Made by a program: the position numbers and the translations under genes
Source: Tumebacillus algifaecis
GTDB lineage: Bacteria; Bacillota; Bacilli; Tumebacillales; Tumebacillaceae
Direction of reading: 5' to 3'
NCBI RefSeq assembly: GCF_002243515.1
Contig: NZ_CP022657.1
Span: 1,975,001-2,039,000, forward strand
DNA length: 64,000 nucleotides
Notes under the pieces: model-generated
Told to the model about the DNA's origin: nothing
What the model saw: the letters and a program-made list of their open reading frames with translations, nothing else
The model's database searches: none
Shown here: one piece after another, positions 1 through 64,000 of the stretch
Position numbering within the stretch: position 1 is the stretch's first letter
Layout: each line of letters begins with the position of its first letter

Positions 1-2
1 AG

Positions 3-509
3 TTGGAGTCAGGCCAGTTCCAGATGCACGAAGTTCAGGTCGATATGGGGGTCTTGATCCGTCGCGTGGGGCGCAAATTCTCTACGGTCGCCCATGAACG
101 CAATGTCACGTTGCACGTCAACGTGCTTCAGAACTCCGACCCGGCGACCGTGCTGGGGGACGCCGACCGTTTGGAACAGGTGTTCACCAACTTGCTCGAC
201 AATGCGTTCCGCCACACTCCAAAAGGCGGAATGATCACGCTGTCTTTGGCCCGAGAGGATTCATTCTTGCGCATCGGCGTACAGGATACGGGCGAGGGGA
301 TTCCGCCTGATGACCTGCCCTATATCTGGGATCGTTTCTACAAAGTGGACAAAGCCAGAACGCGGAGCAAAGGCGGCACTGGCATTGGCCTCGCCATCAC
401 CTATAACATTGTGAAAAGCCATCATGGCGACATCGTCGTGGACAGTGTGATCGGGCAAGGAACTGCCTTTAATGTGCTCTTGCCACGCGATACAGGCGGT
501 AACGTATAA
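3..509 (+). CDS. Sensor histidine kinase, C-terminal part (cut by window edge)
   Basis: This is the catalytic end of a two-component sensor kinase; the sensing part and most of the phospho-acceptor domain lie before the window. About 168 residues are visible. They hold the ATP-binding HATPase_c domain: N box NLLDNAFRHT, G1 box DTGEGIP, an F-box region around YIWDRFYKVD, and G2 box GGTGIGLAI. Such kinases phosphorylate a response regulator, whose gene is probably upstream, outside the window. The apparent TTG at the start is only where the open frame enters the window, not a supported start codon. A strong hairpin with a T run follows directly. The stimulus cannot be told from this fragment. 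Confidence 0.9.
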   Translation: MESGQFQMHEVQVDMGVLIRRVGRKFSTVAHERNVTLHVNVLQNSDPATVLGDADRLEQVFTNLLDNAFRHTPKGGMITLSLAREDSFLRIGVQDTGEGIPPDDLPYIWDRFYKVDKARTRSKGGTGIGLAITYNIVKSHHGDIVVDSVIGQGTAFNVLLPRDTGGNV

Positions 510-545
510 AAAAGTGGTGTTCCTGCAAAGGAACACCACTTTTTT
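508..545. terminator. Bidirectional intrinsic terminator
   Basis: A near-perfect hairpin with arms around AAGTGGTGTTCCT and AGGAACACCACTT and loop GCAA has A on the left and T on the right, so it can stop transcripts from both converging genes (kinase and YhcN/YlaJ lipoprotein). Confidence 0.85.
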
Positions 546-1122
546 ACATTTCCGGGATCAGGCGAGAGACGATGTCAGCAATTTCATTTGAGATCGCGGT
601 CATCGGTTTTCCGTGTTGTATGTCGCGGATCAAAGTGCGTGCCCGCGTGACGGTGTCGAGGTCGGCCGATACCAGGGCACGATAGCCGTCGCCGTTACGT
701 TCTACCGCTTCTTTGGCCGAAAATTTGATCGAGTCGATCTGTGACCCGGTGATGCTGGGATGCAGATCGAGACCAACCAATGCCATTTTGCCGGCGATCA
801 ATACGGAGGCATGCTCTACGCCAGGAATTCGGGTCATGATATTCGCTAACGAGTCAGCCTGCTGTTCTGCGCTTTCTTGACCTTGGTTGCCGGCCACTTG
901 GACCTGTGGGGCGCGCACCGTGTAGTTCGGTTTGTTCGTTTCGCTCACTTGCTTGGGGTTAGGTTTGCGTTCGGCAGGCGTTGTTTTGATCTCCACTTGG
1001 TCGCCTTGTTGCTGTGGCTGCGGTTGTTGTTTAGCAGGGGCAGCTCCTTGGTTGCCGCAGCCGACGAGCGCTAGTGCGGTTAGAATCATGAGCCAACCTT
1101 TGCTTCGAGTGTAAACGTTCAT
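544..1122 (-). CDS. YhcN/YlaJ-type sporulation lipoprotein
   Basis: A 192-residue predicted lipoprotein. It has a short positively charged N-terminus, a hydrophobic stretch and a lipobox ALVGC with the lipidated Cys near residue 22. A low-complexity Gln/Pro/Lys linker follows to about residue 75, and then a compact domain (ADSLANIMTRIPGVEHASVLI, later KMALVGLDL) typical of the YhcN/YlaJ family. In Bacillus, members of this family are made in the forespore and sit in the spore membrane. The ATG has a clear GGAGGGAG ribosome site. The gene converges on the kinase and shares its terminator. The family call is from the pattern 'lipobox, linker, IPGVxxAxV domain' and is fairly safe; the exact role is not known. 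Confidence 0.8.
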   Translation of the reverse strand: MNVYTRSKGWLMILTALALVGCGNQGAAPAKQQPQPQQQGDQVEIKTTPAERKPNPKQVSETNKPNYTVRAPQVQVAGNQGQESAEQQADSLANIMTRIPGVEHASVLIAGKMALVGLDLHPSITGSQIDSIKFSAKEAVERNGDGYRALVSADLDTVTRARTLIRDIQHGKPMTAISNEIADIVSRLIPEM

Positions 1123-1243
1123 GTTAAACTCCCTCCTTACAGGGTAGTCTTCCCATTGGAGAATCAGGCTTTTCCTTGAAAATTATAGGGGGAGTGGGGA
1201 ATACTGTTAGGGCAAACAGCTGGCAAAGGAGAACAGGGACGAC

Positions 1244-1408
1244 ATGACATGGGTGTATTATGGCAAATTATTCGACAGTAAATTTCAAGCGGGGTGTCTG
1301 GCGGCGCGATTTCGTGAAGACTGGTGGTCGAACGAATACAAGAGCCCAGAACATGTAGGAATTTACAGAACGAGCAAGGGCCGATACGGCGTGAAATACA
1401 TTAAGTAA
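1244..1408 (+). CDS. Small conserved-looking protein, 54 aa
   Basis: A short ORF starting at ATG 1244 (MTWVYYGKLFDSKF...) and ending in TAA at 1408, with an AAAGGAGA ribosome site about a dozen bases upstream. The product is rich in aromatic and basic residues (WVYY, EDWW, GRYGVKYIK), soluble, and has no signal peptide. The composition is protein-like rather than random, and no competing ORF covers it. I do not recognise the family. Many Bacillales carry similar 50-60-residue orphan proteins ending in a GVKYI-like strand. Confidence rests on the ribosome site and composition only. Confidence 0.55.
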   Translation: MTWVYYGKLFDSKFQAGCLAARFREDWWSNEYKSPEHVGIYRTSKGRYGVKYIK

Positions 1409-1413
1409 ATATT

Positions 1414-1429
1414 GTTTTCACGTGAAACA
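1414..1429. promoter_or_regulatory. parS-like palindrome (CACGTG core)
   Basis: GTTTTCACGTGAAACA matches the Bacillus parS consensus TGTTTCACGTGAAACA at 14 of 16 positions, with the CACGTG core and right arm intact and the two outermost left bases changed. It lies in a gene-free gap. A weaker inverted repeat (AATTCAA...TTGAATT) follows at about 1429-1459. It could equally be an operator or chance. Confidence 0.35.
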
Positions 1430-1508
1430 ATTCAAAATATTATACAATATTGTTGAATTATGTCGGATGAACTTGCGATGAATCGACCGAATGCGAGGAG
1501 AGAGTCTG

Positions 1509-1943
1509 ATGTTTCAAAACCCCACCGATCAGCAACTTGTTGATCTGCTCCAAAACAGCAAAACGATCGCCGTGGTCGGCTTGTCGGGCGACCCCGAGAA
1601 AGCCAGCTATCAAGTGGCCGCTTATGAACAGTCGCAAGGTTATGAAGTAGTGCCGATCAACCCGACAGTCGAATCTGTGTTGGGTCGAAAAGCTCAGCAC
1701 ATCTTGACCGAAGTCGAAGGGCCGATCGATATTGTCAACGTTTTTCGCCGCAGCGGTGAAGTGGCAACCATCGTCGATCAGGCGATCGAAATTGGTGCGA
1801 AGGCGGTCTGGACACAGCTTGATATCGTCGATGAAACAGCGGCGAAAAAAGCGCAGGATGCTGGACTGGTCGTCGTGATGGACAAGTGTTTAAAAGTCGA
1901 GCATCGTAGACTGCTCGGCAAAGAAAACAACGATTCGAAGTAA
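1509..1943 (+). CDS. CoA-binding protein (YccU-like)
   Basis: A 144-residue single-domain protein of the CoA-binding family related to the nucleotide-binding domain of succinyl-CoA synthetase alpha subunits. Visible features are the N-terminal Rossmann segment TIAVVGLSGDPEKASYQVA, the VVPINPTV strand-turn, DIVNVFRR, KAVWTQLDI, and the C-terminal DKCLKVEHRRLL. The length fits stand-alone family members. Start ATG 1509 is chosen because GAGGAGAGAG sits just upstream; an ATG at 1491 would lie on top of that ribosome site. The cellular role of these proteins is unresolved; binding of CoA or a similar nucleotide is the family expectation. Confidence 0.85.
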   Translation: MFQNPTDQQLVDLLQNSKTIAVVGLSGDPEKASYQVAAYEQSQGYEVVPINPTVESVLGRKAQHILTEVEGPIDIVNVFRRSGEVATIVDQAIEIGAKAVWTQLDIVDETAAKKAQDAGLVVVMDKCLKVEHRRLLGKENNDSK

Positions 1944-2009
1944 GAATGGGTAAATCGCTCTGGACAAAACGGAAGCCTTCAGTAAAATTGAAAGGTGGAG
2001 GTGTGACCT

Positions 2010-2126
2010 ATGAAGCGATTTGCATTCATTCTTTGTTGTATCGGCGTTATTGGCGTGATGTTTCTGGGCGCATACCAAAAACCGGTCAAAGTGGATATTT
2101 CGACCGTAGCCGCTATCGCCCACTAG
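2010..2126 (+). CDS. Small single-span membrane peptide, 38 aa
   Basis: ATG 2010 follows a good AAAGGTGGAGGTG ribosome site. The product starts MKRFAFILCCIGVIGVMFLG, a single hydrophobic helix, followed by a short hydrophilic tail rich in Lys, Val and Asp. It could be a small membrane protein or a short exported peptide. It lies between the CoA-binding gene and an unknown soluble protein and may be co-transcribed with them. No family is recognised. Confidence 0.5.
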   Translation: MKRFAFILCCIGVIGVMFLGAYQKPVKVDISTVAAIAH

Positions 2127-2147
2127 TCCTGTTCATAGGAGGCGCTT

Positions 2148-2633
2148 ATGGCTAACGAGCAAAACGATCAGCAAGACAAGGAACAGGAAGCGCAGCCTGC
2201 ATTCCCAACCATCCCTATGGCGATGGAACATCGGCTTTCGATGAAGTGGCTGACCATGGAGGCACTCTCAAAGCTGATCAAACGCTTTGGAATCGATGGC
2301 ACCATGCCGCGCGTGGTGTTGCTCACCGCGTTTGGCAAGCTGGAAGGTACGCTTTGTGAGATCAAGCCAACCTATGCGGAAAGCTATTCGGAAGAAGAAA
2401 CTGGGGAACTGCGACCGGACGTGGCCTCGATGGTGACCCATGTCAGAAGTGATCTGCTCGCTTTGATGGAGCAGGAGGAGCAAGGACTCCAACTGGTCGA
2501 TACCGCGCCGATACTTTCTCTGCGCGATGTGGCACTCTACAATCACGGGCAGAAGCAACATCTGCCGCAATTGACCTTGTTTGCCGATCAGGTGATCGGA
2601 TTTAGTTTGACCGAGTTGCCCCGTCTGCACTAG
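2148..2633 (+). CDS. Hypothetical protein, 161 aa
   Basis: A soluble protein with an acidic, Gln-rich N-terminus (to about residue 20) and then a mixed alpha/beta-looking domain. It contains PRVVLLTAFGKLEGTLCEI, an acidic insertion SEEETGEL, and a C-terminal segment VIGFSLTELPRL. No signal peptide, membrane span or catalytic motif is apparent. ATG 2148 has an excellent AGGAGG site. I do not recognise the family; the strand pattern RVVLLTAFGKLEGTL recalls small beta-barrel folds, but that is only an impression. The thiamin leader begins just downstream. Confidence 0.7.
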   Translation: MANEQNDQQDKEQEAQPAFPTIPMAMEHRLSMKWLTMEALSKLIKRFGIDGTMPRVVLLTAFGKLEGTLCEIKPTYAESYSEEETGELRPDVASMVTHVRSDLLALMEQEEQGLQLVDTAPILSLRDVALYNHGQKQHLPQLTLFADQVIGFSLTELPRLH

Positions 2634-2644
2634 TGCAAACAAAC

Positions 2645-2673
2645 TTGTCAGTCGAGGGTACGAATGGTATCAT
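2645..2673 (+). promoter_or_regulatory. Promoter of the thiamin unit
   Basis: TTGTCA (2645-2650) and TATCAT (2668-2673) are separated by 17 bases, a good housekeeping-type promoter just ahead of the TPP riboswitch. Confidence 0.65.
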
Positions 2674-2685
2674 GAAAAGCGTGTA

Positions 2686-2787
2686 ATCCCCTAGGGGTGC
2701 TTCCATCATAGCGGAGGCTGAGAGAAGGCACTTTTTCCTTCAACCCTTGGAACCTGACTCGACTGGGTAATGCCAGCGTAGGGAAGC
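2686..2787 (+). promoter_or_regulatory. TPP (thiamin pyrophosphate) riboswitch
   Basis: The thi-box core is present in order: CTAGGGGTGC (2691-2700), the GGCTGAGAG element, CCCTTGGAACCTGA, and GGGTAATGCCAGCGTAGGGAA. The outer stem can form between the TCCCCTA and TAGGGA segments at the two ends. It binds thiamin pyrophosphate in the nascent RNA. The terminator at 2823-2859 indicates control by transcription attenuation of the downstream thiESG genes. Confidence 0.95.
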
Positions 2788-2822
2788 GGGATGGCCGACA
2801 CGCATATGTACACGTGTGATGG

Positions 2823-2859
2823 AGCCGTCTCTGTTTTTTCGGAGGCGGCTTTTTTATTT
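2823..2859 (+). terminator. Riboswitch-controlled attenuator
   Basis: AGCCGTCTCT pairs with GGAGGCGGCT (two G-U pairs) across a T-rich loop and is followed by a T run. It lies between the TPP aptamer and thiE, so it is the likely OFF structure formed when TPP is bound. Confidence 0.8.
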
Positions 2860-2884
2860 TTTGAGCAAGGTGGAGGTGTTGGCG

Positions 2885-3520
2885 ATGGATTCAAGATTGT
2901 ATGTGGTCACCGGTCACCAGTTTCTAAAAGGTCGTTCCTTGGAAAGCGTGATCCGCGCTGCGATTCATGGCGGTGCCGACTGTATTCAGCTGCGAGAAAA
3001 AGAGTACACAGGGCGCCAACTGCTCGAAGCAGGTCTATTGCTACGCCGCATTACAAAAGAGATGGGTGCTACGTTGATCGTCAATGATCGCATCGATGTA
3101 GCTCGCGCGGTAGACGCTGACGGTGTGCATCTGGGACAGAGTGATCTGCCGATTCAAGTGGCTCGCGAGATGTTGGCAGTTGGCAAGATTGTTGGGATTT
3201 CCACGCACAATGTGGCAGAAGCGGTGGCAGCGGAACGTTCAGGCGCCGACTACATCGGATTTGGTCCGATCAAACAGACGGCGACCAAACAGGACACCGA
3301 GCCTGTGGTCGGCGCAGCTGGATTGCAAGAGGTGCGCAGGCATGTGTCGCTTCCGATCGTCGCGATCGGCGGGATCAAGGCGGAAGATGTTGCCGAGATC
3401 ATCCGAAATGGAGCCAACGGCGTGGCGGTAGTGTCGGCGGTGATCGGCAGCGATGATGTGCAAGCGGCAGCGCAGAACATCCGTCAGATCGTCGATCTGG
3501 AAAGGGGGGCACGCGGATGA
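2885..3520 (+). CDS. thiE: Thiamine-phosphate synthase
   Basis: ThiE joins the thiazole phosphate and HMP pyrophosphate to form thiamin phosphate in the cytoplasm. The 211-residue product is a typical (beta/alpha)8 ThiE: IQLREK for pyrophosphate contacts, LIVNDRIDVARAVDADGVHL, GQSDLP, the GFGPIKQTATK segment and VAIGGI. ATG 2885 is chosen because it follows GGTGGAGGTG and gives the family N-terminus (MDSRLYVVTG); longer in-frame starts would run into the attenuator. It is the first gene of a three-gene unit under the TPP riboswitch and overlaps thiS by four bases. Confidence 0.95.
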   Translation: MDSRLYVVTGHQFLKGRSLESVIRAAIHGGADCIQLREKEYTGRQLLEAGLLLRRITKEMGATLIVNDRIDVARAVDADGVHLGQSDLPIQVAREMLAVGKIVGISTHNVAEAVAAERSGADYIGFGPIKQTATKQDTEPVVGAAGLQEVRRHVSLPIVAIGGIKAEDVAEIIRNGANGVAVVSAVIGSDDVQAAAQNIRQIVDLERGARG

Positions 3521-3720
3521 CTTTGCTCATCAACGGACAACAGCGCGAAGTGGAAGCGGTGCAAACGCTGGCCGACGTGGTCAATCATTTTGGGCTCAAC
3601 GAGCGGATCATCATCATTGAGCACAACCTGAACATCGTGCCTCGCGATCAATACGCTGGGACTCAGGTGCATGATGGCGATAAGATTGAGATCGTCCATT
3701 TTGTAGGCGGTGGCTATTAA
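3517..3720 (+). CDS. thiS: Sulfur carrier protein ThiS
   Basis: A small ubiquitin-fold sulfur carrier (67 aa) for assembly of the thiamin thiazole ring. The family pattern is clear: [16 protein letters not shown], then [12 protein letters not shown] at the end. The C-terminal glycine pair is normally adenylated and converted to a thiocarboxylate. The oddity is that this copy ends Gly-Gly-Gly-Tyr, one residue past the glycines; the stop codon is unambiguous. The start overlaps the thiE stop (ATGA), so it is translationally coupled. No thiF or thiO is seen nearby, so the adenylating enzyme must be encoded elsewhere. Confidence 0.92.
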
Positions 3721-3739
3721 TATGAAAGAGGTGCGGAAC

Positions 3740-4519
3740 ATGGCAGACACTTTGAAAATCGGTAGTTATGAGTTTTCCTCTCGCCTGTTGCTTGGGACAG
3801 GTAAATTCTCCGATCTTGACATCCAACAACAGGCGGTAGACGCATCGGAAACAGAAATTTTGACCTTTGCGATCCGTCGATTAAATATTGACAACCCGAA
3901 CAATCCGAATTTTTTGGAGCGTCTCGACTTGAAAAAGTATACGTTGCTGCCAAACACCGCAGGTGCACAAACGGCAGAAGAAGCGGTGCGCATCGCACGC
4001 CTTGCTAAGGCATCCGGTCTGTGTGACATGATCAAAGTGGAAGTGATCGGCGACATGCGCACCTTGCTACCCGATCCGATCGGCACGCTGAAAGCGACCG
4101 AGCAATTGGTCAACGAAGGCTTCACCGTATTGCCGTACACGTCCGATGATCCGATGTTGGCGCGCCATCTGGTCGAAGTGGGCGCACATGCGATCATGCC
4201 AGGCGCTTCGCCGATCGGTTCCGGCCTTGGTCTGCTCAATCCGCACTACCTGTCATTTATCATCGAAGAGTGCGCTGGCAAAGTGCCGGTGATCATCGAT
4301 GCGGGGGTTGGCTCTGCGGCCGATGTGGCGGCTGCGATGGAACTTGGCGCGGACGCTGTGCTGTTAAACACCGCCGTGGCTGGTGCGAAAGATCCGGTCT
4401 TGATGGCTGAAGCGATGAAATTAGCGATCCTTGCCGGACGCAAAGGCTACGCAGCTGGACGCATTCCGAAGAAGCGTTATGCTAACGCCTCTTCGCCGAT
4501 GGAGATGATGATCGAGTAA
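3740..4519 (+). CDS. thiG: Thiazole synthase
   Basis: ThiG builds the thiazole phosphate from 1-deoxy-xylulose phosphate, dehydroglycine and ThiS thiocarboxylate. The 259-residue TIM-barrel shows the family start [19 protein letters not shown], the IKVEVIGD strand carrying the Schiff-base lysine, [37 protein letters not shown] and the [16 protein letters not shown] phosphate-binding segment. ATG 3740 has a GAAAGAGGTG site; an upstream ATG at 3722 is possible but would add a non-conserved extension. It is the last gene of the riboswitch unit, about 20 bases after thiS. Confidence 0.95.
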
Positions 4520-4567
4520 CACTTTTCTGATAAAATAGGTGTCATCTAGCAGAATGGGGTGACGCGA

Positions 4568-5380
4568 GTGAGAACCGATTATCATGTCCATACGGAACGC
4601 GGACCGTATTCCGTAGAGTGGCTGGAGCAGTTTATTGAGACTGCGCGGCGTCGCGGGGTCGGAGAGCTTGGCATTTCGGAGCACGGATATCGTTTCAAAC
4701 AGACCCGTTCGCTTTTTGCTAATGAATGGACGGACAAAAAGCGGACGGAAGACCTTGATCAGTACATGCAGATGGTGCTGGATGCGCGCAAGGCGGGTCA
4801 TGCGGTCAAGTTCGGCATTGAGCTTGATTACATCCCCGGTTGCGAGGAGGCGGTGCGTGAGTTCCTTGCCTCCTACCCGTTCGACTATGTGATCGGCTCG
4901 GTGCATTGGCTGGGCGATTTTGGGTTTGACCTGCTGGAATATCGCACCGTTTGGGAGGAACGAGACATCAAGGAAGTGTACAACGAATACTTTGAAACTT
5001 TGATGAAGCTGGCCGAATCGAGACTGTTTCAGATTATCGGGCACCCCGATGTGATCAAAGTGTTCGGACATGTTCCTGATGATGCCGACTTCCTGCAAGG
5101 CTGGTATAGCAAGTTGGCCGCCCATTTCAAGCGATATGACCAGTGTATCGAAGTCTCAACGGCCGGTCTGCGCAAACCGGTGCAGAAGATGTACCCGGCA
5201 CCAGACTTCTTGAGCGCCTGCTATGCTGCGGGCGTGCCGATTGCACTCTCCTCAGATGCACACCGCCCCGAAGATGTCGGAGCCGATTATGACACGGCCA
5301 TCGCCTATATTCGGTCGGCAGGATACGCTCATCTTTGCACATTTGAAAATCGAGTGCGTACGGAGGTACCGCTCACGTAA
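4568..5380 (+). CDS. PHP-family phosphatase (histidinol-phosphatase type)
   Basis: A 270-residue PHP-domain metal phosphoesterase of the HisK/HisJ type. Metal ligands are visible in order: DYHVHTE near the N-terminus, SEHGYR, the Glu in GIELDY, GSVHW, IGHPDV, and SSDAHRP near the C-terminus. In histidine synthesis this enzyme removes phosphate from histidinol phosphate, but related PHP phosphatases act on other substrates and no his genes are nearby. GTG 4568 is preferred because TGGGGTGA lies five bases upstream and the protein then begins with the PHP motif; a GTG at 4559 is the alternative. A strong terminator follows. Confidence 0.85.
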   Translation: MRTDYHVHTERGPYSVEWLEQFIETARRRGVGELGISEHGYRFKQTRSLFANEWTDKKRTEDLDQYMQMVLDARKAGHAVKFGIELDYIPGCEEAVREFLASYPFDYVIGSVHWLGDFGFDLLEYRTVWEERDIKEVYNEYFETLMKLAESRLFQIIGHPDVIKVFGHVPDDADFLQGWYSKLAAHFKRYDQCIEVSTAGLRKPVQKMYPAPDFLSACYAAGVPIALSSDAHRPEDVGADYDTAIAYIRSAGYAHLCTFENRVRTEVPLT

Positions 5381-5381
5381 C

Positions 5382-5418
5382 AAAAAAGGAGATTCCACGA
5401 GTGGGAATCTCCTTTTTT
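5382..5418. terminator. Bidirectional intrinsic terminator
   Basis: AAAAAAGGAGATTCC and GGAATCTCCTTTTTT form a long stem. It serves the PHP gene on the plus strand and the peptide/regulator unit on the minus strand. Confidence 0.88.
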
Positions 5419-5424
5419 ATGCAA

Positions 5425-5580
5425 TTATTCTGGAGGACAAAGTTCAGGGTGCAGGACCAACTGTCCGCTCTTGCATTTGGTCCAGATTGGCGGATCATCC
5501 GCAAAGAACGTTTTGTCATATAGGTAAAGTCCGATCAAAAGAGCGGACCCAATCACAACAACCAAAGCGACCTTCTTCAT
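5425..5580 (-). CDS. Candidate exported signalling peptide, 51 aa
   Basis: A short ORF immediately downstream of the HTH-TPR regulator. ATG at 5580 has an AGAGGAG ribosome site that overlaps the regulator's stop codon, with 14 bases between the genes. The product starts MKK, then a hydrophobic helix (VALVVVIGSALLIGLYLY), then about 30 polar residues with two Cys and a Pro-rich end (LHPELCPPE). This is the arrangement of the propeptide genes that follow NprR-, PlcR- or Rap-type receptors: export signal plus a C-terminal segment cut to a short pheromone. That role is inferred from layout and shape; the sequence matches no pheromone I know. It could instead be a small membrane protein. Confidence 0.65.
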   Translation of the reverse strand: MKKVALVVVIGSALLIGLYLYDKTFFADDPPIWTKCKSGQLVLHPELCPPE

Positions 5581-5594
5581 ATTTCTCTGCTCCT

Positions 5595-6911
5595 CTACGA
5601 TTTTTTAAGCAGTTTTCGGTAATGCTGATTTGCCAGACGCACATAGGAGACAGCCAGCCGTTCCCTCCCTTTTTCGATGTAATAATCCCCCAACTTCTCC
5701 GCAGCTTCGGCCAATTCGGTGGAAAACTCCAGTTTTTCAAACGCTTCGATCGCTTGTTTGTAAAAGTGAACAAATTCTTCTTCTTGATTTTGCATCAGGG
5801 AAAGGTCACCCAAATGACGCTTGGTGACAGCCAATTGCAGGGGATTATTCATCTGTTCGGCACGTCTTAGGCAATCTTGGAGGATGTTTCGCGCCTCTTC
5901 AAGGTTGCCGTTTTTCATTTCGACTTTGGCTAGGGCATGCAAAGTGTTCTGAATACTGGGGGTGTCGTTCGATTGCCGTTTCAACTTGAGTGAGCGCAAA
6001 AAATACTTGCGTGCTTTTTCATGACTGCCGACCTTGATCTCTACTTCTCCGAGATTGTGATAGCAGCGAGCCAAGGATCGGACATCGGTGGTCTGGCTCA
6101 GGATGCGAATGGAGCGTTCGATGTGTCGCCTGGCGATGTTGACACGGCCTTGATTTTTATACGCAGTTCCCATCATCATCAAGGTTCGTCCGATCTTGAT
6201 GATTTCGTCGAGATGTTCGTACTGCGCGAGGGCTTGTTCTGAATACCAGATGCAGCCTTCCCAGTTTTGCAGCATTTGCTTGATCAGCGCCATGCTGAAA
6301 TAGAGATTGCCCGCTTCGGTCGTTGCGGATGGATCTTCTACAAGATGTTCCGCTTCCCGGAGCAAGTCGAAAGCTTCCCACATCTTGCCGACCATATAGG
6401 AGTTGCGGCTTAACGTGATGTAGGTGTTGAGTACACGATCCAGATGCGGCTCGGGGTCGAAAACGCGCAACGCTTCTCGTCCCCAGTCTGTCGATGTGCT
6501 GTATTTGGCAGTTGAGTGGTAAAGGAGGCAAAGCATGTAGGAACTTTCCTGTAAATAGAGCATGTTGTTCTTCGAAAGCGCTTCCGTATAGAGCTTATGC
6601 AGGACTTCTATCGCCTCTGCCGATTGATTAATCTCGCGAAGGCGGCGTGCCGTTTGAAGAAGCTCGTCCAACCACTCTTCTTGGAGGTCGTGCATTTGCA
6701 TCAGGTCTTGTACGCTGCAACTCAAGCGCGAGGCAAAGACCTCCAAGATTTCCGGCGTGACATGTAATTTGCCTCGCTCGATCAAGGAGATCGACTGTAC
6801 AGAAAAGAGACCTGCAGCCAGATGTGACTGGGTCAATCCAATCGCCTTACGACGATCACGAATATTCTGACCAATTTGAATGGATTGCCGTTTCTTCCAA
6901 GCCTGATTCAT
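5595..6911 (-). CDS. HTH-TPR transcription regulator (NprR/RRNPP-like)
   Basis: A 438-residue regulator. An N-terminal XRE-type helix-turn-helix (about residues 10-65, GQNIRDRRKAIGLTQSHLAAG then SISLIERGK) is followed by a long array of tetratricopeptide repeats to the C-terminus (units such as ARCYHNLGEVEIKVGSHEKA). This is the architecture of NprR and other peptide-sensing RRNPP proteins, where the TPR groove binds a re-imported peptide. ATG 6911 is used because GGAGGTTGG lies six bases upstream; the longer frame to 6956 has no such site. A small exported peptide is encoded directly downstream and a small HTH gene diverges upstream. The target genes and peptide binding are inferred, not shown. 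Confidence 0.85.
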   Translation of the reverse strand: MNQAWKKRQSIQIGQNIRDRRKAIGLTQSHLAAGLFSVQSISLIERGKLHVTPEILEVFASRLSCSVQDLMQMHDLQEEWLDELLQTARRLREINQSAEAIEVLHKLYTEALSKNNMLYLQESSYMLCLLYHSTAKYSTSTDWGREALRVFDPEPHLDRVLNTYITLSRNSYMVGKMWEAFDLLREAEHLVEDPSATTEAGNLYFSMALIKQMLQNWEGCIWYSEQALAQYEHLDEIIKIGRTLMMMGTAYKNQGRVNIARRHIERSIRILSQTTDVRSLARCYHNLGEVEIKVGSHEKARKYFLRSLKLKRQSNDTPSIQNTLHALAKVEMKNGNLEEARNILQDCLRRAEQMNNPLQLAVTKRHLGDLSLMQNQEEEFVHFYKQAIEAFEKLEFSTELAEAAEKLGDYYIEKGRERLAVSYVRLANQHYRKLLKKS

Positions 6912-7000
6912 ATCCAACCTCCAACGATTCAAATGGCTGTACTTGTATTTTACCAAAGTCGTTTGAGAAACACCATAGAAGAGACATTTTAAAGTAATAT

Positions 7001-7062
7001 TTTGTCGAACATTGTCGATGTAGGTTTAATTAAAGCGAATACGTACATTGTTCGAAAAATTA
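7001..7062. promoter_or_regulatory. Candidate operator pair between divergent HTH genes
   Basis: Two inverted copies of the same element lie in the regulator / small-HTH intergenic gap: TTTGTCGAACATTGT at 7001-7015 and, on the opposite strand, TTTTTCGAACAATGT (7046-7060). Spaced inverted copies around the likely divergent promoters suit binding by one of the two HTH proteins. This is inference from symmetry. Confidence 0.45.
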
Positions 7063-7148
7063 TGTTATAAAATAAGTAAATATCAATCATTATTGCTCAC
7101 CTTGGGTAGGGGAAAGACAATAATGGAAAAAATGGGGAGTCAGATAAG

Positions 7149-7361
7149 ATGAGTGATTTGACAATCGGGATGCAACTAAAAAAGATCAGAAAACAAACGG
7201 GTTTGTCGGTAAAAGAACTGGCTGATCGTGCAGGAGTTTCACAATCATACATCTATGCGATTGAGTCGGGAAACCGTGGCGCAAACGCTACCAAGCTGTC
7301 GAGCATCGCCCACGCGTTGGGAATTCCGGTTGCCGACCTGTATGATGTGTGGAGTCTCTAA
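7149..7361 (+). CDS. Small XRE-family HTH regulator, 70 aa
   Basis: A stand-alone helix-turn-helix protein (SinR/Xre size class): IGMQLKKIRKQTGLSVKELA, ADRAGVSQSYIYAIESGNRG for the recognition helix, then helix 4-5 (LSSIAHALGIPVADLYDV). It has no sensing domain. ATG 7149 follows GGGGAGTCAG. A nine-codon ORF (7123-7152, SD GGGGAAAG) ends by overlapping this ATG (ATGA) and might couple translation. It is transcribed away from the HTH-TPR gene and may share operators with it. The target is unknown. Confidence 0.88.
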   Translation: MSDLTIGMQLKKIRKQTGLSVKELADRAGVSQSYIYAIESGNRGANATKLSSIAHALGIPVADLYDVWSL

Positions 7362-7386
7362 CTTTAATAAATGAGGCTAAATCAAC

Positions 7387-7428
7387 AAAGGAAAAGGACA
7401 TGTCTGGGTGGACATGTCCTTTTCCTTT
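7387..7428. terminator. Long perfect hairpin terminator
   Basis: An 18-bp perfect stem (AAAGGAAAAGGACATGTC and its complement) with loop TGGGTG follows the small HTH gene. The stem is A-rich on the left arm and T-rich on the right arm, so it can end transcription from the left, and plausibly from either side. Confidence 0.75.
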
Positions 7429-7479
7429 GCCATATGGTATAACAAAAGTAGAAAGAGTTGCCTAGAGGAGGGAATGCGA

Positions 7480-8157
7480 ATGAACATCAAAATACATACG
7501 TTTGTGCTAGGGATGTTTCAGGAAAATTGCTATCTGCTGGTCGATGAAGCAACCAATCAGGCGGTGATCGTTGACCCAGGGCAGGACCCTGACGAAGTGA
7601 TCGCAGCGATCAAAGGGTTGGATGTGGTTGGCATTTGGATCACGCATGCGCATCTGGATCACATCGCGGGACTGCGCGAAGTCAAGGCGGCGGCACCGAA
7701 TGCAAAGGTGATGATCCATGAAGTGGAGAAGGACTGGCTGACCGATCCGCTGTTGAACGGTTCGGCGCGCTATCCGGACTATATCGACCCGATCGATGGG
7801 CCGGGCGCAGACGTGCTGCTAAAACACGGTGATTCGGTGACCCTCGGTGAGCACAAAATGGAAGTCCGTTTCGCACCAGGGCATTCTCCGGGCCATGTCG
7901 TCTTCGTCGGCGATGGATTCGTGCTGGCTGGCGATACCCTGTTTAACAACGGGATTGGTCGCACCGATCTGCCCGGCGGTGATACCGCGCAGTTGATCCA
8001 AAGCATCCGTGAGCAGCTTTATACGCTTCCAGAAGACACCACCGTCTACTCCGGCCATGGTCCTACCACCACGATCGGCCGCGAACGCCAATCGAACTGG
8101 GCGGTCAATGACAAAAGCGACCTGCTCTCCGGCGGGCCGAATGTACAATGGACGTAA
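7480..8157 (+). CDS. MBL-fold metallo-hydrolase (glyoxalase II-like)
   Basis: A 225-residue metallo-beta-lactamase-fold hydrolase of the YqgX/glyoxalase II-like group. The dinuclear metal site is complete: THAHLDHIAG, the His in PGHSPGHV, the Asp in LAGDTLF, and YSGHGPTTTIG. The N-terminus (FVLGMFQENCYLLVD...VDPG) is typical of the group that hydrolyses thioesters such as S-lactoyl-bacillithiol or glutathione derivatives, though the substrate is not deducible. ATG 7480 is preferred to ATG 7474 because the GAGGAGGG site is only one base from the latter. A terminator follows. Confidence 0.88.
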   Translation: MNIKIHTFVLGMFQENCYLLVDEATNQAVIVDPGQDPDEVIAAIKGLDVVGIWITHAHLDHIAGLREVKAAAPNAKVMIHEVEKDWLTDPLLNGSARYPDYIDPIDGPGADVLLKHGDSVTLGEHKMEVRFAPGHSPGHVVFVGDGFVLAGDTLFNNGIGRTDLPGGDTAQLIQSIREQLYTLPEDTTVYSGHGPTTTIGRERQSNWAVNDKSDLLSGGPNVQWT

Positions 8158-8161
8158 CATG

Positions 8162-8194
8162 AAAAAAACCCAGCCGCCGTGGCTGGGTTTTTTT
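8162..8194. terminator. Bidirectional intrinsic terminator
   Basis: AAAAAAACCCAGCC and GGCTGGGTTTTTTT pair with a five-base loop between the MBL hydrolase and the oppositely oriented YIEGIA pair. Confidence 0.9.
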
Positions 8195-8200
8195 GATCGC

Positions 8201-8392
8201 TCAGAAATCGACAACCAGAAAGACTCCGTTGGAGAGGGAGATCACTTCACCGCGCAACGCTTGGGCGAGCTCGGCGGATAACGATTGACAGGCTTCCTTG
8301 GAGTCGGCGAGGAAGGCTTGCGCTTTGCCACCGGCAAGTTGATCCTTGTCGAGTGCGATCACAGCAAGAATGTCACGGGAACGTTTTTCCAA
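8201..8392 (-). CDS. Small partner of YIEGIA protein (capping complex subunit type)
   Basis: A 63-residue soluble protein beginning at TTG 8392 (LEKRSRDILAVIALDKDQL), preceded by AAGGAG inside the end of the YIEGIA gene. It lies directly downstream of and nearly touching that gene, as a translationally coupled partner. Sequence and position fit the small proteins annotated as capping complex subunit for YIEGIA in spore formers. A longer frame to 8506 exists but would overlap the neighbour deeply and lacks a ribosome site. Function is unknown; a role with the membrane partner, probably in sporulation, is inferred. Confidence 0.65.
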   Translation of the reverse strand: MEKRSRDILAVIALDKDQLAGGKAQAFLADSKEACQSLSAELAQALRGEVISLSNGVFLVVDF

Positions 8393-8396
8393 TCCT

Positions 8397-9314
8397 TCAT
8401 TCTCCTTTTTTGGTGGGTAACAGTTGTGGATTGCGCAGCCGCGTACTTTTTTTCGTCGATTCAAGCAGTGGTACTTGCGCGACAAGTTGCAACAGCGCGC
8501 CTGCATCGCGGCGAATCGGAATCAGCGCAAAGCAGATGCGCCCCGTGTCAAAATCGCGACGCATGCAATGATAGCGTTTCAATCCCAATGTGCGCGCCGC
8601 TTCATGGACGATCGCCTGACGCTGCCCGTAGTTGGCAAGGATGATCTGCCCATCCGCATCGTGCGGTGTGATCATCACCGCCAGACCCTCTTTTTCAAAA
8701 CGTTCGCGTGCCTCAGGCAGGCCGACATTTTGTACGGGGATGTCGTCCACAAAGAGCTTGTCCTGTTCAAAGGAAATGGTGGCGATGCGGATGTCCGCGA
8801 TGTCGCCGACCGCTTTGCCTTTCGTATAGCGGCGCAGGAGCCAGAGTGTCGCGAAACCGACCGCAACTCCGGCTGGTAGATCGAGCAGGGGACGATGGCC
8901 GGGAACGAGCAACATCGTCAGCACGCAAAGAAAGGCGCTGAGTAAAGACAGGTAGTTGCGCGCCTCAAACGTTTTGGCAATCCCGTCGATGTACGCAGTC
9001 CCACGGGCGGTAAACTCCGATGTTTCGAGCTCGTGCAAGGATGCTTTTTCCATCCTGCGCACGTCGCGGAACTGCTGTATGGCCAGCGCTAAAAAGGAAA
9101 CACCGACAAAGTTTTGCGTGAGCAGCGACGGAAGCGCCACCGCACCGATAGCAGCAGCCACCGCTCCCGTCACAAGATGGAGCACAAATCCGTTCGGATA
9201 GCTGGGATACTGCCGATAATCTTCTTTCAGAGTCAACAGCCGAGCCAAGGTGCCGACGACAAAGCCGGTCGAGATCATCGTCAAATGCTCCGCAGATAAC
9301 AGGCCCTGTGCCAA
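8397..9314 (-). CDS. YIEGIA-family membrane protein
   Basis: A 305-residue protein with several hydrophobic segments in the N-terminal two thirds (for example FVLHLVTGAVAAAIGAVALP and a helix pair around residues 115-155). The family signature appears as TAYIDGIAKTFEARNYLSLL. The C-terminal third is soluble. Start TTG 9314 follows GGAGGTGAAAGG. The family is restricted to spore-forming Bacillales and is usually linked to sporulation. The next gene, about four bases downstream, is its small partner. The biochemical function is not established. Confidence 0.75.
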   Translation of the reverse strand: MAQGLLSAEHLTMISTGFVVGTLARLLTLKEDYRQYPSYPNGFVLHLVTGAVAAAIGAVALPSLLTQNFVGVSFLALAIQQFRDVRRMEKASLHELETSEFTARGTAYIDGIAKTFEARNYLSLLSAFLCVLTMLLVPGHRPLLDLPAGVAVGFATLWLLRRYTKGKAVGDIADIRIATISFEQDKLFVDDIPVQNVGLPEARERFEKEGLAVMITPHDADGQIILANYGQRQAIVHEAARTLGLKRYHCMRRDFDTGRICFALIPIRRDAGALLQLVAQVPLLESTKKSTRLRNPQLLPTKKGE

Positions 9315-9390
9315 CCTTTCACCTCCGTCAGCTTTCGTTGTGGGTAGTATGCGATTTCAGGTCATACTGTTATGCAAAGGAGGAATCGAC

Positions 9391-10041
9391 ATGGAAACGA
9401 TGTGGAAACGGTGGGCGGAACTTTCTGTGCGTCCGACGGCGATCACTGGAGCGGGCATTTCCGTCCCCAGCGGACTGCCGACGGCGGGCAAAAGATGGCG
9501 TAACTGGACGTTGAAGGAGATGTTTACCCTTGAGATGTATCGCAGTGATCCATTGACCTTCTATGACTGTTACCGCGACATGCTCCTGCAATGGCGGGAA
9601 GCCAAGCCGAATCCCGCACATGTTGCGTTAGCCGAAGCGAACGTGCGGATCATCACTCAAAATTTGGACGGGCTGCATCTGAAAGCAGACAGTGCAGAAG
9701 TGTTGGAGATTCATGGCAACCTGCGCGAGTTGATCTGTGAAATTTGTTTCGCACTCTATCCATCCCATGTTGCTGAACACAATCGGATGCCGAAATGCCC
9801 GACCTGTGCCAAACCGCTCAAACCCAACATCGTCTTGTCCGGAGAGGACGTCCGCCACATCGCGGAGGCGGCCGATTGGGTGGGTCAAGCCGATCTGTTG
9901 TTGATCGTCGGAACGAAGCTTGAGATGGAGCCGATCTGCTCCTTGCCGAGGATTGCCAAGTCAAACGGGGTGCCGATCATCCACTGCAACAAAAAAGCGG
10001 AAGTGTTGTTGCCGGAAGTATGCAGATTGCTGAAAACATGA
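9391..10041 (+). CDS. Sir2-family (sirtuin-like) protein, divergent
   Basis: A 216-residue sirtuin-like protein. Seen: GAGISVPSGLP at 20-30 for NAD binding, TQNLDGLH at 89-96, the catalytic His in EIHGNL (H108), a zinc module of CEIC (116-119) and CPTC (136-139), and GTKLEMEPICSLP near the C-terminus. Sirtuins remove acyl groups from lysine using NAD. The copy is unusual: the Asp-Phe-Arg that normally follows SGIP is replaced by TAGKRW, so activity may differ. ATG 9391 follows an ideal AAAGGAGGA. It is divergent from the YIEGIA pair. Confidence 0.8.
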   Translation: METMWKRWAELSVRPTAITGAGISVPSGLPTAGKRWRNWTLKEMFTLEMYRSDPLTFYDCYRDMLLQWREAKPNPAHVALAEANVRIITQNLDGLHLKADSAEVLEIHGNLRELICEICFALYPSHVAEHNRMPKCPTCAKPLKPNIVLSGEDVRHIAEAADWVGQADLLLIVGTKLEMEPICSLPRIAKSNGVPIIHCNKKAEVLLPEVCRLLKT

Positions 10042-10046
10042 AGAAA

Positions 10047-10068
10047 CCCCTGTGGAAATCCACAGGGG
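10047..10068. terminator. Hairpin between convergent genes
   Basis: CCCCTGTGGA and TCCACAGGGG pair tightly. T residues follow only in the minus-strand reading (TTTCTTC), so it more likely ends the small membrane-protein gene. Confidence 0.5.
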
Positions 10069-10110
10069 CCATGTTAGGTGTATATACTAGATATACGAGC
10101 GAATTGTTAG

Positions 10111-10275
10111 CTACCAGCGTGCTTCCGGACCTGCAGTGATGAATGCGATCGCCAAGAATGCACCAGCAAAACCGACGAGGATCGTAGCAAATGCAGCAGC
10201 ATTTACCGACAACAACAGACCGAATACTGCCATGACCAAACACATAAGTGCAATACCCATATAATAACGGTACAC
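10111..10275 (-). CDS. Small two-span membrane protein, 54 aa
   Basis: A short ORF from GTG 10275 to TAG 10111 with GGGAGGG seven bases before the start. The product (start VYRYYMGIALMCLVMAVFGL) has two hydrophobic helices separated by SVNAAA and ends in the polar tail GPEARW. No family is recognised. Codon use and the ribosome site support a real gene. It converges on the sirtuin gene and could share the hairpin at 10047. Confidence 0.6.
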   Translation of the reverse strand: MYRYYMGIALMCLVMAVFGLLLSVNAAAFATILVGFAGAFLAIAFITAGPEARW

Positions 10276-10468
10276 AGGAGTCCCTCCCAACGCTCTGAAT
10301 TTCTATTAGTCATGATACCACTATTTTTCAAAGCTATGCAACAGATTTCACCTACTGGATGGTGTCTTTCACAAACTCGTAAGATTTGGCAGAAAGAAGG
10401 GTTGGCTTCTGGCCTAATTTTCAAAATTCAATTAAAATAAAGACAGATGAGAAAGGGGGGCGCACTTC

Positions 10469-11977
10469 ATGTCGGACAAAAAGCAACGAGGCTATGTGGT
10501 GGCGCTCGATCAAGGCACAACTTCTTCGCGGGCGATTGTGTTTAACCGAAACGCCCAAGCGGTTGCAGCAGATCATCTTCCTCTTTCACAGCACTACCCA
10601 GCGCCTGGTCATGTCGAACATGATGCGCTCGAAATCTGGGACACGCAGTTGCTTGTATTGCAAAACGCCTTGCAATCTGCGGGCATCTCAGCTGACGAGG
10701 TGGCGGCAATCGGCATCACCAATCAGCGGGAGACGACGGTGATCTGGAACAAGGCGACCGGGCAGCCGATCCACAACGCCATCGTCTGGCAGTGTCGCCG
10801 AACGGCTGGGCGCTGTGACGAGCTCCGACTGGCTGGATGCGCGGACATGATCCGCGCCAAGACGGGATTGGTTCTCGACGCCTATTTTTCGGCAACCAAG
10901 GCCGAGTGGATGCTCAATGCGTCGCCTGAACTGCGCGAGCAGGCAGAACGTGGAGAGCTTCTGTTCGGAACGATCGACACTTGGCTGATCTGGAAGCTGA
11001 CCGCAGGGAGACTCCACATCACCGATGTGACCAACGCCTCGCGCACGATGCTGTTCAACATCCATTCACTCGATTGGGATGATGAACTGCTCGCCCTCTT
11101 TGGCATTCCTCGTGCGATGTTGCCGGAAGTGCGCGGGTCGAGCGAAGTGTACGGCAAGACTTGTACCGGCGTGCTGGGCGTGGAAGTACCGATCGCGGGC
11201 ATCGCAGGGGATCAGCAGGCCGCCTTGTTCGGACAGGGCTGTTTTACACAAGGCATGGCGAAAAACACATATGGCACCGGATGCTTTTTGCTGATGAATA
11301 CCGGATCGAAGCCAACCGTGTCGCATCAAGGGCTGTTGACCACCATCGCTTGGAAGGTTGGAGATGATGTGCAGTACGCGCTGGAAGGCAGCGTTTTTAT
11401 CGCTGGAGCTGGAGTCCAATGGCTTCGCGATGAACTGCGCATCGTAGAAGATGCTGCCGAATCGGAACAGCTGGCCATTTCGGTGCCTGATACGGGCGGT
11501 GTCTACATCGTGCCTGCTTTCACCGGGCTTGGCGCGCCATATTGGGATGCGTATGCGCGAGGTTCGATCTTCGGACTGACCCGCGATACGTCGCGAGCGC
11601 ACATCGCACGGGCGATGCTGGAAGCGATCGCCTATCAAACCCGCGACGTGCTCGATGCGATGCAAGCGGATGCCGGCCTTGAGATCACACAGCTGCTCGT
11701 CGATGGTGGCGCGACGCAAAACAACTTCTTGATGCAGTTCCAAGCTGACCTGCTCGGTGCGAAGGTCGTGCGGCCCCAGCACCATGAGTCCACAGCCAGA
11801 GGTGCCGCTTTTTTGGCTGGGCTTGCGATCGGTTTTTGGGGAAGCATGGAAGACTTGCAGCGCATCGGTTGGGAAGAGACCGCATTTCTGCCGCAGATGG
11901 AGGCGGCGGAACGCGAGCTACGCTATGCGGGGTGGAAGCGGGCGGTCGAACGTACAGGGGGATGGATATCGCCCTAG
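10469..11977 (+). CDS. glpK: Glycerol kinase
   Basis: A 502-residue FGGY-family kinase that phosphorylates glycerol to glycerol 3-phosphate. Clear motifs: [41 protein letters not shown], the [14 protein letters not shown] region, [23 protein letters not shown] and [20 protein letters not shown]. Many Firmicute enzymes carry a His, phosphorylated by HPr, in the loop just before VPI-GIAGDQQ; here that loop reads [15 protein letters not shown] with no His, so PTS control may be missing. The gene stands alone: no glpF, glpD or glpP is visible. ATG 10469 has a GAAAGGGGGG site. Confidence 0.95.
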
Positions 11978-12081
11978 TGGGAAAAACTTTCCTTGGTGTT
12001 TTCAGGTGAAAAAGGTATAATGACAGAGAAGAATATTTCCATATGCGAAAGTTTTGAAAGCGCGAAAAGGGGGACCTTGAG

Positions 12082-13497
12082 ATGAATTTTAACCTCGGTA
12101 CATATCAAGCGGGCAAGACGACGATCCTGCCTGTGTTTATCGGTCAAAATGTGGAGAAACTCGGCCTGAAGCTGAGCGATTATCATGGTAAGAAGAAGGA
12201 TCATGTCGTATGGTTTGATGCGGAAGGCACTCGCTTTGTCGTCATCGGCCTCGGCGATGTGAAGAAGTTCGATCTGAACAAATTCCGTGACGTGGTAGCT
12301 TTTGGCGCGCGCGCAGCACGCAAAGAAGGCGTTTCTGACGTGACCGTCCTGCTTCCGGAAGGCACCTCTTTCTCCAATGAAGACCTCGTGCACACAGTAG
12401 CTGAAGGCTATGTGATGGGCGAGTACCAATTTAATAAATACAAGGCGAATAAAGAAGAAAGCACGGTGAAAAACATCACCGTCGCTTCCCTCGATGGCGA
12501 CTTGACCGGTCTGGAAGGCGCGCTGAACCGCGGTAAAATCTACGGTGAAGGCACTGTGATCGCTCGCGAGCTGAACAATGAGCCGACCAACAAAATGCGT
12601 CCGTTCGATCTGGCAGACTACGTGGTAAATCTGTTCAAAGACTCGGGTGCTACAGTTGAGCTCTTCAAAGGCGCAGAGCTCGAAGAAAAGCAGTACAACG
12701 GCCTGATCGCAGTCGGTCGCGGTTCCGCGCACAAGCCGGTCATGATCAAGATCAACTTCCAAAACGACACCTCCAAACAAGCGACCGCACTGGTCGGCAA
12801 AGGTCTGACCTTTGACGTAGGCGGTTATTCCTTGAAGCTGTCCCGCGACCTGTCCGACATGCGGATGGACATGGGTGGTGCGGCCGCTACTGTCGGTGCA
12901 ATGTACATCCTGACCCGTCTGAACGCTCCGGTCAATGTGGTCGGCATCATCGCTTCTGCAGAAAACTTGATCGACAACAACGCGCTGCTGCCGGGCGAGA
13001 TCATCGAATACCGCAACGGTAAGTCCGTTTCGATCGGCAACACCGACGCGGAAGGCCGCCTCGTGCTGGCGGATGCGCTGATCCTCTCCCAAGAGATCGG
13101 TGCTGAGCGTGTCATCGACATTGCGACCCTGACTGGCGCTTGCATGCGTGCACTGGGTTCCAAAATGTCCGGCCTGTTCGCTAACGATGAAAGCGTTGCA
13201 AACGCGGTAAAAGAAGCGGCAAACTACACCGGTGAAAAAGTGTGGGAACTCCCGCTGTTCGACGAGTACGAAGATCTTCTGTACTCCCCGATCGCCGATA
13301 TGGCGAACATCGGCTCCGGCGACCTGGCAGGCGCGATCACCGCGGCGCTGTTCCTGCGCAACTTTGTCGGCGAGAACCAAAAGTGGGCGCATGTCGATAT
13401 GGCAGGCCCGATGGCTGTCAACCGTTCGCACTCGTACAGCAATGAAGGCGCAACCGGCTATGGTGCACGTTTGCTGGCCGATTTTGCACAGCGCTAA
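12082..13497 (+). CDS. Leucyl aminopeptidase (M17), first copy
   Basis: A 471-residue cytosolic M17 aminopeptidase that removes N-terminal residues from peptides using two metal ions. The catalytic C-terminal domain is intact: LVGKGLTFDVGGYSLK, the MDMGGAAA stretch, and NTDAEGRLVLADALIL; ITAALFLRNFV and WAHVDMAGP close the domain. The N-terminal macro-like domain is more divergent. ATG 12082 follows AAAGGGGGACC. A second, distinct M17 gene lies at 26848. The two small genes downstream may be co-transcribed. Confidence 0.93.
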   Translation: MNFNLGTYQAGKTTILPVFIGQNVEKLGLKLSDYHGKKKDHVVWFDAEGTRFVVIGLGDVKKFDLNKFRDVVAFGARAARKEGVSDVTVLLPEGTSFSNEDLVHTVAEGYVMGEYQFNKYKANKEESTVKNITVASLDGDLTGLEGALNRGKIYGEGTVIARELNNEPTNKMRPFDLADYVVNLFKDSGATVELFKGAELEEKQYNGLIAVGRGSAHKPVMIKINFQNDTSKQATALVGKGLTFDVGGYSLKLSRDLSDMRMDMGGAAATVGAMYILTRLNAPVNVVGIIASAENLIDNNALLPGEIIEYRNGKSVSIGNTDAEGRLVLADALILSQEIGAERVIDIATLTGACMRALGSKMSGLFANDESVANAVKEAANYTGEKVWELPLFDEYEDLLYSPIADMANIGSGDLAGAITAALFLRNFVGENQKWAHVDMAGPMAVNRSHSYSNEGATGYGARLLADFAQR

Positions 13498-13522
13498 TCG
13501 CGCTGACTGAGAGGCAACAAGC

Positions 13523-13807
13523 ATGTCCTATTATCGTTTTTGGTGGCGGACGTGTCTCATCTTTTGCCCAACCGTCTTTCTGATCCTGTATCTGAGTGGA
13601 GTCTCGTTGCTCTATTCGCTGCTTTCGGGACTTGGCGTGGCAGTGATCGGGTTGCTTTTGATCTTGCCATTCATCTTTATCTTCTCTCGGGTGGACCGTT
13701 CGATGTGGTCCCCCGAAGAGGAGATCAAGCGCAAACTTCGCTACCAGCAGAAGTTGCGAGAGTGGGAAGGCCAGGATGACGAGGAGGAAGAAGAGCGCGA
13801 ACGCTAA
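13523..13807 (+). CDS. Hypothetical two-span membrane protein, 94 aa
   Basis: Two hydrophobic helices (about residues 10-28 and 32-56, e.g. GLGVAVIGLLLILPFIFIF) are followed by a highly charged cytoplasmic tail with a Glu/Arg run (DDEEEEERER). ATG 13523 follows GAGAGGCAAC. I do not recognise a family. It follows the M17 gene closely and precedes another unknown gene. Confidence 0.65.
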   Translation: MSYYRFWWRTCLIFCPTVFLILYLSGVSLLYSLLSGLGVAVIGLLLILPFIFIFSRVDRSMWSPEEEIKRKLRYQQKLREWEGQDDEEEEERER

Positions 13808-13831
13808 CCATTGGAAGCGAGGAGCCTGGAA

Positions 13832-14191
13832 ATGTATTACGCTTATGTTCTCGAACAGAGCCGAAAAGCAAAAGCGACGCGCAGCGCCTATGAGCATTGC
13901 AAGTCGCATACGAAATCGCCGCTTTTGCCGCCGGTCACCATCGCCGATTTTCCGTTGACAGACGGGGTGGCGGTGCCGCAGCAGGATAAGCACCGCGTGC
14001 TCAACCTGCGCCTGCACGATGAGCATCTCAGCCCATATCTGAAGTCGAACGCTTCCTTGTTCCATCTGCTGATGATCGACGACAAGACCGAAACAAAGAT
14101 CTATCGTGCAGAAAATGGCTGGATGCTCGTCTTTGAAGGCATTCAAGCTCAACCGAAACCTTTTGGACAAAACGGATTCGATCTGCGGTAG
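13832..14191 (+). CDS. Hypothetical protein, 119 aa
   Basis: A soluble protein starting MYYAYVLEQSRKAK, basic at the N-terminus, with a central hydrophobic strand (SLFHLLMIDDKTETKIY) and a Trp-rich strand (ENGWMLVFEG). ATG 13832 is preferred to 13811 because GAGGAG lies in between. There are no recognisable catalytic motifs. It is followed by a terminator shared with the SLH gene on the other strand. Confidence 0.6.
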   Translation: MYYAYVLEQSRKAKATRSAYEHCKSHTKSPLLPPVTIADFPLTDGVAVPQQDKHRVLNLRLHDEHLSPYLKSNASLFHLLMIDDKTETKIYRAENGWMLVFEGIQAQPKPFGQNGFDLR

Positions 14192-14204
14192 AGTTGACGG
14201 TACG

Positions 14205-14235
14205 AAAAACACCATCCTCGGGGATGGTGTTTTTT
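14205..14235. terminator. Bidirectional intrinsic terminator
   Basis: AAAAACACCATCC and GGATGGTGTTTTTT form a stable stem between convergent genes. Confidence 0.9.
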
Positions 14236-14238
14236 CAT

Positions 14239-15468
14239 TTACTCAGGGTATTTGAGCAGAGGTGGGAAGACGTCAATATTGACGACCGTGTTGTTGAGAA
14301 TCGTGAGTCCTACTTTGTCACCGACTTTGACATCGGCAAACGTTTTCGTTTTGCCATTCATGATGACCGGAGCATCTGTTGCGATGTCGAGCGTCAGTTT
14401 TTTACTCGCCTGTTTTAAGGCGGTCTTCGATTGCAGCAACACGGTGATCTTCCCTTTCTTGTTCGCTTGCGGAGCTGTGTAGGCCAGCACCTGCCCGTGT
14501 GCAAACGATTCGAACTGCTCATGTTGCGGTGCTTGCTTTTTCGCCTGGATAAAGACGATTTGGCCCCGCTCATTCAGGAAGACGCGCACGTTCATCCCAA
14601 CTTGCAGTTGGGAGGCGGAGGAGATCTTTTCATCGATGAACACGTAATAGGTGCTGGCGAACTTCAGGTTGAGGTCTTGATGTGTGCGGCTTTTAAAAGT
14701 CAAGCCTTCAGATGTGACCATGGCGATCGTGCCGGTCAGTTGACCTTGGGTCTGCACTTGAAGGTCCTCATCATATTCAAAGCGGTTTTCTGCATGGCAG
14801 AGGATGACGGCCATCTCGTTGCGTTTGACCGGCTTGTTCGGCTGGAACGTTTTGTCCGGATAGCCGAGCAGGATACCTTTTTCGACAGCGACCGCTATGT
14901 ATCCCACCGCGTCCGCTTTAATTGCAGAAGCGTCTTTGAAGGACAATTTGTCTTCTCGATGTGCTTCTGCTTCCGCTTGTAGTCCGATAGCGCGAACGAC
15001 CAGTTCGGTCACCCATTTGCGATCTGCGCTTGCCTGTGGGGCGAGCAGGCTGTCTTGATCAAGCAAGTCGTTTTGAATGGCAAGCGCGACGAACGGGCGT
15101 GCCCACGTTGAAACTTTTGCTGCGTCTTGCAGTGCGAGCGGTACTTCTTTTAGAGCGAGCGCATTGTCGGTCAATCCCATCGCGCGGACGGTCATGACGA
15201 TCGCTTCTTCGTGTGAGACGTTGGCGCTCGGATGGAATTGACCAGAGCCGTCGCCGCGGATGATACCTTTGGTACTAGCTTCGGTGATAAAGCGCAACGC
15301 CCAATCATCTCGATGTACATCGAGGAAGCGCAGACTTGCTTGGAAAGCGCCTAGGATCGAGCCGCTCGTTCTGGTGTCATTGTTTGCAGGCATCGTTGCC
15401 AGTGCAGATGTGCTGCTGAGTGTTGTGATCATCGTTGTGGCGAGTAGAAGGGAGAGTCTTTTTTTCAT
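14239..15468 (-). CDS. SLH-domain cell-surface protein
   Basis: A 409-residue secreted protein. It has a signal peptide (MKKRLSLLLATTMITT...SALA) and three S-layer homology modules at about residues 48-98, 110-160 and 178-235 (for example WALRFITEASTKGIIRGDG and GILLGYPDKTFQPNKPVKR). The C-terminal half is beta-rich, without a known domain (repeated phrases such as VGMNVRVFL and VGDKVGLTI suggest small barrels). SLH modules anchor proteins to pyruvylated wall polysaccharide. ATG 15468 has AAGGAGTGATTCGA; the open frame further upstream overlaps the glycosylase gene. The ribosome site lies in the last codons of that DNA-repair gene, an odd coupling. Confidence 0.88.
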   Translation of the reverse strand: MKKRLSLLLATTMITTLSSTSALATMPANNDTRTSGSILGAFQASLRFLDVHRDDWALRFITEASTKGIIRGDGSGQFHPSANVSHEEAIVMTVRAMGLTDNALALKEVPLALQDAAKVSTWARPFVALAIQNDLLDQDSLLAPQASADRKWVTELVVRAIGLQAEAEAHREDKLSFKDASAIKADAVGYIAVAVEKGILLGYPDKTFQPNKPVKRNEMAVILCHAENRFEYDEDLQVQTQGQLTGTIAMVTSEGLTFKSRTHQDLNLKFASTYYVFIDEKISSASQLQVGMNVRVFLNERGQIVFIQAKKQAPQHEQFESFAHGQVLAYTAPQANKKGKITVLLQSKTALKQASKKLTLDIATDAPVIMNGKTKTFADVKVGDKVGLTILNNTVVNIDVFPPLLKYPE

Positions 15469-15473
15469 TCGAA

Positions 15474-16469
15474 TCACTCCTTGTCTCGTTCTGCCATATT
15501 TTTCGAATTTTTGCGCTTTGCTTTGGGGGTGACCGTTTGTTGTTTCTGTGCGGCGCGGGCGAGTCCGAGCGCTGTCCAAAGATAATAGGTGAAATAGGAT
15601 TCGTGACCTCGCCAAGGAACTGCAAATTCGCGTACTTCCTGTTCGGTCGGTTGATGATCCAAGCCCCAAAAGTGCTGGATCGCATTGCGCAACCCAATGT
15701 CGGCAGCAGGAAGCAGGTCTGGTCGGCCAAGGCCGAAGAGCAAGACGCATTCGGCCGTCCAGCGACCGATGCCGCGCAGTTTGATCAGATAGTCGATCGC
15801 CTCTGCGTTGCTCATACCTTGCAGGGAATGGAGGTCGATACTGCCGTTTGCTACACCGCGTGCAAAGTCGATCACATACTCAGCCTTGCGCTGGGAAAAT
15901 TTCATCGCTCGCAATTGTTCATAGTTGAGCGCTGCGATCTGTTCAGGCGACGGGAACGCATAGTGCGTGGAGCCATTCACGTCGATGGAGGAGGCGCAGA
16001 GTTCGACGAGTGAGCGTTTGAGATTTTCGGCGAAAGTCAAGTTGACCTGCTGGCCGATAATCGAGAGTATCGTCGATTCAAACGGGCTGGAGTCGAGCAA
16101 CAGGTGCATGCCGGACAGGTCGGAAGTGATCGTTTTCAGCACCGGATCGGTCGCCGCTTGCTGATAAAAAGGCAACAGCGGACGGTCGATCGACAGCATA
16201 TGGCGCCAGATGTCGGCCGCTTGGTCGGCCCTAGCATCGCTATGGGCTCCCTGCACGTCGAGCCTGATGACAGGGGCGTTGGGTGTGGAGGGCGTATCTA
16301 AAGTGATGTGCACCAAAACAGGGTGACCGCCGATGATGTGCGCACGGGACAGCGCGTTCTCTCCGATCGAATAGAGGTAGGAATTGGACGAGTTCTCCAC
16401 CCGCTTTTGAAAATAATCAAAACGATAGGGCGCTTGCGGTGTCAAACGGTAAGACTTGCTGATCGACAT
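15474..16469 (-). CDS. DNA-3-methyladenine glycosylase II (AlkA/HhH-GPD type)
   Basis: A 331-residue base-excision repair enzyme. The helix-hairpin-helix and catalytic segment LRGIGRWTAECVLLFGLGRP is followed by LPAADIGL with the conserved catalytic Asp; SIIGQQVNLTFAENLKRSLV precedes it. It would remove alkylated purines from DNA. The N-terminal 120 residues are poorly conserved and the C-terminus is a Lys-rich tail (TPKAKRKNSKN). No zinc or iron-sulfur motif is present, as expected for AlkA. It precedes the SLH gene with five bases between stop and start. Confidence 0.88.
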   Translation of the reverse strand: MSISKSYRLTPQAPYRFDYFQKRVENSSNSYLYSIGENALSRAHIIGGHPVLVHITLDTPSTPNAPVIRLDVQGAHSDARADQAADIWRHMLSIDRPLLPFYQQAATDPVLKTITSDLSGMHLLLDSSPFESTILSIIGQQVNLTFAENLKRSLVELCASSIDVNGSTHYAFPSPEQIAALNYEQLRAMKFSQRKAEYVIDFARGVANGSIDLHSLQGMSNAEAIDYLIKLRGIGRWTAECVLLFGLGRPDLLPAADIGLRNAIQHFWGLDHQPTEQEVREFAVPWRGHESYFTYYLWTALGLARAAQKQQTVTPKAKRKNSKNMAERDKE

Positions 16470-16543
16470 GTTCCAGTATCCCCCTTTCTCTAATTTTACT
16501 GTATAGTAGAATTGAGCAGAGAGTCAAATGAACGGAGGGATTC

Positions 16544-17485
16544 ATGATGAACTTTCAGATTCGCTTAGTCGAAACGGGTGATGTGTGGGATATCACACGC
16601 TTGGTGCACAGATCTCGCGGTTTGGAAGGTGCGATCTTGGAGGCGCAGGTGGAGCAAGAGGTGGCCCGCTTTCAAGAGCAGGGTTTGGTGGCAGAGATTG
16701 AATCACAAACGCTGGTGGCGCTTGATGGTGCACGGTTTGCTGGCATTTTGCGCTACGGAGGATTTGAAACTGAGCTCCAACTGCAGCGCCCAGACGTCGA
16801 TCCGGCTTATGATGAGCGGGAAGTGACTAAGGCGTTTTTGCAAAATATTTGGTCTTATGCTGGTCCTAAGATCCTCAAGGCGACCTATGTGGATTATCAT
16901 ACGCGCTTGGGAGCGCTCGGTGATGTGTTTGAAGCGGCCGGTTTCACGCGCTGGGTGGATCGAATAGATATGCGGCTGAAATTGACCGCAGAGATCGCAC
17001 CTGGTCAGAAGGGGCTGACGTTTCAAAGTTACTCGGAGGCGATCAACGAACGCTTTTTTCAGGTCTACAAAGCATCATATCAAGATAACCTCGATCCGAT
17101 GATGGAGTGGGGCGCAACCTATCCGGAGAAAAGTTTCAAGATGTTTCAGACGCGATTTGGCGAATTCGATCGGGACCTGTGGGTGCTGGCGACAGATGCG
17201 GACGGACGTGATGTCGGGTTTGCGATCTTTCACGATTTCCCAGGCGGTCGCTATGCCGGGGATACGGTGCTCTTGTATACTGGGGTGGCTCCGATCGCGC
17301 GGGGCAAAGGCTTCGGTGGCGAGATCGTGCGTGAAGGAGTGCGGCGCGTGCGAGCGAAGTATGGCCCGGGACATGCGGTATCGCTCAGCGTGACACAGGG
17401 CAATGAACCGGCTGCGAATAACTATAAGAAGTTGGGATTCCGACCGACTGAAGCGTTCTCCGTCTACAAAATGGTCAGAGGTTAG
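16544..17485 (+). CDS. GNAT-family N-acetyltransferase (two-domain)
   Basis: A 313-residue acetyltransferase. The C-terminal half has a complete acetyl-CoA site: TGVAPIARGKGFGGEIVREG matches motif A (R/Q-x-x-G-x-G/A), and GNEPAANNYKKLGFRPTE is motif B. The N-terminal half (about 1-150) looks like a degenerate GNAT domain (LVALDGARFAGILRYGG, VFEAAGFTRW). Two-domain GNATs of this kind act on small molecules or peptides; no substrate can be inferred. ATG 16544 (or the adjacent 16547) follows CGGAGGG. It is divergent from the AlkA gene. Confidence 0.85.
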   Translation: MMNFQIRLVETGDVWDITRLVHRSRGLEGAILEAQVEQEVARFQEQGLVAEIESQTLVALDGARFAGILRYGGFETELQLQRPDVDPAYDEREVTKAFLQNIWSYAGPKILKATYVDYHTRLGALGDVFEAAGFTRWVDRIDMRLKLTAEIAPGQKGLTFQSYSEAINERFFQVYKASYQDNLDPMMEWGATYPEKSFKMFQTRFGEFDRDLWVLATDADGRDVGFAIFHDFPGGRYAGDTVLLYTGVAPIARGKGFGGEIVREGVRRVRAKYGPGHAVSLSVTQGNEPAANNYKKLGFRPTEAFSVYKMVRG

Positions 17486-17552
17486 GGTCGATACCCATCC
17501 CTATTTTTGATACACTTGTAAAGAGAAGAGCAGGTTGGAAAGGAAGTGGGTT

Positions 17553-18371
17553 ATGACGACGTATCAAGGCTATTTGAGCCACTTGACACATCAACCGCAT
17601 GCTCCGGTGAGTTACACGCTGGAAATCGGTGAACATAAGATCCCATTAAATGAAATGATCGGGACGGAAATTCGCTTGTCGTTCCTGCACGAAATGGCAT
17701 GCGGCACCTGTGGCCGAAAAGTGAAAAAACTGTACGGTGGTGGCTACTGCTATCCGTGTGTGACGACGCTCGCTGAGACCGATCTTTGTATCGTCAAGCC
17801 GCACGAATGCCACTTTGATAAAGGCACTTGCCGCGATGAGGAGTTTGCGCAGACGCATTGCATGATTCCTCACTATGTATACCTTGCGCTGTCGTCTGGT
17901 ATCAAGGTCGGCTTGACCCGCAAGAATCGCGAGTTGACCCGCTGGGTGGACCAAGGTGCGATCAAGGCGATTCCGATCGCAGAACTTCCGACCCGCAAGA
18001 TGGCTGGCGAATTGGAGATGGCGATCGCAGAGCATATTGCCGACAAGACCGACTGGCGCAAGATGCTCAAGGGTGTGGTCGAAGATGTGGATCTGTTCGA
18101 GATGCGCGCCAAGATCAAACAACTTGTGCCCGAACAGTTCCAGCAGTACCTGTTCGATGTGGAAGAACTCTATGAGTTCACCTATCCGATCTTGGAGACG
18201 CTGGAGAAGATCAAATCGATCGGTTTTGACAAAGCGCCGCTGATCTCCGGCAAACTGCTCGGGATCAAAGGACAGTATCTGATTCTCGACTGCGGTGTGC
18301 TCAACATCAAGAAACACACAGGGTACAAGGTGGAAGTTCAATTTCAAAAAGCGGATGAGTTGACCGCATAA
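17553..18371 (+). CDS. DUF2797 family protein
   Basis: A 272-residue soluble protein with a Cys-rich zinc-binding N-terminal region (CGTCGRKVKKLYGGGYCYPC at about 50-70, then CIVKPHECHFDKGTC) and the family centre YVYLALSSGIKVGLTRKN, resembling a GIY-YIG-like strand pair (YVYL...KVGLT). This fits DUF2797. ATG 17553 follows AAAGGAAG; the frame extends to a TTG at 17535 without support. The family is widespread but its function is unknown; the GIY-YIG resemblance suggests, without proof, nucleic-acid binding. Confidence 0.75.
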   Translation: MTTYQGYLSHLTHQPHAPVSYTLEIGEHKIPLNEMIGTEIRLSFLHEMACGTCGRKVKKLYGGGYCYPCVTTLAETDLCIVKPHECHFDKGTCRDEEFAQTHCMIPHYVYLALSSGIKVGLTRKNRELTRWVDQGAIKAIPIAELPTRKMAGELEMAIAEHIADKTDWRKMLKGVVEDVDLFEMRAKIKQLVPEQFQQYLFDVEELYEFTYPILETLEKIKSIGFDKAPLISGKLLGIKGQYLILDCGVLNIKKHTGYKVEVQFQKADELTA

Positions 18372-18400
18372 ACTGCATCGATGCGCGATGCTGATGCAAG

Positions 18401-18437
18401 GAGGGCCTGACCGATTTGTAACCGGCCGGGCCCTCCT
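18401..18437. terminator. GC-rich hairpin between convergent genes
   Basis: GGAGGGCC and GGGCCCTCC lie at the ends of a roughly 14-bp imperfect stem between the DUF2797 and DUF1450 genes. No T run follows on either strand, so termination strength is uncertain. Confidence 0.45.
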
Positions 18438-18443
18438 CCTGTG

Positions 18444-18686
18444 CTAGAGCAGTTCGGCAAGTTCTGCTTCGATCGCCGCTCCGAGTTTGTTCCAAAGTTC
18501 GTCCGTCGTGTCAGCCCAGTGAATCTCGCCGTTAACATAGGCATAAGGGTGAACTGCACACTCCGAACAGTTGCTGAGGCAGGGCGTGCGGATGACGCTC
18601 GTGCCAGGATATGTGGTCTCCAAACGTTCCAGATCCAATCCGGAAGCCGGGTTGACATCGCAAACTTCCACAATCACGATTCCCAT
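18444..18686 (-). CDS. DUF1450 (YuzB-like) protein
   Basis: An 80-residue protein with the family's Cys cluster (CLSNCSECAVHPYAYVNGE), and an N-terminal strand (GIVIVEVCDVNPASG). Such proteins resemble thioredoxin-fold 2Fe-2S or zinc proteins, but the function is unknown. A second DUF1450 domain with the same Cys spacing pattern occurs at 26122, fused to a repeat tail. The ATG start at 18686 has no strong ribosome site but the N-terminus fits the family. Confidence 0.75.
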   Translation of the reverse strand: MGIVIVEVCDVNPASGLDLERLETTYPGTSVIRTPCLSNCSECAVHPYAYVNGEIHWADTTDELWNKLGAAIEAELAELL

Positions 18687-18762
18687 TGTCTCGACGACTC
18701 CTTCGTTTGTTGCTTTTGGTGTTTAGTGTACCAAGAATGGGCAGGGTTTACTAGGTGACCGC

Positions 18763-19140
18763 TTGCAGACACTATTAGATACATATCATTCATATGCTGG
18801 TAAAGAGGAGCTGTTTGAAAGTATGGACGTGCAAAAAAGTTCGCTAGGTTTTGCTGAAATTACTCATTTCTCGATGAGCGATGCAAAAGGAAAAATGGAG
18901 TTTGCTGTGATTCCACTGCCGCCGCAATATCTGCTGGGCATGGCGATGGGGTCGAAGCTGGTGATCTTGTCGGCGCCGTATGAAGGTACCGCATTGTTCC
19001 AAGCGGGCGTTACGGCCGATGAAGTACAAGCTCAGTTTAACCTGCCAAACCGTGAAGAAGCGTTGCGTCTTTCGGTGATGCTGACCACCGCCTTTATGGA
19101 AATGCCAGGTGCCGGTCATACGCCGCACATCATTTTCTAA
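18763..19140 (+). CDS. Hypothetical protein, 125 aa
   Basis: A soluble protein starting at TTG 18763 (LQTLLDTYHSYAGKEELFES) after AGGTGA. It has hydrophobic strands MEFAVIPLPPQYLLGMAMGS and LVILSAPY and a helix EEALRLSVMLTTAFMEMPG. No family is recognised. It ends two bases before the HTH-TPR regulator's GTG start, so the two are surely co-transcribed and probably translationally coupled. A link in function with that regulator is likely but unproven. Confidence 0.65.
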   Translation: MQTLLDTYHSYAGKEELFESMDVQKSSLGFAEITHFSMSDAKGKMEFAVIPLPPQYLLGMAMGSKLVILSAPYEGTALFQAGVTADEVQAQFNLPNREEALRLSVMLTTAFMEMPGAGHTPHIIF

Positions 19141-19142
19141 TC

Positions 19143-20435
19143 GTGTCCACGCTTGGCGAGAAAATCCGCATGTTGCGGAAAAAAGTCGGTCTGTCACAGC
19201 GTGCTTTAGCAGAAGGATTGGTTACCAAAAGCATGATCTCGCAGATTGAAACCAACAAAATCCAACCTTCTGCCGATCTGTTGACGAGGATTGCACAACG
19301 GCTTTCTGTGCGTCCAGAGCAGTTGTTGCCGACAAAACATGAAGATCATGAACGTCTGGTCTGCTACAAGCAGGCTCAGGCGTTTTTAACATTGCGACAC
19401 TTTGCCGAAGCGTTACCGTTGCTACAAACATGTTTGGAAGATCCCCACCCCTCATGGTCGCTGTTGCGGTTAACGTATCGGACGGCTTGCTGTCAGCAGC
19501 AGTTGGGGGCATATCAGGAGGCGCGGCGGCTCTATGAAAAGGCGTTGCACCATGCGATTTGTGAAGAGCAGACTGGTGAGATGATCCGTCTTCATGTGCG
19601 GCTTGGGGAAGTGGCACAGTCGTTAGGGCAATTGGAACTGGCGTTGGTCGAGTGGCGGCGGGCCGAGCGGGAACTAGAACGCCATCCTGCTCCACCAGAA
19701 GAGCCGCTTCTAGCGCTCGATGTCTGTTTGTATCTGGCGAACGGACTGCGCAAATTGGGCGGCTCACGGGAGGCGCTGCATCATTATCGGCTTGCCGAGC
19801 AGTTTTTGCAACGTCTGCCGGAGCAGACGAGAAGACGCGCTGAGGTGCAGTTCGGCATTGGCTTGGTGCTGGAGAAGCTGGAGCAGTTTGAGACAGCAGA
19901 AAGCTGTTTCGAGCATGCTGCTTCGTTGTATCTAAGAGCGATCGACAAGCGGATGGCGACGCTCGCGAGGATCTCCCGCGGGCGTTTGCTCGGCAAGACG
20001 GGGCGGCATGAGGAAGCGTTGACCGAATTGAGAGCTAGCTTGCAGGAGGCGAAGAGCTTGAGTTGTCCAGAAGTGGAGGTGCGCGCCTATTGTGAGTTGA
20101 GCCAAGCGTGCGAGGCGATGGGGAAGCGGATGCTGGCCGAGTCACTTTTGCAAAAGGGGCTTGCTGTGAAGTGCGAATGCCCTGTCGAGCGTGGTTTGAC
20201 CTTTTTGGCACTGGCCGAGCTGCATAGGGATGCTCAGCGTTACGAGGAAGCGTTGGAAGCGGTTAGGCAGGCGTTATACTTGTTGCATGAGAACATGGAA
20301 GAGTTACTCGTGGTCTATCAACTGTTGACCGACTTGTACAAGCGGCAGGAGGATTACGAGCAGGCAAGCTTTTGGGCGGAACGTGCCGATCGTTTGGTTG
20401 GCAAGCAGATGCAACAGCGGGGCTGGAAAGCATAG
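19143..20435 (+). CDS. HTH-TPR transcription regulator, second copy
   Basis: A 430-residue protein with an N-terminal XRE helix-turn-helix (GEKIRMLRKKVGLSQRALAE, SMISQIETNKIQPSADLLTR) and TPR repeats through the rest (for example YQEARRLYEKALHHAICEEQ and RYEEALEAVRQALYLL). It is the same architecture as the 5595-6911 gene, but here no small peptide gene follows; a terminator comes two bases after the stop. The GTG start has no ribosome site of its own and sits two bases after the preceding stop, which suggests coupled translation. The ligand may be a peptide encoded elsewhere or a protein. Confidence 0.85.
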   Translation: MSTLGEKIRMLRKKVGLSQRALAEGLVTKSMISQIETNKIQPSADLLTRIAQRLSVRPEQLLPTKHEDHERLVCYKQAQAFLTLRHFAEALPLLQTCLEDPHPSWSLLRLTYRTACCQQQLGAYQEARRLYEKALHHAICEEQTGEMIRLHVRLGEVAQSLGQLELALVEWRRAERELERHPAPPEEPLLALDVCLYLANGLRKLGGSREALHHYRLAEQFLQRLPEQTRRRAEVQFGIGLVLEKLEQFETAESCFEHAASLYLRAIDKRMATLARISRGRLLGKTGRHEEALTELRASLQEAKSLSCPEVEVRAYCELSQACEAMGKRMLAESLLQKGLAVKCECPVERGLTFLALAELHRDAQRYEEALEAVRQALYLLHENMEELLVVYQLLTDLYKRQEDYEQASFWAERADRLVGKQMQQRGWKA

Positions 20436-20436
20436 G

Positions 20437-20468
20437 AAAACCCTCGACCAAGCTGTCGAGGGTTTTTT
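20437..20468. terminator. Bidirectional intrinsic terminator
   Basis: AAAACCCTCGAC and GTCGAGGGTTTTTT pair with a short loop, ending the HTH-TPR gene and the convergent repeat-protein gene. Confidence 0.9.
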
Positions 20469-20481
20469 GGAACGCGCAGGA

Positions 20482-21498
20482 TCAGTAGAGCAACGCGAGC
20501 GTCTTGTCGATCAAAGTGGCGTGATAGGTGTTGCCATTGCGTTGATCGAACGCGTCCGCGAGGGCGCGTGTTTCGGTGATCAACCAAGGCAACAGATCAT
20601 TTTGCTGACCCTCGCGGTGCAGGCGTTCGTATAACAGCCAGCCAGCGAGGAAATAGCGGAATTTGTTGCGCAGATGAGAGGTGTCCTGCGCTTGGCGAAG
20701 ATGCTTGTGAAACAATGTTATCGCTTGCTCGGGATCGGTCAGGGCGAGAAAGCGGATGTGGTTGGCGAAACCGTGCATAAAGGACGGCTCATTCTCGATT
20801 TTGGCATAGCCGCGTTTCTGTAGCTCCTGCGCATCTTCGAGGCGATCCAATCTGACGAGCGCTTCCAGCAGATCGTGCAGGGTGTTGTGCGGGACGGTCG
20901 AGCAGGCGAGCTGTCCGTTCAAAATCGTCTCCGCTAGCGCCAGCGCTTTTTCGTCTTCGCCAAGCCAAACCATGTATTCGACCTGATGTGCCCGCTCGCA
21001 GGCGTTGCAGTCGCAAAAATCATCGATCGCAGCAGCTAGCCAAAGGCGGTACGCAGTGTCAGCGCGCGCTCTGTCGCCCGCATACATCGCCTGAGCGTGC
21101 TGTTGGCGATAGTACGGACGCAAGGAGAGGCCCTGCGCTTCGTAGCGGGTTTTCATGTCCTCCATCAACGCATCGACCTGTGTGCGTGTGATCTGCGGCA
21201 AGGCATCGATGTGGCCGACAACCCATTTGTACTGCCAGAGCATCCTGGTGGGTTCGAACTGGTAGGGATGTTTGTCCATCTGGGTCAAGCACCAGGAGAA
21301 AGCGACGAGCATGCGCATCGGGTCACCAGCGCCGACAGACGCATCGATCAGCTTTTCGCGCAATTCGAAGGAGTCGATCAGTTCGTTGTGTGCATCGGCA
21401 AGTTGGATCGCCTGTTGGAGCAACGCTACTTTGGCATCGCCGTCGGGAAGCATGTCCGCTTGGCTTTCCAACTGTGAGAGTTGAGCCTGATAGTTCAT
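20482..21498 (-). CDS. TPR-like helical repeat protein paired with Hsp90-like ATPase
   Basis: A 338-residue, almost wholly helical protein with degenerate TPR-like helix pairs (e.g. QQAIQLADAHNELIDSFELR and EDEKALALAETILNG) and a Cys cluster CDCNACERAHQ near its middle. It has no signal peptide or membrane span. ATG 21498 is used because AAAGGAGG lies six bases before it; the longer GTG start overlaps that site. It follows the Hsp90-like gene by 12 bases, with the ribosome site on the Hsp90 stop codon, so it is very likely a functional partner, reminiscent of TPR co-chaperones. No family name is recognised. Confidence 0.7.
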   Translation of the reverse strand: MNYQAQLSQLESQADMLPDGDAKVALLQQAIQLADAHNELIDSFELREKLIDASVGAGDPMRMLVAFSWCLTQMDKHPYQFEPTRMLWQYKWVVGHIDALPQITRTQVDALMEDMKTRYEAQGLSLRPYYRQQHAQAMYAGDRARADTAYRLWLAAAIDDFCDCNACERAHQVEYMVWLGEDEKALALAETILNGQLACSTVPHNTLHDLLEALVRLDRLEDAQELQKRGYAKIENEPSFMHGFANHIRFLALTDPEQAITLFHKHLRQAQDTSHLRNKFRYFLAGWLLYERLHREGQQNDLLPWLITETRALADAFDQRNGNTYHATLIDKTLALLY

Positions 21499-21510
21499 CG
21501 TCACCCTCCT

Positions 21511-23319
21511 TTATCTCATGCCCAATTCGATCAGGTTGAACAGGCCGTTGTTGAGCAGTTTCATCTCGCGGTGGTTGAGTGGATGATGCCCCATCAACAG
21601 CGCCTGTACATAGATCATCTCGATGGCCATCTGTTGCAGTTTCGGGTCGGCCGACTGCACCAGTTTGAGGATGACCGGGTTGTTGAAGTTGAAGCAAAGC
21701 TGCCCGTGTGCGGCAGGTGCGCCAAATGCGGCGTTCAACGACTCGAGGATGGAAGCGAACAACGGATTGGATTCCTCCTGTGTCCGCTCCACGGAGCGCA
21801 GAAATGTCGCTTCCTCGCTGGTCGAATAGAGGGCGGGTAGTTCCAACGGCAGAAATTTTTTAATCTCCGCATTACAGCCGAACGATTGTAACACGGTGTT
21901 GGCGGTGCGCATGAATTGAAAGGCCAATTGTTGTTCAGGAATTGTCAAATCCTCTAACGACTCGGTGATGTCGAGCGGATCGACGCGCTCCACGCTGTAC
22001 TCTGGGAAAAAGTCGGGAAGACGCTCGATCAACTCCGCGTCGAACACATAACCGCCGTTGATCACACACATCGACTGCGCGGCCGATACACGGGAGATCT
22101 GTCTGTATTCATCGAGTGAAGGTGTGTAGCGGATCAACTTGTTCCTTTCTAAAATTTGCTCCATCGTCAGGCGACCCTGCGACGTTTCGAACGGCAACCA
22201 CTTGATAAACAGCCGATAGAGTTGGTCGTCTTGCACCGCCAACGCTTTGATCGACAGAAAGTGGATCGCGATCAGCTTGTGCAGGCGGGGCAGGTCGTGT
22301 TCGGCGAGGTAAATCAGATAGTCGCGCAGGCAGTTCCCGAGCGTTTCCCGCACGACAGACAGCTTGCTGTCCTCGTAAAATTCTTCGCGTGAAGCTGTCG
22401 GCAACAGGTCGTTGGTGTTGATGATACATTTGACAAAAAAGGCCCAATTCGGCAAAATGTTGTCCACATTTTCAGAGAGCAACATCTGCTTGAGATAGAC
22501 TTGATGGTTCGTCTTGGTGGTGATCGCGGCGCGGTGAGGCAGCACGAACGCGATACCAGTCACATCACCCGTCTCTGAGCGTAGCGGGATATAATCGATA
22601 AACGATTCCCCGAAAAAGCGTCTGCCATAGTCGAGCATCGCCTCGTGGGAGACGGTCTGCTGCCAGTTGGGTAACAGCCAGAGAGGTTTGCTTTCATTGA
22701 TCGTCTGCGTGCGGATGCCATCCGAGACGGAGACGGGGTAGGGGAGCAGCCCGCCATAATGACGGCAGAGATCGCGAACGGTCGCGATGTCAAAATACTC
22801 TTCGAAGCCGAGCTTGCTACGCAGGTAGATCCGCGTGCCCGGTGTGAAGTTGCCTTCTAACTGGCGGATCGTATAGGTGCCGTCCGGTCTACCGCGCCAT
22901 TCGACAGCGGTCTCGCTGTGAATGGAACGGGTGATCACGACGATCTCATCACTGACGACAAAGCAGGAGAGCAGACCGATGCCGAAGCGGCCGATAAAAT
23001 CGGTGTTGCGCATCTCTTCTGCGCGCTTCGAGGATTCGCCGATGATCGCCAAAAACTGATGAACTTCATCTTCGGTAAGTCCCACGCCGTTGTCTTCAAA
23101 GATCAGCGTGCGAGGACCGTCGGCGGAAGCAATCACTTCGAGTGAGATCTGCCCGGAAAAGTCTGTGTCGGTCTTGGCCCGAGCTCGGATAGCATCGGTC
23201 CCATTTTGCAACAGTTCACGAATATAAACGCGCGGCGAGCTGTACAGATGGCCGGACAGCAGCTCGATCATGCCTTGTAGATTTACTTTGAAACGGTAAT
23301 TTTGCTCTTGGTGCTGCAA
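21511..23319 (-). CDS. Hsp90-family ATPase (HtpG-like, non-canonical)
   Basis: A 602-residue GHKL ATPase of the Hsp90 family. The N-domain shows all three ATP-site signatures in variant form: ELLQNGTDAI (35-44), FEDNGVGL (74-81) and GRFGIGLLSCF (110-120). The middle domain carries RSKLGFEEYFD and NILPNWAFFVKCIINTNDL. The C-terminal region is shorter than in HtpG and lacks an MEEVD-like end. This fits the minor bacterial lineage of about 600-residue Hsp90 proteins rather than housekeeping htpG. It forms a two-gene operon with the TPR-like gene. Chaperone activity is a family expectation. Confidence 0.88.
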   Translation of the reverse strand: MQHQEQNYRFKVNLQGMIELLSGHLYSSPRVYIRELLQNGTDAIRARAKTDTDFSGQISLEVIASADGPRTLIFEDNGVGLTEDEVHQFLAIIGESSKRAEEMRNTDFIGRFGIGLLSCFVVSDEIVVITRSIHSETAVEWRGRPDGTYTIRQLEGNFTPGTRIYLRSKLGFEEYFDIATVRDLCRHYGGLLPYPVSVSDGIRTQTINESKPLWLLPNWQQTVSHEAMLDYGRRFFGESFIDYIPLRSETGDVTGIAFVLPHRAAITTKTNHQVYLKQMLLSENVDNILPNWAFFVKCIINTNDLLPTASREEFYEDSKLSVVRETLGNCLRDYLIYLAEHDLPRLHKLIAIHFLSIKALAVQDDQLYRLFIKWLPFETSQGRLTMEQILERNKLIRYTPSLDEYRQISRVSAAQSMCVINGGYVFDAELIERLPDFFPEYSVERVDPLDITESLEDLTIPEQQLAFQFMRTANTVLQSFGCNAEIKKFLPLELPALYSTSEEATFLRSVERTQEESNPLFASILESLNAAFGAPAAHGQLCFNFNNPVILKLVQSADPKLQQMAIEMIYVQALLMGHHPLNHREMKLLNNGLFNLIELGMR

Positions 23320-23388
23320 CTTATTTTCACCTTCCTATATCGGTTAAAACATGAGTAAATTTTTCTTTATCCATGCACATCATATCAT

Positions 23389-23420
23389 AAAAAAGAGCCC
23401 CTGAGCGCAGGTGCTCTTTT
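23389..23420. terminator. Intrinsic terminator after signal peptidase gene
   Basis: AAAAGAGCCCCTG and CAGGTGCTCTTTT pair around AGCG. On the minus strand it ends the signal peptidase transcript. Confidence 0.8.
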
Positions 23421-23436
23421 ACGATCTGTCAACAAT

Positions 23437-23976
23437 TTATTGTTGGGTATCAACCCAGTGCAAAGACGGGTAGAGCACGAAATCAACACGGCCCTTGAGA
23501 ATTTCTTCGGGTACGAACCCGACACGCGGATCGCGAGAATCGAGCGACGCGCCAGGGTGCCGATTGTCGCCCATCACGAAGACGTGTCCGTCTGGCACGA
23601 TGGTCGGCGGGAAATCATTGGTGATCGTGTCGATGTACTTCTCCGCCTGTTTCTCTCCGTTGAGGTAGAGCACGCCTTGGCTGATCTTCACTTCATCGCC
23701 CGACAGTCCGATGATGCGTTTAATGTAGTCGCGAGTGTCGTTCGGTGCAGGGAAGACGACGATGTCGCCGCGCTTTGGTTCTTCCAAGTCGTAGGCTAAT
23801 CGATTCAGATAGACGCGCTCATGGTTTTCTAAGGTCGGTTGCATCGATTGACCTTCAATCTTGGTGATCGCAAAGACGTGCTCGCGGATGAGGAGATTGA
23901 TGAGAAAAGCGACTACTAAAAGGGATGCCCAGCTGAGCCCTTCGCGAAGCCATTTGTTTTTGATTTTTTTGAACAT
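23437..23976 (-). CDS. lepB: Signal peptidase I
   Basis: A 179-residue membrane-bound serine protease that cleaves signal peptides outside the membrane. One N-terminal membrane helix (LSWASLLVVAFLINLLI) precedes the catalytic domain: box B with Ser in IEGQSMQPTL, box C RGDIVVF, box D with the catalytic Lys in DYIKRIIGLSGDEV, and box E GDNRHPGASLDSR. The size fits Gram-positive Sip proteins. The open reading frame begins at ATG 23976 with GGGGGTT-type upstream bases. Many of the secreted proteins predicted here would be its substrates. Confidence 0.95.
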   Translation of the reverse strand: MFKKIKNKWLREGLSWASLLVVAFLINLLIREHVFAITKIEGQSMQPTLENHERVYLNRLAYDLEEPKRGDIVVFPAPNDTRDYIKRIIGLSGDEVKISQGVLYLNGEKQAEKYIDTITNDFPPTIVPDGHVFVMGDNRHPGASLDSRDPRVGFVPEEILKGRVDFVLYPSLHWVDTQQ

Positions 23977-24144
23977 GTAGAAGAACCCCCTTATTTATTT
24001 TTCGATTAATTCTGCATTATTCTTACTATTCTCTTTTTGACAGGAGGATTCCTACAGAAAGGGTACCAATAATTGTCTAAATTTTGACGAGTCAGCGTTC
24101 CATTTCACATGTCGCAAGGAGGGAATCTTTTTTCGGAAAAAGCA

Positions 24145-24172
24145 TTGCAGATTTCCAGACTTAGGGTATATT
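24145..24172 (+). promoter_or_regulatory. Likely promoter of the FMN reductase cluster
   Basis: TTGCAG (24145-24150) and TATATT (24167-24172) are 16 bases apart, about 60 bases before the ATG of the reductase. The rest of the 250-base gap upstream holds no convincing gene. Confidence 0.5.
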
Positions 24173-24229
24173 ATGAATAGTTACATAAGGGAATTCTTAT
24201 TCTTATACAGATAATTGGAGGTAGTAGTT

Positions 24230-24781
24230 ATGAAAATTGTAGCTCTCATTGGTAGCTTGCGTACCGATTCGACCACGATGAAAGCGGCACAGGTCGCGAT
24301 CAACGCGGCAAAAGCAGCGGGCGCAGATGTGGAAATTTTCGATCTGCGTGAACGTCCGCTTCCGTTGTATGATCCGAACGATGAAAACAAATACGAAGAA
24401 GAGAACGTCAAATATTTTGTAGAACTGATGAACCAAGCGGACGCCTTCATCCTGGGCTCGCCAGAATATCACAACGGTATCTCCGGCGTGTTCAAAAACG
24501 CGCTGGACTTTGTAGGATACAATCAGTTCGCTGGCAAACCAGTTGGCCTGATCGCTTCTGCTGGTGGCGCGGTTGCGACCAATACGTTAAACCAAATGCT
24601 GACCATCTTGCGTTCTCTGCACGCCTATGTCGTGCCGCAGTTCGGTTCGGTCGGCTACAATGATTCCTTTACGGAAGATGGCAAATTTACCAACGAGAAG
24701 TCGCAGGAGCGCTTTGAGCAAATTGGTAAATCGGTCGTCAACTTGACGAAAGCTATGAAACAGTCTGTTGAGGTGAACTAG
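24230..24781 (+). CDS. NADPH-dependent FMN reductase family protein
   Basis: A 183-residue flavodoxin-fold reductase (SsuE/azoreductase-like). The FMN phosphate loop is IGSLRTDSTT, and the second flavin segment is LGSPEYHNGISGVFKNALD, followed by PVGLIASAGGAVATN. It would reduce flavin, quinones or azo compounds with NAD(P)H. ATG 24230 follows TTGGAGGTAG and gives the family N-terminus MKIVALIGS. It heads a run of genes with CbiX-like chelatase, a Zn-ribbon protein and IscX, which hints at a part in iron, siroheme or sulfur metabolism. Confidence 0.9.
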   Translation: MKIVALIGSLRTDSTTMKAAQVAINAAKAAGADVEIFDLRERPLPLYDPNDENKYEEENVKYFVELMNQADAFILGSPEYHNGISGVFKNALDFVGYNQFAGKPVGLIASAGGAVATNTLNQMLTILRSLHAYVVPQFGSVGYNDSFTEDGKFTNEKSQERFEQIGKSVVNLTKAMKQSVEVN

Positions 24782-24803
24782 TTTTTCTCGACGGAGGGGT
24801 ATG

Positions 24804-25232
24804 ATGACAACAGGCGTTCTTTTTGTTGCGCACGGCAGTCTGCTGTCTGCTGCGAACCAGGAACTGTTCGATCTGATCGAAGCAGTCAAGGCGCGGGGTA
24901 CATACGCGCTGGTCGAGCCAGCTTTTTTGGAAGGGGCATCGCCAAGCCTTCCAGAGGGCTTGTCTACGTGCGTGGCAAAAGGGGCGGACAAGGTGGTCGT
25001 CATCCCCTATTTTTTATTGCTTGGCAAACATGTGACGGATGACTTGCCGCGCGCAATAGCTGCGGCGAAGGAGCGGTTTCCGCCGGTCGAGTTTGTTCAG
25101 GGGGAGCATTTGAGCTTCTCGGAACGGCTTGGGGCGGCGGTGCTGAGCAGAATTCGTGAAACAGGTGTGTTACAATGGGAAGCAGAATCTGCTGAAAGAG
25201 GCGAACGTCATGGAAGCGATGGAGACGTTTGA
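24804..25232 (+). CDS. CbiX/SirB-like sirohydrochlorin chelatase
   Basis: A 142-residue single-domain chelatase-like protein. FVAHGSLLSAANQELFDL carries the first metal-binding His, and VVIPYFLLLGKHVTDDLPRA carries the second. The length fits the short CbiX type that works as a dimer, inserting cobalt or iron into sirohydrochlorin. The C-terminus runs past the family domain into a polar tail. ATG 24804 is favoured over 24801 on spacing from GGAGG. It overlaps the next gene by 23 bases. Iron or cobalt specificity cannot be told; IscX nearby favours iron. Confidence 0.85.
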   Translation: MTTGVLFVAHGSLLSAANQELFDLIEAVKARGTYALVEPAFLEGASPSLPEGLSTCVAKGADKVVVIPYFLLLGKHVTDDLPRAIAAAKERFPPVEFVQGEHLSFSERLGAAVLSRIRETGVLQWEAESAERGERHGSDGDV

Positions 25233-25452
25233 GTGCCCGTCATGCGGTCATGTGGTCAAACCGGACGCGCTGGTGGGAGAAAAAGGCCATCAGGAGGCGA
25301 CCTGTATGTCTTGCGCGGCCAAGTATGCGCGGACGTTTGCAAGATATGAGGACGAATGGGTGTTCGGGCTTTGGCGGAGCAAGGAGACGGGTCGTGTCGC
25401 TTGCTCATATTACAAGACCGCATTTGGCACCGATGCTTTTGATTGTGACTAA
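25210..25452 (+). CDS. Small zinc-ribbon-like protein, 80 aa
   Basis: An 80-residue protein with two Cys pairs, CPSCGH near the N-terminus and CMSC about 20 residues later, forming a probable zinc ribbon or iron site. The C-terminal half is aromatic-rich (DEWVFGLWRS). ATG 25210 follows GAAAGAGGCG and overlaps the CbiX-like gene, so the two are coupled. IscX starts 15 bases after its stop. No family name is recognised. Confidence 0.65.
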   Translation: MEAMETFECPSCGHVVKPDALVGEKGHQEATCMSCAAKYARTFARYEDEWVFGLWRSKETGRVACSYYKTAFGTDAFDCD

Positions 25453-25467
25453 GGAGGGAGATTGGCA

Positions 25468-25662
25468 ATGAATTGGGAAGATGCACAAGACATTGCAGAA
25501 GCGTTGAACGAACTGCATCCCGATGAGGATGTGCTGTCGTTGCGCTTTGCAACGCTGCGCCGCTGGGTGTTGGAACTTGAGGGTTTCGAAGGGAATCCGG
25601 AGGATACCAATGAGAAGATTCTCGAGGAAATCCAGATGGCTTGGTACGATCTCGTTTCGTAA
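25468..25662 (+). CDS. iscX: IscX (Fe-S cluster assembly accessory protein)
   Basis: A 64-residue acidic helical protein that matches the IscX pattern throughout: NWEDAQDIAEALNELHPDED, then LRFATLRRWVLELEGF and NEKILEEIQMAWYDLVS. In proteobacteria IscX binds the desulfurase IscS and iron and tunes Fe-S cluster assembly. ATG 25468 follows AAGGAGGGAG. There is no isc operon here; most Firmicutes use SUF and lack IscX. Its place after an FMN reductase, a chelatase and a Zn-ribbon gene suggests an iron-related module. Confidence 0.88.
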   Translation: MNWEDAQDIAEALNELHPDEDVLSLRFATLRRWVLELEGFEGNPEDTNEKILEEIQMAWYDLVS

Positions 25663-25682
25663 TCCGAACCGATCAGTCTCAG

Positions 25683-25717
25683 AAAACGCCGCCCGTGCTT
25701 GCGGGAGGCGTTTTTTT
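25683..25717 (+). terminator. Intrinsic terminator after iscX
   Basis: AAAACGCCGCCCG and CGGGAGGCGTTTT pair (one unpaired position) and a run of T follows. Confidence 0.88.
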
Positions 25718-25774
25718 ATTCGAACAGGGGCATCCTACTCCTACATACTTTTGTCAGGTGAGGAGGAAGTTGTC

Positions 25775-26008
25775 GTGGAGCAGGTGTGTCCGCTGTGCAA
25801 CGGATTGACGGATGCAGGGATTACATGCAAAAATTGTGGGGAAGCGATGAAGGACGGCGGGATGTGGAGCGATTATATCGGACCATATGCACCTTATGAG
25901 ATGACCGCGCATGTCAAGCAGCAAAACGGGGGGCAATGCACACATCTTATGCATTGTGCACACTGCGGGAATGAGGCGTATGCGATCATTCAGAGTGACT
26001 TCATTTGA
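25775..26008 (+). CDS. Small zinc-ribbon protein, 77 aa
   Basis: A short protein starting at GTG 25775 after GAGGAGG. The first 25 residues form a classic zinc ribbon, CPLCNGLTDAGITCKNCG. The remainder is polar, with a second possible metal site near the end (CTHLMHCAHCG). It probably binds zinc. A longer frame extends upstream through the iscX terminator but is not credible. The family is not recognised. Confidence 0.7.
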   Translation: MEQVCPLCNGLTDAGITCKNCGEAMKDGGMWSDYIGPYAPYEMTAHVKQQNGGQCTHLMHCAHCGNEAYAIIQSDFI

Positions 26009-26121
26009 ACGGAATGTTAGAATAGGATGAAAGCGCGTACTTTTTGTGGAATTGCATCTACAATTTGATGTAAAATAAAGAAGTCGTTGCGTTAAGTTTT
26101 TTTCTAAAGGAGATGTCTGTC

Positions 26122-26751
26122 GTGGCTTCATCTGTGAAATGGGTGTTCTGTAAGCAAAACCTTGAGAAGCATTCCCAGCGAGTTTACGATGCGTTGCTCT
26201 CTAAATATCCGGAAGAAAAAGTAGACATTAAGGATTGTGCAGGTGCAGACCTGTGCTCTTTGTGCTTGGATGTGCCGTTTGTGCTTCGCAACGGTTCGAT
26301 CTTGCATGCGAAGGATGAGCGCGACCTGTACTTTAAAATTGACAGCTCGATGCAGTTCCTGAGCCGTGAGCGACTCGTTCCGCTCCCACCGGCGCCGCCG
26401 GCAGCAGAAAAAGACGCAGCTGCCAAACCAGCTGCTGCGAAGCCTGCCGCTGCACCAAAAGCTGAAGCACCAAAAGCTGATGCGCCAAAAGCTGAAGCAC
26501 CGAAGGCTGAAGCACCAAAAGCTGAAGCACCGAAGGCTGAAGCACCAAAAGCTGAAGCACCGAAAGCTGAAGCACCGAAAGCTGAAGCCCCGAAAGCTGA
26601 AGCTCCGAAGGCTGAAGCTCCGAAGGCTGAAGCACCAAAAGCTGAAGCCCCGAAAGCTGAAGCTCCGAAAGCTGATGCACCGAAAGCTGATGCACCGAAA
26701 GCTGATGCAGCTGCGGAGACGAAAGCGGACGAAACGCCTAAATTGGACTAA
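26122..26751 (+). CDS. DUF1450-domain protein with long Pro-Lys-Ala-Glu-Ala repeat tail
   Basis: A 209-residue two-part protein. Residues 1-75 form a DUF1450 domain (VKWVFCKQNLEKHSQRVYDA, then CAGADLCSLCLDVPFVLRNG) with the same Cys cluster as the 18444 gene. An Ala/Pro/Lys linker follows, then 17 pentapeptide units PKAEA or PKADA (nucleotides 26455-26709), then a short acidic end. The tail resembles the extended Ala-Pro-Lys linkers of histone-H1-like and TolA-type proteins: flexible, highly charged, nearly neutral overall. GTG 26122 is used because AAAGGAG lies nine bases upstream. It has its own terminator. What the tail binds is unknown. Confidence 0.8.
   Translation: MASSVKWVFCKQNLEKHSQRVYDALLSKYPEEKVDIKDCAGADLCSLCLDVPFVLRNGSILHAKDERDLYFKIDSSMQFLSRERLVPLPPAPPAAEKDAAAKPAAAKPAAAPKAEAPKADAPKAEAPKAEAPKAEAPKAEAPKAEAPKAEAPKAEAPKAEAPKAEAPKAEAPKAEAPKAEAPKADAPKADAPKADAAAETKADETPKLD
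26455..26709 (+). repeat. 17-copy 15-bp tandem repeat (coding, PKAEA)
   Basis: Seventeen head-to-tail copies of a 15-base unit of the form CCR-AAR-GCT-GAW-GCN encode PKAEA or PKADA (units 2 and 15-17 carry Asp). Differences are almost all at third codon positions, so the protein sequence is under selection while the DNA drifts. Repeats of this kind can change copy number by slippage. Confidence 0.95.
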
Positions 26752-26756
26752 GATTC

Positions 26757-26785
26757 ACCGACCAGAATTGGTCGGTTCTTTTTCT
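26757..26785 (+). terminator. Intrinsic terminator
   Basis: ACCGACCA and TGGTCGGT pair, followed by TCTTTTTCTT, right after the repeat-tail gene. Confidence 0.8.
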
Positions 26786-26847
26786 TCATGCATCTACATA
26801 AGTAATAGGTTAGCCAAACTAATTAATTTGAAGGGAGAATGAATATC

Positions 26848-28347
26848 GTGAACATTAATCTCCAACTGCAATCTGTTGTGAATGTGGAAGCTGACGTTCT
26901 TGTTGTCAGTCTATTTGAAGGGGTGACCGAACTAAGCGGTGCAATTGGCGCTGTCAATGAAGCACTGGGTGGTCAAATCACCGCTCTGATCGAAACGGGC
27001 GACCTGACGGGTAAGTTCAAACAAACCCGCCTCCTCTACAGCTTTGGCAAATTGAATGCGAAGCGCGTCTTGATCGTAGGGCTAGGCGAAGCAGTCGAGT
27101 TTTCCAGCAACCGTGCTCGTTCCATCGCTGCGATCGCTGCGAAGTCGGCACGGGAGTTGGGCGCTTCCACTTTGGCGACGATCGTCCACGGTGCGGGACA
27201 TGGTGATCTTCAGGTTGAACAGGCTGCACAAGTGCTGGCAGAAGGCACTTTGCTCGGTCTTTACCAGGTGAAAAACCTCAAGAAACATCAAGCTGTTGCG
27301 AAACTGACCGATTTGATCGTCGTCGAATCGGCGGAAGCAAACCAAGCGGAAATTGCAAAGGGGCTGGAAATTGGCCAGATCTATGCGCAAGGCACCAACT
27401 TTGCTCGTGACCTGATTAATGAACCGGCAAACATCTTGACCCCGACCCGTCTTGCCGAACTGGCGACCGATGTGGCTGTGAAAACGGGCATGGGCATCAC
27501 GGTGCTCGGCGAAGCGGAAATGCGAGATCTCGGCATGAACGCGCTCCTCTCCATCGGCCAAGGCAGTGACGAGGAATCGAAATTGATCGTGCTGTCTTAC
27601 TACGGCAACCCAGACTCGGAAGAAGTTCTCGGTCTCGTCGGTAAAGGCGTCACCTTTGACACCGGTGGTTACTCATTGAAACCGATGGCAGGCATGGAAA
27701 ACATGAAGACGGACATGGGTGGCGCAGGTGCTGTCATCGGTGCGATGCAGGCGATCGGACAACTGAAGCCGAAAGCGAACGTCGTAGCGGTGATCGGTGC
27801 GGCAGAAAACATGATCTCCGGCAATGCGATCAAGCCTGGCGACGTGGTGGTGGCGATGAACGGCAAGTCGATCGAAATTGTCAACACCGATGCAGAAGGC
27901 CGCGTCGTGCTGGCCGATGCGCTGACCTATGCGATCGAGAAGTGCAAGGTGAGCAAGGTGGTCAACGCCGCCACGCTGACCGGTGCGATCTCCATCGCGC
28001 TGGGCCGCAAATTGTGCGGGATGTTCTCAAATGACTCCGATTTCGCGTCGGAAGTTAAAGATGCATTCCACAGCTCCGGTGAGCGGGTCTGGGAAATGCC
28101 GCTGGTCGAAGAATACCAAGCGGCTTATAGCTCCAACGTTGCCGATATGAAAAACTCCGGCGGACGTGACGGCGGTTCGATCACGGCCGCACTGATCTTG
28201 CGCGAGTTTGTCGATAATACCCCGTGGGTACATCTGGACATCGCGGGTGTGGCGCGCGACCAAGAGGGCGGCGGTGACCTCAATCCGAAAGGCGCTACCG
28301 GTTTCGGCGTGCGCACGATGATCGAATTGGCGCTGGCCCAAAAGTAA
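26848..28347 (+). CDS. Leucyl aminopeptidase (M17), second copy
   Basis: A 499-residue M17 aminopeptidase with complete metal ligands: LVGKGVTFDTGGYSLKP, MKTDMGGAGA and NTDAEGRVVLADAL; the bicarbonate-site region and closing segment WVHLDIAGVARDQEGG are present. GTG 26848 is chosen because AAGGGAG lies ten bases upstream; ATG 26839 is almost on top of that site. It is clearly a paralogue of 12082-13497, with a different N-terminal domain and a Gly-rich insertion before the C-terminus, so the two likely differ in substrate. It is flanked by terminators, so it is monocistronic. Confidence 0.93.
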   Translation: MNINLQLQSVVNVEADVLVVSLFEGVTELSGAIGAVNEALGGQITALIETGDLTGKFKQTRLLYSFGKLNAKRVLIVGLGEAVEFSSNRARSIAAIAAKSARELGASTLATIVHGAGHGDLQVEQAAQVLAEGTLLGLYQVKNLKKHQAVAKLTDLIVVESAEANQAEIAKGLEIGQIYAQGTNFARDLINEPANILTPTRLAELATDVAVKTGMGITVLGEAEMRDLGMNALLSIGQGSDEESKLIVLSYYGNPDSEEVLGLVGKGVTFDTGGYSLKPMAGMENMKTDMGGAGAVIGAMQAIGQLKPKANVVAVIGAAENMISGNAIKPGDVVVAMNGKSIEIVNTDAEGRVVLADALTYAIEKCKVSKVVNAATLTGAISIALGRKLCGMFSNDSDFASEVKDAFHSSGERVWEMPLVEEYQAAYSSNVADMKNSGGRDGGSITAALILREFVDNTPWVHLDIAGVARDQEGGGDLNPKGATGFGVRTMIELALAQK

Positions 28348-28354
28348 TTTGGCA

Positions 28355-28389
28355 TAAAAAACCCCGACGTTGTGGTCGGGGTTTTTTTT
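28355..28389. terminator. Bidirectional intrinsic terminator
   Basis: AAAAAACCCCGAC and GTCGGGGTTTTTTT pair between the second M17 gene and the oppositely oriented exporter gene. Confidence 0.92.
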
Positions 28390-29242
28390 ATCCGAAAAGA
28401 CTAAGTTTGGAGATCGATTCATAGGTGACGAGGAAGCCGATCAGCACGATGATACCGGCACTGAGCGTCGCCATCACCTCGCCAAAGCGACGGCGTTCAA
28501 GGAAGCGGACTTTGTGTTCCGCCTTCAGCAACAGAATGCCGAGCAGCGACAAAGCCAGCGCTCCGCCGATCGAAAAGGCCACTACTAGCCCGACGCCAAG
28601 ACTGACCTGTCCTGCCGAAATTGCGGCGAGCAACATGACGAGCGCGCTCGGACAAGGGATGAGTCCAGTCAGAACTCCAATCGTCAACAAGCGGCGGATG
28701 GAACGTTCCTGTGTGGCGACGACTGCCAACGCCCCCGAAGAGTCATGTCTGTGCCCGTGGTGGTGATCATGTGTATGGTGGTCATGCGCATGGCTGTGCA
28801 AATGGTGGTCATGAGAATGGTCATGCGTGAGTCCGTGGTTCCCTACCGCTAGCTCTGAGATGTGATGAACGTGCCCGTGGCTGCAGACATACGTTTCCTG
28901 TGCATCGCTCCCGAGCCGCCCGAGCGAGACAACAGGTGGGTACAGGCGCAAAAAGACCATGCGCAAGCCGATCACAGTGATCACCGCGCCCGAGAGCAGA
29001 CCGAGCCATGCTTCAATCTGTTCAGGGAGCCAGAACTGTAAGGCGGTTGTGGTGACAAATGCCAGAAACAAGATGGAGAGCGTATGCGAGATGGCCGAAG
29101 TAAAACCGAGAAAAACCGCGTCGCGAAGCCTGGCCCGCGAGGAAATCAGATAGGCGGTCATCACCCCTTTGCCGTGACCTGGCTCCAAGGAATGCAGCGC
29201 GCCAAGGCCGAGGGCCATCAGGATGGCAACAAAAAGATTCAA
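28388..29242 (-). CDS. Nickel/cobalt transporter, RcnA/NiCoT-like
   Basis: A 284-residue membrane protein with six or so predicted helices. The N-terminal signature ALHSLEPGHGKGVMTAYL and the later LTGLIPCPSALVMLLAAI belong to the NicO/RcnA superfamily. Between them lies a cytoplasmic loop crowded with His (about 25 His in 60 residues, e.g. HDHSHDHHLHSHAHDHHTHD is typical of it), as in RcnA, an exporter of nickel and cobalt. TTG 29242 is chosen because GGAGGTGA lies eight bases upstream; the frame goes on to 29266. Export rather than import is the better guess. Confidence 0.8.
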   Translation of the reverse strand: MNLFVAILMALGLGALHSLEPGHGKGVMTAYLISSRARLRDAVFLGFTSAISHTLSILFLAFVTTTALQFWLPEQIEAWLGLLSGAVITVIGLRMVFLRLYPPVVSLGRLGSDAQETYVCSHGHVHHISELAVGNHGLTHDHSHDHHLHSHAHDHHTHDHHHGHRHDSSGALAVVATQERSIRRLLTIGVLTGLIPCPSALVMLLAAISAGQVSLGVGLVVAFSIGGALALSLLGILLLKAEHKVRFLERRRFGEVMATLSAGIIVLIGFLVTYESISKLSLFG

Positions 29243-29379
29243 ATGGGTCACCTCCGTTACTGACAAGGCTTGTCATCCTATATCTATGCGAGACATGCGC
29301 CCTTTTTGCTATCGGGGACAGACTTAGGCGAACCGAGTGTGAGGGCAAGCACATAGGATGATGTTACGAGGTGAGTGGA

Positions 29380-30135
29380 GTGAAAAAGCGCGTACCGAAA
29401 AGTGGCTATCACTCGGCGTCAGGTCGTCGCCGCACAACATCAAAGCTCGCGTTCCCAAACTTTGTGAATATTGCAAATCGATTTAAAGATGCAGTCGTGA
29501 ATATCGAGGTCGTCAAACGTGAGCGACAAAGCAACAGTTCTCGCCGCCGCGATTCGATCGGGCGATCGGATGATGATTTGCGCAGGACGACGAACATCGG
29601 GACGGGATTCTTTTTTGACAAGCGAGGATACATCCTGACGAACGAGCATGTGATTCACAGTGCTGACGAAGTGTATGTTCGCTTTTTTGACGAGGAAGAT
29701 GATGTTCTGGCCGAGGTGATCGGCTCCTCCTATGAACTCGACCTAGCAGTCTTGAAAGTCAAGCCTCCAAAAAGCTTACGTACGCTACCTTTTGGCGCAT
29801 CAAAGAACATCCAAGTCGGTGAATGGGTGGTAGCGATCGGTTGTCCACTCGGCTTAGACCACAGCGTCACCGTCGGAATCATCTCCGCCAAGGAGCGCCC
29901 AATCACGATCGGCGACCGCAAGTATGCTCGCCTGATCCAAACGGATGCCGCGATCAACCGTGGCAACAGCGGCGGTCCGCTGATCAACATGCGCGGTGAA
30001 GTGATCGGTATGAACACTGCCGTCAGCGCCTCTTCGCAAGGCATCGGCTTTGCGATTTCGGTCGATGTGATCAAAGACGCGATCGATGACCTGATGGATG
30101 GGGTGCCGAAACGAAAACTCAAGCGTAGGAAATAG
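29380..30135 (+). CDS. Trypsin-like serine protease, HtrA/Deg type without anchor
   Basis: A 251-residue protease domain of the HtrA/Deg family. The catalytic triad is intact: His90 in TNEHVI, Asp121 in ELDLAVLKV, Ser197 in GNSGGP. Unlike usual HtrA proteins it has no signal peptide or membrane helix and no PDZ domain; the N-terminus is basic and polar (VKKRVPKSGYHSASGRRR) and the protein ends in KRKLKRRK. It may act in the cytoplasm or forespore. GTG 29380 follows GAGGTGA at good distance; GTG 29371 would lie within that site. It is monocistronic with a terminator. Confidence 0.85.
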   Translation: MKKRVPKSGYHSASGRRRTTSKLAFPNFVNIANRFKDAVVNIEVVKRERQSNSSRRRDSIGRSDDDLRRTTNIGTGFFFDKRGYILTNEHVIHSADEVYVRFFDEEDDVLAEVIGSSYELDLAVLKVKPPKSLRTLPFGASKNIQVGEWVVAIGCPLGLDHSVTVGIISAKERPITIGDRKYARLIQTDAAINRGNSGGPLINMRGEVIGMNTAVSASSQGIGFAISVDVIKDAIDDLMDGVPKRKLKRRK

Positions 30136-30136
30136 T

Positions 30137-30166
30137 GAAAACCACCTGTCATGGGTGGTTTTTGTT
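30137..30166 (+). terminator. Intrinsic terminator
   Basis: AAAACCACC and GGGTGGTTTTT pair around TGTCAT after the protease gene. Confidence 0.85.
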
Positions 30167-30278
30167 TGTACCGCCGTGTTGGAGTCTTTTCTTCGGCTCA
30201 CGAAAATTTTCGGGCAATAAGTCTGACTTTTGTGTTACGATTACAAGATAAACCAAAAGGTAACGAGGGGGTACACAC

Positions 30279-31667
30279 ATGCTGTCTCAAGCTTTGATCG
30301 AAGACGTACTGGCAGCGGCTCTGGAGACCGGAGGCGATTTTGCCGATGTGTTCGTGGAAGATAAGACGATTACGACGATCCACATGATTGGAGGCAGCGT
30401 CGAGTCCGCTTTATCTGGCCGAGATTATGGCATCGGAATTCGTGTGATTTCCGGTCTGTTTGCCGTTTATGCGTATACGAATGATCTTCGTCGCGAGAAC
30501 TTATTGAAAGTGGCTCGCTCAGCAGCGCAGGCGATTCGGGGAACGAAGCGTGACATCACGCTCGATCTGCGGGTAACCACGTTGCAATCGGCCCACCCGG
30601 TTCTGATTGTGCCAAGCTCAGTGAGCAAAGCGCAGAAAGTGGAAGCGATGCGCCGCGCACATGTGGCGGCGACCGCATATGATCCGGTCATCTCCCAGAC
30701 TTCCGTTTCGTACAAAGATGAAGACCAAAAGGTGCTTATCGCCAATTCCGAAGGTCTGTTCACCGAAGACCGCCGGACCCGCACCCGGCTGTTCATCGAA
30801 GCGGTTGCAACTATTGGCAATGACAAATCGGTCGGTACCGCGACACCGGGTGCGCAAAGCGGTTATGAGTTTATCGAGAACTTGAACATCGAAGAGCAAG
30901 CCCGCATTGCTGCACATACGGCCAAAACGATGGTCAATGCCGAATTTGCGCCGAGCGGCAAGATTCCGGTCATCATCGACAATGAATTTGGCGGCGTTAT
31001 TTTTCATGAAGCGTGTGGTCATGGTTTGGAATCGACTTCAGTTGCGAAAAAAATATCTGTCTTCTCCGACAAACTCGGGGAACAGGTCGCCTCTCCACTT
31101 GTCACCGCCATTGACGACGGTACCATTCAGAACGCTTGGGGCTCTTCGACAATCGATGATGAGGGCACACCGACTCAGCGCAACCTGCTGATCGAAAACG
31201 GGATTCTCAAAGGCTATCTGATCGACAAGTTGGGCGCTAAGCGCATGGGCATGAAGTCTACCGGTTCGGCTCGCCGCGAGTCGTACAAGTTTGCTCCGGC
31301 TTCGCGCATGAACAACACCTACATCGCAGCGGGCAACTCCACGCCCGAAGAGATCATCGCCAACACTGAGTATGCGCTCTATGCGAAATATCTCGGCGGC
31401 GGATCGGTCAACACGGCGACAGGCGACTTTAACTTTGTTGTTCGCGAAGGCTACATTGTCAAGAATGGCAAGATCGAGAAGCCAGTGCGCGGCGCAACCT
31501 TGATCGGCAAAGGCATGGACGTGTTACAAAAGATCGACATGGTCGGCAAAAACTTAGGCTTTGGCCAAGGAATGTGCGGCTCGATCTCTGGCAGTATCCC
31601 GGCCGATGTCGGTCAACCGATGATTCGCGTGGCGGAGCTTACGGTCGGCGGACGGAAAGGGGAGTGA
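30279..31667 (+). CDS. tldD: Metalloprotease TldD
   Basis: A 462-residue TldD subunit. TldD and TldE form a heterodimeric zinc protease that digests small unfolded proteins and matures some peptide antibiotics. The zinc motif HExxxH is present as FHEACGH, followed by GLESTSVAKKISVFSDKLG and a conserved end (GFGQGMCGSISGSIP). ATG 30279 follows AACGAGGGG. The tldE gene begins seven bases after its stop, which confirms the pair. No peptide precursor is obvious beside them. Confidence 0.93.
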   Translation: MLSQALIEDVLAAALETGGDFADVFVEDKTITTIHMIGGSVESALSGRDYGIGIRVISGLFAVYAYTNDLRRENLLKVARSAAQAIRGTKRDITLDLRVTTLQSAHPVLIVPSSVSKAQKVEAMRRAHVAATAYDPVISQTSVSYKDEDQKVLIANSEGLFTEDRRTRTRLFIEAVATIGNDKSVGTATPGAQSGYEFIENLNIEEQARIAAHTAKTMVNAEFAPSGKIPVIIDNEFGGVIFHEACGHGLESTSVAKKISVFSDKLGEQVASPLVTAIDDGTIQNAWGSSTIDDEGTPTQRNLLIENGILKGYLIDKLGAKRMGMKSTGSARRESYKFAPASRMNNTYIAAGNSTPEEIIANTEYALYAKYLGGGSVNTATGDFNFVVREGYIVKNGKIEKPVRGATLIGKGMDVLQKIDMVGKNLGFGQGMCGSISGSIPADVGQPMIRVAELTVGGRKGE

Positions 31668-31674
31668 CGGAGCG

Positions 31675-33036
31675 ATGACGATGGAACTCAGTCAGTTGAA
31701 ACAGTACGTGTTTGAAAAAGGGCGCGAGTACGGTTTTTCCGAAATGGAGATTTATTATCAAGCGGACCGCGCTTCCACGGTGCGAATTTTTAAAGGAGAC
31801 ATCGATTCCTTCAACACGATTGAACGAGCGGGCCTGTCGTTTCGCGGCGAATACCAAGGCAAGATGGGTAGCGCGTTCACCGAAAAACTCGATGAAGAAT
31901 CGATTGACCAACTGTTACTGGCGGCACGGGAAAACGCAGAAGTGACGCAAAGCGACGAGATTGCGGAGCTTTATGAAGGTTCTGCGCATTATCAGGAGGT
32001 AGCTAAATTCTCCGAGGAACTGTTTAACACCGATGCATCCACGCTGATCCAAACAGCGCTTGAGATGGAAAAAGCAGGATTGGCAGCCGACCCGCGCATC
32101 GAATTGCTGAACACCTGCGTGCTGGTCAACAGCAACAATGAAATCATGATCGTCAACACAAAAGGTCTTGATTGCCGCTCGGCCAGCACGACGGCCGTCT
32201 GCCAAGTCTCTGCGCTGGCGAAAGCTGACGGTGCAGTGGCGACCGCATACGATTCCGATTTCAGTTCGTCAAGCCTTGCCGATCTGAACGTGAAGATTTT
32301 TGGTGATCGGGTCGGCCGCGACTCGGCCGAGAAACTGGGTGGCCAGACGGTCGATTCGGATGATTATGAGGTCATCTTCCGCAACAATGCGATCGCGACG
32401 CTGTTGCAAACCTACTCGCCGATCTTCTCTGGCTCCAATGCGGAAAAAGGGCTTTCGGTGCTCCAAGGCCGCCTTGGGGAAGCTGTTGCAGGGAGCAACA
32501 TCACGATGGTTGACGACGCGCATCTGCCAGGGGCGCCGGGCAATACGCCCTTCGACTCGGAAGGGGTTGCGACAGGGCGTACGAACGTGATTGATAACGG
32601 GAAGCTGGTCTCCTTCCTGCACAACTTGAAAAGTGCGAAAAAGGCGGGTGTCGCTTCGACTGGTAACGCTTTTAAAGCGGGTTACCGAGGCGATTTGACC
32701 ACGCTACCGAACAACTTGTATATCGAACCGGGCAATCAATCGCTTGACGATTTGATTGCAGGTACGAAGCGAGGGATCATGATCATTGAGTTGCAAGGGT
32801 TGCACTCGGGCACCGATCTGATCTCGGGCGAGTTTTCACTCTCCGCCCTCGGTCACTACATCGAGGACGGTAAAATTGTCCGCCCAGTCAATCTGATCAC
32901 AGTCTCGGGCAACATCCTCCAACTGCTGCAAAACGTGGAAGCCCTCGGCAACGACTTGCGTTTCCAAGGCGTCGGACGCGGGGCCTGCGGCGCACCTTCG
33001 TTGAAGATCAAATCACTTTCCATTTCTGGGAAATAA
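31675..33036 (+). CDS. tldE: Metalloprotease TldE (PmbA)
   Basis: A 453-residue partner of TldD with no zinc-binding HExxxH, as expected. Family marks are YQADRASTVRIFKGDIDSFN near the N-terminus, NTPFDSEGVATGRTNVIDNG, STGNAFKAGYRG and the end segment GRGACGAPSLKIKSLSISG. Its N-terminal domain matches that of TldD in fold. ATG 31675 or 31681 could be used; AAAGGGGA and CGGAG favour different choices. It is followed by a terminator. It completes the active site of TldD in the heterodimer. Confidence 0.92.
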   Translation: MTMELSQLKQYVFEKGREYGFSEMEIYYQADRASTVRIFKGDIDSFNTIERAGLSFRGEYQGKMGSAFTEKLDEESIDQLLLAARENAEVTQSDEIAELYEGSAHYQEVAKFSEELFNTDASTLIQTALEMEKAGLAADPRIELLNTCVLVNSNNEIMIVNTKGLDCRSASTTAVCQVSALAKADGAVATAYDSDFSSSSLADLNVKIFGDRVGRDSAEKLGGQTVDSDDYEVIFRNNAIATLLQTYSPIFSGSNAEKGLSVLQGRLGEAVAGSNITMVDDAHLPGAPGNTPFDSEGVATGRTNVIDNGKLVSFLHNLKSAKKAGVASTGNAFKAGYRGDLTTLPNNLYIEPGNQSLDDLIAGTKRGIMIIELQGLHSGTDLISGEFSLSALGHYIEDGKIVRPVNLITVSGNILQLLQNVEALGNDLRFQGVGRGACGAPSLKIKSLSISGK

Positions 33037-33066
33037 AAAGAACGGACCTCAGGTCCGTTCTTTTTT
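33036..33066. terminator. Bidirectional intrinsic terminator
   Basis: AAAAGAACGGACCT and AGGTCCGTTCTTTTTT pair between tldE and the MFS gene, overlapping the latter's last codons. Confidence 0.88.
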
Positions 33067-34284
33067 CTGTGTTCGTGCATACAAGATGAAGGCGAAAAGC
33101 GGGAGCGCCAGCACAGCAACCATGACGAGTAACAGGTTGCTGAAACTGGTATGGTCGTAGAGCAGTCCACCCAATAACGGACCAAGCATGCGTCCAACAG
33201 TGGCCGCACTGCCGATCAGCCCTTGTAAAAATCCGGCCCTTGATGGCGGAGACAGTTGCGAGACGGCGGCTGGAACGCCCGGCCAGAGCAACATTTCTCC
33301 AAATGTCAGGATCACCATGCCGGCCAGATAGATCGCAAAGTTGTTGGCCGTTAGCAACAGCGAGAAACTGAGGAAAAACAAAGCGATGCCAAGGTACATC
33401 TGAGAGGATAAGGATTTGAAGAACTTTACGGTATAGGAAAGCAAAGGCTGCCCGACGAAAATCAACACACCGTTCAGCGTCCACAGCATGCTGTACATGG
33501 AAAGACTGATGCCATTGGCTTGCATGTGAACTGCAATTGAAGTCTGCCATTGCACATAAACTAACCAAGCGACCAGCAAGCCAACAAATAAGGACATGAC
33601 TGGCAGCCAAGGAATTTTCGGTTCCGTCCGAAGACGGGTAGCTGCCATCTCTTGGGCAGAGGTGCTTTGCCCCACCTGTGCGGCGACCGTGTCAGCAGTC
33701 GCGGGGCGATCATGAATTTTAAAAAGTACAAAAATGGCAAAGATGACAAAAGTGATCGCAGCTGAGAAAAAGGCCAGTTTAAAAGAATAGGATGCGACCA
33801 ATCCACCCGCTGCTGTACCTGCTGCCACGCCGAGGTTATTGGCGACGTAGATGAAGTTAAACGCACGCCGTCCTCCTTCCGGCCATGATTTGGCCGCCAA
33901 GGCGTTCATAGCGGGAAAGACGAGGGAAGCGGATAAACCGTACAAGAACATCACAGCTACATACAGTGGCCACGAGTCAAAAAATCCGATCAAACTCATC
34001 AGGACGGAAGAACTGAACAGTCCGAGCAACAGCACGGGACGTCCGCCGATCTTATCAAACAACGTTCCACCTGTCAGCTGACCGATCGATGCACCTGCCG
34101 AGTGCAATAAGAGTACGATGCCAGCGACGGTGAGCGGACGACCCAATTCGTCGTGAATGTAGATCGAGTTCAACGGCCAGATAAAGGACAACCCAGCCAC
34201 ATTTAAAAACGCACCGAATGCGAGAAACCATAAAATTTTGGGGTAGGTGTTCAGCGCGCCACGAAGGCGGGTCATCATGCCCAT
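33049..34284 (-). CDS. MFS transporter
   Basis: A 411-residue major facilitator with about 12 predicted helices. The loop 2-3 motif appears as GGTLFDKIGGRPVLLLG, and the helix-4 region as YGLSASLVFPAMNALAAKSW. The middle loop is polar (TVAAQVGQSTSAQEMAATR). This looks like a drug- or metabolite-exporter group similar to YfkF/YttB-like proteins; the substrate cannot be assigned. The ATG start at 34284 has TTTGGAGA upstream. Confidence 0.85.
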   Translation of the reverse strand: MGMMTRLRGALNTYPKILWFLAFGAFLNVAGLSFIWPLNSIYIHDELGRPLTVAGIVLLLHSAGASIGQLTGGTLFDKIGGRPVLLLGLFSSSVLMSLIGFFDSWPLYVAVMFLYGLSASLVFPAMNALAAKSWPEGGRRAFNFIYVANNLGVAAGTAAGGLVASYSFKLAFFSAAITFVIFAIFVLFKIHDRPATADTVAAQVGQSTSAQEMAATRLRTEPKIPWLPVMSLFVGLLVAWLVYVQWQTSIAVHMQANGISLSMYSMLWTLNGVLIFVGQPLLSYTVKFFKSLSSQMYLGIALFFLSFSLLLTANNFAIYLAGMVILTFGEMLLWPGVPAAVSQLSPPSRAGFLQGLIGSAATVGRMLGPLLGGLLYDHTSFSNLLLVMVAVLALPLFAFILYARTQKKERT

Positions 34285-34434
34285 GCAAAATCATCTCCAA
34301 ATCTTTCGACTATGACGTGCCTATTCTATCAAACAAGTGTTGAAGCGACAATAGAGATGGATTGTATTCAAGAATCCCAAAATGGGGTGGGATGCACTAT
34401 TCTTTATGAAGCTGTCAGGATGTCTTATACTCGA

Positions 34435-34463
34435 TTGCTCTTGCTTTGACTTTTCTTTATAGT
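34435..34463 (+). promoter_or_regulatory. Likely promoter of the MmgE/PrpD-like gene
   Basis: TTGCTC (34435-34440) and TATAGT (34458-34463) are 17 bases apart, 44 bases before the start codon. Confidence 0.5.
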
Positions 34464-34507
34464 GGAGACAGAATGGACGGTCAGAGCTAACTCAGGAGGG
34501 GAATTGC

Positions 34508-35302
34508 ATGCAAAGGTGGCTGGAGCGGGCACGCGAAGCGGTGTGGCCGATGTGGAGTTATGAAGAGATGATCCAAATCAAATTGCTCTTCCTCGATTAT
34601 TTAGGTAAGTCGTTTGAGATCGGACAATTGGAAGAGAGCGTGCGGCTTGCGGAGCATCTGGAGGCATTCGGCGGTGAGGAGCAAGCGATGTTGTTTGCCA
34701 CTGGAAACATGGTCAGCGCACCGCAAGCGGCGCTGGGAAATGCGGCGATTCATGATGCACCACTGTTGTTTCCGACGGTGCTGGCGGCGATTGAGCTGCA
34801 AAATAAAGGTGGCAAAGAGTTGACTGCAGCGCTTGGCGCAGGGCTGGAAGCTGCGCATCGCTTGGGCGATCATCCGCAAGCGCAATTGCTGGGTGCGTTA
34901 CTTGGAGTCGCCAACGCATTCGAACTGGATGAAGATGGTTGGCAGATTCTGCTCGGTGCCGTATTGAACAACCGAAATTTTAATGCTTCCTCAGGGATGG
35001 CGCGTGCGTTGCTTGCACACGATCTGATCGTCGCAGGGGCGCTGGCACGTGATGAATGGAGCGACATGATGACCGAGAGAGGCGAGGTACCGGTAGAATG
35101 GTTGCAAGCGTTGCAGCTGGAATCTGAGGAGTCAGGTCTGAACAGCTTTCTCAATGCGATCGATCTGAACACAGATGAGATCGTCGCCACGTTCCGCGCA
35201 AGGTCTGCGGGCAAGATTCCCGCTCCACATATTGAATATTATATCGACGCGGTGATGGGGCTGGAGGATATCTGTTGTGTCCCGCTCTTCTATAGAAGGT
35301 AA
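34508..35302 (+). CDS. Short MmgE/PrpD-like protein
   Basis: A 264-residue, mostly helical protein. Residues 50-125 (FGGEEQAMLFATGN, LGNAAIHDAPLLFPTVLAAI, then ELTAALGAGLEAAHRLGD) resemble the N-terminal helical domain of MmgE/PrpD proteins such as 2-methylcitrate dehydratase, but the catalytic C-terminal domain of that roughly 450-residue family is missing and the usual HALDFDD motif is replaced. It may be a decayed or repurposed relative. ATG 34508 follows CAGGAGGGG. No propionate or branched-chain genes are nearby. Enzyme activity should not be assumed. Confidence 0.55.
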   Translation: MQRWLERAREAVWPMWSYEEMIQIKLLFLDYLGKSFEIGQLEESVRLAEHLEAFGGEEQAMLFATGNMVSAPQAALGNAAIHDAPLLFPTVLAAIELQNKGGKELTAALGAGLEAAHRLGDHPQAQLLGALLGVANAFELDEDGWQILLGAVLNNRNFNASSGMARALLAHDLIVAGALARDEWSDMMTERGEVPVEWLQALQLESEESGLNSFLNAIDLNTDEIVATFRARSAGKIPAPHIEYYIDAVMGLEDICCVPLFYRR

Positions 35303-35314
35303 GAGGACGAGCTT

Positions 35315-35473
35315 GTGCTTGATGTGTTCTACGAGGCACTAGGAGTTCAGGGCTTGGAGCACAAGGCTGGAGATATTGGCAGGGGAAATAAGCTGGAGCG
35401 ATCACGTGGCAATAAATGGAAAATTATCGTTTCGGCGTTACTAACTATCGAACAACTACCAGAAGCAGTTTAG
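35315..35473 (+). CDS. Possible small protein, 52 aa
   Basis: A GTG-started ORF (VLDVFYEALGVQGLEHKAGD...) with AAGAGG about eight bases upstream, beginning 12 bases after the MmgE/PrpD-like gene. It ends at TAG 35473. The C-terminal half has a hydrophobic strand (WKIIVSALLTIEQLPEAV). It could be a real small gene or the remnant of a longer one; support is limited to the ribosome site. The rest of the gap (35474-35540) shows nothing. Confidence 0.3.
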   Translation: MLDVFYEALGVQGLEHKAGDIGRGNKLERSRGNKWKIIVSALLTIEQLPEAV

Positions 35474-35540
35474 TTCGAGATGTTGCGACAGGCTCCCTTT
35501 GTTTATGGGCAAAGAGTGCAGATGAAGCGGTGAGCAGAAA

Positions 35541-35572
35541 AAGAGCAGGCTGCTAAAAGAGCCTGCTCTTGT
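35541..35572. terminator. Intrinsic terminator
   Basis: AAGAGCAGGCT and AGCCTGCTCTT pair, with A to the left and T to the right, between convergent genes. Confidence 0.85.
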
Positions 35573-35575
35573 TTG

Positions 35576-36037
35576 TTAGTTTTGCTCAGATTCTGCTGGG
35601 GCGCTGGCTAAGAGGTCTTCAGAAAATCCGTGTTCGCGCATGTTCTCCACCAACTCTGGCACCTTGTCTGTATGGCAGACGATGCTTTTGCTTGGCGAGA
35701 CGCCAATGACGAGCGTGATCTCTTGATAAGTAATCAATGCGAGCACCGCTTCTAAGAACGCTTCGCTAACCCCTACAACGCGCCATTCCGGGTCGGATTC
35801 GCGGATTGCACTTTCACATTCGCGTGCAATCTCTTCGGTTGGAAACAGTGGAACGACCATACCTTGGCGCCCAAAAGAGAGCGTGACACCCGGATAGGCA
35901 AAAATTTCTCCGAGGTTTCGTTCACCTTCAAATTTCATCAGAGTATAAAAAGGTTCGCCTGCCGATCCGAGATTCGGTTGATGTTCCTCCCACAACTTGC
36001 GCATCGAATCGATCTGTTCCTGGGTCATAGTTGTCAT
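35576..36037 (-). CDS. Hypothetical protein, 153 aa
   Basis: A soluble acidic protein with alternating helices and strands (PFYTLMKFEGERNLGEIFAY, TLSFGRQGMVVPLFPTEEIA, LALITYQEITLVIGVSPSKS). The middle segment, in which a predicted value is compared with a file-end strand 'VVPLFPTEEIA', resembles SseB-like folds, but no firm family match is possible by eye. ATG 36037 follows AAGGAGG at ideal spacing. No signal peptide. Confidence 0.7.
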   Translation of the reverse strand: MTTMTQEQIDSMRKLWEEHQPNLGSAGEPFYTLMKFEGERNLGEIFAYPGVTLSFGRQGMVVPLFPTEEIARECESAIRESDPEWRVVGVSEAFLEAVLALITYQEITLVIGVSPSKSIVCHTDKVPELVENMREHGFSEDLLASAPAESEQN

Positions 36038-36209
36038 GATGAACCTCCTTTTCGGAATTTTATATCTTTTGTACTCTTTATTATAGATTATTTTCTATTT
36101 AAAGCAAATGGGTAGGACGCCTGTTTTTGGCGATCTTCGTACAGTGGCCGTTCCGAGTGCTTTTACACGACATAAAATGAAGAAAAGTCGTGCAAAAGAG
36201 GTGTCAGTG

Positions 36210-36317
36210 ATGGAAGTACCCGATTGCTTACGCAAACATCGGCAAAAGATGCAGTGGAGCTTAGGTGTGCTCTGGTCGGTTGGCATGGGTGTCCTGTTTC
36301 TCGTCCACTATCTTTAA
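36210..36317 (+). CDS. Possible small membrane peptide, 35 aa
   Basis: ATG 36210 follows AAAGAGGTG. The product is MEVPDCLRKHRQKMQWSLGV followed by a hydrophobic helix (LWSVGMGVLFLVHYL): a basic head and one membrane span. It lies 54 bases ahead of the endonuclease III gene in the same direction. Support is modest. Confidence 0.4.
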   Translation: MEVPDCLRKHRQKMQWSLGVLWSVGMGVLFLVHYL

Positions 36318-36370
36318 AAAGGAATCGCGGTACTCTTGTCGAAGGAGGAGACCGGGAGGATCGAGCGACG

Positions 36371-37042
36371 ATGAAGAAAGCAGACATACCTATTATGATC
36401 GGGCATCTGAAAGAGCTGTACCCGGATGCTCATTGTGAACTATTGTACAACAATCCATTCGAACTGTTAATTGCGGTGCTACTGTCTGCGCAATGTACGG
36501 ACAAACTGGTCAACCAGGTGACGCCAGGGCTGTTTGCAAAATACCCGAAACCGGAAGACTTTCTGAGCTTGAGCCAAGCGGAGATGGAAGACGAGATCAG
36601 ACGGATCGGGTTGTTTCGCAACAAGGCGAAAAACATTTTGGAAACATGCCGTAGACTGGTTGTAGAACAGGGTGGACAAGTACCTAATGACTACGATTAT
36701 CTAGTTGGGTTACCAGGAGTGGGGCGCAAAACTGCCAATGTGGTACTGAGCACAGCGTTTGGTGTACCGGCCATCGCGGTAGATACTCATGTTGATCGAC
36801 TGTCACACCGCTTGGGTCTGACCAAAGCGACCAGCGTGTTGCAGACGGAGCTTGACCTGATGAAGAAGCTTCCGAAAGCAGAGTGGACGTTCACGCATCA
36901 TGCGCTGATACTACATGGGAGACGTGTGTGCACGGCCAGAAGTCCGAAGTGTGGGCTCTGCTCATTGCAGAGTATCTGTGATTTGCATCAGAAAGAAGCG
37001 AAGAAAGTGGCGAAGCAAACCCGAAAGCAGGCTGAAGCATAG
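36371..37042 (+). CDS. nth: Endonuclease III
   Basis: A 223-residue base-excision repair glycosylase/AP lyase that removes oxidised pyrimidines. The helix-hairpin-helix LPGVGRKTANVVLSTAFG carries the catalytic Lys; VDTHVDRLSHRLGL carries the catalytic Asp. The 4Fe-4S ligands are Cys in CTARSPKCGLCSLQSIC with the normal 6-2-5 spacing. ATG 36371 follows GGGAGG and gives the standard N-terminus; the frame open to 36224 runs through the small peptide gene. The C-terminal tail is Lys-rich. Confidence 0.95.
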   Translation: MKKADIPIMIGHLKELYPDAHCELLYNNPFELLIAVLLSAQCTDKLVNQVTPGLFAKYPKPEDFLSLSQAEMEDEIRRIGLFRNKAKNILETCRRLVVEQGGQVPNDYDYLVGLPGVGRKTANVVLSTAFGVPAIAVDTHVDRLSHRLGLTKATSVLQTELDLMKKLPKAEWTFTHHALILHGRRVCTARSPKCGLCSLQSICDLHQKEAKKVAKQTRKQAEA

Positions 37043-37045
37043 GTC

Positions 37046-37803
37046 TTAGCGGTGTTGTTTCGCCGCTTTTTGTTTTTTCTGGAAGATAAACAGATATTCA
37101 TGTTTGTGTAACGAAAAGGGTAACTTGTAGGCAGGTGTGCGGGAGTCGTAGATGTCTTTTACGGAGAAACCGCGGGAGAGAAAGCGATGGATGAACTGAA
37201 AGCCGAGCGGTATCATGCGGCCGCTTTCTTTGATGTCACCGATGAGCAGCGCGCAGATGCCGTCTGCCTGTAACACGGTGTACAACTCAGCCGCTACCTG
37301 TTCGATCGACAGCAGAAAGTCGCGGGAAGGGAGCAGGGACAGATCGTCCGGATTGTGTGAAGAAAAACGGTACGTGCTGCCGTAGGGTGGCTGGGTGACC
37401 ACAAGATTGACCGATTCTTCAGGGATCAGGGCGCTAAGCTTGCGGGCGTCTCCGCAGAGCAGGGTGGGGGATTCATTCTCTGCGAAGACTTCCATGCGCC
37501 GCAATGCTCGATCGAGCATGTGTTGATTGCAATCGATGCCGATCGCCTTTCGTCCCATCATCAGCGACTCGAACACAGTGCCGCCTGTGCCGACAAAAGC
37601 GTCGAGCACCGTATCGCCAGGACGTGAGAAAGAATTGATTAGAAAACGAACCAAAGTGGGGGAAAAGGAGAGAGCGAAGGCTTCGGCTTCCTCCCGCCCG
37701 GATGGGGGGCATTCCACTCAGGACAGAGCAGATCGAGCTGTGCACCTTGGAAAACCTCATGTGAACGAATGGGGGATTGGTTCAAAATTGCGGGAGTTGC
37801 CAT
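37046..37803 (-). pseudogene. DNA methyltransferase (DNA methylase N4/N6 type), frameshifted near its start
   Basis: The long frame (GTG 37717 to 37046, 223 codons) contains a SAM-binding motif DAFVGTGGTVFESLMMGRKA and catalytic motif TQPPYGS, the layout of beta-class amino-methyltransferases and Trm11-like enzymes. It lacks a ribosome site. In the -1 frame, ATG 37803 has a fine AAAGGAGTGAAGG site and gives MATPAILNQSPIRSHEVFQG... up to the run of six G (37704-37709, C on the coding strand). One extra C there would join the two frames into a coherent 252-residue protein. So the gene is either disrupted, phase-variable at the C run, or affected by a sequencing error. No restriction gene is near. 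Confidence 0.75.
37048..37077 (+). terminator. Intrinsic terminator after nth
   Basis: AGCGGTG and CGCCGCT pair (one G-U) and are followed by TTTTTGTTTTTT. It overlaps the end of the convergent methylase gene. Confidence 0.7.
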
Positions 37804-37948
37804 AAACCTTCACTCCTTTCAAAGTCTCTGTAAGTAGATTGTACTATGAAAGGATTGATTTGACAAGAACGTATGTTCTGTTTTGTTTACGATGCACATT
37901 TTCTATATGATCATAGTTGGATAAGAACGCCAAGAAAGGGGAATTGTT

Positions 37949-38305
37949 ATGAACGTGGTCTTTATTGAAATCGGAATGGGAGTTGACCTGCATGGGCAGG
38001 ACGCTACATCGGCTGCTGTGCGCGCCTGCAAAAATGCGATCGGTACCAACTCGATGCCGGGCATTCGCAACATCCTGCCAGATGGTGACATCAACAACAT
38101 GAAGGTGCGGGTGAAACTCGGTGTTCCCGTTCCGGCCGAGCAAGTGGACATTGAAAAGGTAAAAGCGACATTTCCTTATGGACAGGTTTCGCTGGAGATC
38201 GTACCAGGCGGTTTGATCTGTTCGAGCGGCGTCGTGCTGCCGGACAAGGGAGATGTCAATGACGAAGTGATCGTCGTCAACGCGGCTGTCGAGGTCGGGT
38301 ACTAA
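37949..38305 (+). CDS. Lin0512 family protein
   Basis: A 118-residue small soluble protein matching the Lin0512 family: start MNVVFIEIGMGVDLHGQDAT, then AVRACKNAIGTNSMPGIRNI, MKVRVKLGVPVP and GGLICSSGVVLPDKGD. The family is widespread in bacteria and has no known function; the fold is a small alpha/beta assembly resembling a catalytic ring-forming protein. ATG 37949 follows AAAGGGG. It is divergent from the methylase gene and followed by a hairpin. Confidence 0.8.
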   Translation: MNVVFIEIGMGVDLHGQDATSAAVRACKNAIGTNSMPGIRNILPDGDINNMKVRVKLGVPVPAEQVDIEKVKATFPYGQVSLEIVPGGLICSSGVVLPDKGDVNDEVIVVNAAVEVGY

Positions 38306-38385
38306 CACCCGCGAATCAGCCGTGGATTTTGCTGTGGACAGGTTTTGTTTCTAAAAGGTGGATGAACCTACATAGGTTGAACAAA

Positions 38386-38421
38386 GAAGATCACTCTGCT
38401 ACAGGGTGATCTTCCTTTTTT
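38386..38421 (+). terminator. Intrinsic terminator
   Basis: GAAGATCAC and GTGATCTTC pair around an 11-base loop and a T run follows. Confidence 0.75.
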
Positions 38422-38465
38422 CTCGAGGTTATGATGGAGAATGCAACTATGGAAGGAGTCAGATG

Positions 38466-39173
38466 ATGAACAGGAGTCAGCATTGGTTTTCCGTTTGGCT
38501 TTGCACGATGCTCCTCTGCGTGCTCGCGCTCTCTAGACCGCAGGGCAGCGTCACCGCGCTGGCAACAGGAATGCCCACACTGCATATGGCCGAAACAGAG
38601 CATGCGCTGGTCCTACGCACTGAGCAAGGACAGTTCTCCGTTACGTATTGGAGTGCAAAAGGAATCGGGTATGAAGAACTGCGCGCGGAAAATCAAAAGC
38701 TCAAGGAGCAAAAACGACTCGAGCATAGCCAACAGACCGTGATGAAAAGTCTGCTTGCCTCGCGCTCCATCCATCTTGCCCAATATGCCAAATGGGTCAA
38801 AGCTCAAGAAAGGCTCCGCGTTGCCCACGATGCATTGCGTTTTGTCGGGACCCCTTACGTTTGGGGCGGCACGACACCAGATGGATTTGACTGTTCAGGA
38901 TTCACACAATATGTCTATGCCCAGCATGGCGTGGACGTGCCGCGCAATTCGTATGACCAGTACGATATGGGAAAACAGGTGCAACAGCAGGAGCTCGAAC
39001 CGGGCGATCTCGTCTTTTTCACCACCTATGCACCTGGTCCTTCTCATCTGGGCATCTATGTTGGCGAAGGGAAATTTGTTCATGCGCTCAACAATCACAC
39101 AGGTGTGATCACTTCTATGCTCGACAATGAATATTATAGAAACCGCTTCTTAGGCGCGAAGCGCGTCATCTGA
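38466..39173 (+). CDS. Secreted NlpC/P60 peptidoglycan hydrolase
   Basis: A 235-residue exported protein. An N-terminal hydrophobic segment (FSVWLCTMLLCVLAL) serves as signal peptide; residues 70-115 are a charged helical stretch (ELRAENQKLKEQKRLEHSQQ), probably coiled coil. The C-terminal NlpC/P60 domain has the catalytic Cys in DGFDCSGFTQYVY, His in SHLGIYVG and a third polar residue in FVHALNN. Such enzymes cut peptides of the cell wall, often the gamma-D-Glu-diaminopimelate bond. ATG 38466 is favoured over 38463 on spacing from GGAAGGAG. Confidence 0.9.
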   Translation: MNRSQHWFSVWLCTMLLCVLALSRPQGSVTALATGMPTLHMAETEHALVLRTEQGQFSVTYWSAKGIGYEELRAENQKLKEQKRLEHSQQTVMKSLLASRSIHLAQYAKWVKAQERLRVAHDALRFVGTPYVWGGTTPDGFDCSGFTQYVYAQHGVDVPRNSYDQYDMGKQVQQQELEPGDLVFFTTYAPGPSHLGIYVGEGKFVHALNNHTGVITSMLDNEYYRNRFLGAKRVI

Positions 39174-39262
39174 GCGCGCAGACCGTAGTTAGATTGACAG
39201 GCAGGGAAAAACATGCCACGATTAACACAAATGCCTGAATCATTCATCAGGAGTTGGGGCCG

Positions 39263-40198
39263 ATGAAACTCGTACATAATATGGCAGAACTGATAGGTGA
39301 AACACCGGTGGTCAAGCTGTCTCGTCTCTGTGAAGATGGGATGGCCGATGTGTATGTCAAACTGGAGATGTTCAATCCGAGCCGCAGTGTGAAAGACCGT
39401 GCGGCGTTCAATATGATCGCAGAGGCTGAACAGGCCGGTCTCTTGCGTGAAGGCTCGACGATCATCGAGCCGACGAGCGGCAACACGGGAATTGGACTCG
39501 CGATGGTGGCAGCTGCCAAAGGGTACCGTGCGATCCTGGTCATGCCGGACACGGCCACTAAGGAGCGCATCTCCATTCTCCAGGCATATGGTGCACAAGT
39601 TGTGTTGACACCGGGAGCAGAGCGAATGAGCGGGGCTGTGAACAAGGCAGAGCAGCTCGCAGCGGAGATTCCGAACAGTTTCATCCCGATGCAGTTTGAG
39701 AATCAGGCCAATCCGAATGCACACCGCGGGACGACCGCGCGTGAAATCTATCTACAGATGGATGGAAAGCTCGATGCCTTTGTTGCGACTGCCGGAACGG
39801 GCGGCACGATCACCGGAACGGGCGAAACGCTAAAAGCCATGATTCCAGGGATTAAGATCTATGTGGTGGAACCGGAGTCTTCGGCTGTGTTGTCGGGCGA
39901 ACCGCCGGGCCCGCACAAGATTGTAGGCACGTCCCCTGGCTTTGTACCACCCATTTTAAATCGCAACGTATATGATGAAATTTTTCGTATCTCCTGTCAG
40001 GATGCACAGGAGATCACACGCAATCTGGCGCGACAAGAAGGTATACTCGTCGGCACGTCAGCAGGCGCTGCCGTTCATACCGCGCTTGCGGTAGCTCGGA
40101 GGCTTGGTCCGGGCAAACGGGTGTTGTGCATCGCGCCTGACACGGGAGAGCGTTATCTGTCGAGTGATCTGTTTTGCAAGGTAAAGGAGGAAATGTAA
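39263..40198 (+). CDS. cysK: Cysteine synthase
   Basis: A 311-residue PLP enzyme that makes cysteine from O-acetylserine and sulfide. The PLP lysine lies in NPSRSVKDRAAFNMI, followed by the substrate loop EPTSGNTGIGLAMV and the phosphate loop TGGTITGTGETLK. The C-terminal GTSAGAAVHTAL is also typical. ATG 39263 follows CAGGAG with nine bases spacing; the frame extends to TTG 39254. It is the first of three tightly packed genes with a rhodanese and an SDR, which suggests sulfur handling. Confidence 0.93.
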   Translation: MKLVHNMAELIGETPVVKLSRLCEDGMADVYVKLEMFNPSRSVKDRAAFNMIAEAEQAGLLREGSTIIEPTSGNTGIGLAMVAAAKGYRAILVMPDTATKERISILQAYGAQVVLTPGAERMSGAVNKAEQLAAEIPNSFIPMQFENQANPNAHRGTTAREIYLQMDGKLDAFVATAGTGGTITGTGETLKAMIPGIKIYVVEPESSAVLSGEPPGPHKIVGTSPGFVPPILNRNVYDEIFRISCQDAQEITRNLARQEGILVGTSAGAAVHTALAVARRLGPGKRVLCIAPDTGERYLSSDLFCKVKEEM

Positions 40199-40199
40199 G

Positions 40200-40541
40200 A
40201 TGGCAAAGGAAATTGACGGCATCCGCCAAATGGACGCTGCTGAATTGCAAGAGTTGATCGCCAAGCTCGAGCAAGGCAAGGTCAAGCTGATCGACGTTCG
40301 TGAACCGCACGAGTATACAGCGGGACATATCCCGGGCGTACCGCTGATTCCGATGAACTATATTCCGGGCAAGATGACCGAATTGAACAAAGAGGATGAA
40401 TATGTGTTCATCTGCCGTAGCGGCAATCGCAGCCAGCAAGTGGCTCGTTATCTGAAGATGAACGGGTATGACAAAGTGATCAACTTCTACGGAGGTATGC
40501 TTTCTTGGGCTGGCCCAACGAAGCAAGGGATGGAAGAATAA
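40200..40541 (+). CDS. Rhodanese-like domain protein
   Basis: A 113-residue single rhodanese domain: IDVREPHEYTAGHIPGVPLI and the active-site loop ICRSGNRSQQVARYL with its sulfur-accepting Cys, then INFYGGMLSWAGP. It would carry persulfide sulfur. The N-terminal 20 residues form a helix (MDAAELQELIAKLEQG). ATG 40200 follows AAAGGAGG and is one base after the cysK stop. The pairing with cysteine synthase suggests sulfur transfer. Confidence 0.92.
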   Translation: MAKEIDGIRQMDAAELQELIAKLEQGKVKLIDVREPHEYTAGHIPGVPLIPMNYIPGKMTELNKEDEYVFICRSGNRSQQVARYLKMNGYDKVINFYGGMLSWAGPTKQGMEE

Positions 40542-41314
40542 TGCTGATGCTACAGAATCAGATCGTCTTGATCACCGGTGCCTCCAGCGGTATCGGGCGA
40601 GACGCAGCACTATTGTTTGCGAAGCACGGCGCTTTGCCCGTGCTGACTGCACGTTCGATCGACAAACTAGAAGCGTTGTCGGCGGAGATCAAGCAGCTCT
40701 ATAATATCGAGGCACCTTTTTACGCGCTCGATGTCACCGACGGGGAACAAGTAGAGCGAGTGGTTGCAGAGGTGTTGCGGCGCTTTACCCGCATTGATCT
40801 CTTGTTGAACAGCTCGGGCTACGGCCTATTTATCCCGACCGATGAGATCGCGATGGAAGAGGTCGAAGGCATGATGAATGTCAATTACTTCGGCCTTGTT
40901 CGCGTGACCAAAGCGGTGTTGCCTTCCATGCAAAAGCGAAACAGCGGTCATATCATCAACCTCGCCTCGATCGCCTCCTTTATGGCTGGAAAGAAACATG
41001 GTGCATATGCGGCGACCAAACATGCGGTGATGGGCTTCTCCGACGCGTTGCGCTATGAACTGCACGGCACGGGGGTTACATTATCTACAATCAACCCCGG
41101 CCCAGTCGAGACGCCCTTCTTCGACCGAGCCGATCGGAAGAGCGTCCCGAAGCTCGTCCGCTTCTTAACATCTGAGGAAGTGGCAGCGACGGTATTGAAA
41201 GCGGCGGTCCAAAAAAAGCCGCTCTATCTGATGCCAAAATCGGCTGGTATTCCGGTCAAACTTCGCCATCTGTTCCCTCGCCTGTACGACTGGGCGATGA
41301 GCATTGTCAAATAA
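40541..41314 (+). CDS. SDR-family oxidoreductase
   Basis: A 257-residue short-chain dehydrogenase. The cofactor motif is ITGASSGIGRDAALLFAKHG; NSSGYGLF corresponds to the NNAG motif; the catalytic Ser and YxxxK are in NLASIASFMAGKKHGAYAATKHAVMG. A hydrophobic C-terminus (LRHLFPRLYDWAMSIVK) suggests loose membrane contact, as in several YqjQ/DltE-like SDRs. ATG 40541 overlaps the rhodanese stop (TAATG), so the genes are coupled; ATG 40547 is an alternative. The substrate is unknown. Confidence 0.9.
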   Translation: MLMLQNQIVLITGASSGIGRDAALLFAKHGALPVLTARSIDKLEALSAEIKQLYNIEAPFYALDVTDGEQVERVVAEVLRRFTRIDLLLNSSGYGLFIPTDEIAMEEVEGMMNVNYFGLVRVTKAVLPSMQKRNSGHIINLASIASFMAGKKHGAYAATKHAVMGFSDALRYELHGTGVTLSTINPGPVETPFFDRADRKSVPKLVRFLTSEEVAATVLKAAVQKKPLYLMPKSAGIPVKLRHLFPRLYDWAMSIVK

Positions 41315-41351
41315 AAACAGCTCCCTCCATAGCGGAGGGAGCTGTTTTTTT
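41313..41351. terminator. Bidirectional intrinsic terminator
   Basis: AAAAACAGCTCCCTCC and GGAGGGAGCTGTTTTTTT pair with loop ATAGC at the end of the cysK cluster. Confidence 0.92.
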
Positions 41352-41730
41352 ACTGGACGAAATGGTTATACGAATTGCCGGGCAGGAAGAACGGTTCTAA
41401 AAAGAAGAATTGGCGCGGTGAGCCGTTATAGATGGCATGAAGGATCGGTAGCATGTCATCGACGTGCAGATCGAAGCGCTCCTCATACTGAAGCGTAACA
41501 TCGTTCAACTGTACTTGGTGATTGCGGTAGATCACACTTTCTTCGAGCTCTTTGTACGGGAACTTCTGCACTGCCGCTCGCAGGAAGTTGTGTCTGGAAT
41601 CGGCGGTGAACAGCGTGAAATGTCCCTGTTCGTCGAGAAACAGTACACCTTCCGGTTTGTAGTAGTAATCGTCAGGCTCTTCAACGTTTATAAGATAAAC
41701 ATTGGTGATGCGCGTAGGTTTTTTTCTCAT
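41350..41730 (-). CDS. Hypothetical protein, 126 aa
   Basis: A soluble protein with alternating short strands: ITNVYLINVEEPDDYYYKPE, GVLFLDEQGHFTLFTADS, VIYRNHQVQLNDVTLQYE. The C-terminus is aromatic (RQFFFLEPFFLPGNSYNHF). The many regularly spaced strands suggest a small beta-barrel or beta-sandwich. ATG 41730 has GGGAGCGAG upstream at a long distance. No family is recognised. Confidence 0.65.
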   Translation of the reverse strand: MRKKPTRITNVYLINVEEPDDYYYKPEGVLFLDEQGHFTLFTADSRHNFLRAAVQKFPYKELEESVIYRNHQVQLNDVTLQYEERFDLHVDDMLPILHAIYNGSPRQFFFLEPFFLPGNSYNHFVQ

Positions 41731-41783
41731 TGTGGACTCGCTCCCGTTTGGATCATTAATTGAATTTATCCTGTTTTGGATGA

Positions 41784-41812
41784 TTGACTTCGAATTTCAG
41801 ACAAGGTAAAAT
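41784..41812 (+). promoter_or_regulatory. Promoter of cold shock gene
   Basis: TTGACT (41784-41789) and TAAAAT (41807-41812) are 17 bases apart. The implied 5-prime leader is about 60 bases, shorter than the long thermosensor leaders of some csp genes. Confidence 0.65.
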
Positions 41813-41881
41813 ATTACACAAAGGTAAGGTTGAAACGACTAGTCTTGCCTTTATCTTTAATGTACCGTTAGGAGGATTTCC

Positions 41882-42082
41882 ATGCAAGGTAAAGTGAAAT
41901 GGTTCAACGCTGAAAAAGGCTACGGTTTCATCGAATGTGATGATGAAGGCGGCGACGTATTCGTTCATTTTTCCGCGATTCAATCTGAAGGCTTCAAAAC
42001 ACTCGAAGAAGGTCAACCGGTAACTTTTGACATTGTCGAAGGCGCTCGTGGCCCGCAAGCATCAAACGTTATTAAGCAGTAA
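41882..42082 (+). CDS. Cold shock protein (CspA family)
   Basis: A 66-residue cold-shock-domain protein. RNP1 is [10 protein letters not shown] and RNP2 is VFVHFSAI; the start [14 protein letters not shown] is canonical. It binds single-stranded RNA and DNA and loosens RNA structure. ATG 41882 follows TTAGGAGGATTTCC. It has its own promoter and terminator, so is monocistronic. Bacillus-type genomes usually carry several paralogues; which this one is cannot be told. Confidence 0.97.
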
Positions 42083-42095
42083 TAAACTGCGAACG

Positions 42096-42138
42096 AATCC
42101 TCTGGGAACCCATTCCCAGGGGATTTTTGTTTTTTTCA
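42096..42138 (+). terminator. Intrinsic terminator after csp
   Basis: AATCCTCTGGGAA and TTCCCAGGGGATT pair (one mismatch-like G-U) with loop CCCA and are followed by a T-rich tail. Confidence 0.88.
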
Positions 42139-42220
42139 AGTGTGGACGCGTCCAGCATACACTTGATATGTGAGGCCCATACTAGGTAGGCATACTTTAA
42201 CAGCTTTGTAAGGGGAGACC

Positions 42221-42832
42221 ATGATGAACCGAATCGAGTTGACCCTGTGGAAATGGGGGGACGTCCTGTACCGAATGATCAGACGGTTCGACTATGAGGA
42301 CCGACAGGGGAAAAATATTTTTCGCATCCGTGTGCGCCCTTACTCAGGGCCTGCGATCCACCTGCCGGGCGGAGAAGCGATACAAAGCGGTGACTGGGTT
42401 GGCTTCTTGCACTTTTATAATCTTCGTCTTCAACAAATCCTACATGGCGTCACGTCCGATAACCGCAGAGGCATGATCGTACTGCGGGAAACGCAGCGCT
42501 CGCTGCCGGAATTGGTCGAGTTTGTGCGCAAACATCCGTGCGGTGAACGAATCAAAGCGCTGATCGGCATCACGCTGTTAAACCGTGGGGTGGAGCCGCT
42601 TGGCTTTACGGTGCAAAGCGTACCAGAAACGAGTTGGTTTCGCTTTAAGGCGTGGTACATGCGGCTGATGATACGATTCTGCCATCCAGATGGCAAACGG
42701 CGAGTCAAACATCAAGGAAAAGATCTGCCCCTCAAATGCGTGCTGATTCCGGTGGAAGATTTGATTCGGAGGTATGGGCAAGTCTCATCCACAACTGTCA
42801 TAGACATAGAGAAGGGAACATCTAAATTGTGA
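42221..42832 (+). CDS. YkoP-like protein
   Basis: A 203-residue soluble protein. LFKWDRLYRM-like start (LWKWGDVLYRMIRRFDY), FRIRVRPYSGPAIHLPGGEA, SGDWVGFLHFYNLRLQQIL, ALIGITLLNRGVEPLGFTVQ and the HPDGKRRVKHQ segment match what I recall of YkoP-like domains, which also occur fused to polysaccharide deacetylases. A role in the cell envelope is therefore possible but not shown. ATG 42221 or 42224 follows GGGGAG. It precedes the half-size EamA-like gene by 21 bases. Confidence 0.55.
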   Translation: MMNRIELTLWKWGDVLYRMIRRFDYEDRQGKNIFRIRVRPYSGPAIHLPGGEAIQSGDWVGFLHFYNLRLQQILHGVTSDNRRGMIVLRETQRSLPELVEFVRKHPCGERIKALIGITLLNRGVEPLGFTVQSVPETSWFRFKAWYMRLMIRFCHPDGKRRVKHQGKDLPLKCVLIPVEDLIRRYGQVSSTTVIDIEKGTSKL

Positions 42833-42853
42833 GGGACGATTGAGGTGAAGTCT

Positions 42854-43306
42854 TTGAAAGCTTGGGTGGTCGCCGGCATCATCGCTGCGTTTGCGTATGG
42901 AGTGTACAGCATCCCGTTGAAATATTTAAGTTCAGACAAATATCTCAAAGCACCCCTGGAATTGATCGCGATGGGACTCGCCCTCGGCGTTGTCGTCACG
43001 GCGGCTGGATTTGCTTGGCTGCGCGGCGGAGTGGCGATCACGAGTGGCCCTTATCTGTGGACGCATCTCCTGATCGGGGCGGCAGCAGGCTCAGTTTGGT
43101 TGATTGGCACGCTGACGGTGACCGGAGCATTTCGCGACCCGGCGACCAATGTGGCGCAACTGATTCCGCTGGTCAACGCCAACACGTTGGTGGCTGTCGT
43201 CCTCGGTTTGATCTTTTTTCAGGAATTGGCCAATGGCGTCGAACTAGGCCGGATCGTGATCGGTGGCAGTTTGATTATGGTAGGCGGTTACATCTTGAGC
43301 GCCTAA
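42854..43306 (+). CDS. Half-size EamA/DMT-like membrane protein
   Basis: A 150-residue integral membrane protein with about five hydrophobic segments. The pattern AGIIAAFAYGVYSIPLKYLS at the N-terminus, DPATNVAQLIPLVNANTLVA and FFQELANGVELGRIVIGGSL near the C-terminus match the second half of EamA/DMT transporters (repeat unit of five helices). Half-size members act as dimers. TTG 42854 is chosen on spacing from GAGGTGA; the frame starts at 42845. Substrate unknown. Confidence 0.7.
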   Translation: MKAWVVAGIIAAFAYGVYSIPLKYLSSDKYLKAPLELIAMGLALGVVVTAAGFAWLRGGVAITSGPYLWTHLLIGAAAGSVWLIGTLTVTGAFRDPATNVAQLIPLVNANTLVAVVLGLIFFQELANGVELGRIVIGGSLIMVGGYILSA

Positions 43307-43349
43307 TCTTATCGAATATGTCTGAAAATTACATCTACAGTGAAATGTG

Positions 43350-43396
43350 AAACCCCTTCCCTTTGTGATCCGTCTATACTTGGGCAGGGGTTTTTC
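43350..43396 (+). terminator. Intrinsic terminator
   Basis: AAACCCCTTCCC and GGGCAGGGGTTT pair over a 20-base loop, followed by TTTTTCTG. Confidence 0.7.
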
Positions 43397-43420
43397 TGTG
43401 GACAGAAAAACGGCTGGCGC

Positions 43421-43457
43421 TACGAAAAGAAGTAAGAGGTACGAAAAGAAGTGAGAG
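43421..43457 (+). repeat. Two-copy 19-bp direct repeat
   Basis: TACGAAAAGAAGTRAGAG occurs at 43421 and again at 43440, one base different. It lies in the 270-base gap before the penicillin-binding protein gene. It may be a regulator site or leftover slippage; no gene in the gap is convincing. Confidence 0.6.
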
Positions 43458-43576
43458 CGATGAGGTTGAACGCTTTATTTTGCGGTCAGAGAGACGGAAA
43501 TCGCGATTCTTGTACGGGAAGCTCGTTTGTAGGATAGCGGGTCGTGCAGTAGAATGTGCAAAAGAGGTGATAGGTT

Positions 43577-46006
43577 GTGGGGAAAAAAATCTTGAGGAGC
43601 ATCTTGATCGCCTTTTTGGTGACGGGCATCGCTGTCATTCTCATCGGATGCAGCATTGCGCTCCCGACTTTTGATAAATCAAAGCTGGAGATCGAATACA
43701 AGACCTCGTACATTTATGATCGAGACGGTAACGAGATCATGTCCTTTCAATCGGTTGCTGGTGAAGGGGCCAAATTGAGTGAGATCCCTAAGCAATTGCA
43801 AGAGGCGATCGTAGCGGTCGAGGACACTCGATTTAAAGATCATAACGGTGTCGATTTCCGAGCGATCGGTCGTGCAGTCTATCGCGACATCATTACCGGC
43901 TCGAAAGCGGAAGGCGGCTCGACGATCACACAGCAGCTCGCCAAAAACGTCTACCTCTCCCACGAGAAGACGTTTACGCGCAAGGTAAAGGAGATTTCGC
44001 TTGCTGCTCAGATTGAACGCAATTATTCAAAGGATGACATTTTGGAAATGTATTTCAACCGCATCACGTTTGCGGGCAACGTGACCGGAATTAAATATGC
44101 AGCAGAAATTTATTTTGACAAAGGTGACCATATGGAAGACTTGTCGCTGGCAGAGAACGCGTTGCTGGCCGGTCTTCCGAACGCTCCGAGCGCGTACAAT
44201 CCACGCATCAATCCGGAACTGTCCATCCAACGTCGAAACATCGTGCTCGATCAGATGCTCAAGTATGAGTACATCTCGCAAGCAGAGTATGACACTGCGA
44301 CCACCGAACCGCTGATGCTCTCGGAGAAGCCGGGCACCGACATCAAGGGCATGGACCAAGTGGTCAAGTACCCTTATTATCTCGACTACGTGCTGGAAGA
44401 GGCATCGAACAAACTCGGTATCGAAGCGGAGCAGGTGTTGCGCGGCGGGGTGAAAGTGTACACCAACCTCGATCCGAAACTGCAAGACACGCTGCAAGAG
44501 GCCTATCGAAACGCCGAGAACTTCCCGCGCAATGCGGCGGATGGAATGTGGGCGCAGTCGGCATCGGTCATCGTTGATCCAGAGTCGGGCGGCGTGCTTG
44601 CACTGGTCGGCGGTCGTGATACGCCGGATACGGAGCACACTCCGCAGGCTGTGCTCAACCGTGCCTCGATGTCAAAAGTTCGTCCGGGCTCGTCGTTTAA
44701 GCCGATCATCGTCTACGGACCTGCGATCGACACGGGCAAATATTCGACTTCCTCGATCTTGAATAACAAAGCGGGTACCGAGTTCGCAGGTGGCTACAAG
44801 CCGAACAACTGGAAATTATGGCCGAAGGACAAAGTGTCGCTGACCGAAGCGGTCATCTGGTCGCTCAACATCCCGGCCGTGTCGGTGCTAAACGACATGG
44901 GCGCCGATGTCGGCTATTCCTACGCGACGAAAAACTTTGGGATTCCATTGAAAAAAGAAGACTCGCAGCGTCTGGGTGTTGCACTTGGCGATGTTGACTT
45001 GACACCGCTTGATCTGGCGGGCGCCTACACCGCTTTTGCCAACAACGGTGTGCGCACCGAGCCTTATGCGATTCGCGAAATTCAAAATGCTAGCGGTGAT
45101 ACGATCGCTTCAATCGGCGTGAAAACTCACAATGCGATCAAGCCGGATACGGCCAAAACGATGACCAAGCTTTTGAAAAGCGCGGTCGAACAAGGAACTG
45201 GCACCAGTGCCCGGATCTCCGGACGCGATGTGGCGGGCAAAACGGGAACGACCGAGATGGGCAACACGGGCGGCAACCGCGATGCTTGGTTTGCAGGCTA
45301 CACGCCGGGCTATGTGATGGTGACATGGATGGGCTTCGACCAATCGGACGAACAGCACTATCTTGGAAGCCAAGGCTCGGAAATTCCGGCCTCCTTGTTC
45401 TCCAAGGTCCTGTCAAAAGGGTTGCAAGGCCGTCCGGCTCCGCGCTTTGACACCAACGTCACAGAGAAGCCGGTCAATGAAGAAAAGGATGACAAGGACA
45501 AGGCGATCATCAACGATCTGTCTGTAACTCTGCAAGGCAACAAGGCGGTCGTCTCCTGGTCTCCGGTCGATGTGAAAGACGTAAAATACTTCCTGTTCCG
45601 CGCCGAGAAGAACTCGAATGGCACGGTCTCCAATTCGGGAGGTATCGGAGAGTTGACCAAGCCGGGTTATACGGACAGCACTGTGCAACCGGGCAAGACC
45701 TATCTTTATTCTGTTGTCGTCATGAAAGGCAGCGAGAAACTATCCGACTCGAACTTTGCCCAACTGACCGTACCCGGTCAGGAACCAACACCGCCGCAGG
45801 TGCCACAAGAACCACAGTCGCCGGGCGGAGGTAGCGATAAGCCGCCGACCGATCCGACACCGCCGGGTACACAGGTGCCGAATCAACCGAATCAGCCAGG
45901 CCAACCGGGGGATGGCAATACCACGCCGCCCCAGCCGGGTGGCGGTGATCCGGGTGGAGGCGAAACGGGCGGGGGAGTCAATCCGAATCCAAACGGTGGT
46001 ACCTGA
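43577..46006 (+). CDS. Class A penicillin-binding protein (PBP1A type)
   Basis: An 809-residue bifunctional peptidoglycan synthase. A single N-terminal membrane helix (SILIAFLVTGIAVILIGCSI) precedes the GT51 glycosyltransferase: VEDTRFKDHNGVDFRAIGRA, GGSTITQQLAKNVYL and the segment YFNRITFAGNVTGIKYAAEI. The transpeptidase has SxxK in RPGSSFKPI, SxN in WSLNIPAV and KTG in AGKTGTTEMG. A fibronectin type III-like module (about 640-720) and a Pro/Gly-rich tail (TPPQVPQEPQSPGG..., about 80 residues) complete it. GTG 43577 follows AGAGGTGA. It is monocistronic with a terminator. Confidence 0.94.
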   Translation: MGKKILRSILIAFLVTGIAVILIGCSIALPTFDKSKLEIEYKTSYIYDRDGNEIMSFQSVAGEGAKLSEIPKQLQEAIVAVEDTRFKDHNGVDFRAIGRAVYRDIITGSKAEGGSTITQQLAKNVYLSHEKTFTRKVKEISLAAQIERNYSKDDILEMYFNRITFAGNVTGIKYAAEIYFDKGDHMEDLSLAENALLAGLPNAPSAYNPRINPELSIQRRNIVLDQMLKYEYISQAEYDTATTEPLMLSEKPGTDIKGMDQVVKYPYYLDYVLEEASNKLGIEAEQVLRGGVKVYTNLDPKLQDTLQEAYRNAENFPRNAADGMWAQSASVIVDPESGGVLALVGGRDTPDTEHTPQAVLNRASMSKVRPGSSFKPIIVYGPAIDTGKYSTSSILNNKAGTEFAGGYKPNNWKLWPKDKVSLTEAVIWSLNIPAVSVLNDMGADVGYSYATKNFGIPLKKEDSQRLGVALGDVDLTPLDLAGAYTAFANNGVRTEPYAIREIQNASGDTIASIGVKTHNAIKPDTAKTMTKLLKSAVEQGTGTSARISGRDVAGKTGTTEMGNTGGNRDAWFAGYTPGYVMVTWMGFDQSDEQHYLGSQGSEIPASLFSKVLSKGLQGRPAPRFDTNVTEKPVNEEKDDKDKAIINDLSVTLQGNKAVVSWSPVDVKDVKYFLFRAEKNSNGTVSNSGGIGELTKPGYTDSTVQPGKTYLYSVVVMKGSEKLSDSNFAQLTVPGQEPTPPQVPQEPQSPGGGSDKPPTDPTPPGTQVPNQPNQPGQPGDGNTTPPQPGGGDPGGGETGGGVNPNPNGGT

Positions 46007-46016
46007 TCCTGATTGT

Positions 46017-46056
46017 GGACTTCTTTATCTCAGGATGAAGAAGTCCATTTCTTCTT
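46017..46056 (+). terminator. Intrinsic terminator
   Basis: GGACTTCTT and AAGAAGTCC pair around a 12-base loop, followed by ATTTCTTCTT. Confidence 0.75.
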
Positions 46057-46135
46057 ATGTGGAGCATGATTTCGGCAGAGATAGGTAAGCTATGGAGAAC
46101 GAGGCTTTGATCGGGAAAATACAGCCAGACGTTAT

Positions 46136-46165
46136 TTGACAACAGAGGTGCGATTTGTTTATAGT
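46136..46165 (+). promoter_or_regulatory. Promoter of folE
   Basis: A perfect -35 TTGACA (46136-46141) and TATAGT (46160-46165) are 18 bases apart, with about 70 bases of leader to the folE start. Confidence 0.7.
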
Positions 46166-46238
46166 AGGGATTGCATTTCTATGATTCTATGTACAATAGA
46201 TCAAGCTATTGTCCGACATTCGCTAGGAGGTTTCTGCA

Positions 46239-46802
46239 ATGGCATTTGATTACGATAAATTACAATCTGCAGTCCGCATGCTTTTGGAAGCGGTCGGTGA
46301 AAACCCAGATCGTGAAGGATTGCTCGACACACCGAAGCGTGTCGCTAAGATGTACGCCGAAGTGTTCGAAGGTCTCGGCAAAAATCCGGAAGATGAACTT
46401 TCGGCGATCTTTAATGAAATGCATGAAGAAGTGGTGATCGTCAAGGACATCCCGTTTTTCTCGATGTGCGAACATCACCTCGTACCTTTTTATGGCAAGG
46501 CGCATGTCGCCTATATTCCACGTAACGGTCAAGTGACCGGACTTTCCAAGCTGGCTCGCGTTGTCGAAACGGTGGCACGTCAACCGCAACTGCAAGAGCG
46601 CATCACATCGACCGTTGCCGATACGCTGGTCAACAAGCTCAATCCGCATGGAGTAGCGGTCATCGTCGAGGCGGAGCACATGTGCATGACGATGCGCGGT
46701 GTTAAGAAGCCGGGTGCATCGACCATCACCACCTCCGTGCGAGGCATCTACCAAGAGTCTGCCGGAGCGCGTGCAGAAGTGTTCTCGCTGATGCGTGGCT
46801 AA
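46239..46802 (+). CDS. folE: GTP cyclohydrolase I
   Basis: A 187-residue enzyme that converts GTP to dihydroneopterin triphosphate, the first step to folate (and to queuosine or biopterins). The zinc ligands are Cys and His in [20 protein letters not shown] and the second Cys in [17 protein letters not shown]. The N-terminal helix [20 protein letters not shown] is typical. ATG 46239 follows TAGGAGG. It is flanked by a promoter and a terminator, so is monocistronic; no other folate gene is in the window. Confidence 0.95.
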
Positions 46803-46826
46803 GCGGTCAATCAATAGGTTCCATTT

Positions 46827-46857
46827 AAAAGGATGCCGTCAGCGGCATCCTTTTTTC
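46827..46857 (+). terminator. Intrinsic terminator after folE
   Basis: AAAAGGATGCCG and CGGCATCCTTTTTT pair with loop TCAG. Confidence 0.9.
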
Positions 46858-46892
46858 TGTCCGTTCTGGTATGATAACTATCAGGAGGCGAA

Positions 46893-47851
46893 ATGTTGAT
46901 GAAACAGCGATTACTGGAGTTACTGGGGATCGAATATCCGATTGTCGAAGGCGGCATGGCGTATATCGGGGACGGGAATCTGGCAGCGGCCGTCTCGAAT
47001 GCAGGCGCCTTTGGTCAGGTCGGCTCGGCCGGACGCACGCTTTCCGATTTTGAACAGCAAATCAGACTCGCCAGCGAGCGGACGGCGCGACCTTTTGGGG
47101 TCAACCTACCGATCGGGGAGCACAGCGACCCGCGCGAACGAGTTGAAATGATCTTAAAATACAAAGAGCACATTCGAGCGGTATCGATCTCTGCAGGCAA
47201 TCCCAAACCATACATACCCGTTTTTAAAGAAGCAGGACTGCCGGTGATGGTCGTCGTCTCGACGGCGATGCATGCGGCAAAGGCAGAGCAGGCTGGCGCT
47301 GACATCTTGATCGCAGAAGGAACCGAAGCTGGAGGGCACAACGGTCCGGCTGAATTGACCACCTTTGCGTTGATCCCGCAGGCGGTAAGCGCCGTCTCCA
47401 TTCCGGTGGTCGCAGCGGGCGGCGTAGCGGACGGACGCGGCTTGGCGGCGGCGCTCGCACTTGGCGCAGCAGGCGTGCAGATCGGCACCTTGTTGATCGC
47501 TACAGTGGAGTCCCCGGCACATGACATGTACAAACAGGCACTGCTCACCGCCCGTGGCGAGGATACGACGATGATGGAGCGCAGCGTCGGTGGCGTCACC
47601 CGCGTGTTGAAAGGTTCGTATATCGATGAGGTGCTGGCGTTTGAGAAGACGGGGCCGACCCGTGAGACGCTCTACCCTTACATCAAAGGGAGAAGAACCG
47701 TCTCGCCGTGCTCGAAGGTAAACTGGATCAGGGCTATGCTTACAGTGGACAGGGTGTTGGGTTGATCGATGAGATACTCCCTGTCGAAAAGGTGGTTCGC
47801 AAACTGGTCGAAGAGGCACGGCGTACAATTGCAACTCTCCCCACCCTGTAA
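46893..47851 (+). pseudogene. Nitronate monooxygenase/FabK-like flavoenzyme, frameshifted near the C-terminus
   Basis: The open frame 46893-47765 encodes a TIM-barrel flavoprotein: start LLGIEYPIVEGGMAYIGDG, FMN-site segments ILIAEGTEAGGHNGPAELTT and PVVAAGGVADGRGLAAALAL, then QIGTLLIATVESPAHDMYKQ. These are seen in 2-nitropropane dioxygenase and FabK enzymes. After KG at about 47690 the frame stops matching the family. In the +2 frame the expected C-terminus is intact (NRLAVLEGKLDQGYAYSGQG, VGLIDEILPVEKVVRKLVEE) to TAA 47851. One extra G in GGG at 47688-47690 would restore a 319-residue protein. Damage or a sequencing error are both possible. ATG 46893 follows AGGAGG. Confidence 0.8.
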
Positions 47852-47852
47852 G

Positions 47853-47903
47853 TAAAAAAAGCCCCGCGGCTCACGGTATCGGTTACGTGAGCTTGAGCGG
47901 GGC
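47853..47903 (-). terminator. Intrinsic terminator of the metallophosphoesterase gene
   Basis: GCCCCGC and GCGGGGC form the outer stem with an inner GCTCACG/CGTGAGC stem. The T run lies on the minus strand, just past the gene's stop, which is inside the stem. Confidence 0.7.
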
Positions 47904-48575
47904 AAAATCGAGGAAATCACAGGCGGTCAGGTGAAACTCGATGCCGTGATGCAGACCTTGCAGGGCATGGCGATGGCCTTCCTTGCCGTGCAGGTGGCCG
48001 TAGACCACTTGATCGACCGGATATTGGGCCAGCACTTCCATGAAGCCGGAGGAATGATGCTTCTCATTGGTCGGTGGGTAATGCAACATGACATACAGAT
48101 GTTTCGCTTTCTGCTTCATCGCAGCATCGAGCGACATTTGCAGACGCAGGACTTCGCGTTCGTACACTTTGCGGTCATGTTCATCAAACATGTACCCGCC
48201 CGGACAGTCCCAGCCGCGAACCCCGGCAATCGTGACATCGCCGATGGTGATCGCATCGTTTTGCAGGGCGTGAATCGAAGGATGCAATGCTTTGCGCACT
48301 TTGGAGATGGAAGCCCACCAATAGTCGTGGTTGCCGCGAATCATCACTTTAGTGCCGGGCAGCGCAGCGACATAATCAAGGTCCTGCTTCGCTTCGTCTA
48401 AATACATCGCCCAGGAGATATCACCGGGAATCAGCACGAGGTCATCTGGCGAAACGACAGCCTCCCAAGCAGCACGGATCTTCTCCGGGTGGTCCGTCCA
48501 ATTGTCGCCGAAAATATCCATCGGCTTGGGATTGGCAAAAGAAAGATGCAAATCGCCGAGGGCGAATATGTTCAT
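47883..48575 (-). CDS. Metallophosphoesterase
   Basis: A 230-residue calcineurin-like phosphoesterase with the full metal set: DLHLSF, PGDISWAM, GNHDYWW, then the His of MLHYPPTNEKH and GHLHGKEGH. Members include nucleotide and phosphodiester hydrolases; the substrate is not apparent. ATG 48575 is preferred (AAAGGA ten bases upstream); the frame goes on to GTG 48584, which nearly overlaps that site. The rhomboid gene diverges from it. Confidence 0.9.
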   Translation of the reverse strand: MNIFALGDLHLSFANPKPMDIFGDNWTDHPEKIRAAWEAVVSPDDLVLIPGDISWAMYLDEAKQDLDYVAALPGTKVMIRGNHDYWWASISKVRKALHPSIHALQNDAITIGDVTIAGVRGWDCPGGYMFDEHDRKVYEREVLRLQMSLDAAMKQKAKHLYVMLHYPPTNEKHHSSGFMEVLAQYPVDQVVYGHLHGKEGHRHALQGLHHGIEFHLTACDFLDFAPLKLT

Positions 48576-48610
48576 GTAGGACACATCCTTTCAAGGGGGT
48601 GAACGGGAGC

Positions 48611-49861
48611 GTGGAAACTCCAGAACAAGTACTTCGTCAGACTTCCTTGTTGTACCAGATGGCACAGAAGCTGATCGAACATGATGATTTTTCTATTCTG
48701 CCACAAGTTTCCCAAATGGAGCAAGAAACATTCGCAGAGCAGGAGCTACGCCCTATTGTGTTGGTGCGTCGCAAGTGGAACACCGCTCAGGTTGTGCGAT
48801 TGTTTCCGGCGGATCGCATCGGTACGGATCAGATCGAGCAGATGTTGATGCAGGAAGCTTTCTATCTGCGCCAAGCCAAGCGGCAAAACGGTGTGCGCAA
48901 AATGTATTCGCTTACGCTTTTTATTTTCTCGCACTGGCGCTCTGAGGAGAACCTCAATGCTATCGCTCGCGCTGGCACCTATGCAGGCATGGGCAAGACG
49001 ACAGGTGCGGTGGCGGTCGGCATCGACCTGATGCGCGGTATCGTAGGTCCCGCGCCGTGGGGCTCGGCCGCTGAAGACATCGGTCTCGGACGTTTGGCCG
49101 AATTGGTCAAAGTGTATGCAGAGGAGCCGGATCGTGCAGAAAATCTGATGCGAAGCCCAGATGAGTGGCAGGAGCATTTGTTGCTACTCTCACAGGAAAA
49201 GCGCGAACAAGTGGCCGAAACGCTGAACCCCAACCAAAAGACGCGTGGTGTGACCGCGATCCTCGTGATCACCATTTTGGTTTGGCTTTTCGGAATGCAA
49301 TATCCCGATGAGATACTCGGCTCCCTGCTGTTGATTCCAGAAGCGGTTCGGCTTGGCGAATGGTGGCGTCTGTTGTCTTCCGTCTTCCTGCACTACGAGT
49401 TGACGCACATCGCGTTTAACATGGTGACGCTTTACTTTTTCGGTCGCATTGCCGAGCGAATTTTCGGCTTGCCGCGGTTTATGGTCATCTATGTATTGGC
49501 CGGGGTTGCAGGCAGTTTGTTGTCGGTCGCGTTCAGTCCGCACAATTCGCTCGGCGCATCGGGTGCCGTATTCGGACTGTTCGGTGCGTTGCTCGCTTTC
49601 GGACAGTTTAACCGCAAAGCGTTTGCCATGACGATCGGCACGTCCGTCTATGCGCTGTTGGCGATCAATCTAATCTTTGGATTCATCATGCCCAATGTCA
49701 ACAATTTTGCCCATATTGGCGGTATGATCGGCGGCTTTTTAAGCGCGATGGCAGTGGGAGTGCCCAATACGCCAAACAACAAGCGCTGGTTGTTCGCTGT
49801 ACTCTATGCCGGATTCGTTGCCCTTTCCCTCTGGATCGCTTTGGAAACCCCTTTTCGCTAA
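48611..49861 (+). CDS. Rhomboid-family intramembrane serine protease
   Basis: A 416-residue membrane protease. The N-terminal 200 residues are soluble and without recognised domain. The C-terminal six- or seven-helix rhomboid core has the LHYELTHIAFNMVTLYFFG signature, the catalytic Ser in SLGASGAVFGLFGALL, and the catalytic His in FAHIGGMIGGFLSA. Rhomboids cut membrane proteins within the bilayer. GTG 48611 is chosen on spacing from AAGGGGGTGA; the frame starts at 48599. This long-N-terminus form resembles GluP of Bacillus in layout, which has TPRs at the end; none are seen here. Confidence 0.88.
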   Translation: METPEQVLRQTSLLYQMAQKLIEHDDFSILPQVSQMEQETFAEQELRPIVLVRRKWNTAQVVRLFPADRIGTDQIEQMLMQEAFYLRQAKRQNGVRKMYSLTLFIFSHWRSEENLNAIARAGTYAGMGKTTGAVAVGIDLMRGIVGPAPWGSAAEDIGLGRLAELVKVYAEEPDRAENLMRSPDEWQEHLLLLSQEKREQVAETLNPNQKTRGVTAILVITILVWLFGMQYPDEILGSLLLIPEAVRLGEWWRLLSSVFLHYELTHIAFNMVTLYFFGRIAERIFGLPRFMVIYVLAGVAGSLLSVAFSPHNSLGASGAVFGLFGALLAFGQFNRKAFAMTIGTSVYALLAINLIFGFIMPNVNNFAHIGGMIGGFLSAMAVGVPNTPNNKRWLFAVLYAGFVALSLWIALETPFR

Positions 49862-49878
49862 AGGCGAAAAGGGGTTTT
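49845..49878 (+). terminator. Intrinsic terminator overlapping rhomboid stop
   Basis: AAACCCCTTTTCGC and GCGAAAAGGGGTTTT pair; the left arm is the end of the rhomboid gene. Confidence 0.8.
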
Positions 49879-49903
49879 AAGTTTTAGTAAAGAACTTTCG
49901 ATA

Positions 49904-49932
49904 TTGATTAACTATTGTGAATATATTATTAT
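49904..49932 (+). promoter_or_regulatory. Promoter of chemoreceptor gene
   Basis: TTGATT (49904-49909) and TATTAT (49927-49932) are 17 bases apart, in AT-rich DNA about 75 bases before the start. Confidence 0.6.
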
Positions 49933-50008
49933 AGAGTAGGGAATGTATTTTGCGTGATTTACTCTAGGGGAGTAATTGTTTAATTCTGTAAAAGGGGGAA
50001 AAGGGGAA

Positions 50009-51703
50009 ATGAAGTTATCAAAATTGATTAAGTGGATGTGCGCGATCGTTTTGATCCTCTCACTGATCAATGCGACCAGCCTGTATTGGCTGTTCGTGTC
50101 TTATCATGAGGAATTGAAAATGGTCGATCGCAAGTATGAGTTCAAACTATTGGGGGTTGAACTCATGGATGCGTCCAATCGCTTGACGAAACATGCACAG
50201 AGCTATGTACAGTTTGGGGAAACTGCACATAAGGATGCGTACTTGCAGGAAGTCAGCAACGTGAAAGCATGGGACAAAGCGGAGGCACGCCTCGTCGAAA
50301 TTGGGGCTCCAAAGGAAGATCTGGACTTGATCACTCAGGCAAGGTGGGCTTTGTTAAAGCTACAAGCACGCGAAGAAACGGCCATTCGACTCGCGGATGA
50401 AAAGCGGTTTGACTCGGCGCGCGACATGCTCTTTGGGAAAGAGTATGAGCAGGAGAAGCAAACGATCACGAATTTGCTGGTCGCATTTGAAACGAGAATG
50501 GACGATCGTTTGTCTAACGAAGCGTACGTGGCCAGCCGCAAGACGGCCAACATCTTAAACTGGGTCAACGTCGTCGTGGCCCTGACACTGATCGCGGCAG
50601 TCGCCACCGGCATTGTGTTGCACAAACGAATCACCAAGCCTTTGCGCGAGGTGATGGAGGTAGCAGAAAAAATGGCCAAGGGCGATCTGCGCGTGCAGGA
50701 GATGGCGGTGTTGCATGAAGATGAGGTCGGCGTGGTGGCCCGAGCGGTCAATTCGATGGCGGCCAGCCTGCGCAGCATCATCCTGAAGGCGAACGACACG
50801 ACTGTACAGGTTGCTGCCTCTTCTCAACAATTGCTGATCCATGCGGAAAGAACTTCTTATACCACCGAACGCATCGCGGCTGCGATTCAAGAGGTGGCCA
50901 GCGGTGCGGAGACGCAGATGCGCGGTGCGGAAGACAGTCTTGCTTCGATGGAAGAGATGGCAGAAGGTATCAAACGCATCGCCGAAACGACCGGTGTGGT
51001 GGCCGAAGCTTCGCAAGTGACCGAACAAGAAGCGGAGCATGGCAATGAATCGATTCAAAAAGTGGTTCGTCAGATGGGAACGATTCAAGAGGAGACAGAC
51101 AATGTTGCCAATGTGATTCAGCAGCTCAACGAACATTCACAGCAGATTGGCAATATTGTTGAAGTGATCACCGAAATCGCTTCGCAGACCAACCTGCTTT
51201 CGCTGAACGCTGCGATCGAAGCGGCGCGGGCAGGCGAGCATGGCAAAGGTTTTGCTGTCGTCGCGACCGAAGTTCGCAAATTGGCAGAACAGTCGCAACG
51301 TTCGGCAGGACAGATCGCCAAGTTGATCGAGCATATCCAGACCGACACCGCCCGTGCGGTGCAAGCGATGGAAAAAAGCTCGTCCGAAGTGCAGGAAGGG
51401 AAGGACATCGTTGACGAGGCGGGGGTGGCATTCCAAAAAATTCTCTCCGCTACCCAGCACGTTACCGATCAGATCGCCGACATCTCGTCAGCATCTGAAG
51501 AAATGTCCGCAGGTTCGGTACAGGTGACCTCCTCGGTAGAAGAGTTGACGCGCATCGCGCGCCAATCGGCCTATTCGTCGAACAATGTGGCTGCCTCCTC
51601 ACAGGAACAATTGGCGTTGATCCAAGAGATCACGGCCTCGATGTCCACACTGACCGAAGTTTCGCAAGACCTGCATGACACGATTGGTCAATTTAAAATC
51701 TAG
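50009..51703 (+). CDS. Methyl-accepting chemotaxis protein
   Basis: A 564-residue chemoreceptor. TM1 (about 9-29, [20 protein letters not shown]), an extracellular four-helix-type domain (30-180), TM2 (about 185-205, [18 protein letters not shown]), a HAMP linker (206-260) and a long cytoplasmic coiled coil. The signalling tip is canonical ([38 protein letters not shown]). It couples ligand binding to CheA through CheW. ATG 50009 follows AAAAGGGG. The extracellular ligand is unknown. It stands alone, without che genes. Confidence 0.94.
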
Positions 51704-51708
51704 CAGCG

Positions 51709-51739
51709 AAAAGAAGGGGTGTAACGCCTCTTCTTTTTT
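51709..51739 (+). terminator. Intrinsic terminator
   Basis: AAAAGAAGGGG and CCTCTTCTTTTTT pair around TGTAACG after the chemoreceptor gene. Confidence 0.8.
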
Positions 51740-51801
51740 GTTGCATTGTGCGGTCGATTTGGATAGAGTAGGAATACTGAATTCAGGAGGTACTGTTCGC
51801 G

Positions 51802-52284
51802 ATGATGATCACAATCGATGCGGGAAAATCCAGGTTTAACCATCGTACGGCCGGTGTGTTTATCGATGAAGGGCATGTGTTGTTGCACCGATTAGCGCGC
51901 GACGACTTTTGGGCGTTGCCAGGCGGACGAGTTGAACTGATGGAAAACACCGAACAGACGGTGGTTCGTGAGATGAAAGAAGAAATCGATCTCGACGTGC
52001 AGGTGGAGCGTTTGCTGTGGGTTGCCGAGAACTATTTCTCAAACGAACAGGGTCAGTATCACGAAGTGGGCTTCTACTATCTGCTCTCAGCCGATCGCAC
52101 GTTGCCTATCTATCAAAAGGACGTTGAACACCAAGGCACGGAGTTTGGGGTACCGCTGATCTACAAATGGTTCCGTCTGGACGAGTTGCCATCGCTGCGC
52201 TTGTTCCCTGCTTTTTTGAAAGAAAAGCTGCAACAACTTCCTGCGCACATCGAACATATCGTCTTTACTGACGAAGACGAGTAA
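51802..52284 (+). CDS. Nudix hydrolase
   Basis: A 160-residue Nudix protein with the complete box GGRVELMENTEQTVVREMKEEIDL, matching G-x5-E-x7-REUxEExGU apart from the last Gly. The strand NHRTAGVFIDEGHVLLHRLA precedes it, and WFRLDELPSLRLFPAFLKE follows. It hydrolyses a nucleoside diphosphate derivative, identity unknown. ATG 51802 (ATG 51805 next) follows CAGGAGG. The SprT gene follows after 24 bases, probably in the same transcript. Confidence 0.9.
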   Translation: MMITIDAGKSRFNHRTAGVFIDEGHVLLHRLARDDFWALPGGRVELMENTEQTVVREMKEEIDLDVQVERLLWVAENYFSNEQGQYHEVGFYYLLSADRTLPIYQKDVEHQGTEFGVPLIYKWFRLDELPSLRLFPAFLKEKLQQLPAHIEHIVFTDEDE

Positions 52285-52308
52285 GCGGAAGCGAGGTGAG
52301 TTTGGCTC

Positions 52309-52767
52309 GTGGACAATCAGCAGTTGCAATCCTTGACAGAACAGATTTCGCAGCAGTTTTTCGGTCGTCCGTTTTTGCATTGCGCCACCTTCAACGGTCG
52401 CCTTCGCACGACGGGAGGTCGCTATCTGCTGCGGACGCATGATATTGAAATCAATCCGCACCATTTTGAAAAACACGGATTGGAGTCGATGATCGGCACG
52501 ATCAAACATGAACTGTGCCACTATCACCTGCATGTGCAAAAGCGTGGTTATCGCCATCAGGATCGGGATTTTAAAGAGCTGTTGGAACAAGTAGGGGGAT
52601 CTCGCTACTGTCCGGATACGGGGTTGCGTCGTGAAGTGAAGACGCGCTATCTATATGCCTGTGTAACATGTGAGCACAGGTATGAGCGCAAGCGTCAGAT
52701 CGACGTGAGGCGCTATGGCTGTGGACGCTGCCGAGGCAAACTAAAATTGATACAATCCTTCTCCTAA
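52309..52767 (+). CDS. SprT-family zinc metalloprotease-like protein
   Basis: A 152-residue SprT-like protein. The metal motif HExxH is in GTIKHELCHYHLH, and the third ligand probably lies in GYRHQDRDFKELL. A zinc ribbon closes the protein (YACVTCEHRYERKRQIDVRR, CGRCRGKLK). SprT is related to the Spartan/Wss1 proteases that act on DNA-protein adducts, and Gram-positive members are uncharacterised. GTG 52309 follows GAGGTGA. It lies upstream of a module linked to a helicase, in keeping with DNA processing. Confidence 0.88.
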   Translation: MDNQQLQSLTEQISQQFFGRPFLHCATFNGRLRTTGGRYLLRTHDIEINPHHFEKHGLESMIGTIKHELCHYHLHVQKRGYRHQDRDFKELLEQVGGSRYCPDTGLRREVKTRYLYACVTCEHRYERKRQIDVRRYGCGRCRGKLKLIQSFS

Positions 52768-52850
52768 AAGACAGGAATCAATCATGTACTGTCGAATTTA
52801 TTGTAGGTAGAGTAGCGGCATTTTTTTTGAGTAAAGGGGATGAAAGCAAC

Positions 52851-53795
52851 ATGCTGCAACAAAGCTCTTGGACATTTCGCTACAGTTTGGAAGGATTTTT
52901 GAAGCGTGTGTTGCACTGCGCACCATGCCCGTTGACTGCGGAAGGACTGGTTGAAACCGTTCTGTCCGATTGGGCAGGACCGGAGCAGTCTCGCGAATCG
53001 ATCGCCGCTCGCGTTCGCGCCTCGCTGGAAGCGACAAATGGAGCCTTTGCTTCTGTCGGCAACGATAAGTTTACCCTGCGCCAGACGGCGGGGGACGATT
53101 TGCAAAACCACGCGTATCACTTTTTGAAAAAAACGAAACGCCCGCAAAAGCAAGGCGACATCCTGCGCCACTTGCAACAGGTGACTGGTCGCGGCCGCGG
53201 GGAGTTGATGTCCCGCGTCGATCTCGACTGTGACCCGCGTTTTGCCCGTTTGGACGGCGGTGAATGGCTGTTGACCGAATGGCAGCCCGCCAACGACAAG
53301 ATCGTCCAAATGATGCAAGCCCGAGGGATTCGCCGAGCAGATAGTGTTGACTTGTTGGAATTGGTAAACGAAGAGGCCGAGCAGGAGTATCATATTTTTT
53401 ATCCGGAATACGATCCGAGATTTGCTCTTGTCGGCACAGTAGTCGAATGTTTGCTCGTCGAGTTGGAAGCGGCTGCGACGGCTGAAGATACTGGTATGAA
53501 AACGGAGGAAGATAATATGACCACAACGGAACAAGCTACCGTGACATCGCAAGCAACGGAGACAACCGACCTTTCCGCAATTTCGACCCATCAACTCGTC
53601 GCTACTGTATTGAAGCAGTTGACCGATGTGAGCAACGAACTGAAGCAACGCAATCAGGATATTCCCAACGAGGTTTTGACACTGTTTAATTCGGAAGACC
53701 TCGCCGGGATTGAAGTTCTGATGGGCGAGCGCAAGCGTGTCGGGGCGCTTGCGGATGATCTGGCCCTGTTTGTATCCAAATGGAGCGCAGAGTAG
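52851..53795 (+). CDS. Unknown protein with HTH-like N-terminus and C-terminal module shared with next gene
   Basis: A 314-residue protein. The first about 90 residues (LTAEGLVETVLSDWAGPEQS, then FASVGNDKFTLRQ) look like a winged-helix of the HARE-HTH type; a second similar unit follows (about 95-150). The centre is acidic, and an apparent linker (TTTEQATVTSQATETTDLS) precedes a C-terminal module of about 60 residues (VSNELKQRNQDIPNEVLTLF, DLAGIEVLMGERKRVGALAD, DLALFVSKW). That module recurs as the whole of the next gene. ATG 52851 follows AAAGGGGA. It may bind DNA with the helicase downstream. Family names are tentative. Confidence 0.6.
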   Translation: MLQQSSWTFRYSLEGFLKRVLHCAPCPLTAEGLVETVLSDWAGPEQSRESIAARVRASLEATNGAFASVGNDKFTLRQTAGDDLQNHAYHFLKKTKRPQKQGDILRHLQQVTGRGRGELMSRVDLDCDPRFARLDGGEWLLTEWQPANDKIVQMMQARGIRRADSVDLLELVNEEAEQEYHIFYPEYDPRFALVGTVVECLLVELEAAATAEDTGMKTEEDNMTTTEQATVTSQATETTDLSAISTHQLVATVLKQLTDVSNELKQRNQDIPNEVLTLFNSEDLAGIEVLMGERKRVGALADDLALFVSKWSAE

Positions 53796-53817
53796 TCGGT
53801 CTGGGACAACCTGAGTG

Positions 53818-54066
53818 ATGTTGGTGCCGCCAGAGCGTCTGGATGTGCGATTCGACCGCATGCGAGTGATTGTTGCCGCTTGGGAGATTCGCTATAATCA
53901 ATTACCTGAACGAGTTGTGGCTCTGTTTGACCTTCAAGACCTCGATTCGATTCGCGAACTGCTGGAGGAGAAGCGTCAACTGGCGCGTTTGATTCCCGAC
54001 ACCAAGGAATTTATTGAACGCTGGGAGCCCGTTTCCCAGCCGATCGCTACACGTAATGAGGAATAA
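53818..54066 (+). CDS. Stand-alone copy of the neighbour's C-terminal module, 82 aa
   Basis: An 82-residue protein that lines up with the last 60 residues of the preceding protein: NQLPERVVALFDLQDLDSIR here against NQDIPNEVLTLFNSEDLAGI there, then LEEKRQLARLIPDTKEFIERW against MGERKRVGALADDLALFVSKW. The shared pattern LP-x2-V-x2-LF-x3-DL-x2-I and the closing F-x3-W are kept. So the gene pair arose by duplication of a small helical module. ATG 53818 (or GTG 53815) has no strong ribosome site. The helicase gene begins 33 bases downstream. Role unknown. Confidence 0.6.
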   Translation: MLVPPERLDVRFDRMRVIVAAWEIRYNQLPERVVALFDLQDLDSIRELLEEKRQLARLIPDTKEFIERWEPVSQPIATRNEE

Positions 54067-54099
54067 GCGGACCTCTGTTCATTTGTAGGAGGTTGGAAG

Positions 54100-56331
54100 A
54101 TGTTAGCAACCGATTTCATGGCGCAAATCAGCCAATTTGGGATTGAATTGAATGACGAGCAGCGAGAGGCAGTCTGCCATACGGCAGGGCCTCTCGTCGT
54201 TTTTGCGGGGCCTGGTAGCGGGAAGACAACCGTCTTGACGTGCCGGGCTGCTTATCTGTTACAAGTTGAACGCGTCCCGGCCGCGAAGCTGTTGATCGTC
54301 ACCTTTACCAGAGCGGCCGCGATGGAGATGCAGAGCCGCTTGGCTGCGATGCCAGGTCTGGGCCAGCAGAGCATCCGCGCAGCCGAGATCGGCACGTTCC
54401 ACTCGGTCTTCATGCGCATGTTGATGCAGCAAAGCGGAGGGCAGCTGCCCCAGTTGATGGAGGAAGGTCAGCAGCGTGCGATCGTCAAGACGTTGTTGCG
54501 CGAACAAGGTGAAGATGGTGATGATGAGCAGGTGGCAGACGTGTTGTCCAAGATCGGGCTGTGCAAAAACAACCTGATCATGCCGGAGCGGATCAAAGCG
54601 ACAAAGCCGGAGAATCAAAAGTTCCGCGACCTGTTTGCTGGATACGAGCGGGTGAAGCAGCAGGAAGGGCGTTGGGATTATGATGACATCCTCGTCGCTG
54701 CCCACGCGATGCTGAAAAACAACCCGACTGTGCGCGATCATTATCAAAAGCGCTTTGCGTATCTGCTCGTCGATGAGTTCCAAGACACCAATCTCGCCCA
54801 ATACGAAGTGATCAAAATGCTGTCCGGGAATGGCAACCTGTGCATCGTCGGCGATGATGATCAGTCGATCTACCGCTTCCGTGGGTCGCGGGTCGAGTTT
54901 TTGCTCGATTTTGAAGAGACGTTTCCCGGTGCGAAAAAAGTGATCTTGGCGGTCAATTATCGCTCGACAGACAATGTGATCGAGACAGCGTCGCGGGTGA
55001 TCTTGCACAATCGTGTGCGGCAAAGCAAGTTGATTCGCGGCACTGGGAAAAAGGGTGAGCATCCGGTTCTGTTGCGTCCGGAAGGGGAGAAAGACGAGGC
55101 GGAGCAGATTTTGCATGAAGTGGCCGATCTGTTGGCTGCGCAGCCTGAACTGGACGGGCAGGAGATCGCAATTCTTTACCGCACAAACATTCAGGTGCGG
55201 GCGATGATCGACGGGCTGGTGCAGAAAGGGCTGCCGTTTACTTTGCACGATGCTGACGGCGATTTTTATGGACGTTGGCAGGTGCGGGATGTGCTGACCT
55301 ATTTTAAACTTGCCTACAACCCGGACGACTTGGACAACATCGTTCAGATCTTGAACCGCCCCAAGCGCTACATCTACGCAGATCGCTTGGTCGATGAAGT
55401 GCAAAGGTTGCGGCGGACGAAGCAGATCACCTATCTGGAAGCGTTCACTGAAGTGGAGAGCTTGGAGGCATACCAGCGGACGAAGGTAGAGCAATTGATA
55501 AAAGATCTTGTCGAGCTACGGCTTTTGACTCCGTTACAAGCGTTGCACAAAATTCGTAAAGAGATCGGCTATGACCGTTATCTGGAGGAGTTTGCCGCGA
55601 AGACGGGCAATGATGTGGCACTGGTCAGTGAACCACTGGAAGAGTTAGAACAGGCGGTGCTCGGACACCGCACACTGCAAGACTTCCTCGGACATGTCGA
55701 GGAGGTCAAAGAGACGGTGCGCAGATCGCGGGGCAAAGGGGAAGGCATCCAATTGATGACGATGCACAAGGCGAAAGGCTTAGAATTTAAGCATGTCTAC
55801 TGCATTGGGCTCGTCGAAAACATGTTGCCGCATCCCAAGGCGCTACAGGGTGAAGGAGATAAGAGGTCGGCAGCAGTTGAAGAAGAACGGCGCTTGTTCT
55901 ATGTTGGCATGACGCGTGCCAAGCGCTATCTGACTTTATCCGCGCCACTTCGATATCATGGGCACCGTGCTGAGCCATCTCCCTTTCTCTATGAAACGGG
56001 ACTTCTGGCGCGCCCGAAGCGGGTGGCGATCTCGAACTCCCAAAACGCAGGGCCTGCCGCGCTGAAAAAAGAACCGGTGGTCGTCACCGTATCGGCCAGC
56101 GAGCGGATGAAGTCCGCCTTGGACAAATACGGAGCTACTCAGTTCTCGGTCGGCGAGGCGTTGCACCACAAAGATTTAGGGACGGGTAAGATTCAGGAAC
56201 TGAAATTGCTGACTGGTGACAGCGGTCGCCGGGTGCTGATCAAATTCCCAGGTCAAGAGAAAGTACATGATCTGCATTTGGAGTTGTGCCTGTCTCTCGG
56301 GTTGTTGAGTTCACCGGTTCGGGTGAACTAG
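54100..56331 (+). CDS. UvrD/PcrA-like superfamily 1 DNA helicase
   Basis: A 743-residue 3-prime to 5-prime helicase. Motif Ia/Walker A is AGPGSGKTTVLTCRAAYLLQ (residues 36-55), motif II is LLVDEFQDTNLAQYEVIKML, motif III is GDDDQSIYRFRGS, motif IV region VNYRSTDNVIETA, and motif V/VI are MTMHKAKGLEFKHVYCIGLV and EERRLFYVGMTRAKRYL. The C-terminal tail (QFSVGEALHHKDLGTGKIQE) is a Tudor-like domain typical of PcrA relatives. Length is near PcrA (about 720-740). ATG 54100 follows AGGAGG. It could be pcrA or a paralogue; the setting is not the usual pcrA-ligA. Confidence 0.92.
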   Translation: MLATDFMAQISQFGIELNDEQREAVCHTAGPLVVFAGPGSGKTTVLTCRAAYLLQVERVPAAKLLIVTFTRAAAMEMQSRLAAMPGLGQQSIRAAEIGTFHSVFMRMLMQQSGGQLPQLMEEGQQRAIVKTLLREQGEDGDDEQVADVLSKIGLCKNNLIMPERIKATKPENQKFRDLFAGYERVKQQEGRWDYDDILVAAHAMLKNNPTVRDHYQKRFAYLLVDEFQDTNLAQYEVIKMLSGNGNLCIVGDDDQSIYRFRGSRVEFLLDFEETFPGAKKVILAVNYRSTDNVIETASRVILHNRVRQSKLIRGTGKKGEHPVLLRPEGEKDEAEQILHEVADLLAAQPELDGQEIAILYRTNIQVRAMIDGLVQKGLPFTLHDADGDFYGRWQVRDVLTYFKLAYNPDDLDNIVQILNRPKRYIYADRLVDEVQRLRRTKQITYLEAFTEVESLEAYQRTKVEQLIKDLVELRLLTPLQALHKIRKEIGYDRYLEEFAAKTGNDVALVSEPLEELEQAVLGHRTLQDFLGHVEEVKETVRRSRGKGEGIQLMTMHKAKGLEFKHVYCIGLVENMLPHPKALQGEGDKRSAAVEEERRLFYVGMTRAKRYLTLSAPLRYHGHRAEPSPFLYETGLLARPKRVAISNSQNAGPAALKKEPVVVTVSASERMKSALDKYGATQFSVGEALHHKDLGTGKIQELKLLTGDSGRRVLIKFPGQEKVHDLHLELCLSLGLLSSPVRVN

Positions 56332-56342
56332 GGATTTCCAAT

Positions 56343-56372
56343 GGACCGTCAGGATCATCCTGACGGTCTTTT
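56343..56372 (+). terminator. Intrinsic terminator after helicase
   Basis: GACCGTCAGGAT and ATCCTGACGGTC pair tightly, followed by TTTTCATTTT. Confidence 0.8.
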
Positions 56373-56515
56373 CATTTTGATCTGAAGCTCATGAATCGCT
56401 CGGTCATTTCGTTCGCATGCCCGGTTGTGGGAGGCGGTTGAACAAGATAGCTTAGGCAGCATGGCCAGAAGATGGTATGCTAAGAGAAAACAGGATAAGC
56501 AGGAGATGAAGAAAA

Positions 56516-57739
56516 ATGACACCTGAACAACTTACTAAATATGCAGAACTGGCAGTTCGACAAGGCATCAATGTGCAACCTGGACAAAAAGTGATTGTGC
56601 GTGCCCCTGTCGATACGGCGCCTTTTGTCCGCAAAGTGGTGGAGAAAGCGTATGAAGCTGGTGCCCATTACGTAGCGGTCGATTGGATGGACGATGATTT
56701 GCAACGCGTTCGTATGTTGCATGCCCCTGAGGAGTCGTTGTCGATCATTCCAGAAGGGTGGGCTCGCGATTTTATTGGGCTACTGGAAGAGGGCGGGGCG
56801 ATGCTTGGCGTAGTCGCACCGAAACCAGGCCATCTCAGCGGCGTAGAACCTGGGCGGGTCGGCAAGTACAGCCAAGCGCTGGGCATCGCGATGCGCCGCC
56901 AGCGCGACCTGCAACAGGCGAGCAAAGTCAGCTGGGCGATTGTCGTGCTGCCGACTCCGGAATGGGCGAAAGTCGTGTTTCCAGAACTCTCGGACGAAGA
57001 GGGGATGGAGAAGCTGTGGGAGTACATCCGCTATATCACAGGTCTCGATCAAGACGACCCGGTCGCGCATTGGGAAGCGAAAGTGCAAGCGATTGAAGAC
57101 CGCGCTCAATGGTTGACCGAGCAGCAATTTGCGCGCCTGCATTACAAAGGCGCGGGCACCGACCTGAGCATTGAGTTGCCGCGCGGACACCGCTGGGTGG
57201 GTGGGCGACTGAAAGATGAGAAGGGCACGCTGTTTTTGCCGAATATCCCGACCGAAGAAGTATTTACTGCTCCTGACAAGAGCGGAGTGAACGGCGTAGT
57301 GAAAAGCACACGTCCGCTCGATTTCAACGGGCAGTTGATCGATGGCATGACCTTGAAGTTCGAAGCGGGGAGCGTCGTCGAAGCGACGGCTGAGGTTGGC
57401 GAAGCGGCGTTGCACCAGATGATCAGTGCGGACGCGAACGCCAAGTTCCTCGGCGAAGTGGCGCTGGTGCCGCAAGACTCGCCGATTTCGAACCTCAACA
57501 CCATTTTCCGCAACACGCTCTTAGATGAAAATGCCTCCTGCCACCTCGCTTTCGGCTCCGCCTACCCGTTGTGTGTGGAAGGCGGGCAGGAACTGACCAG
57601 AGAAGAGTTGGCCAAATTTGGACTGAACACCAGTATCATTCATGTCGATTTTATGATCGGCTCGGCTGAATTGGACATCGACGGCGAGACGGAAGAGGGG
57701 GAACGGATTCCCCTGTTCCGTGGCGGCAATTGGGCCTAA
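56516..57739 (+). CDS. Aminopeptidase, M29 family (AmpS/PepS type)
   Basis: A 407-residue metallo-aminopeptidase. Family features are KYAELAVRQGINVQPGQKVI at the N-terminus, GTDLSIELPRGHRWVGG, the metal-binding FLPNIPTEEVFTAPDKSGVN and GEVALVPQDSPISNL with later HLAFGSAYPL and HVDFMIGS near the C-terminus. Members trim N-terminal residues from peptides with broad specificity. ATG 56516 follows AGGAGATGAAG. It is followed by a terminator shared with the SGNH gene. Confidence 0.92.
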   Translation: MTPEQLTKYAELAVRQGINVQPGQKVIVRAPVDTAPFVRKVVEKAYEAGAHYVAVDWMDDDLQRVRMLHAPEESLSIIPEGWARDFIGLLEEGGAMLGVVAPKPGHLSGVEPGRVGKYSQALGIAMRRQRDLQQASKVSWAIVVLPTPEWAKVVFPELSDEEGMEKLWEYIRYITGLDQDDPVAHWEAKVQAIEDRAQWLTEQQFARLHYKGAGTDLSIELPRGHRWVGGRLKDEKGTLFLPNIPTEEVFTAPDKSGVNGVVKSTRPLDFNGQLIDGMTLKFEAGSVVEATAEVGEAALHQMISADANAKFLGEVALVPQDSPISNLNTIFRNTLLDENASCHLAFGSAYPLCVEGGQELTREELAKFGLNTSIIHVDFMIGSAELDIDGETEEGERIPLFRGGNWA

Positions 57740-57741
57740 GC

Positions 57742-57777
57742 AAAAAACCTTGACCTATTCGGGTCAAGGTTTTTCTT
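57742..57777. terminator. Bidirectional intrinsic terminator
   Basis: AAAAAACCTTGACC and GGTCAAGGTTTTTC pair between the aminopeptidase and SGNH hydrolase genes. Confidence 0.9.
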
Positions 57778-58834
57778 TTGTAAACACCGAGATCGTCAGA
57801 CTGTCTGGCACCCAGAAGACCCGAGCCCCGAGCGTTTCGATGACCGGACGGAGCGGGAGGTAGGGCGAACCGTCTTTGAGTAACACGGGGGACGGTAAGA
57901 TGATGCGCTTGCCGTTCACGAGTGCTAGGAACGAGCCGACTCGGGAGCGGAGGCGCTTGAGTCCACCCTGATGCAGTTCCTGAATCTGCGGGAGGGAGGC
58001 GTAGATCGTCTGATTTTCAAAAATCAGATCGGAGGAGAGCGGACGCGGTTCCCCATTCCACAGCAGGTTGGGTTTCTTGTTCTGCTCTACAGTAAGCGGT
58101 ACAAATGAGCCAAACAACGTGTGCGAAATTGCTTCGGCGATCACTTTATGCCCGCTCGCATTGGGGTGAATGTCGTTGTTGGCGAGGTTGACATACTCTT
58201 GTTCATGTGACAAAAACAAGGTCGCCACCGGGACCACGTCAGCGTCGTACGCTTTGGCTGCTTCGCGGATCGACTCGTTCACCCAAGTGATCCATTCGCT
58301 GAGCTGCTTGTGGCGAGGGTCTTTTACAGCAAAAGGATTGTAGACCTCTAATACGAACAAGCGCGCATCCACGTTGAGTTGGCGGAAATGGGCGAGGATC
58401 GTGAGGATGTTCGTTTTGTATTTGGTTAGCGCCTCATGCATCGCCATCACATCGCCAGGCTTTTGGTGATCCGTCCAGATGATGTCGTTACCACCGATCG
58501 AAAGGGTGATCAGATCGGCTTTTTGCAAAAGCTGGCTCGCTTCTGGCCAATGTTCGAGCAAAAAGAGAAACTGGCTGCTGGTAAGCCCTGCGACACCAAG
58601 GTTGTGCAAGGTCGCCTGACCGCGCACTTGCATCTGGCGGTGCAGGTGTGAGACATAGCCGTTCACACGTGCTCCGCCAATTGCAGGTGTGCCCCAGCCA
58701 GCGGTGATCGAATCGCCGATCGCCACATAGCTCACTTGTCGAGGCCAAGATGCCAGATCACCTGCCAACGCATGGTGGGCCGGGAGCAGAGCCAACAAGG
58801 ACCAGAGGACGAGCAGGAACCGACGCAGTATCAT
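57764..58834 (-). CDS. Secreted SGNH/GDSL hydrolase with stalk domain
   Basis: A 356-residue exported esterase-like protein. Signal peptide (MILRRFLLVLWSLLALLPAH), then an SGNH domain: block I VAIGDSITAGWG, block III SIGGNDIIW, and block V NNDIHPNASGHKVIA with the Asp-His pair. The last about 75 residues (NGKRIILPSPVLLKDGSPYL, LRPVIETLGARVFWV) form a copper amine oxidase-type stalk domain found on secreted Gram-positive proteins. ATG 58834 follows GGAGGTGA. It follows the RND gene by eight bases, so may be in the same transcript. Confidence 0.87.
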   Translation of the reverse strand: MILRRFLLVLWSLLALLPAHHALAGDLASWPRQVSYVAIGDSITAGWGTPAIGGARVNGYVSHLHRQMQVRGQATLHNLGVAGLTSSQFLFLLEHWPEASQLLQKADLITLSIGGNDIIWTDHQKPGDVMAMHEALTKYKTNILTILAHFRQLNVDARLFVLEVYNPFAVKDPRHKQLSEWITWVNESIREAAKAYDADVVPVATLFLSHEQEYVNLANNDIHPNASGHKVIAEAISHTLFGSFVPLTVEQNKKPNLLWNGEPRPLSSDLIFENQTIYASLPQIQELHQGGLKRLRSRVGSFLALVNGKRIILPSPVLLKDGSPYLPLRPVIETLGARVFWVPDSLTISVFTKEKP

Positions 58835-58842
58835 GTTGCGGT

Positions 58843-61800
58843 TCACCTCCGAGCCTTCCAGCGTTCCAGCCACATGTCAAACGAAAGGTAGACGACTGGA
58901 ATCAACACCAGGGTGATCAGCGTGGAAAAGGTCAGCCCAAACAAAATCACAGTTGCCAAGGGCGCCTGTATTTCCGCTCCTTCTCCCAAGCCGAACGAGG
59001 CGGGGAGGACGCCGAGCACTGTGGCACCCGCCGTCATCAAAATCGGGCGCAGGCGGATCGGTCCCGCCTGTAGCACCGCTTGCATGCGGTCAAGTCCGCG
59101 GCGGCGCAGTCGGTTGACATAGTCGATCAGGATGATCGCATTGTTGACGACGATTCCGACCAAAACGATCAACCCGATATACGCGCCAACGCCAAGCGAG
59201 CGACCGGTGATCAATAGGCCAAAGACGACGCCGACGAGCGTGACCGGAACTGAGAACATGATGATGAACGGATAGAAAAACGATTCAAACTGAGCTGCCA
59301 TCACCATATAGACCAGCACGATGGCCAGCACTAATGCGCCTTCCAGCTTGTGAAAGGCATCATTCATCTGCTCGGACTCTCCGCCGTACTCGATGGAGTA
59401 GCCTGCTGGAAGCGAGAGGTTACGACTGAGCCGTTCGCGAATATCGTCCATCACATGGCCCAGATCGCGTCCAATGTAGTCTGCTTCCACCGTCAATTCG
59501 CGCAAATTGTTGTAGCGGGAGATGCTCGACGGACCTTGCACCAAGCGAATCTCTGAGATCGATCCGAGTGTGACGGTCGAGTTGAGCGGTGAGGAGATCG
59601 GCAGCTGTTTGAGCCGCTCGACCGATCCGCGCATCTGAGGCGGGATTTGCAAGCGGACGTCGATCTCTTGATTTTTTGTCCGGTATTGGGTGACCGTTTG
59701 TCCTTGCATCGCAACATTTATCATCTGGGCGACTTGCGCGTGGGTCAGCCCGTAGGAGAGAGCCGCCTCGCGGTTGACGTTGATCTGTACCTCCTCGACC
59801 AACTGATCGCGCTCAGCCGATGCTTCCCGCACTCCTTGGACGGCCATCATCTCCGTCGTCGTCTTTTGCGCCAACTTCCGCAGGCGGGCATCATCATCCC
59901 CGCGCAGGCGGATCTGGATCGGGCGTCCCGTTCCGCCGCCGAACTGGTCGCCCGTCACTTGCACGTTGATTTTCGCTTCTGGGAGATCGCGCAGTTGGGT
60001 GCGAAGATCGTCTGCCACTACGAGCGTGCTGCGCGTGCGCTCGGAGCGGTTTTTGAGCTGGATGTTAAATGTCGCCTTGTGCGATTGGACGCCTGCCGTC
60101 GGGTTGTAGAGATTGCCACCGCCGAGCGTGACAAAGGTCGTCTTGACTTCGGGTATCCGCCCGATCAACGATTCGGCTTCGCTCACCCGCTTGCTTGTGC
60201 GCTCCATCGTGGCTCCGGCGGGCAGGTTGAGGCTGACGGCGATCATGCCTTGATCGCCTTTGGGCAGGAATTCCTTCCCGATCAAAGGATAGGCGGCCGC
60301 CGAGAGCAGTACGAGCAGTAGCGTGGTTAGCATGACCGTCTTGCGGTGATGCACGGCCCAGTTCAAAAGCTTGGCGTACGTTTGACCGAGGCGCCCTAGT
60401 TTTGCTTCACCGCCATGCAGTTCGGCACGTTCGGTTTCAGCCGGTTCGCTCACCGTAAACTGCTTTTCCCCGCGCAAAAAGTAGTACGCAAACATCGGTA
60501 CGAGCAACAGTGCGCTGAACAGCGAGGCGAGGTGTGAGAAAGTCACGGTGAGCGCCAAGGGTCGGAACAATTGGGCGGCCAGTCCGGAGACGAAGATGAT
60601 CGGTGCAAAGACCACCACCGACGCAAACGCCGCCGCTGTCACGGCTAAACTGACTTCGCTCGATCCTTCCAGCACTGCGTCATATAAGGAGCGCCCGAGC
60701 TGACGGTGCCGGAATATATTTTCCAAAATGACCACCGCCGTATCGACCATCGCTCCTACGCCAAGCGCCAAGCCGCCCATCGTCAGCATGTTCACAGATT
60801 GTCCGGCGAAGTAAACCATGATGAAAGTCGCGATGATGGAGACTGGGATGGCGAGCGTGATGACCAGTGTACTTCGCCAACTGCGCAGAAAAAAGTACAA
60901 CACCAAGGCGGCAAATACGCCACCGAGCAGCATATCTCGGGTCAGCGTTTTGATCGATTGTTTGATAAAGTCGGCTTGGTCGAACAGAGGCACGAGTTGC
61001 ACGTTTTCCGGAAGCTCCATTTTGAGTCCAGCTAAAGCGGCTTGGACCCCATTGGAAACATGAACGGTGTTCGCTTCGGACAGCTTTTGAATGGACAGCG
61101 CGATGCTCGGCTTGCCATTCATGCGCGAGACACTGCCCGATTCGACGACCACCTCTTCGACCGTGGCTACATCACGCAAATGGAAGCGGTTTCCTTGTTC
61201 AGAGGCCAGCGGCAAACTGCGCAGTGCTTCGAGGTTGGGAAAATCGCCTTTGACGACGATCGACAGGTCGCGCTCCGCCTCGCGAACCATTCCGCCGGAC
61301 AAGGTGAGATTCTCGGAAGCGAGCAGTTGGCTCAACTGGCTGAGCGTCAGTCCGCGCTCCTGCAAAGCGAGCGGGTTGACGGTGAGTTGCACCACATGCT
61401 CGGTGCCGCCTGCGATCTGTACGGCGGCTACACCTTCGACGCGTTCGACGCGAGTGCGAAGCGTCTCGGCGATCTGGTTGAGTTCGGACAGGTCGCGCCC
61501 GCCGGTCAAGCCAAGTTGGATCACCGGTAGCAGGTTGGGATCGAAGCGCAGCACGATCGGCTGTTGGCTTCCTGCGGGCAGCTGGTTGCGAACAAAGTCG
61601 ATCTTCTCGCGCATCTGTAGGGTGGCAAAATCCATATCCGTGCCCCAGTCGAATTCGACCAAGACCATCACGCCGCCACTTCGGGTGACCGAGGAGATAT
61701 TTTTGACCTTGTTGGTCGTGCCAAGAATCTCCTCCAGTGGCCGTGTGACCATCTGTTCGAGCACTTCAGGTGCAGAGCCAGGGCTTTGCACGGTGACAGC

Positions 61801-61935
61801 GGCGAGTGGAAAGGCCATGCGCGGGAAGAGTTCGACAGGCAATTTGGACAGAGAAACTGTGCCCAAAATGACGAGGGCGATGATGATCATCGTTGCGGCG
61901 ACCGGACGTTTGACAGACAGCTCAGAAAGCTTCAT
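58843..61935 (-). CDS. RND-family efflux transporter (AcrB/SwrC type)
   Basis: A 1030-residue, 12-helix exporter of the resistance-nodulation-division superfamily. Two halves each have a large external domain. The N-terminus KRPVAATMIIIALVILGTVS is typical; helix 4 has GVGAMVDTAVVILENIFR, where a single Asp replaces the Asp-Asp pair of AcrB; helix 10 region VGIVVNNAIILIDYVNRLRR matches SwrC-like proteins, lacking AcrB's Lys. It probably exports amphiphiles or surfactants, driven by protons, with the adaptor encoded just upstream. The start overlaps the adaptor stop (ATGA). No outer-membrane factor is expected in a Gram-positive cell. Confidence 0.92.
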   Translation of the reverse strand: MKLSELSVKRPVAATMIIIALVILGTVSLSKLPVELFPRMAFPLAAVTVQSPGSAPEVLEQMVTRPLEEILGTTNKVKNISSVTRSGGVMVLVEFDWGTDMDFATLQMREKIDFVRNQLPAGSQQPIVLRFDPNLLPVIQLGLTGGRDLSELNQIAETLRTRVERVEGVAAVQIAGGTEHVVQLTVNPLALQERGLTLSQLSQLLASENLTLSGGMVREAERDLSIVVKGDFPNLEALRSLPLASEQGNRFHLRDVATVEEVVVESGSVSRMNGKPSIALSIQKLSEANTVHVSNGVQAALAGLKMELPENVQLVPLFDQADFIKQSIKTLTRDMLLGGVFAALVLYFFLRSWRSTLVITLAIPVSIIATFIMVYFAGQSVNMLTMGGLALGVGAMVDTAVVILENIFRHRQLGRSLYDAVLEGSSEVSLAVTAAAFASVVVFAPIIFVSGLAAQLFRPLALTVTFSHLASLFSALLLVPMFAYYFLRGEKQFTVSEPAETERAELHGGEAKLGRLGQTYAKLLNWAVHHRKTVMLTTLLLVLLSAAAYPLIGKEFLPKGDQGMIAVSLNLPAGATMERTSKRVSEAESLIGRIPEVKTTFVTLGGGNLYNPTAGVQSHKATFNIQLKNRSERTRSTLVVADDLRTQLRDLPEAKINVQVTGDQFGGGTGRPIQIRLRGDDDARLRKLAQKTTTEMMAVQGVREASAERDQLVEEVQINVNREAALSYGLTHAQVAQMINVAMQGQTVTQYRTKNQEIDVRLQIPPQMRGSVERLKQLPISSPLNSTVTLGSISEIRLVQGPSSISRYNNLRELTVEADYIGRDLGHVMDDIRERLSRNLSLPAGYSIEYGGESEQMNDAFHKLEGALVLAIVLVYMVMAAQFESFFYPFIIMFSVPVTLVGVVFGLLITGRSLGVGAYIGLIVLVGIVVNNAIILIDYVNRLRRRGLDRMQAVLQAGPIRLRPILMTAGATVLGVLPASFGLGEGAEIQAPLATVILFGLTFSTLITLVLIPVVYLSFDMWLERWKARR

Positions 61936-63161
61936 CGCGGCTGCTCCGTTGCGATGACTTTGACAGGGCTCCCCAGTTGAACGCGCTCAATACCGCCATA
62001 GACCACCTGATCTCCATTTTTCAAACCGGAGCGCACTTCCACCCACGTGCCATTGTCATAGCCGAGCTTGAGGCGGGCGATACTTGCGGTGCCGTTTTGA
62101 ATCTGGAGGACAAAAGGGCCAGTTTCATCGGTTAAAAGAGCCGCTTTCGGTATCGCCAGCACGTTGTGATGTGGATCGAGTGTGACGGTCGCTTGACCGA
62201 TCATGCCCGGTTTGAACACACCTTGCAGATTGGGCAGCGGTGTGCGGGCGGTGAATGATTTCGTTTGCGGTTGGAGGGCCGGGGAGACGATGGTAAGCTT
62301 GGTGCTCGCAATGGGCTGTGTGCCGACCTGCACGGCTACTGCTTGTCCCTCTTGCAGGCGCGGGACGAGATTGGGGTCAACGAATACTTCAAACTCAACC
62401 TGCTCGACCGTGCCGATGCTAAACATGGGGGCTCCAGGCAGTGCCGGGCTGCCTTTGGCTGCGTTTTGGGCGAGCACGACGCCTTGGATCGGGGAGGTGA
62501 TGCGAGCGGCAGTCACCTGTGCTTCGGCCGCTTGCACCATCTGCCGGGCTTGTGCCACCTGCATCTGCAAGCCTTGCAGGAGCGGGGGGCGCAGTTGATT
62601 GAGCGATTCGGAAACGGCCGATTCGATCTGCAGTTTGGCCAATTCGTTTTGCAGGTTCACCAATTCGTGACCGGAAGCGATCAGTTCAGCTTGTGTCGGT
62701 AGCGCACCAGCTTTTGCAGCGTCAGTCAGGTTGTCGATGCGCCGACGGATCTGATTTTGCAACTGGTCGAGCTTACCAGAGGGGGTGACTCCACCGAGGT
62801 TTTGCAGTCTGGCAAGCTGTGTTTCGAGCGACGTTACGTTTCGTTTGGCCTCGGCCAGACTGTTGCTCGCGGCTGTGTCGTTCAAGGTGGCAAGCAGTTG
62901 GCCTGCTTCGACGCGGTCGCCGACCTGAACGGAAATGCCTTGCACCTGTCCGGGAATGCTGGCGGAGACAGCAACTTCATTTCCAGCGACAACGCGGCCG
63001 GGCAGCAGAATCGTTTCGGGGATATCGCGCGTCGTCACGCTATAGGCGCTGACCGGAGTTGCTTGCGGAGCAGCTCCCGGCTGTTGCTCGGTACCGCAGC
63101 CTGTCAGTAAAAGCGCTGATAGGCTCAATGTGAAACATCCGGTGCGGACGATCGGATGCAT
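61932..63161 (-). CDS. RND efflux adaptor (membrane fusion) lipoprotein
   Basis: A 409-residue adaptor. The signal peptide ends in lipobox LLLTGC (Cys22 or so). Then come the split lipoyl domain (VVAGNEVAVSASIPGQVQGI, VGDRVEAGQLLATLN), a long alpha-helical hairpin (about 100-215), the returning ARITSPIQGVVLAQNAAKGS, and beta-barrel and membrane-proximal domains (FKPGMIGQATVTLDPHHNVL). It links the pump to the outside. The gene is the first of the RND operon and is translationally coupled to the pump. ATG 63161 follows GGAGGTGAGCAG. Confidence 0.93.
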   Translation of the reverse strand: MHPIVRTGCFTLSLSALLLTGCGTEQQPGAAPQATPVSAYSVTTRDIPETILLPGRVVAGNEVAVSASIPGQVQGISVQVGDRVEAGQLLATLNDTAASNSLAEAKRNVTSLETQLARLQNLGGVTPSGKLDQLQNQIRRRIDNLTDAAKAGALPTQAELIASGHELVNLQNELAKLQIESAVSESLNQLRPPLLQGLQMQVAQARQMVQAAEAQVTAARITSPIQGVVLAQNAAKGSPALPGAPMFSIGTVEQVEFEVFVDPNLVPRLQEGQAVAVQVGTQPIASTKLTIVSPALQPQTKSFTARTPLPNLQGVFKPGMIGQATVTLDPHHNVLAIPKAALLTDETGPFVLQIQNGTASIARLKLGYDNGTWVEVRSGLKNGDQVVYGGIERVQLGSPVKVIATEQPR

Positions 63162-63328
63162 CTGCTCACCTCCACCTTACGAACATTTTCCAAAGGTGGA
63201 TATAGTGTAGAACAAAACCAGTATTTCTATGTGCAGACTTAAATTGGGGGTGGAGAAGAAAAGGAGAGTATTTACGTATAATTGCTTGATAGAGCGGGAT
63301 ATTCTCATCTCATGGCTAGTGGAGATGT

Positions 63329-63358
63329 TTGAGCGGATTGTAAAGAACATGTTATAGT
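63329..63358 (+). promoter_or_regulatory. Promoter of candidate small RNA
   Basis: TTGAGC (63329-63334) and TATAGT (63353-63358) are 18 bases apart on the plus strand, about 170 bases before a strong terminator, with no credible ORF between. Confidence 0.5.
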
Positions 63359-63364
63359 CACTTC

Positions 63365-63530
63365 AAGGAACGACAACGTTCGACAACATGATTCGACAAA
63401 CTGAACTACGTGGTTAACTTTGCTCTTCAAAGATCAGCTGATTGGGTCGGCTCGGTGTTTTGAAGGCTAACTACATATCAAGTACGCCTTGTTGCAGAAG
63501 GGACTGCGGCAGGGCGTACTTTATTTTTAT
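63365..63530 (+). ncRNA. Candidate small RNA, about 165 nt
   Basis: The 373-base gap 63162-63534 holds no plausible ORF, but has a promoter (63329-63358) and a strong terminator (63479-63530) in the same direction. Between them lies a possible stem (GTTAAC...CTTCAAA with TTTTGAAGGCTAAC) and a repeated TTCGACAA. I do not recognise it as 6S RNA, a riboswitch or a T-box. It could be a leader of a missing gene, but the next gene points the other way. Confidence 0.45.
63479..63530 (+). terminator. Strong intrinsic terminator with no upstream gene
   Basis: AAGTACGCCTTGTTGCAG and CTGCGGCAGGGCGTACTT pair along 18 bases (three G-U) around AAGGGA, followed by TTATTTTTAT. The T run is only on the plus strand. 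Confidence 0.75.
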
Positions 63531-63534
63531 CCGA

Positions 63535-63876
63535 TTATTTTGCAGTGTGCAGATTGAGCAGTCGCAAGAGCCAGTAGCCAAGGCCACCGCCGCCCAAGAT
63601 GGTGACAAGATCGAGCACCAGTCGAATCAAGATTGCATAGGTATCGATCATCACGAAATTTGGATGCCGCATCTGATGAGCGACCACCGCTAAGAGCACG
63701 ATCAAAATCACTGCCACTGCTGCTCCATAGACCCCGCGAATGCCGAAGATCAGATAAAAGAAAAAGCCCAGCAGGAGCGTCGCGACCAAATGCGGCTGCT
63801 CAGCAGACTGCATGATTGTTAAGTTGGTTACCAAATATGCTGTAAAAACGGCCCATGCAAGCACCCATTTCTTCAT
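63535..63876 (-). CDS. Hypothetical membrane protein, 113 aa
   Basis: A membrane protein with three or four hydrophobic segments (MKKWVLAWAVFTAYLVTNLT, HLVATLLLGFFFYLIFGIRG, AAVAVILIVLLAVVAHQM, then LDLVTILGGGGLGYWLLRLL). No conserved motif is seen. The ATG start at 63876 has GGGGGGTGTC upstream. It appears monocistronic. Nothing else is seen in the last 120 bases of the window. Confidence 0.6.
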   Translation of the reverse strand: MKKWVLAWAVFTAYLVTNLTIMQSAEQPHLVATLLLGFFFYLIFGIRGVYGAAVAVILIVLLAVVAHQMRHPNFVMIDTYAILIRLVLDLVTILGGGGLGYWLLRLLNLHTAK

Positions 63877-64000
63877 GATGTTGACACCCCCCCTCGTCCA
63901 AGCGTATGTGCCATTAAGGGAAATAATTCCTTGTAAATAAATAATTTGGAAATTGCTGATTTCTTTTATTTTTCGTGTTGACTTCTTGTGTGATCTTCGT

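Follow-up and report, generated by a model that had tools for sequence, protein, structure and literature searches.

Peptide-signalling pairs of the RRNPP kind are well described (PMC10075063, PMC12700828, PMC7425212, PMC9765709, PMC11343458, PMC4970707; these papers, and PMC4147580, are cited here for the content of excerpts). The five features by which such pairs are recognised in PMC10075063 are a propeptide of 10-100 residues, its export by Sec, a receptor of 250-500 residues, the presence of TPRs and the adjacency of the two genes. NprR-NprX of the Bacillus cereus group is linked to sporulation (PMC4970707), and its active peptide, SKPDIVG, is internal, located in the C-terminal region of NprX (PMC4147580). 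In the PlcR-PapR system the receptor gene is followed by the gene of a propeptide with a putative Sec signal, the peptide PapR7 (ADLPFEF) is the C-terminal end of this propeptide, and plcR is under negative control of Spo0A (PMC4147580); PlcR has five TPRs (PMC12700828). The AloR-AloP systems of the Paenibacillaceae consist of an HTH-TPR receptor and a downstream propeptide, occurring as many paralogous pairs, with SHGRGG as the peptide of AloP13 and with a spo0E-like gene behind six of the Alo systems (PMC7425212). In the RRNPP_Detector survey, which covered all 7,974 complete genomes of Firmicutes available at the time, ten gene clusters with a candidate system are reported for the Alicyclobacillaceae (PMC10075063), the family to which Tumebacillus belongs in the NCBI taxonomy, and the Tumebacillus avium pair discussed below may already be among these candidates. 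In our literature search no text was found that names both Tumebacillus and RRNPP; the texts with Tumebacillus and "quorum sensing" are, judged by title and start of abstract, mostly community, soil or plant studies, one of them concerning Bacillus surfactin.

The locus described here lies in a 64-kb stretch of DNA, analysed as a whole and referred to as the window. It encodes a receptor of 438 residues with TPRs and a propeptide of 51 residues, the two genes being 14 bases apart, so that four of the five features listed above are seen here, while the fifth, export by Sec, is less certain for this copy. We consider the two genes a probable peptide-signalling pair of the RRNPP type that has been passed on vertically across the family, with the peptide (A)DDPPIW acting via the TPR groove of the receptor on the control region of the receptor gene itself. 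Several findings support well the assignment as receptor and pheromone: the pair is conserved, the small protein is shaped like a signal peptide, the regulator is modelled with nine TPRs, and paralogous pairs are many. The first-pass annotation had proposed a new cell-to-cell signalling pair; the pair stands, being conserved in all seven genomes of the family sample and accompanied by paralogues, but the novelty of the signalling does not, since the pair is probably a new member of the RRNPP kind. Pairs of this kind are known; this one, however, is shared by the whole family as sampled, and its likely signal is not where it would be expected in the peptide.

Layout, fold and conservation of the pair

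The regulator gene (5595-6911, minus strand; ATG start, GGAGG upstream) encodes an XRE-type HTH at the N-terminus followed by nine TPR hairpins, and the propeptide ORF (5425-5580, minus strand, ATG start) has a Shine-Dalgarno sequence, GAGGAG, whose first base is the last one of the regulator's stop codon, TAG. This arrangement, as well as the make-up of the small protein, with a Lys-Lys start, one hydrophobic segment and a polar part with two cysteines, is just as the first-pass annotation had read it, although the strand had not been given there. A terminator-like hairpin (5382-5418, unstranded; folding energy -22.4 kcal/mol, z -6.05) stands where the propeptide gene and the PHP gene converge, and an inverted repeat resembling it is seen by eye at all seven orthologous loci. 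On the other side of the regulator, a divergent HTH-only gene of 70 residues (7149-7361, plus strand; HTH_3 at 3.6e-16) shares the control region with the regulator, and a strong hairpin (7386-7429, unstranded; -32.2 kcal/mol, z -6.79) lies directly 3' of it. In a scan for sigma-70 promoters and terminators the matches are no more frequent than in shuffled sequence, and these two hairpins are not listed by it.

In the regulator, HTH_3 of Pfam is matched at residues 17-70 (2.6e-6) and several TPR families are above their cut-offs, TPR_12 at 5.6e-25. The AlphaFold model (pLDDT 81.6, pTM 0.48, calculated with 3 sequences; the HTH part at pLDDT 57-79) consists of the HTH and nine helical hairpins, as counted by eye, so the number of nine TPRs is predicted by the model only. 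When solved structures are compared with the model, LGN/Pins matches the TPR part with Z up to 23.1, apo NprR (5dbk) has Z 22.1 over 324 residues with an rmsd of 15.2, RapI has Z 19.9, and PlcR-PapR has Z 18.6 over 204 residues. The sequence search finds NprR at E 3.8e-8, ranked behind engineered TPRs and Pins. Eukaryotic TPR proteins of the LGN/Pins type equal or beat NprR, both by model and by sequence; their leading places in the fold searches are taken as generic TPR likeness, and the fold therefore fits a peptide sensor without proving one. Among the seven orthologues the TPR helices A and B are conserved to the same degree (0.66 and 0.64, p 0.81), and no claim of co-variation is therefore made.

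The family sample consists of seven genomes, three from the genus of the window (G000, which is the genome of the window, 4.52 Mb; G001; and G002, T. avium AR23208) and four members of another genus (G003 to G006). Each genome has one regulator match at E 1e-60 or better, the orthologues of the other six being 55-90% identical and all being 438-441 residues long, whereas the next match by E-value within G000 has 22% identity. The HTH-only gene is also present in all seven, with 86-99% identity in the other six, and the gene order thiE, thiS, thiG, PHP, regulator, HTH-only, MBL-type is identical throughout, the thi and MBL names being what we take these neighbours to be. The first-pass annotation had suggested looking for the pair in related genomes, and the small ORF is indeed found behind each of the seven orthologous regulators, 14 bases after the stop codon in six and 20 bases in one; its absence there, which had been named as counter-evidence, is not encountered.

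The regulators and eight neighbour proteins give trees of identical topology, with 97-100% support, in favour of vertical inheritance. G005 has DxPPIW as in the genus of the window, yet both of these trees place it within the other genus; in a FastTree tree of 102 receptors (from G000 and G002, with the seven orthologues and 23 receptors of other families; many branches are long and the deep placement is unsure) it joins the genus of the window instead, with support 82. From its place in the first two trees, the DxPPIW shared by G005 and the genus of the window is taken as ancestral. In the FastTree tree the orthologues form a single, fully supported group on a long stem.

The best match of the regulator outside the family, among the 61 genomes searched, is in G049 (27% identity, E 5.9e-30), and this nearest outside receptor is not followed by such a small ORF. 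Of the 23 receptors of other families that were read, eight have a signal-peptide-like ORF in the scanned range, none of which has PPxW. The pair as such is confined to one family among the 61 genomes searched. Tandem propeptides behind HTH-TPR genes are also seen in other Bacilli (L034, L038, L041, L047), with QSEPGGL, AVDEHGY, ASDEHIYN and GLSHDFPD units; the propeptide with the GLSHDFPD units sits 115 bases behind the stop codon of its receptor.

Paralogous receptors and their propeptides

The paralogues of the regulator were studied in 98 stretches from four genomes, 21 of G000, 35 of G002, 21 of G005 and 21 of G004 (L051-L070, L072, L074, L075 and L077-L150). The G000 stretches cover 29 of the 30 match places, those of G002, G005 and G004 are covered in part, and the paralogues of G001, G003 and G006 were left out. 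A propeptide was called when a signal-peptide-like ORF starts between -60 and +120 bases from the stop codon of the receptor. Before weeding, 56 of the 124 HTH-TPR ORFs have such an ORF (13/25 in G000, 24/50 in G002, 10/24 in G005 and 9/25 in G004). Four matches were struck by eye, those of L061, L067 and L115 and the L096 match beginning MVSVK, leaving 52 of 124 in total and 11 of 25 in G000. For the other HTH-TPR gene of the window (19143-20435, L067) the first-pass annotation correctly saw no such small ORF: the 250 bases downstream of it hold none that resembles a signal peptide, the lone scan match being a TTG ORF among those struck. In the FastTree tree this gene groups with the T. avium receptor of L094, which is likewise without propeptide. 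The conclusion of the annotation, that the small gene does not simply go with this receptor family in the genome, is wrong, as these 11 of the 25 HTH-TPR ORFs of G000 carry a propeptide.

With strict spacing (-20 to +30, unweeded) the frequency is 54/124 for the HTH-TPR ORFs versus 9/142 for other long ORFs of the same stretches (Fisher p 4e-13). In the scan described first, such an ORF is seen in 1/35, 2/36, 3/39 and 8/32 of the control ORFs, the first two totals being 40 and 42 if ORFs too near an end are counted. Seven of the nine strict control matches are proteins of 391-402 residues encoded beside HTH-TPR genes. Five of these seven were scanned; all five match TPR families, three of them over the cut-off, and four match an HTH family under its cut-off. 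The control rate is therefore inflated by real systems, and, by their sequence matches, these 391-402-residue TPR proteins look like a second receptor class. They are encoded in L070 (953-2140), L100 (312-1499), L128 (27-1235) and L149 (604-1779) and, on the minus strand, in L130 3635-4816 and in L143, L144 3256-4443, and they have propeptides of their own, some of them tandem, for example with VAETIPIGG or WQLPDPE.

Tandem units are common in the propeptides of the paralogues, such as the five copies of AFINGGEPLSPKF in L065 and the EPPEPM-type units in L056 and L083. The G004 paralogue of L132 has ADQAPIL twice and the T. avium paralogue of L108 has ANNVPPIGY twice. Both units resemble the ADQPPIW/ADDPPIW of the orthologues, which supports the stretch right behind the signal peptide as the signal. 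PxP or PP after residue 22 is found in 35 of the 48 non-orthologous propeptides, as compared with 23.9 (sd 2.8, largest value 31) in 500 shuffles. The presence of a propeptide is clustered in the FastTree tree, with 16 changes versus 33.7 in shuffles.

A divergent HTH gene precedes, where the flank is long enough, 9/22 of the propeptide-bearing receptors of T. avium, 2/11 of G000, 2/9 of G004 and 1/8 of G005, the nine partners in T. avium being seven HTH-TPR and two HTH-only proteins. Such a gene also stands before receptors without propeptide (9/27 in T. avium, 3/14 in G000, 1/16 in G004 and 2/14 in G005), and the divergent partner was consequently rejected as a mark of pheromone pairs. At L057, L084, L085, L087, L088, L096, L107, L109 and L132 a propeptide-bearing receptor is divergent to an HTH-TPR receptor without propeptide, and eight of these nine partners end with RGI and two further residues, the last one being Leu.

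The conserved core of the small protein and alternative readings

The small protein can be divided into a putative signal-peptide region (residues 1-27; 5500-5580, minus strand), the proposed pheromone core DDPPIW (residues 28-33; 5482-5499, minus strand) and a variable C-terminal tail with two cysteines (residues 34-51; 5428-5481, minus strand). In the alignment of the seven peptides, which are 35-81 residues long in the other six genomes, only M1, K2, P30, P31 and W33 are invariant. The PP-x-W stands behind A-[DE]-[DNQ]-(E), directly after the likely signal-peptidase site. A Lys start and a hydrophobic run are present in all seven propeptides, and the (-3,-1) rule for signal-peptidase sites is obeyed in six (AMA, ALA, APA, ALA, VVA, APA) and broken in G000 (FFA). 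The small ORF reads as a propeptide probably exported by Sec, with less certainty for the G000 copy. Searches with HMMER against Pfam and NCBIfam gave only matches far under the cut-offs for the 51-residue protein (DUF6133, E 0.15; SE2200, E 0.011). The outcome which the first-pass annotation had set against a signalling peptide, conservation of the hydrophobic part only, is not what is found, as the invariant PPxW is outside the hydrophobic segment.

The same annotation had assumed the signal in the last 5-10 residues, and this assumption fails: these residues and the two cysteines vary and are absent in one species, and PPxW is conserved instead. From the alignment, the pheromone is most likely (A)DDPPIW. 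An RRNPP-type pair in which the signal is instead the Cys-bracketed tail, possibly closed by a disulphide, or the extreme C-terminus seems improbable to us. The tails after the core are 18, 17, 16, 48, 36, 3 and 49 residues long, from G000 to G006, and are partly Thr repeats, and behind Met-Lys it is PPxW alone that is invariant. The G005 propeptide, which ends with ..VVADQPPIWGKH and thus has only GKH, without cysteine, after the core, with a terminator close behind its stop codon, indicates that the tail is dispensable. Nevertheless, two or three cysteines are kept in the tails of the other six, so the tail may not be inert; CPExPP occurs near the tail end in every member of the other genus except G005 (G003, G004 and G006), and mature peptides are usually C-terminal according to the excerpts of PMC10075063 and PMC11343458. 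The NprX and PapRa pheromones, which are internal (PMC4147580), are a precedent for an internal pheromone. The tails of G003 and G006 (L073, L076) are of low complexity, Thr-rich and bracketed by cysteines.

It is similarly unlikely that the small protein is a stable membrane protein or a secreted protein other than a pheromone, acting on the regulator or elsewhere, such as a membrane anchor of the regulator or a co-expressed secreted mini-protein. The G000 copy has Phe at position -3 and a hydrophobic run of 17 residues, which count against the reading as a cleaved propeptide; because of this Phe the small protein of G000 may be stably membrane-bound. The Thr/Pro-rich tails of 36-49 residues in three orthologues also fit such a protein. 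The cleavage motif in six of the seven, the conserved motif outside the membrane segment and the tandem short motifs of the paralogous propeptides, which are as in known multi-pheromone propeptides (excerpts of PMC9765709 and PMC11343458), argue against it. That the ORF has arisen by chance behind a TPR regulator with another ligand is hardly credible: the 72 of 124 HTH-TPR ORFs without propeptide after weeding show that such regulators can exist alone, but a chance ORF is contradicted by its retention in all seven genomes with Shine-Dalgarno sequence, start codon, signal sequence and core. In addition, any two of the three species in the genus of the window differ in two of the seven A-DDPPIW codons, and all of these changes are synonymous.

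Control region, proposed mechanism and comparison with known systems

The control region between the regulator and the HTH-only gene is 237 bp long. It contains an exact match (7001-7009, plus strand) to TTTGTCRAA, which we take to be the Spo0A-box consensus, and a degenerate second copy at 7011-7019. The exact match is present in all seven orthologous promoters, 98-102 bases before the start of the regulator, and occurs in 0.6-1.1% of the single-base shuffles of each 240-base interval. The whole 64-kb window has five matches where 2.15 are expected, and the weight therefore lies in the position and conservation of the box and not in its presence. Beside it, a candidate operator is found, the A+T palindrome GTTTAATTAAAG (7024-7035, unstranded), which is CTTTAATTAAA plus G, C or A on the strand of the regulator; CTTTAATTAAA is kept in all seven orthologous promoters. 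A search of seven genomes, five of them from the family, finds the exact 12-mer CTTTAATTAAAG a single time in each of G001, G002 and G004, always in the interval between the regulator and HTH-only genes; it is absent from G000, whose copy has a different last base, and from G003, G007 and G008. The reversed control pattern also occurs once in each of two of these seven genomes (G001 and G007), so the rarity of the palindrome alone says little. G000 encodes Spo0A, six SBP_bac_5 peptide-binding proteins and two type I signal peptidases, one of which (PF10502) is inside the window (23473-23934, minus strand; 1998473-1998934 in G000).

For the reading of the locus as an RRNPP-type pair we infer the following sequence of events. 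The propeptide would leave the cell via Sec and be cleaved before D28 by signal peptidase, generating a product that begins with D-D-P-P-I-W, from which further proteolysis would trim the variable tail. The short (A)DDPPIW could then be taken up by an oligopeptide permease and bind to the regulator in its TPR groove, altering the DNA binding of the regulator. The likeliest first target of the regulator would be its own 237-bp control region, common to it and the divergent 70-residue HTH gene. The conservation of the palindrome and the Spo0A box in this region suggests a probable link of the switch with the Spo0A transition state, and the control of plcR by Spo0A (PMC4147580) is a precedent for such control of the regulator. 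A more far-reaching version is possible but rather doubtful: a family-wide switch tied to Spo0A, in which D-x-P-P-I-W is the N-terminus made by signal peptidase, released after loss of the hypervariable Cys-bracketed tail, which would act as a timer or species-specific gate, and in which the divergent HTH-only protein is toggled via an operator nearly unique in the genome, the whole being central to a network that comprises dozens of related Pro-rich pairs.

The RRNPP-type reading would place a peptide-sensing switch in every sampled genome of the family. The conserved core defines a concrete synthetic peptide, the tail-less orthologue of G005 is a natural experiment on the maturation of RRNPP propeptides, and the related pairs, many with tandem pheromone-like units, are a good system for the co-divergence of receptor and signal.

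NprR-NprX is similar to the pair described here in having an HTH with nine TPRs and a propeptide gene directly downstream, although the sequence similarity of NprR to the regulator is only remote and, as noted above, is equalled by that of eukaryotic TPR proteins. It differs in that the core studied here is right behind the signal-peptidase site and has PPxW, and in that the HTH-only gene is divergent. The PlcR-PapR type, with five TPRs in the receptor as compared with nine hairpins in the model, is not what is seen, even though ADDPPIW looks, by eye, loosely like PapR7. The Rap-Phr systems of Bacillus, with nine TPRs, an exported propeptide encoded downstream and a context of sporulation, resemble the pair in the modelled TPR number, the downstream propeptide and its probable export, and the likely link to sporulation, but Rap proteins are without HTH according to the excerpt of PMC9765709, whereas the regulator has its HTH_3 match at the N-terminus. 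With AloR-AloP the pair shares an HTH-TPR receptor, with nine TPRs in AloR as in the model, a downstream propeptide and many paralogous pairs per genome; however, the TPRs of AloR are described as degenerate in the excerpt of PMC12700828, whereas those of the regulator are well over the Pfam cut-offs, the AloP peptides are of a different type, and the neighbour is here a convergent PHP-domain gene instead of a spo0E-like gene.
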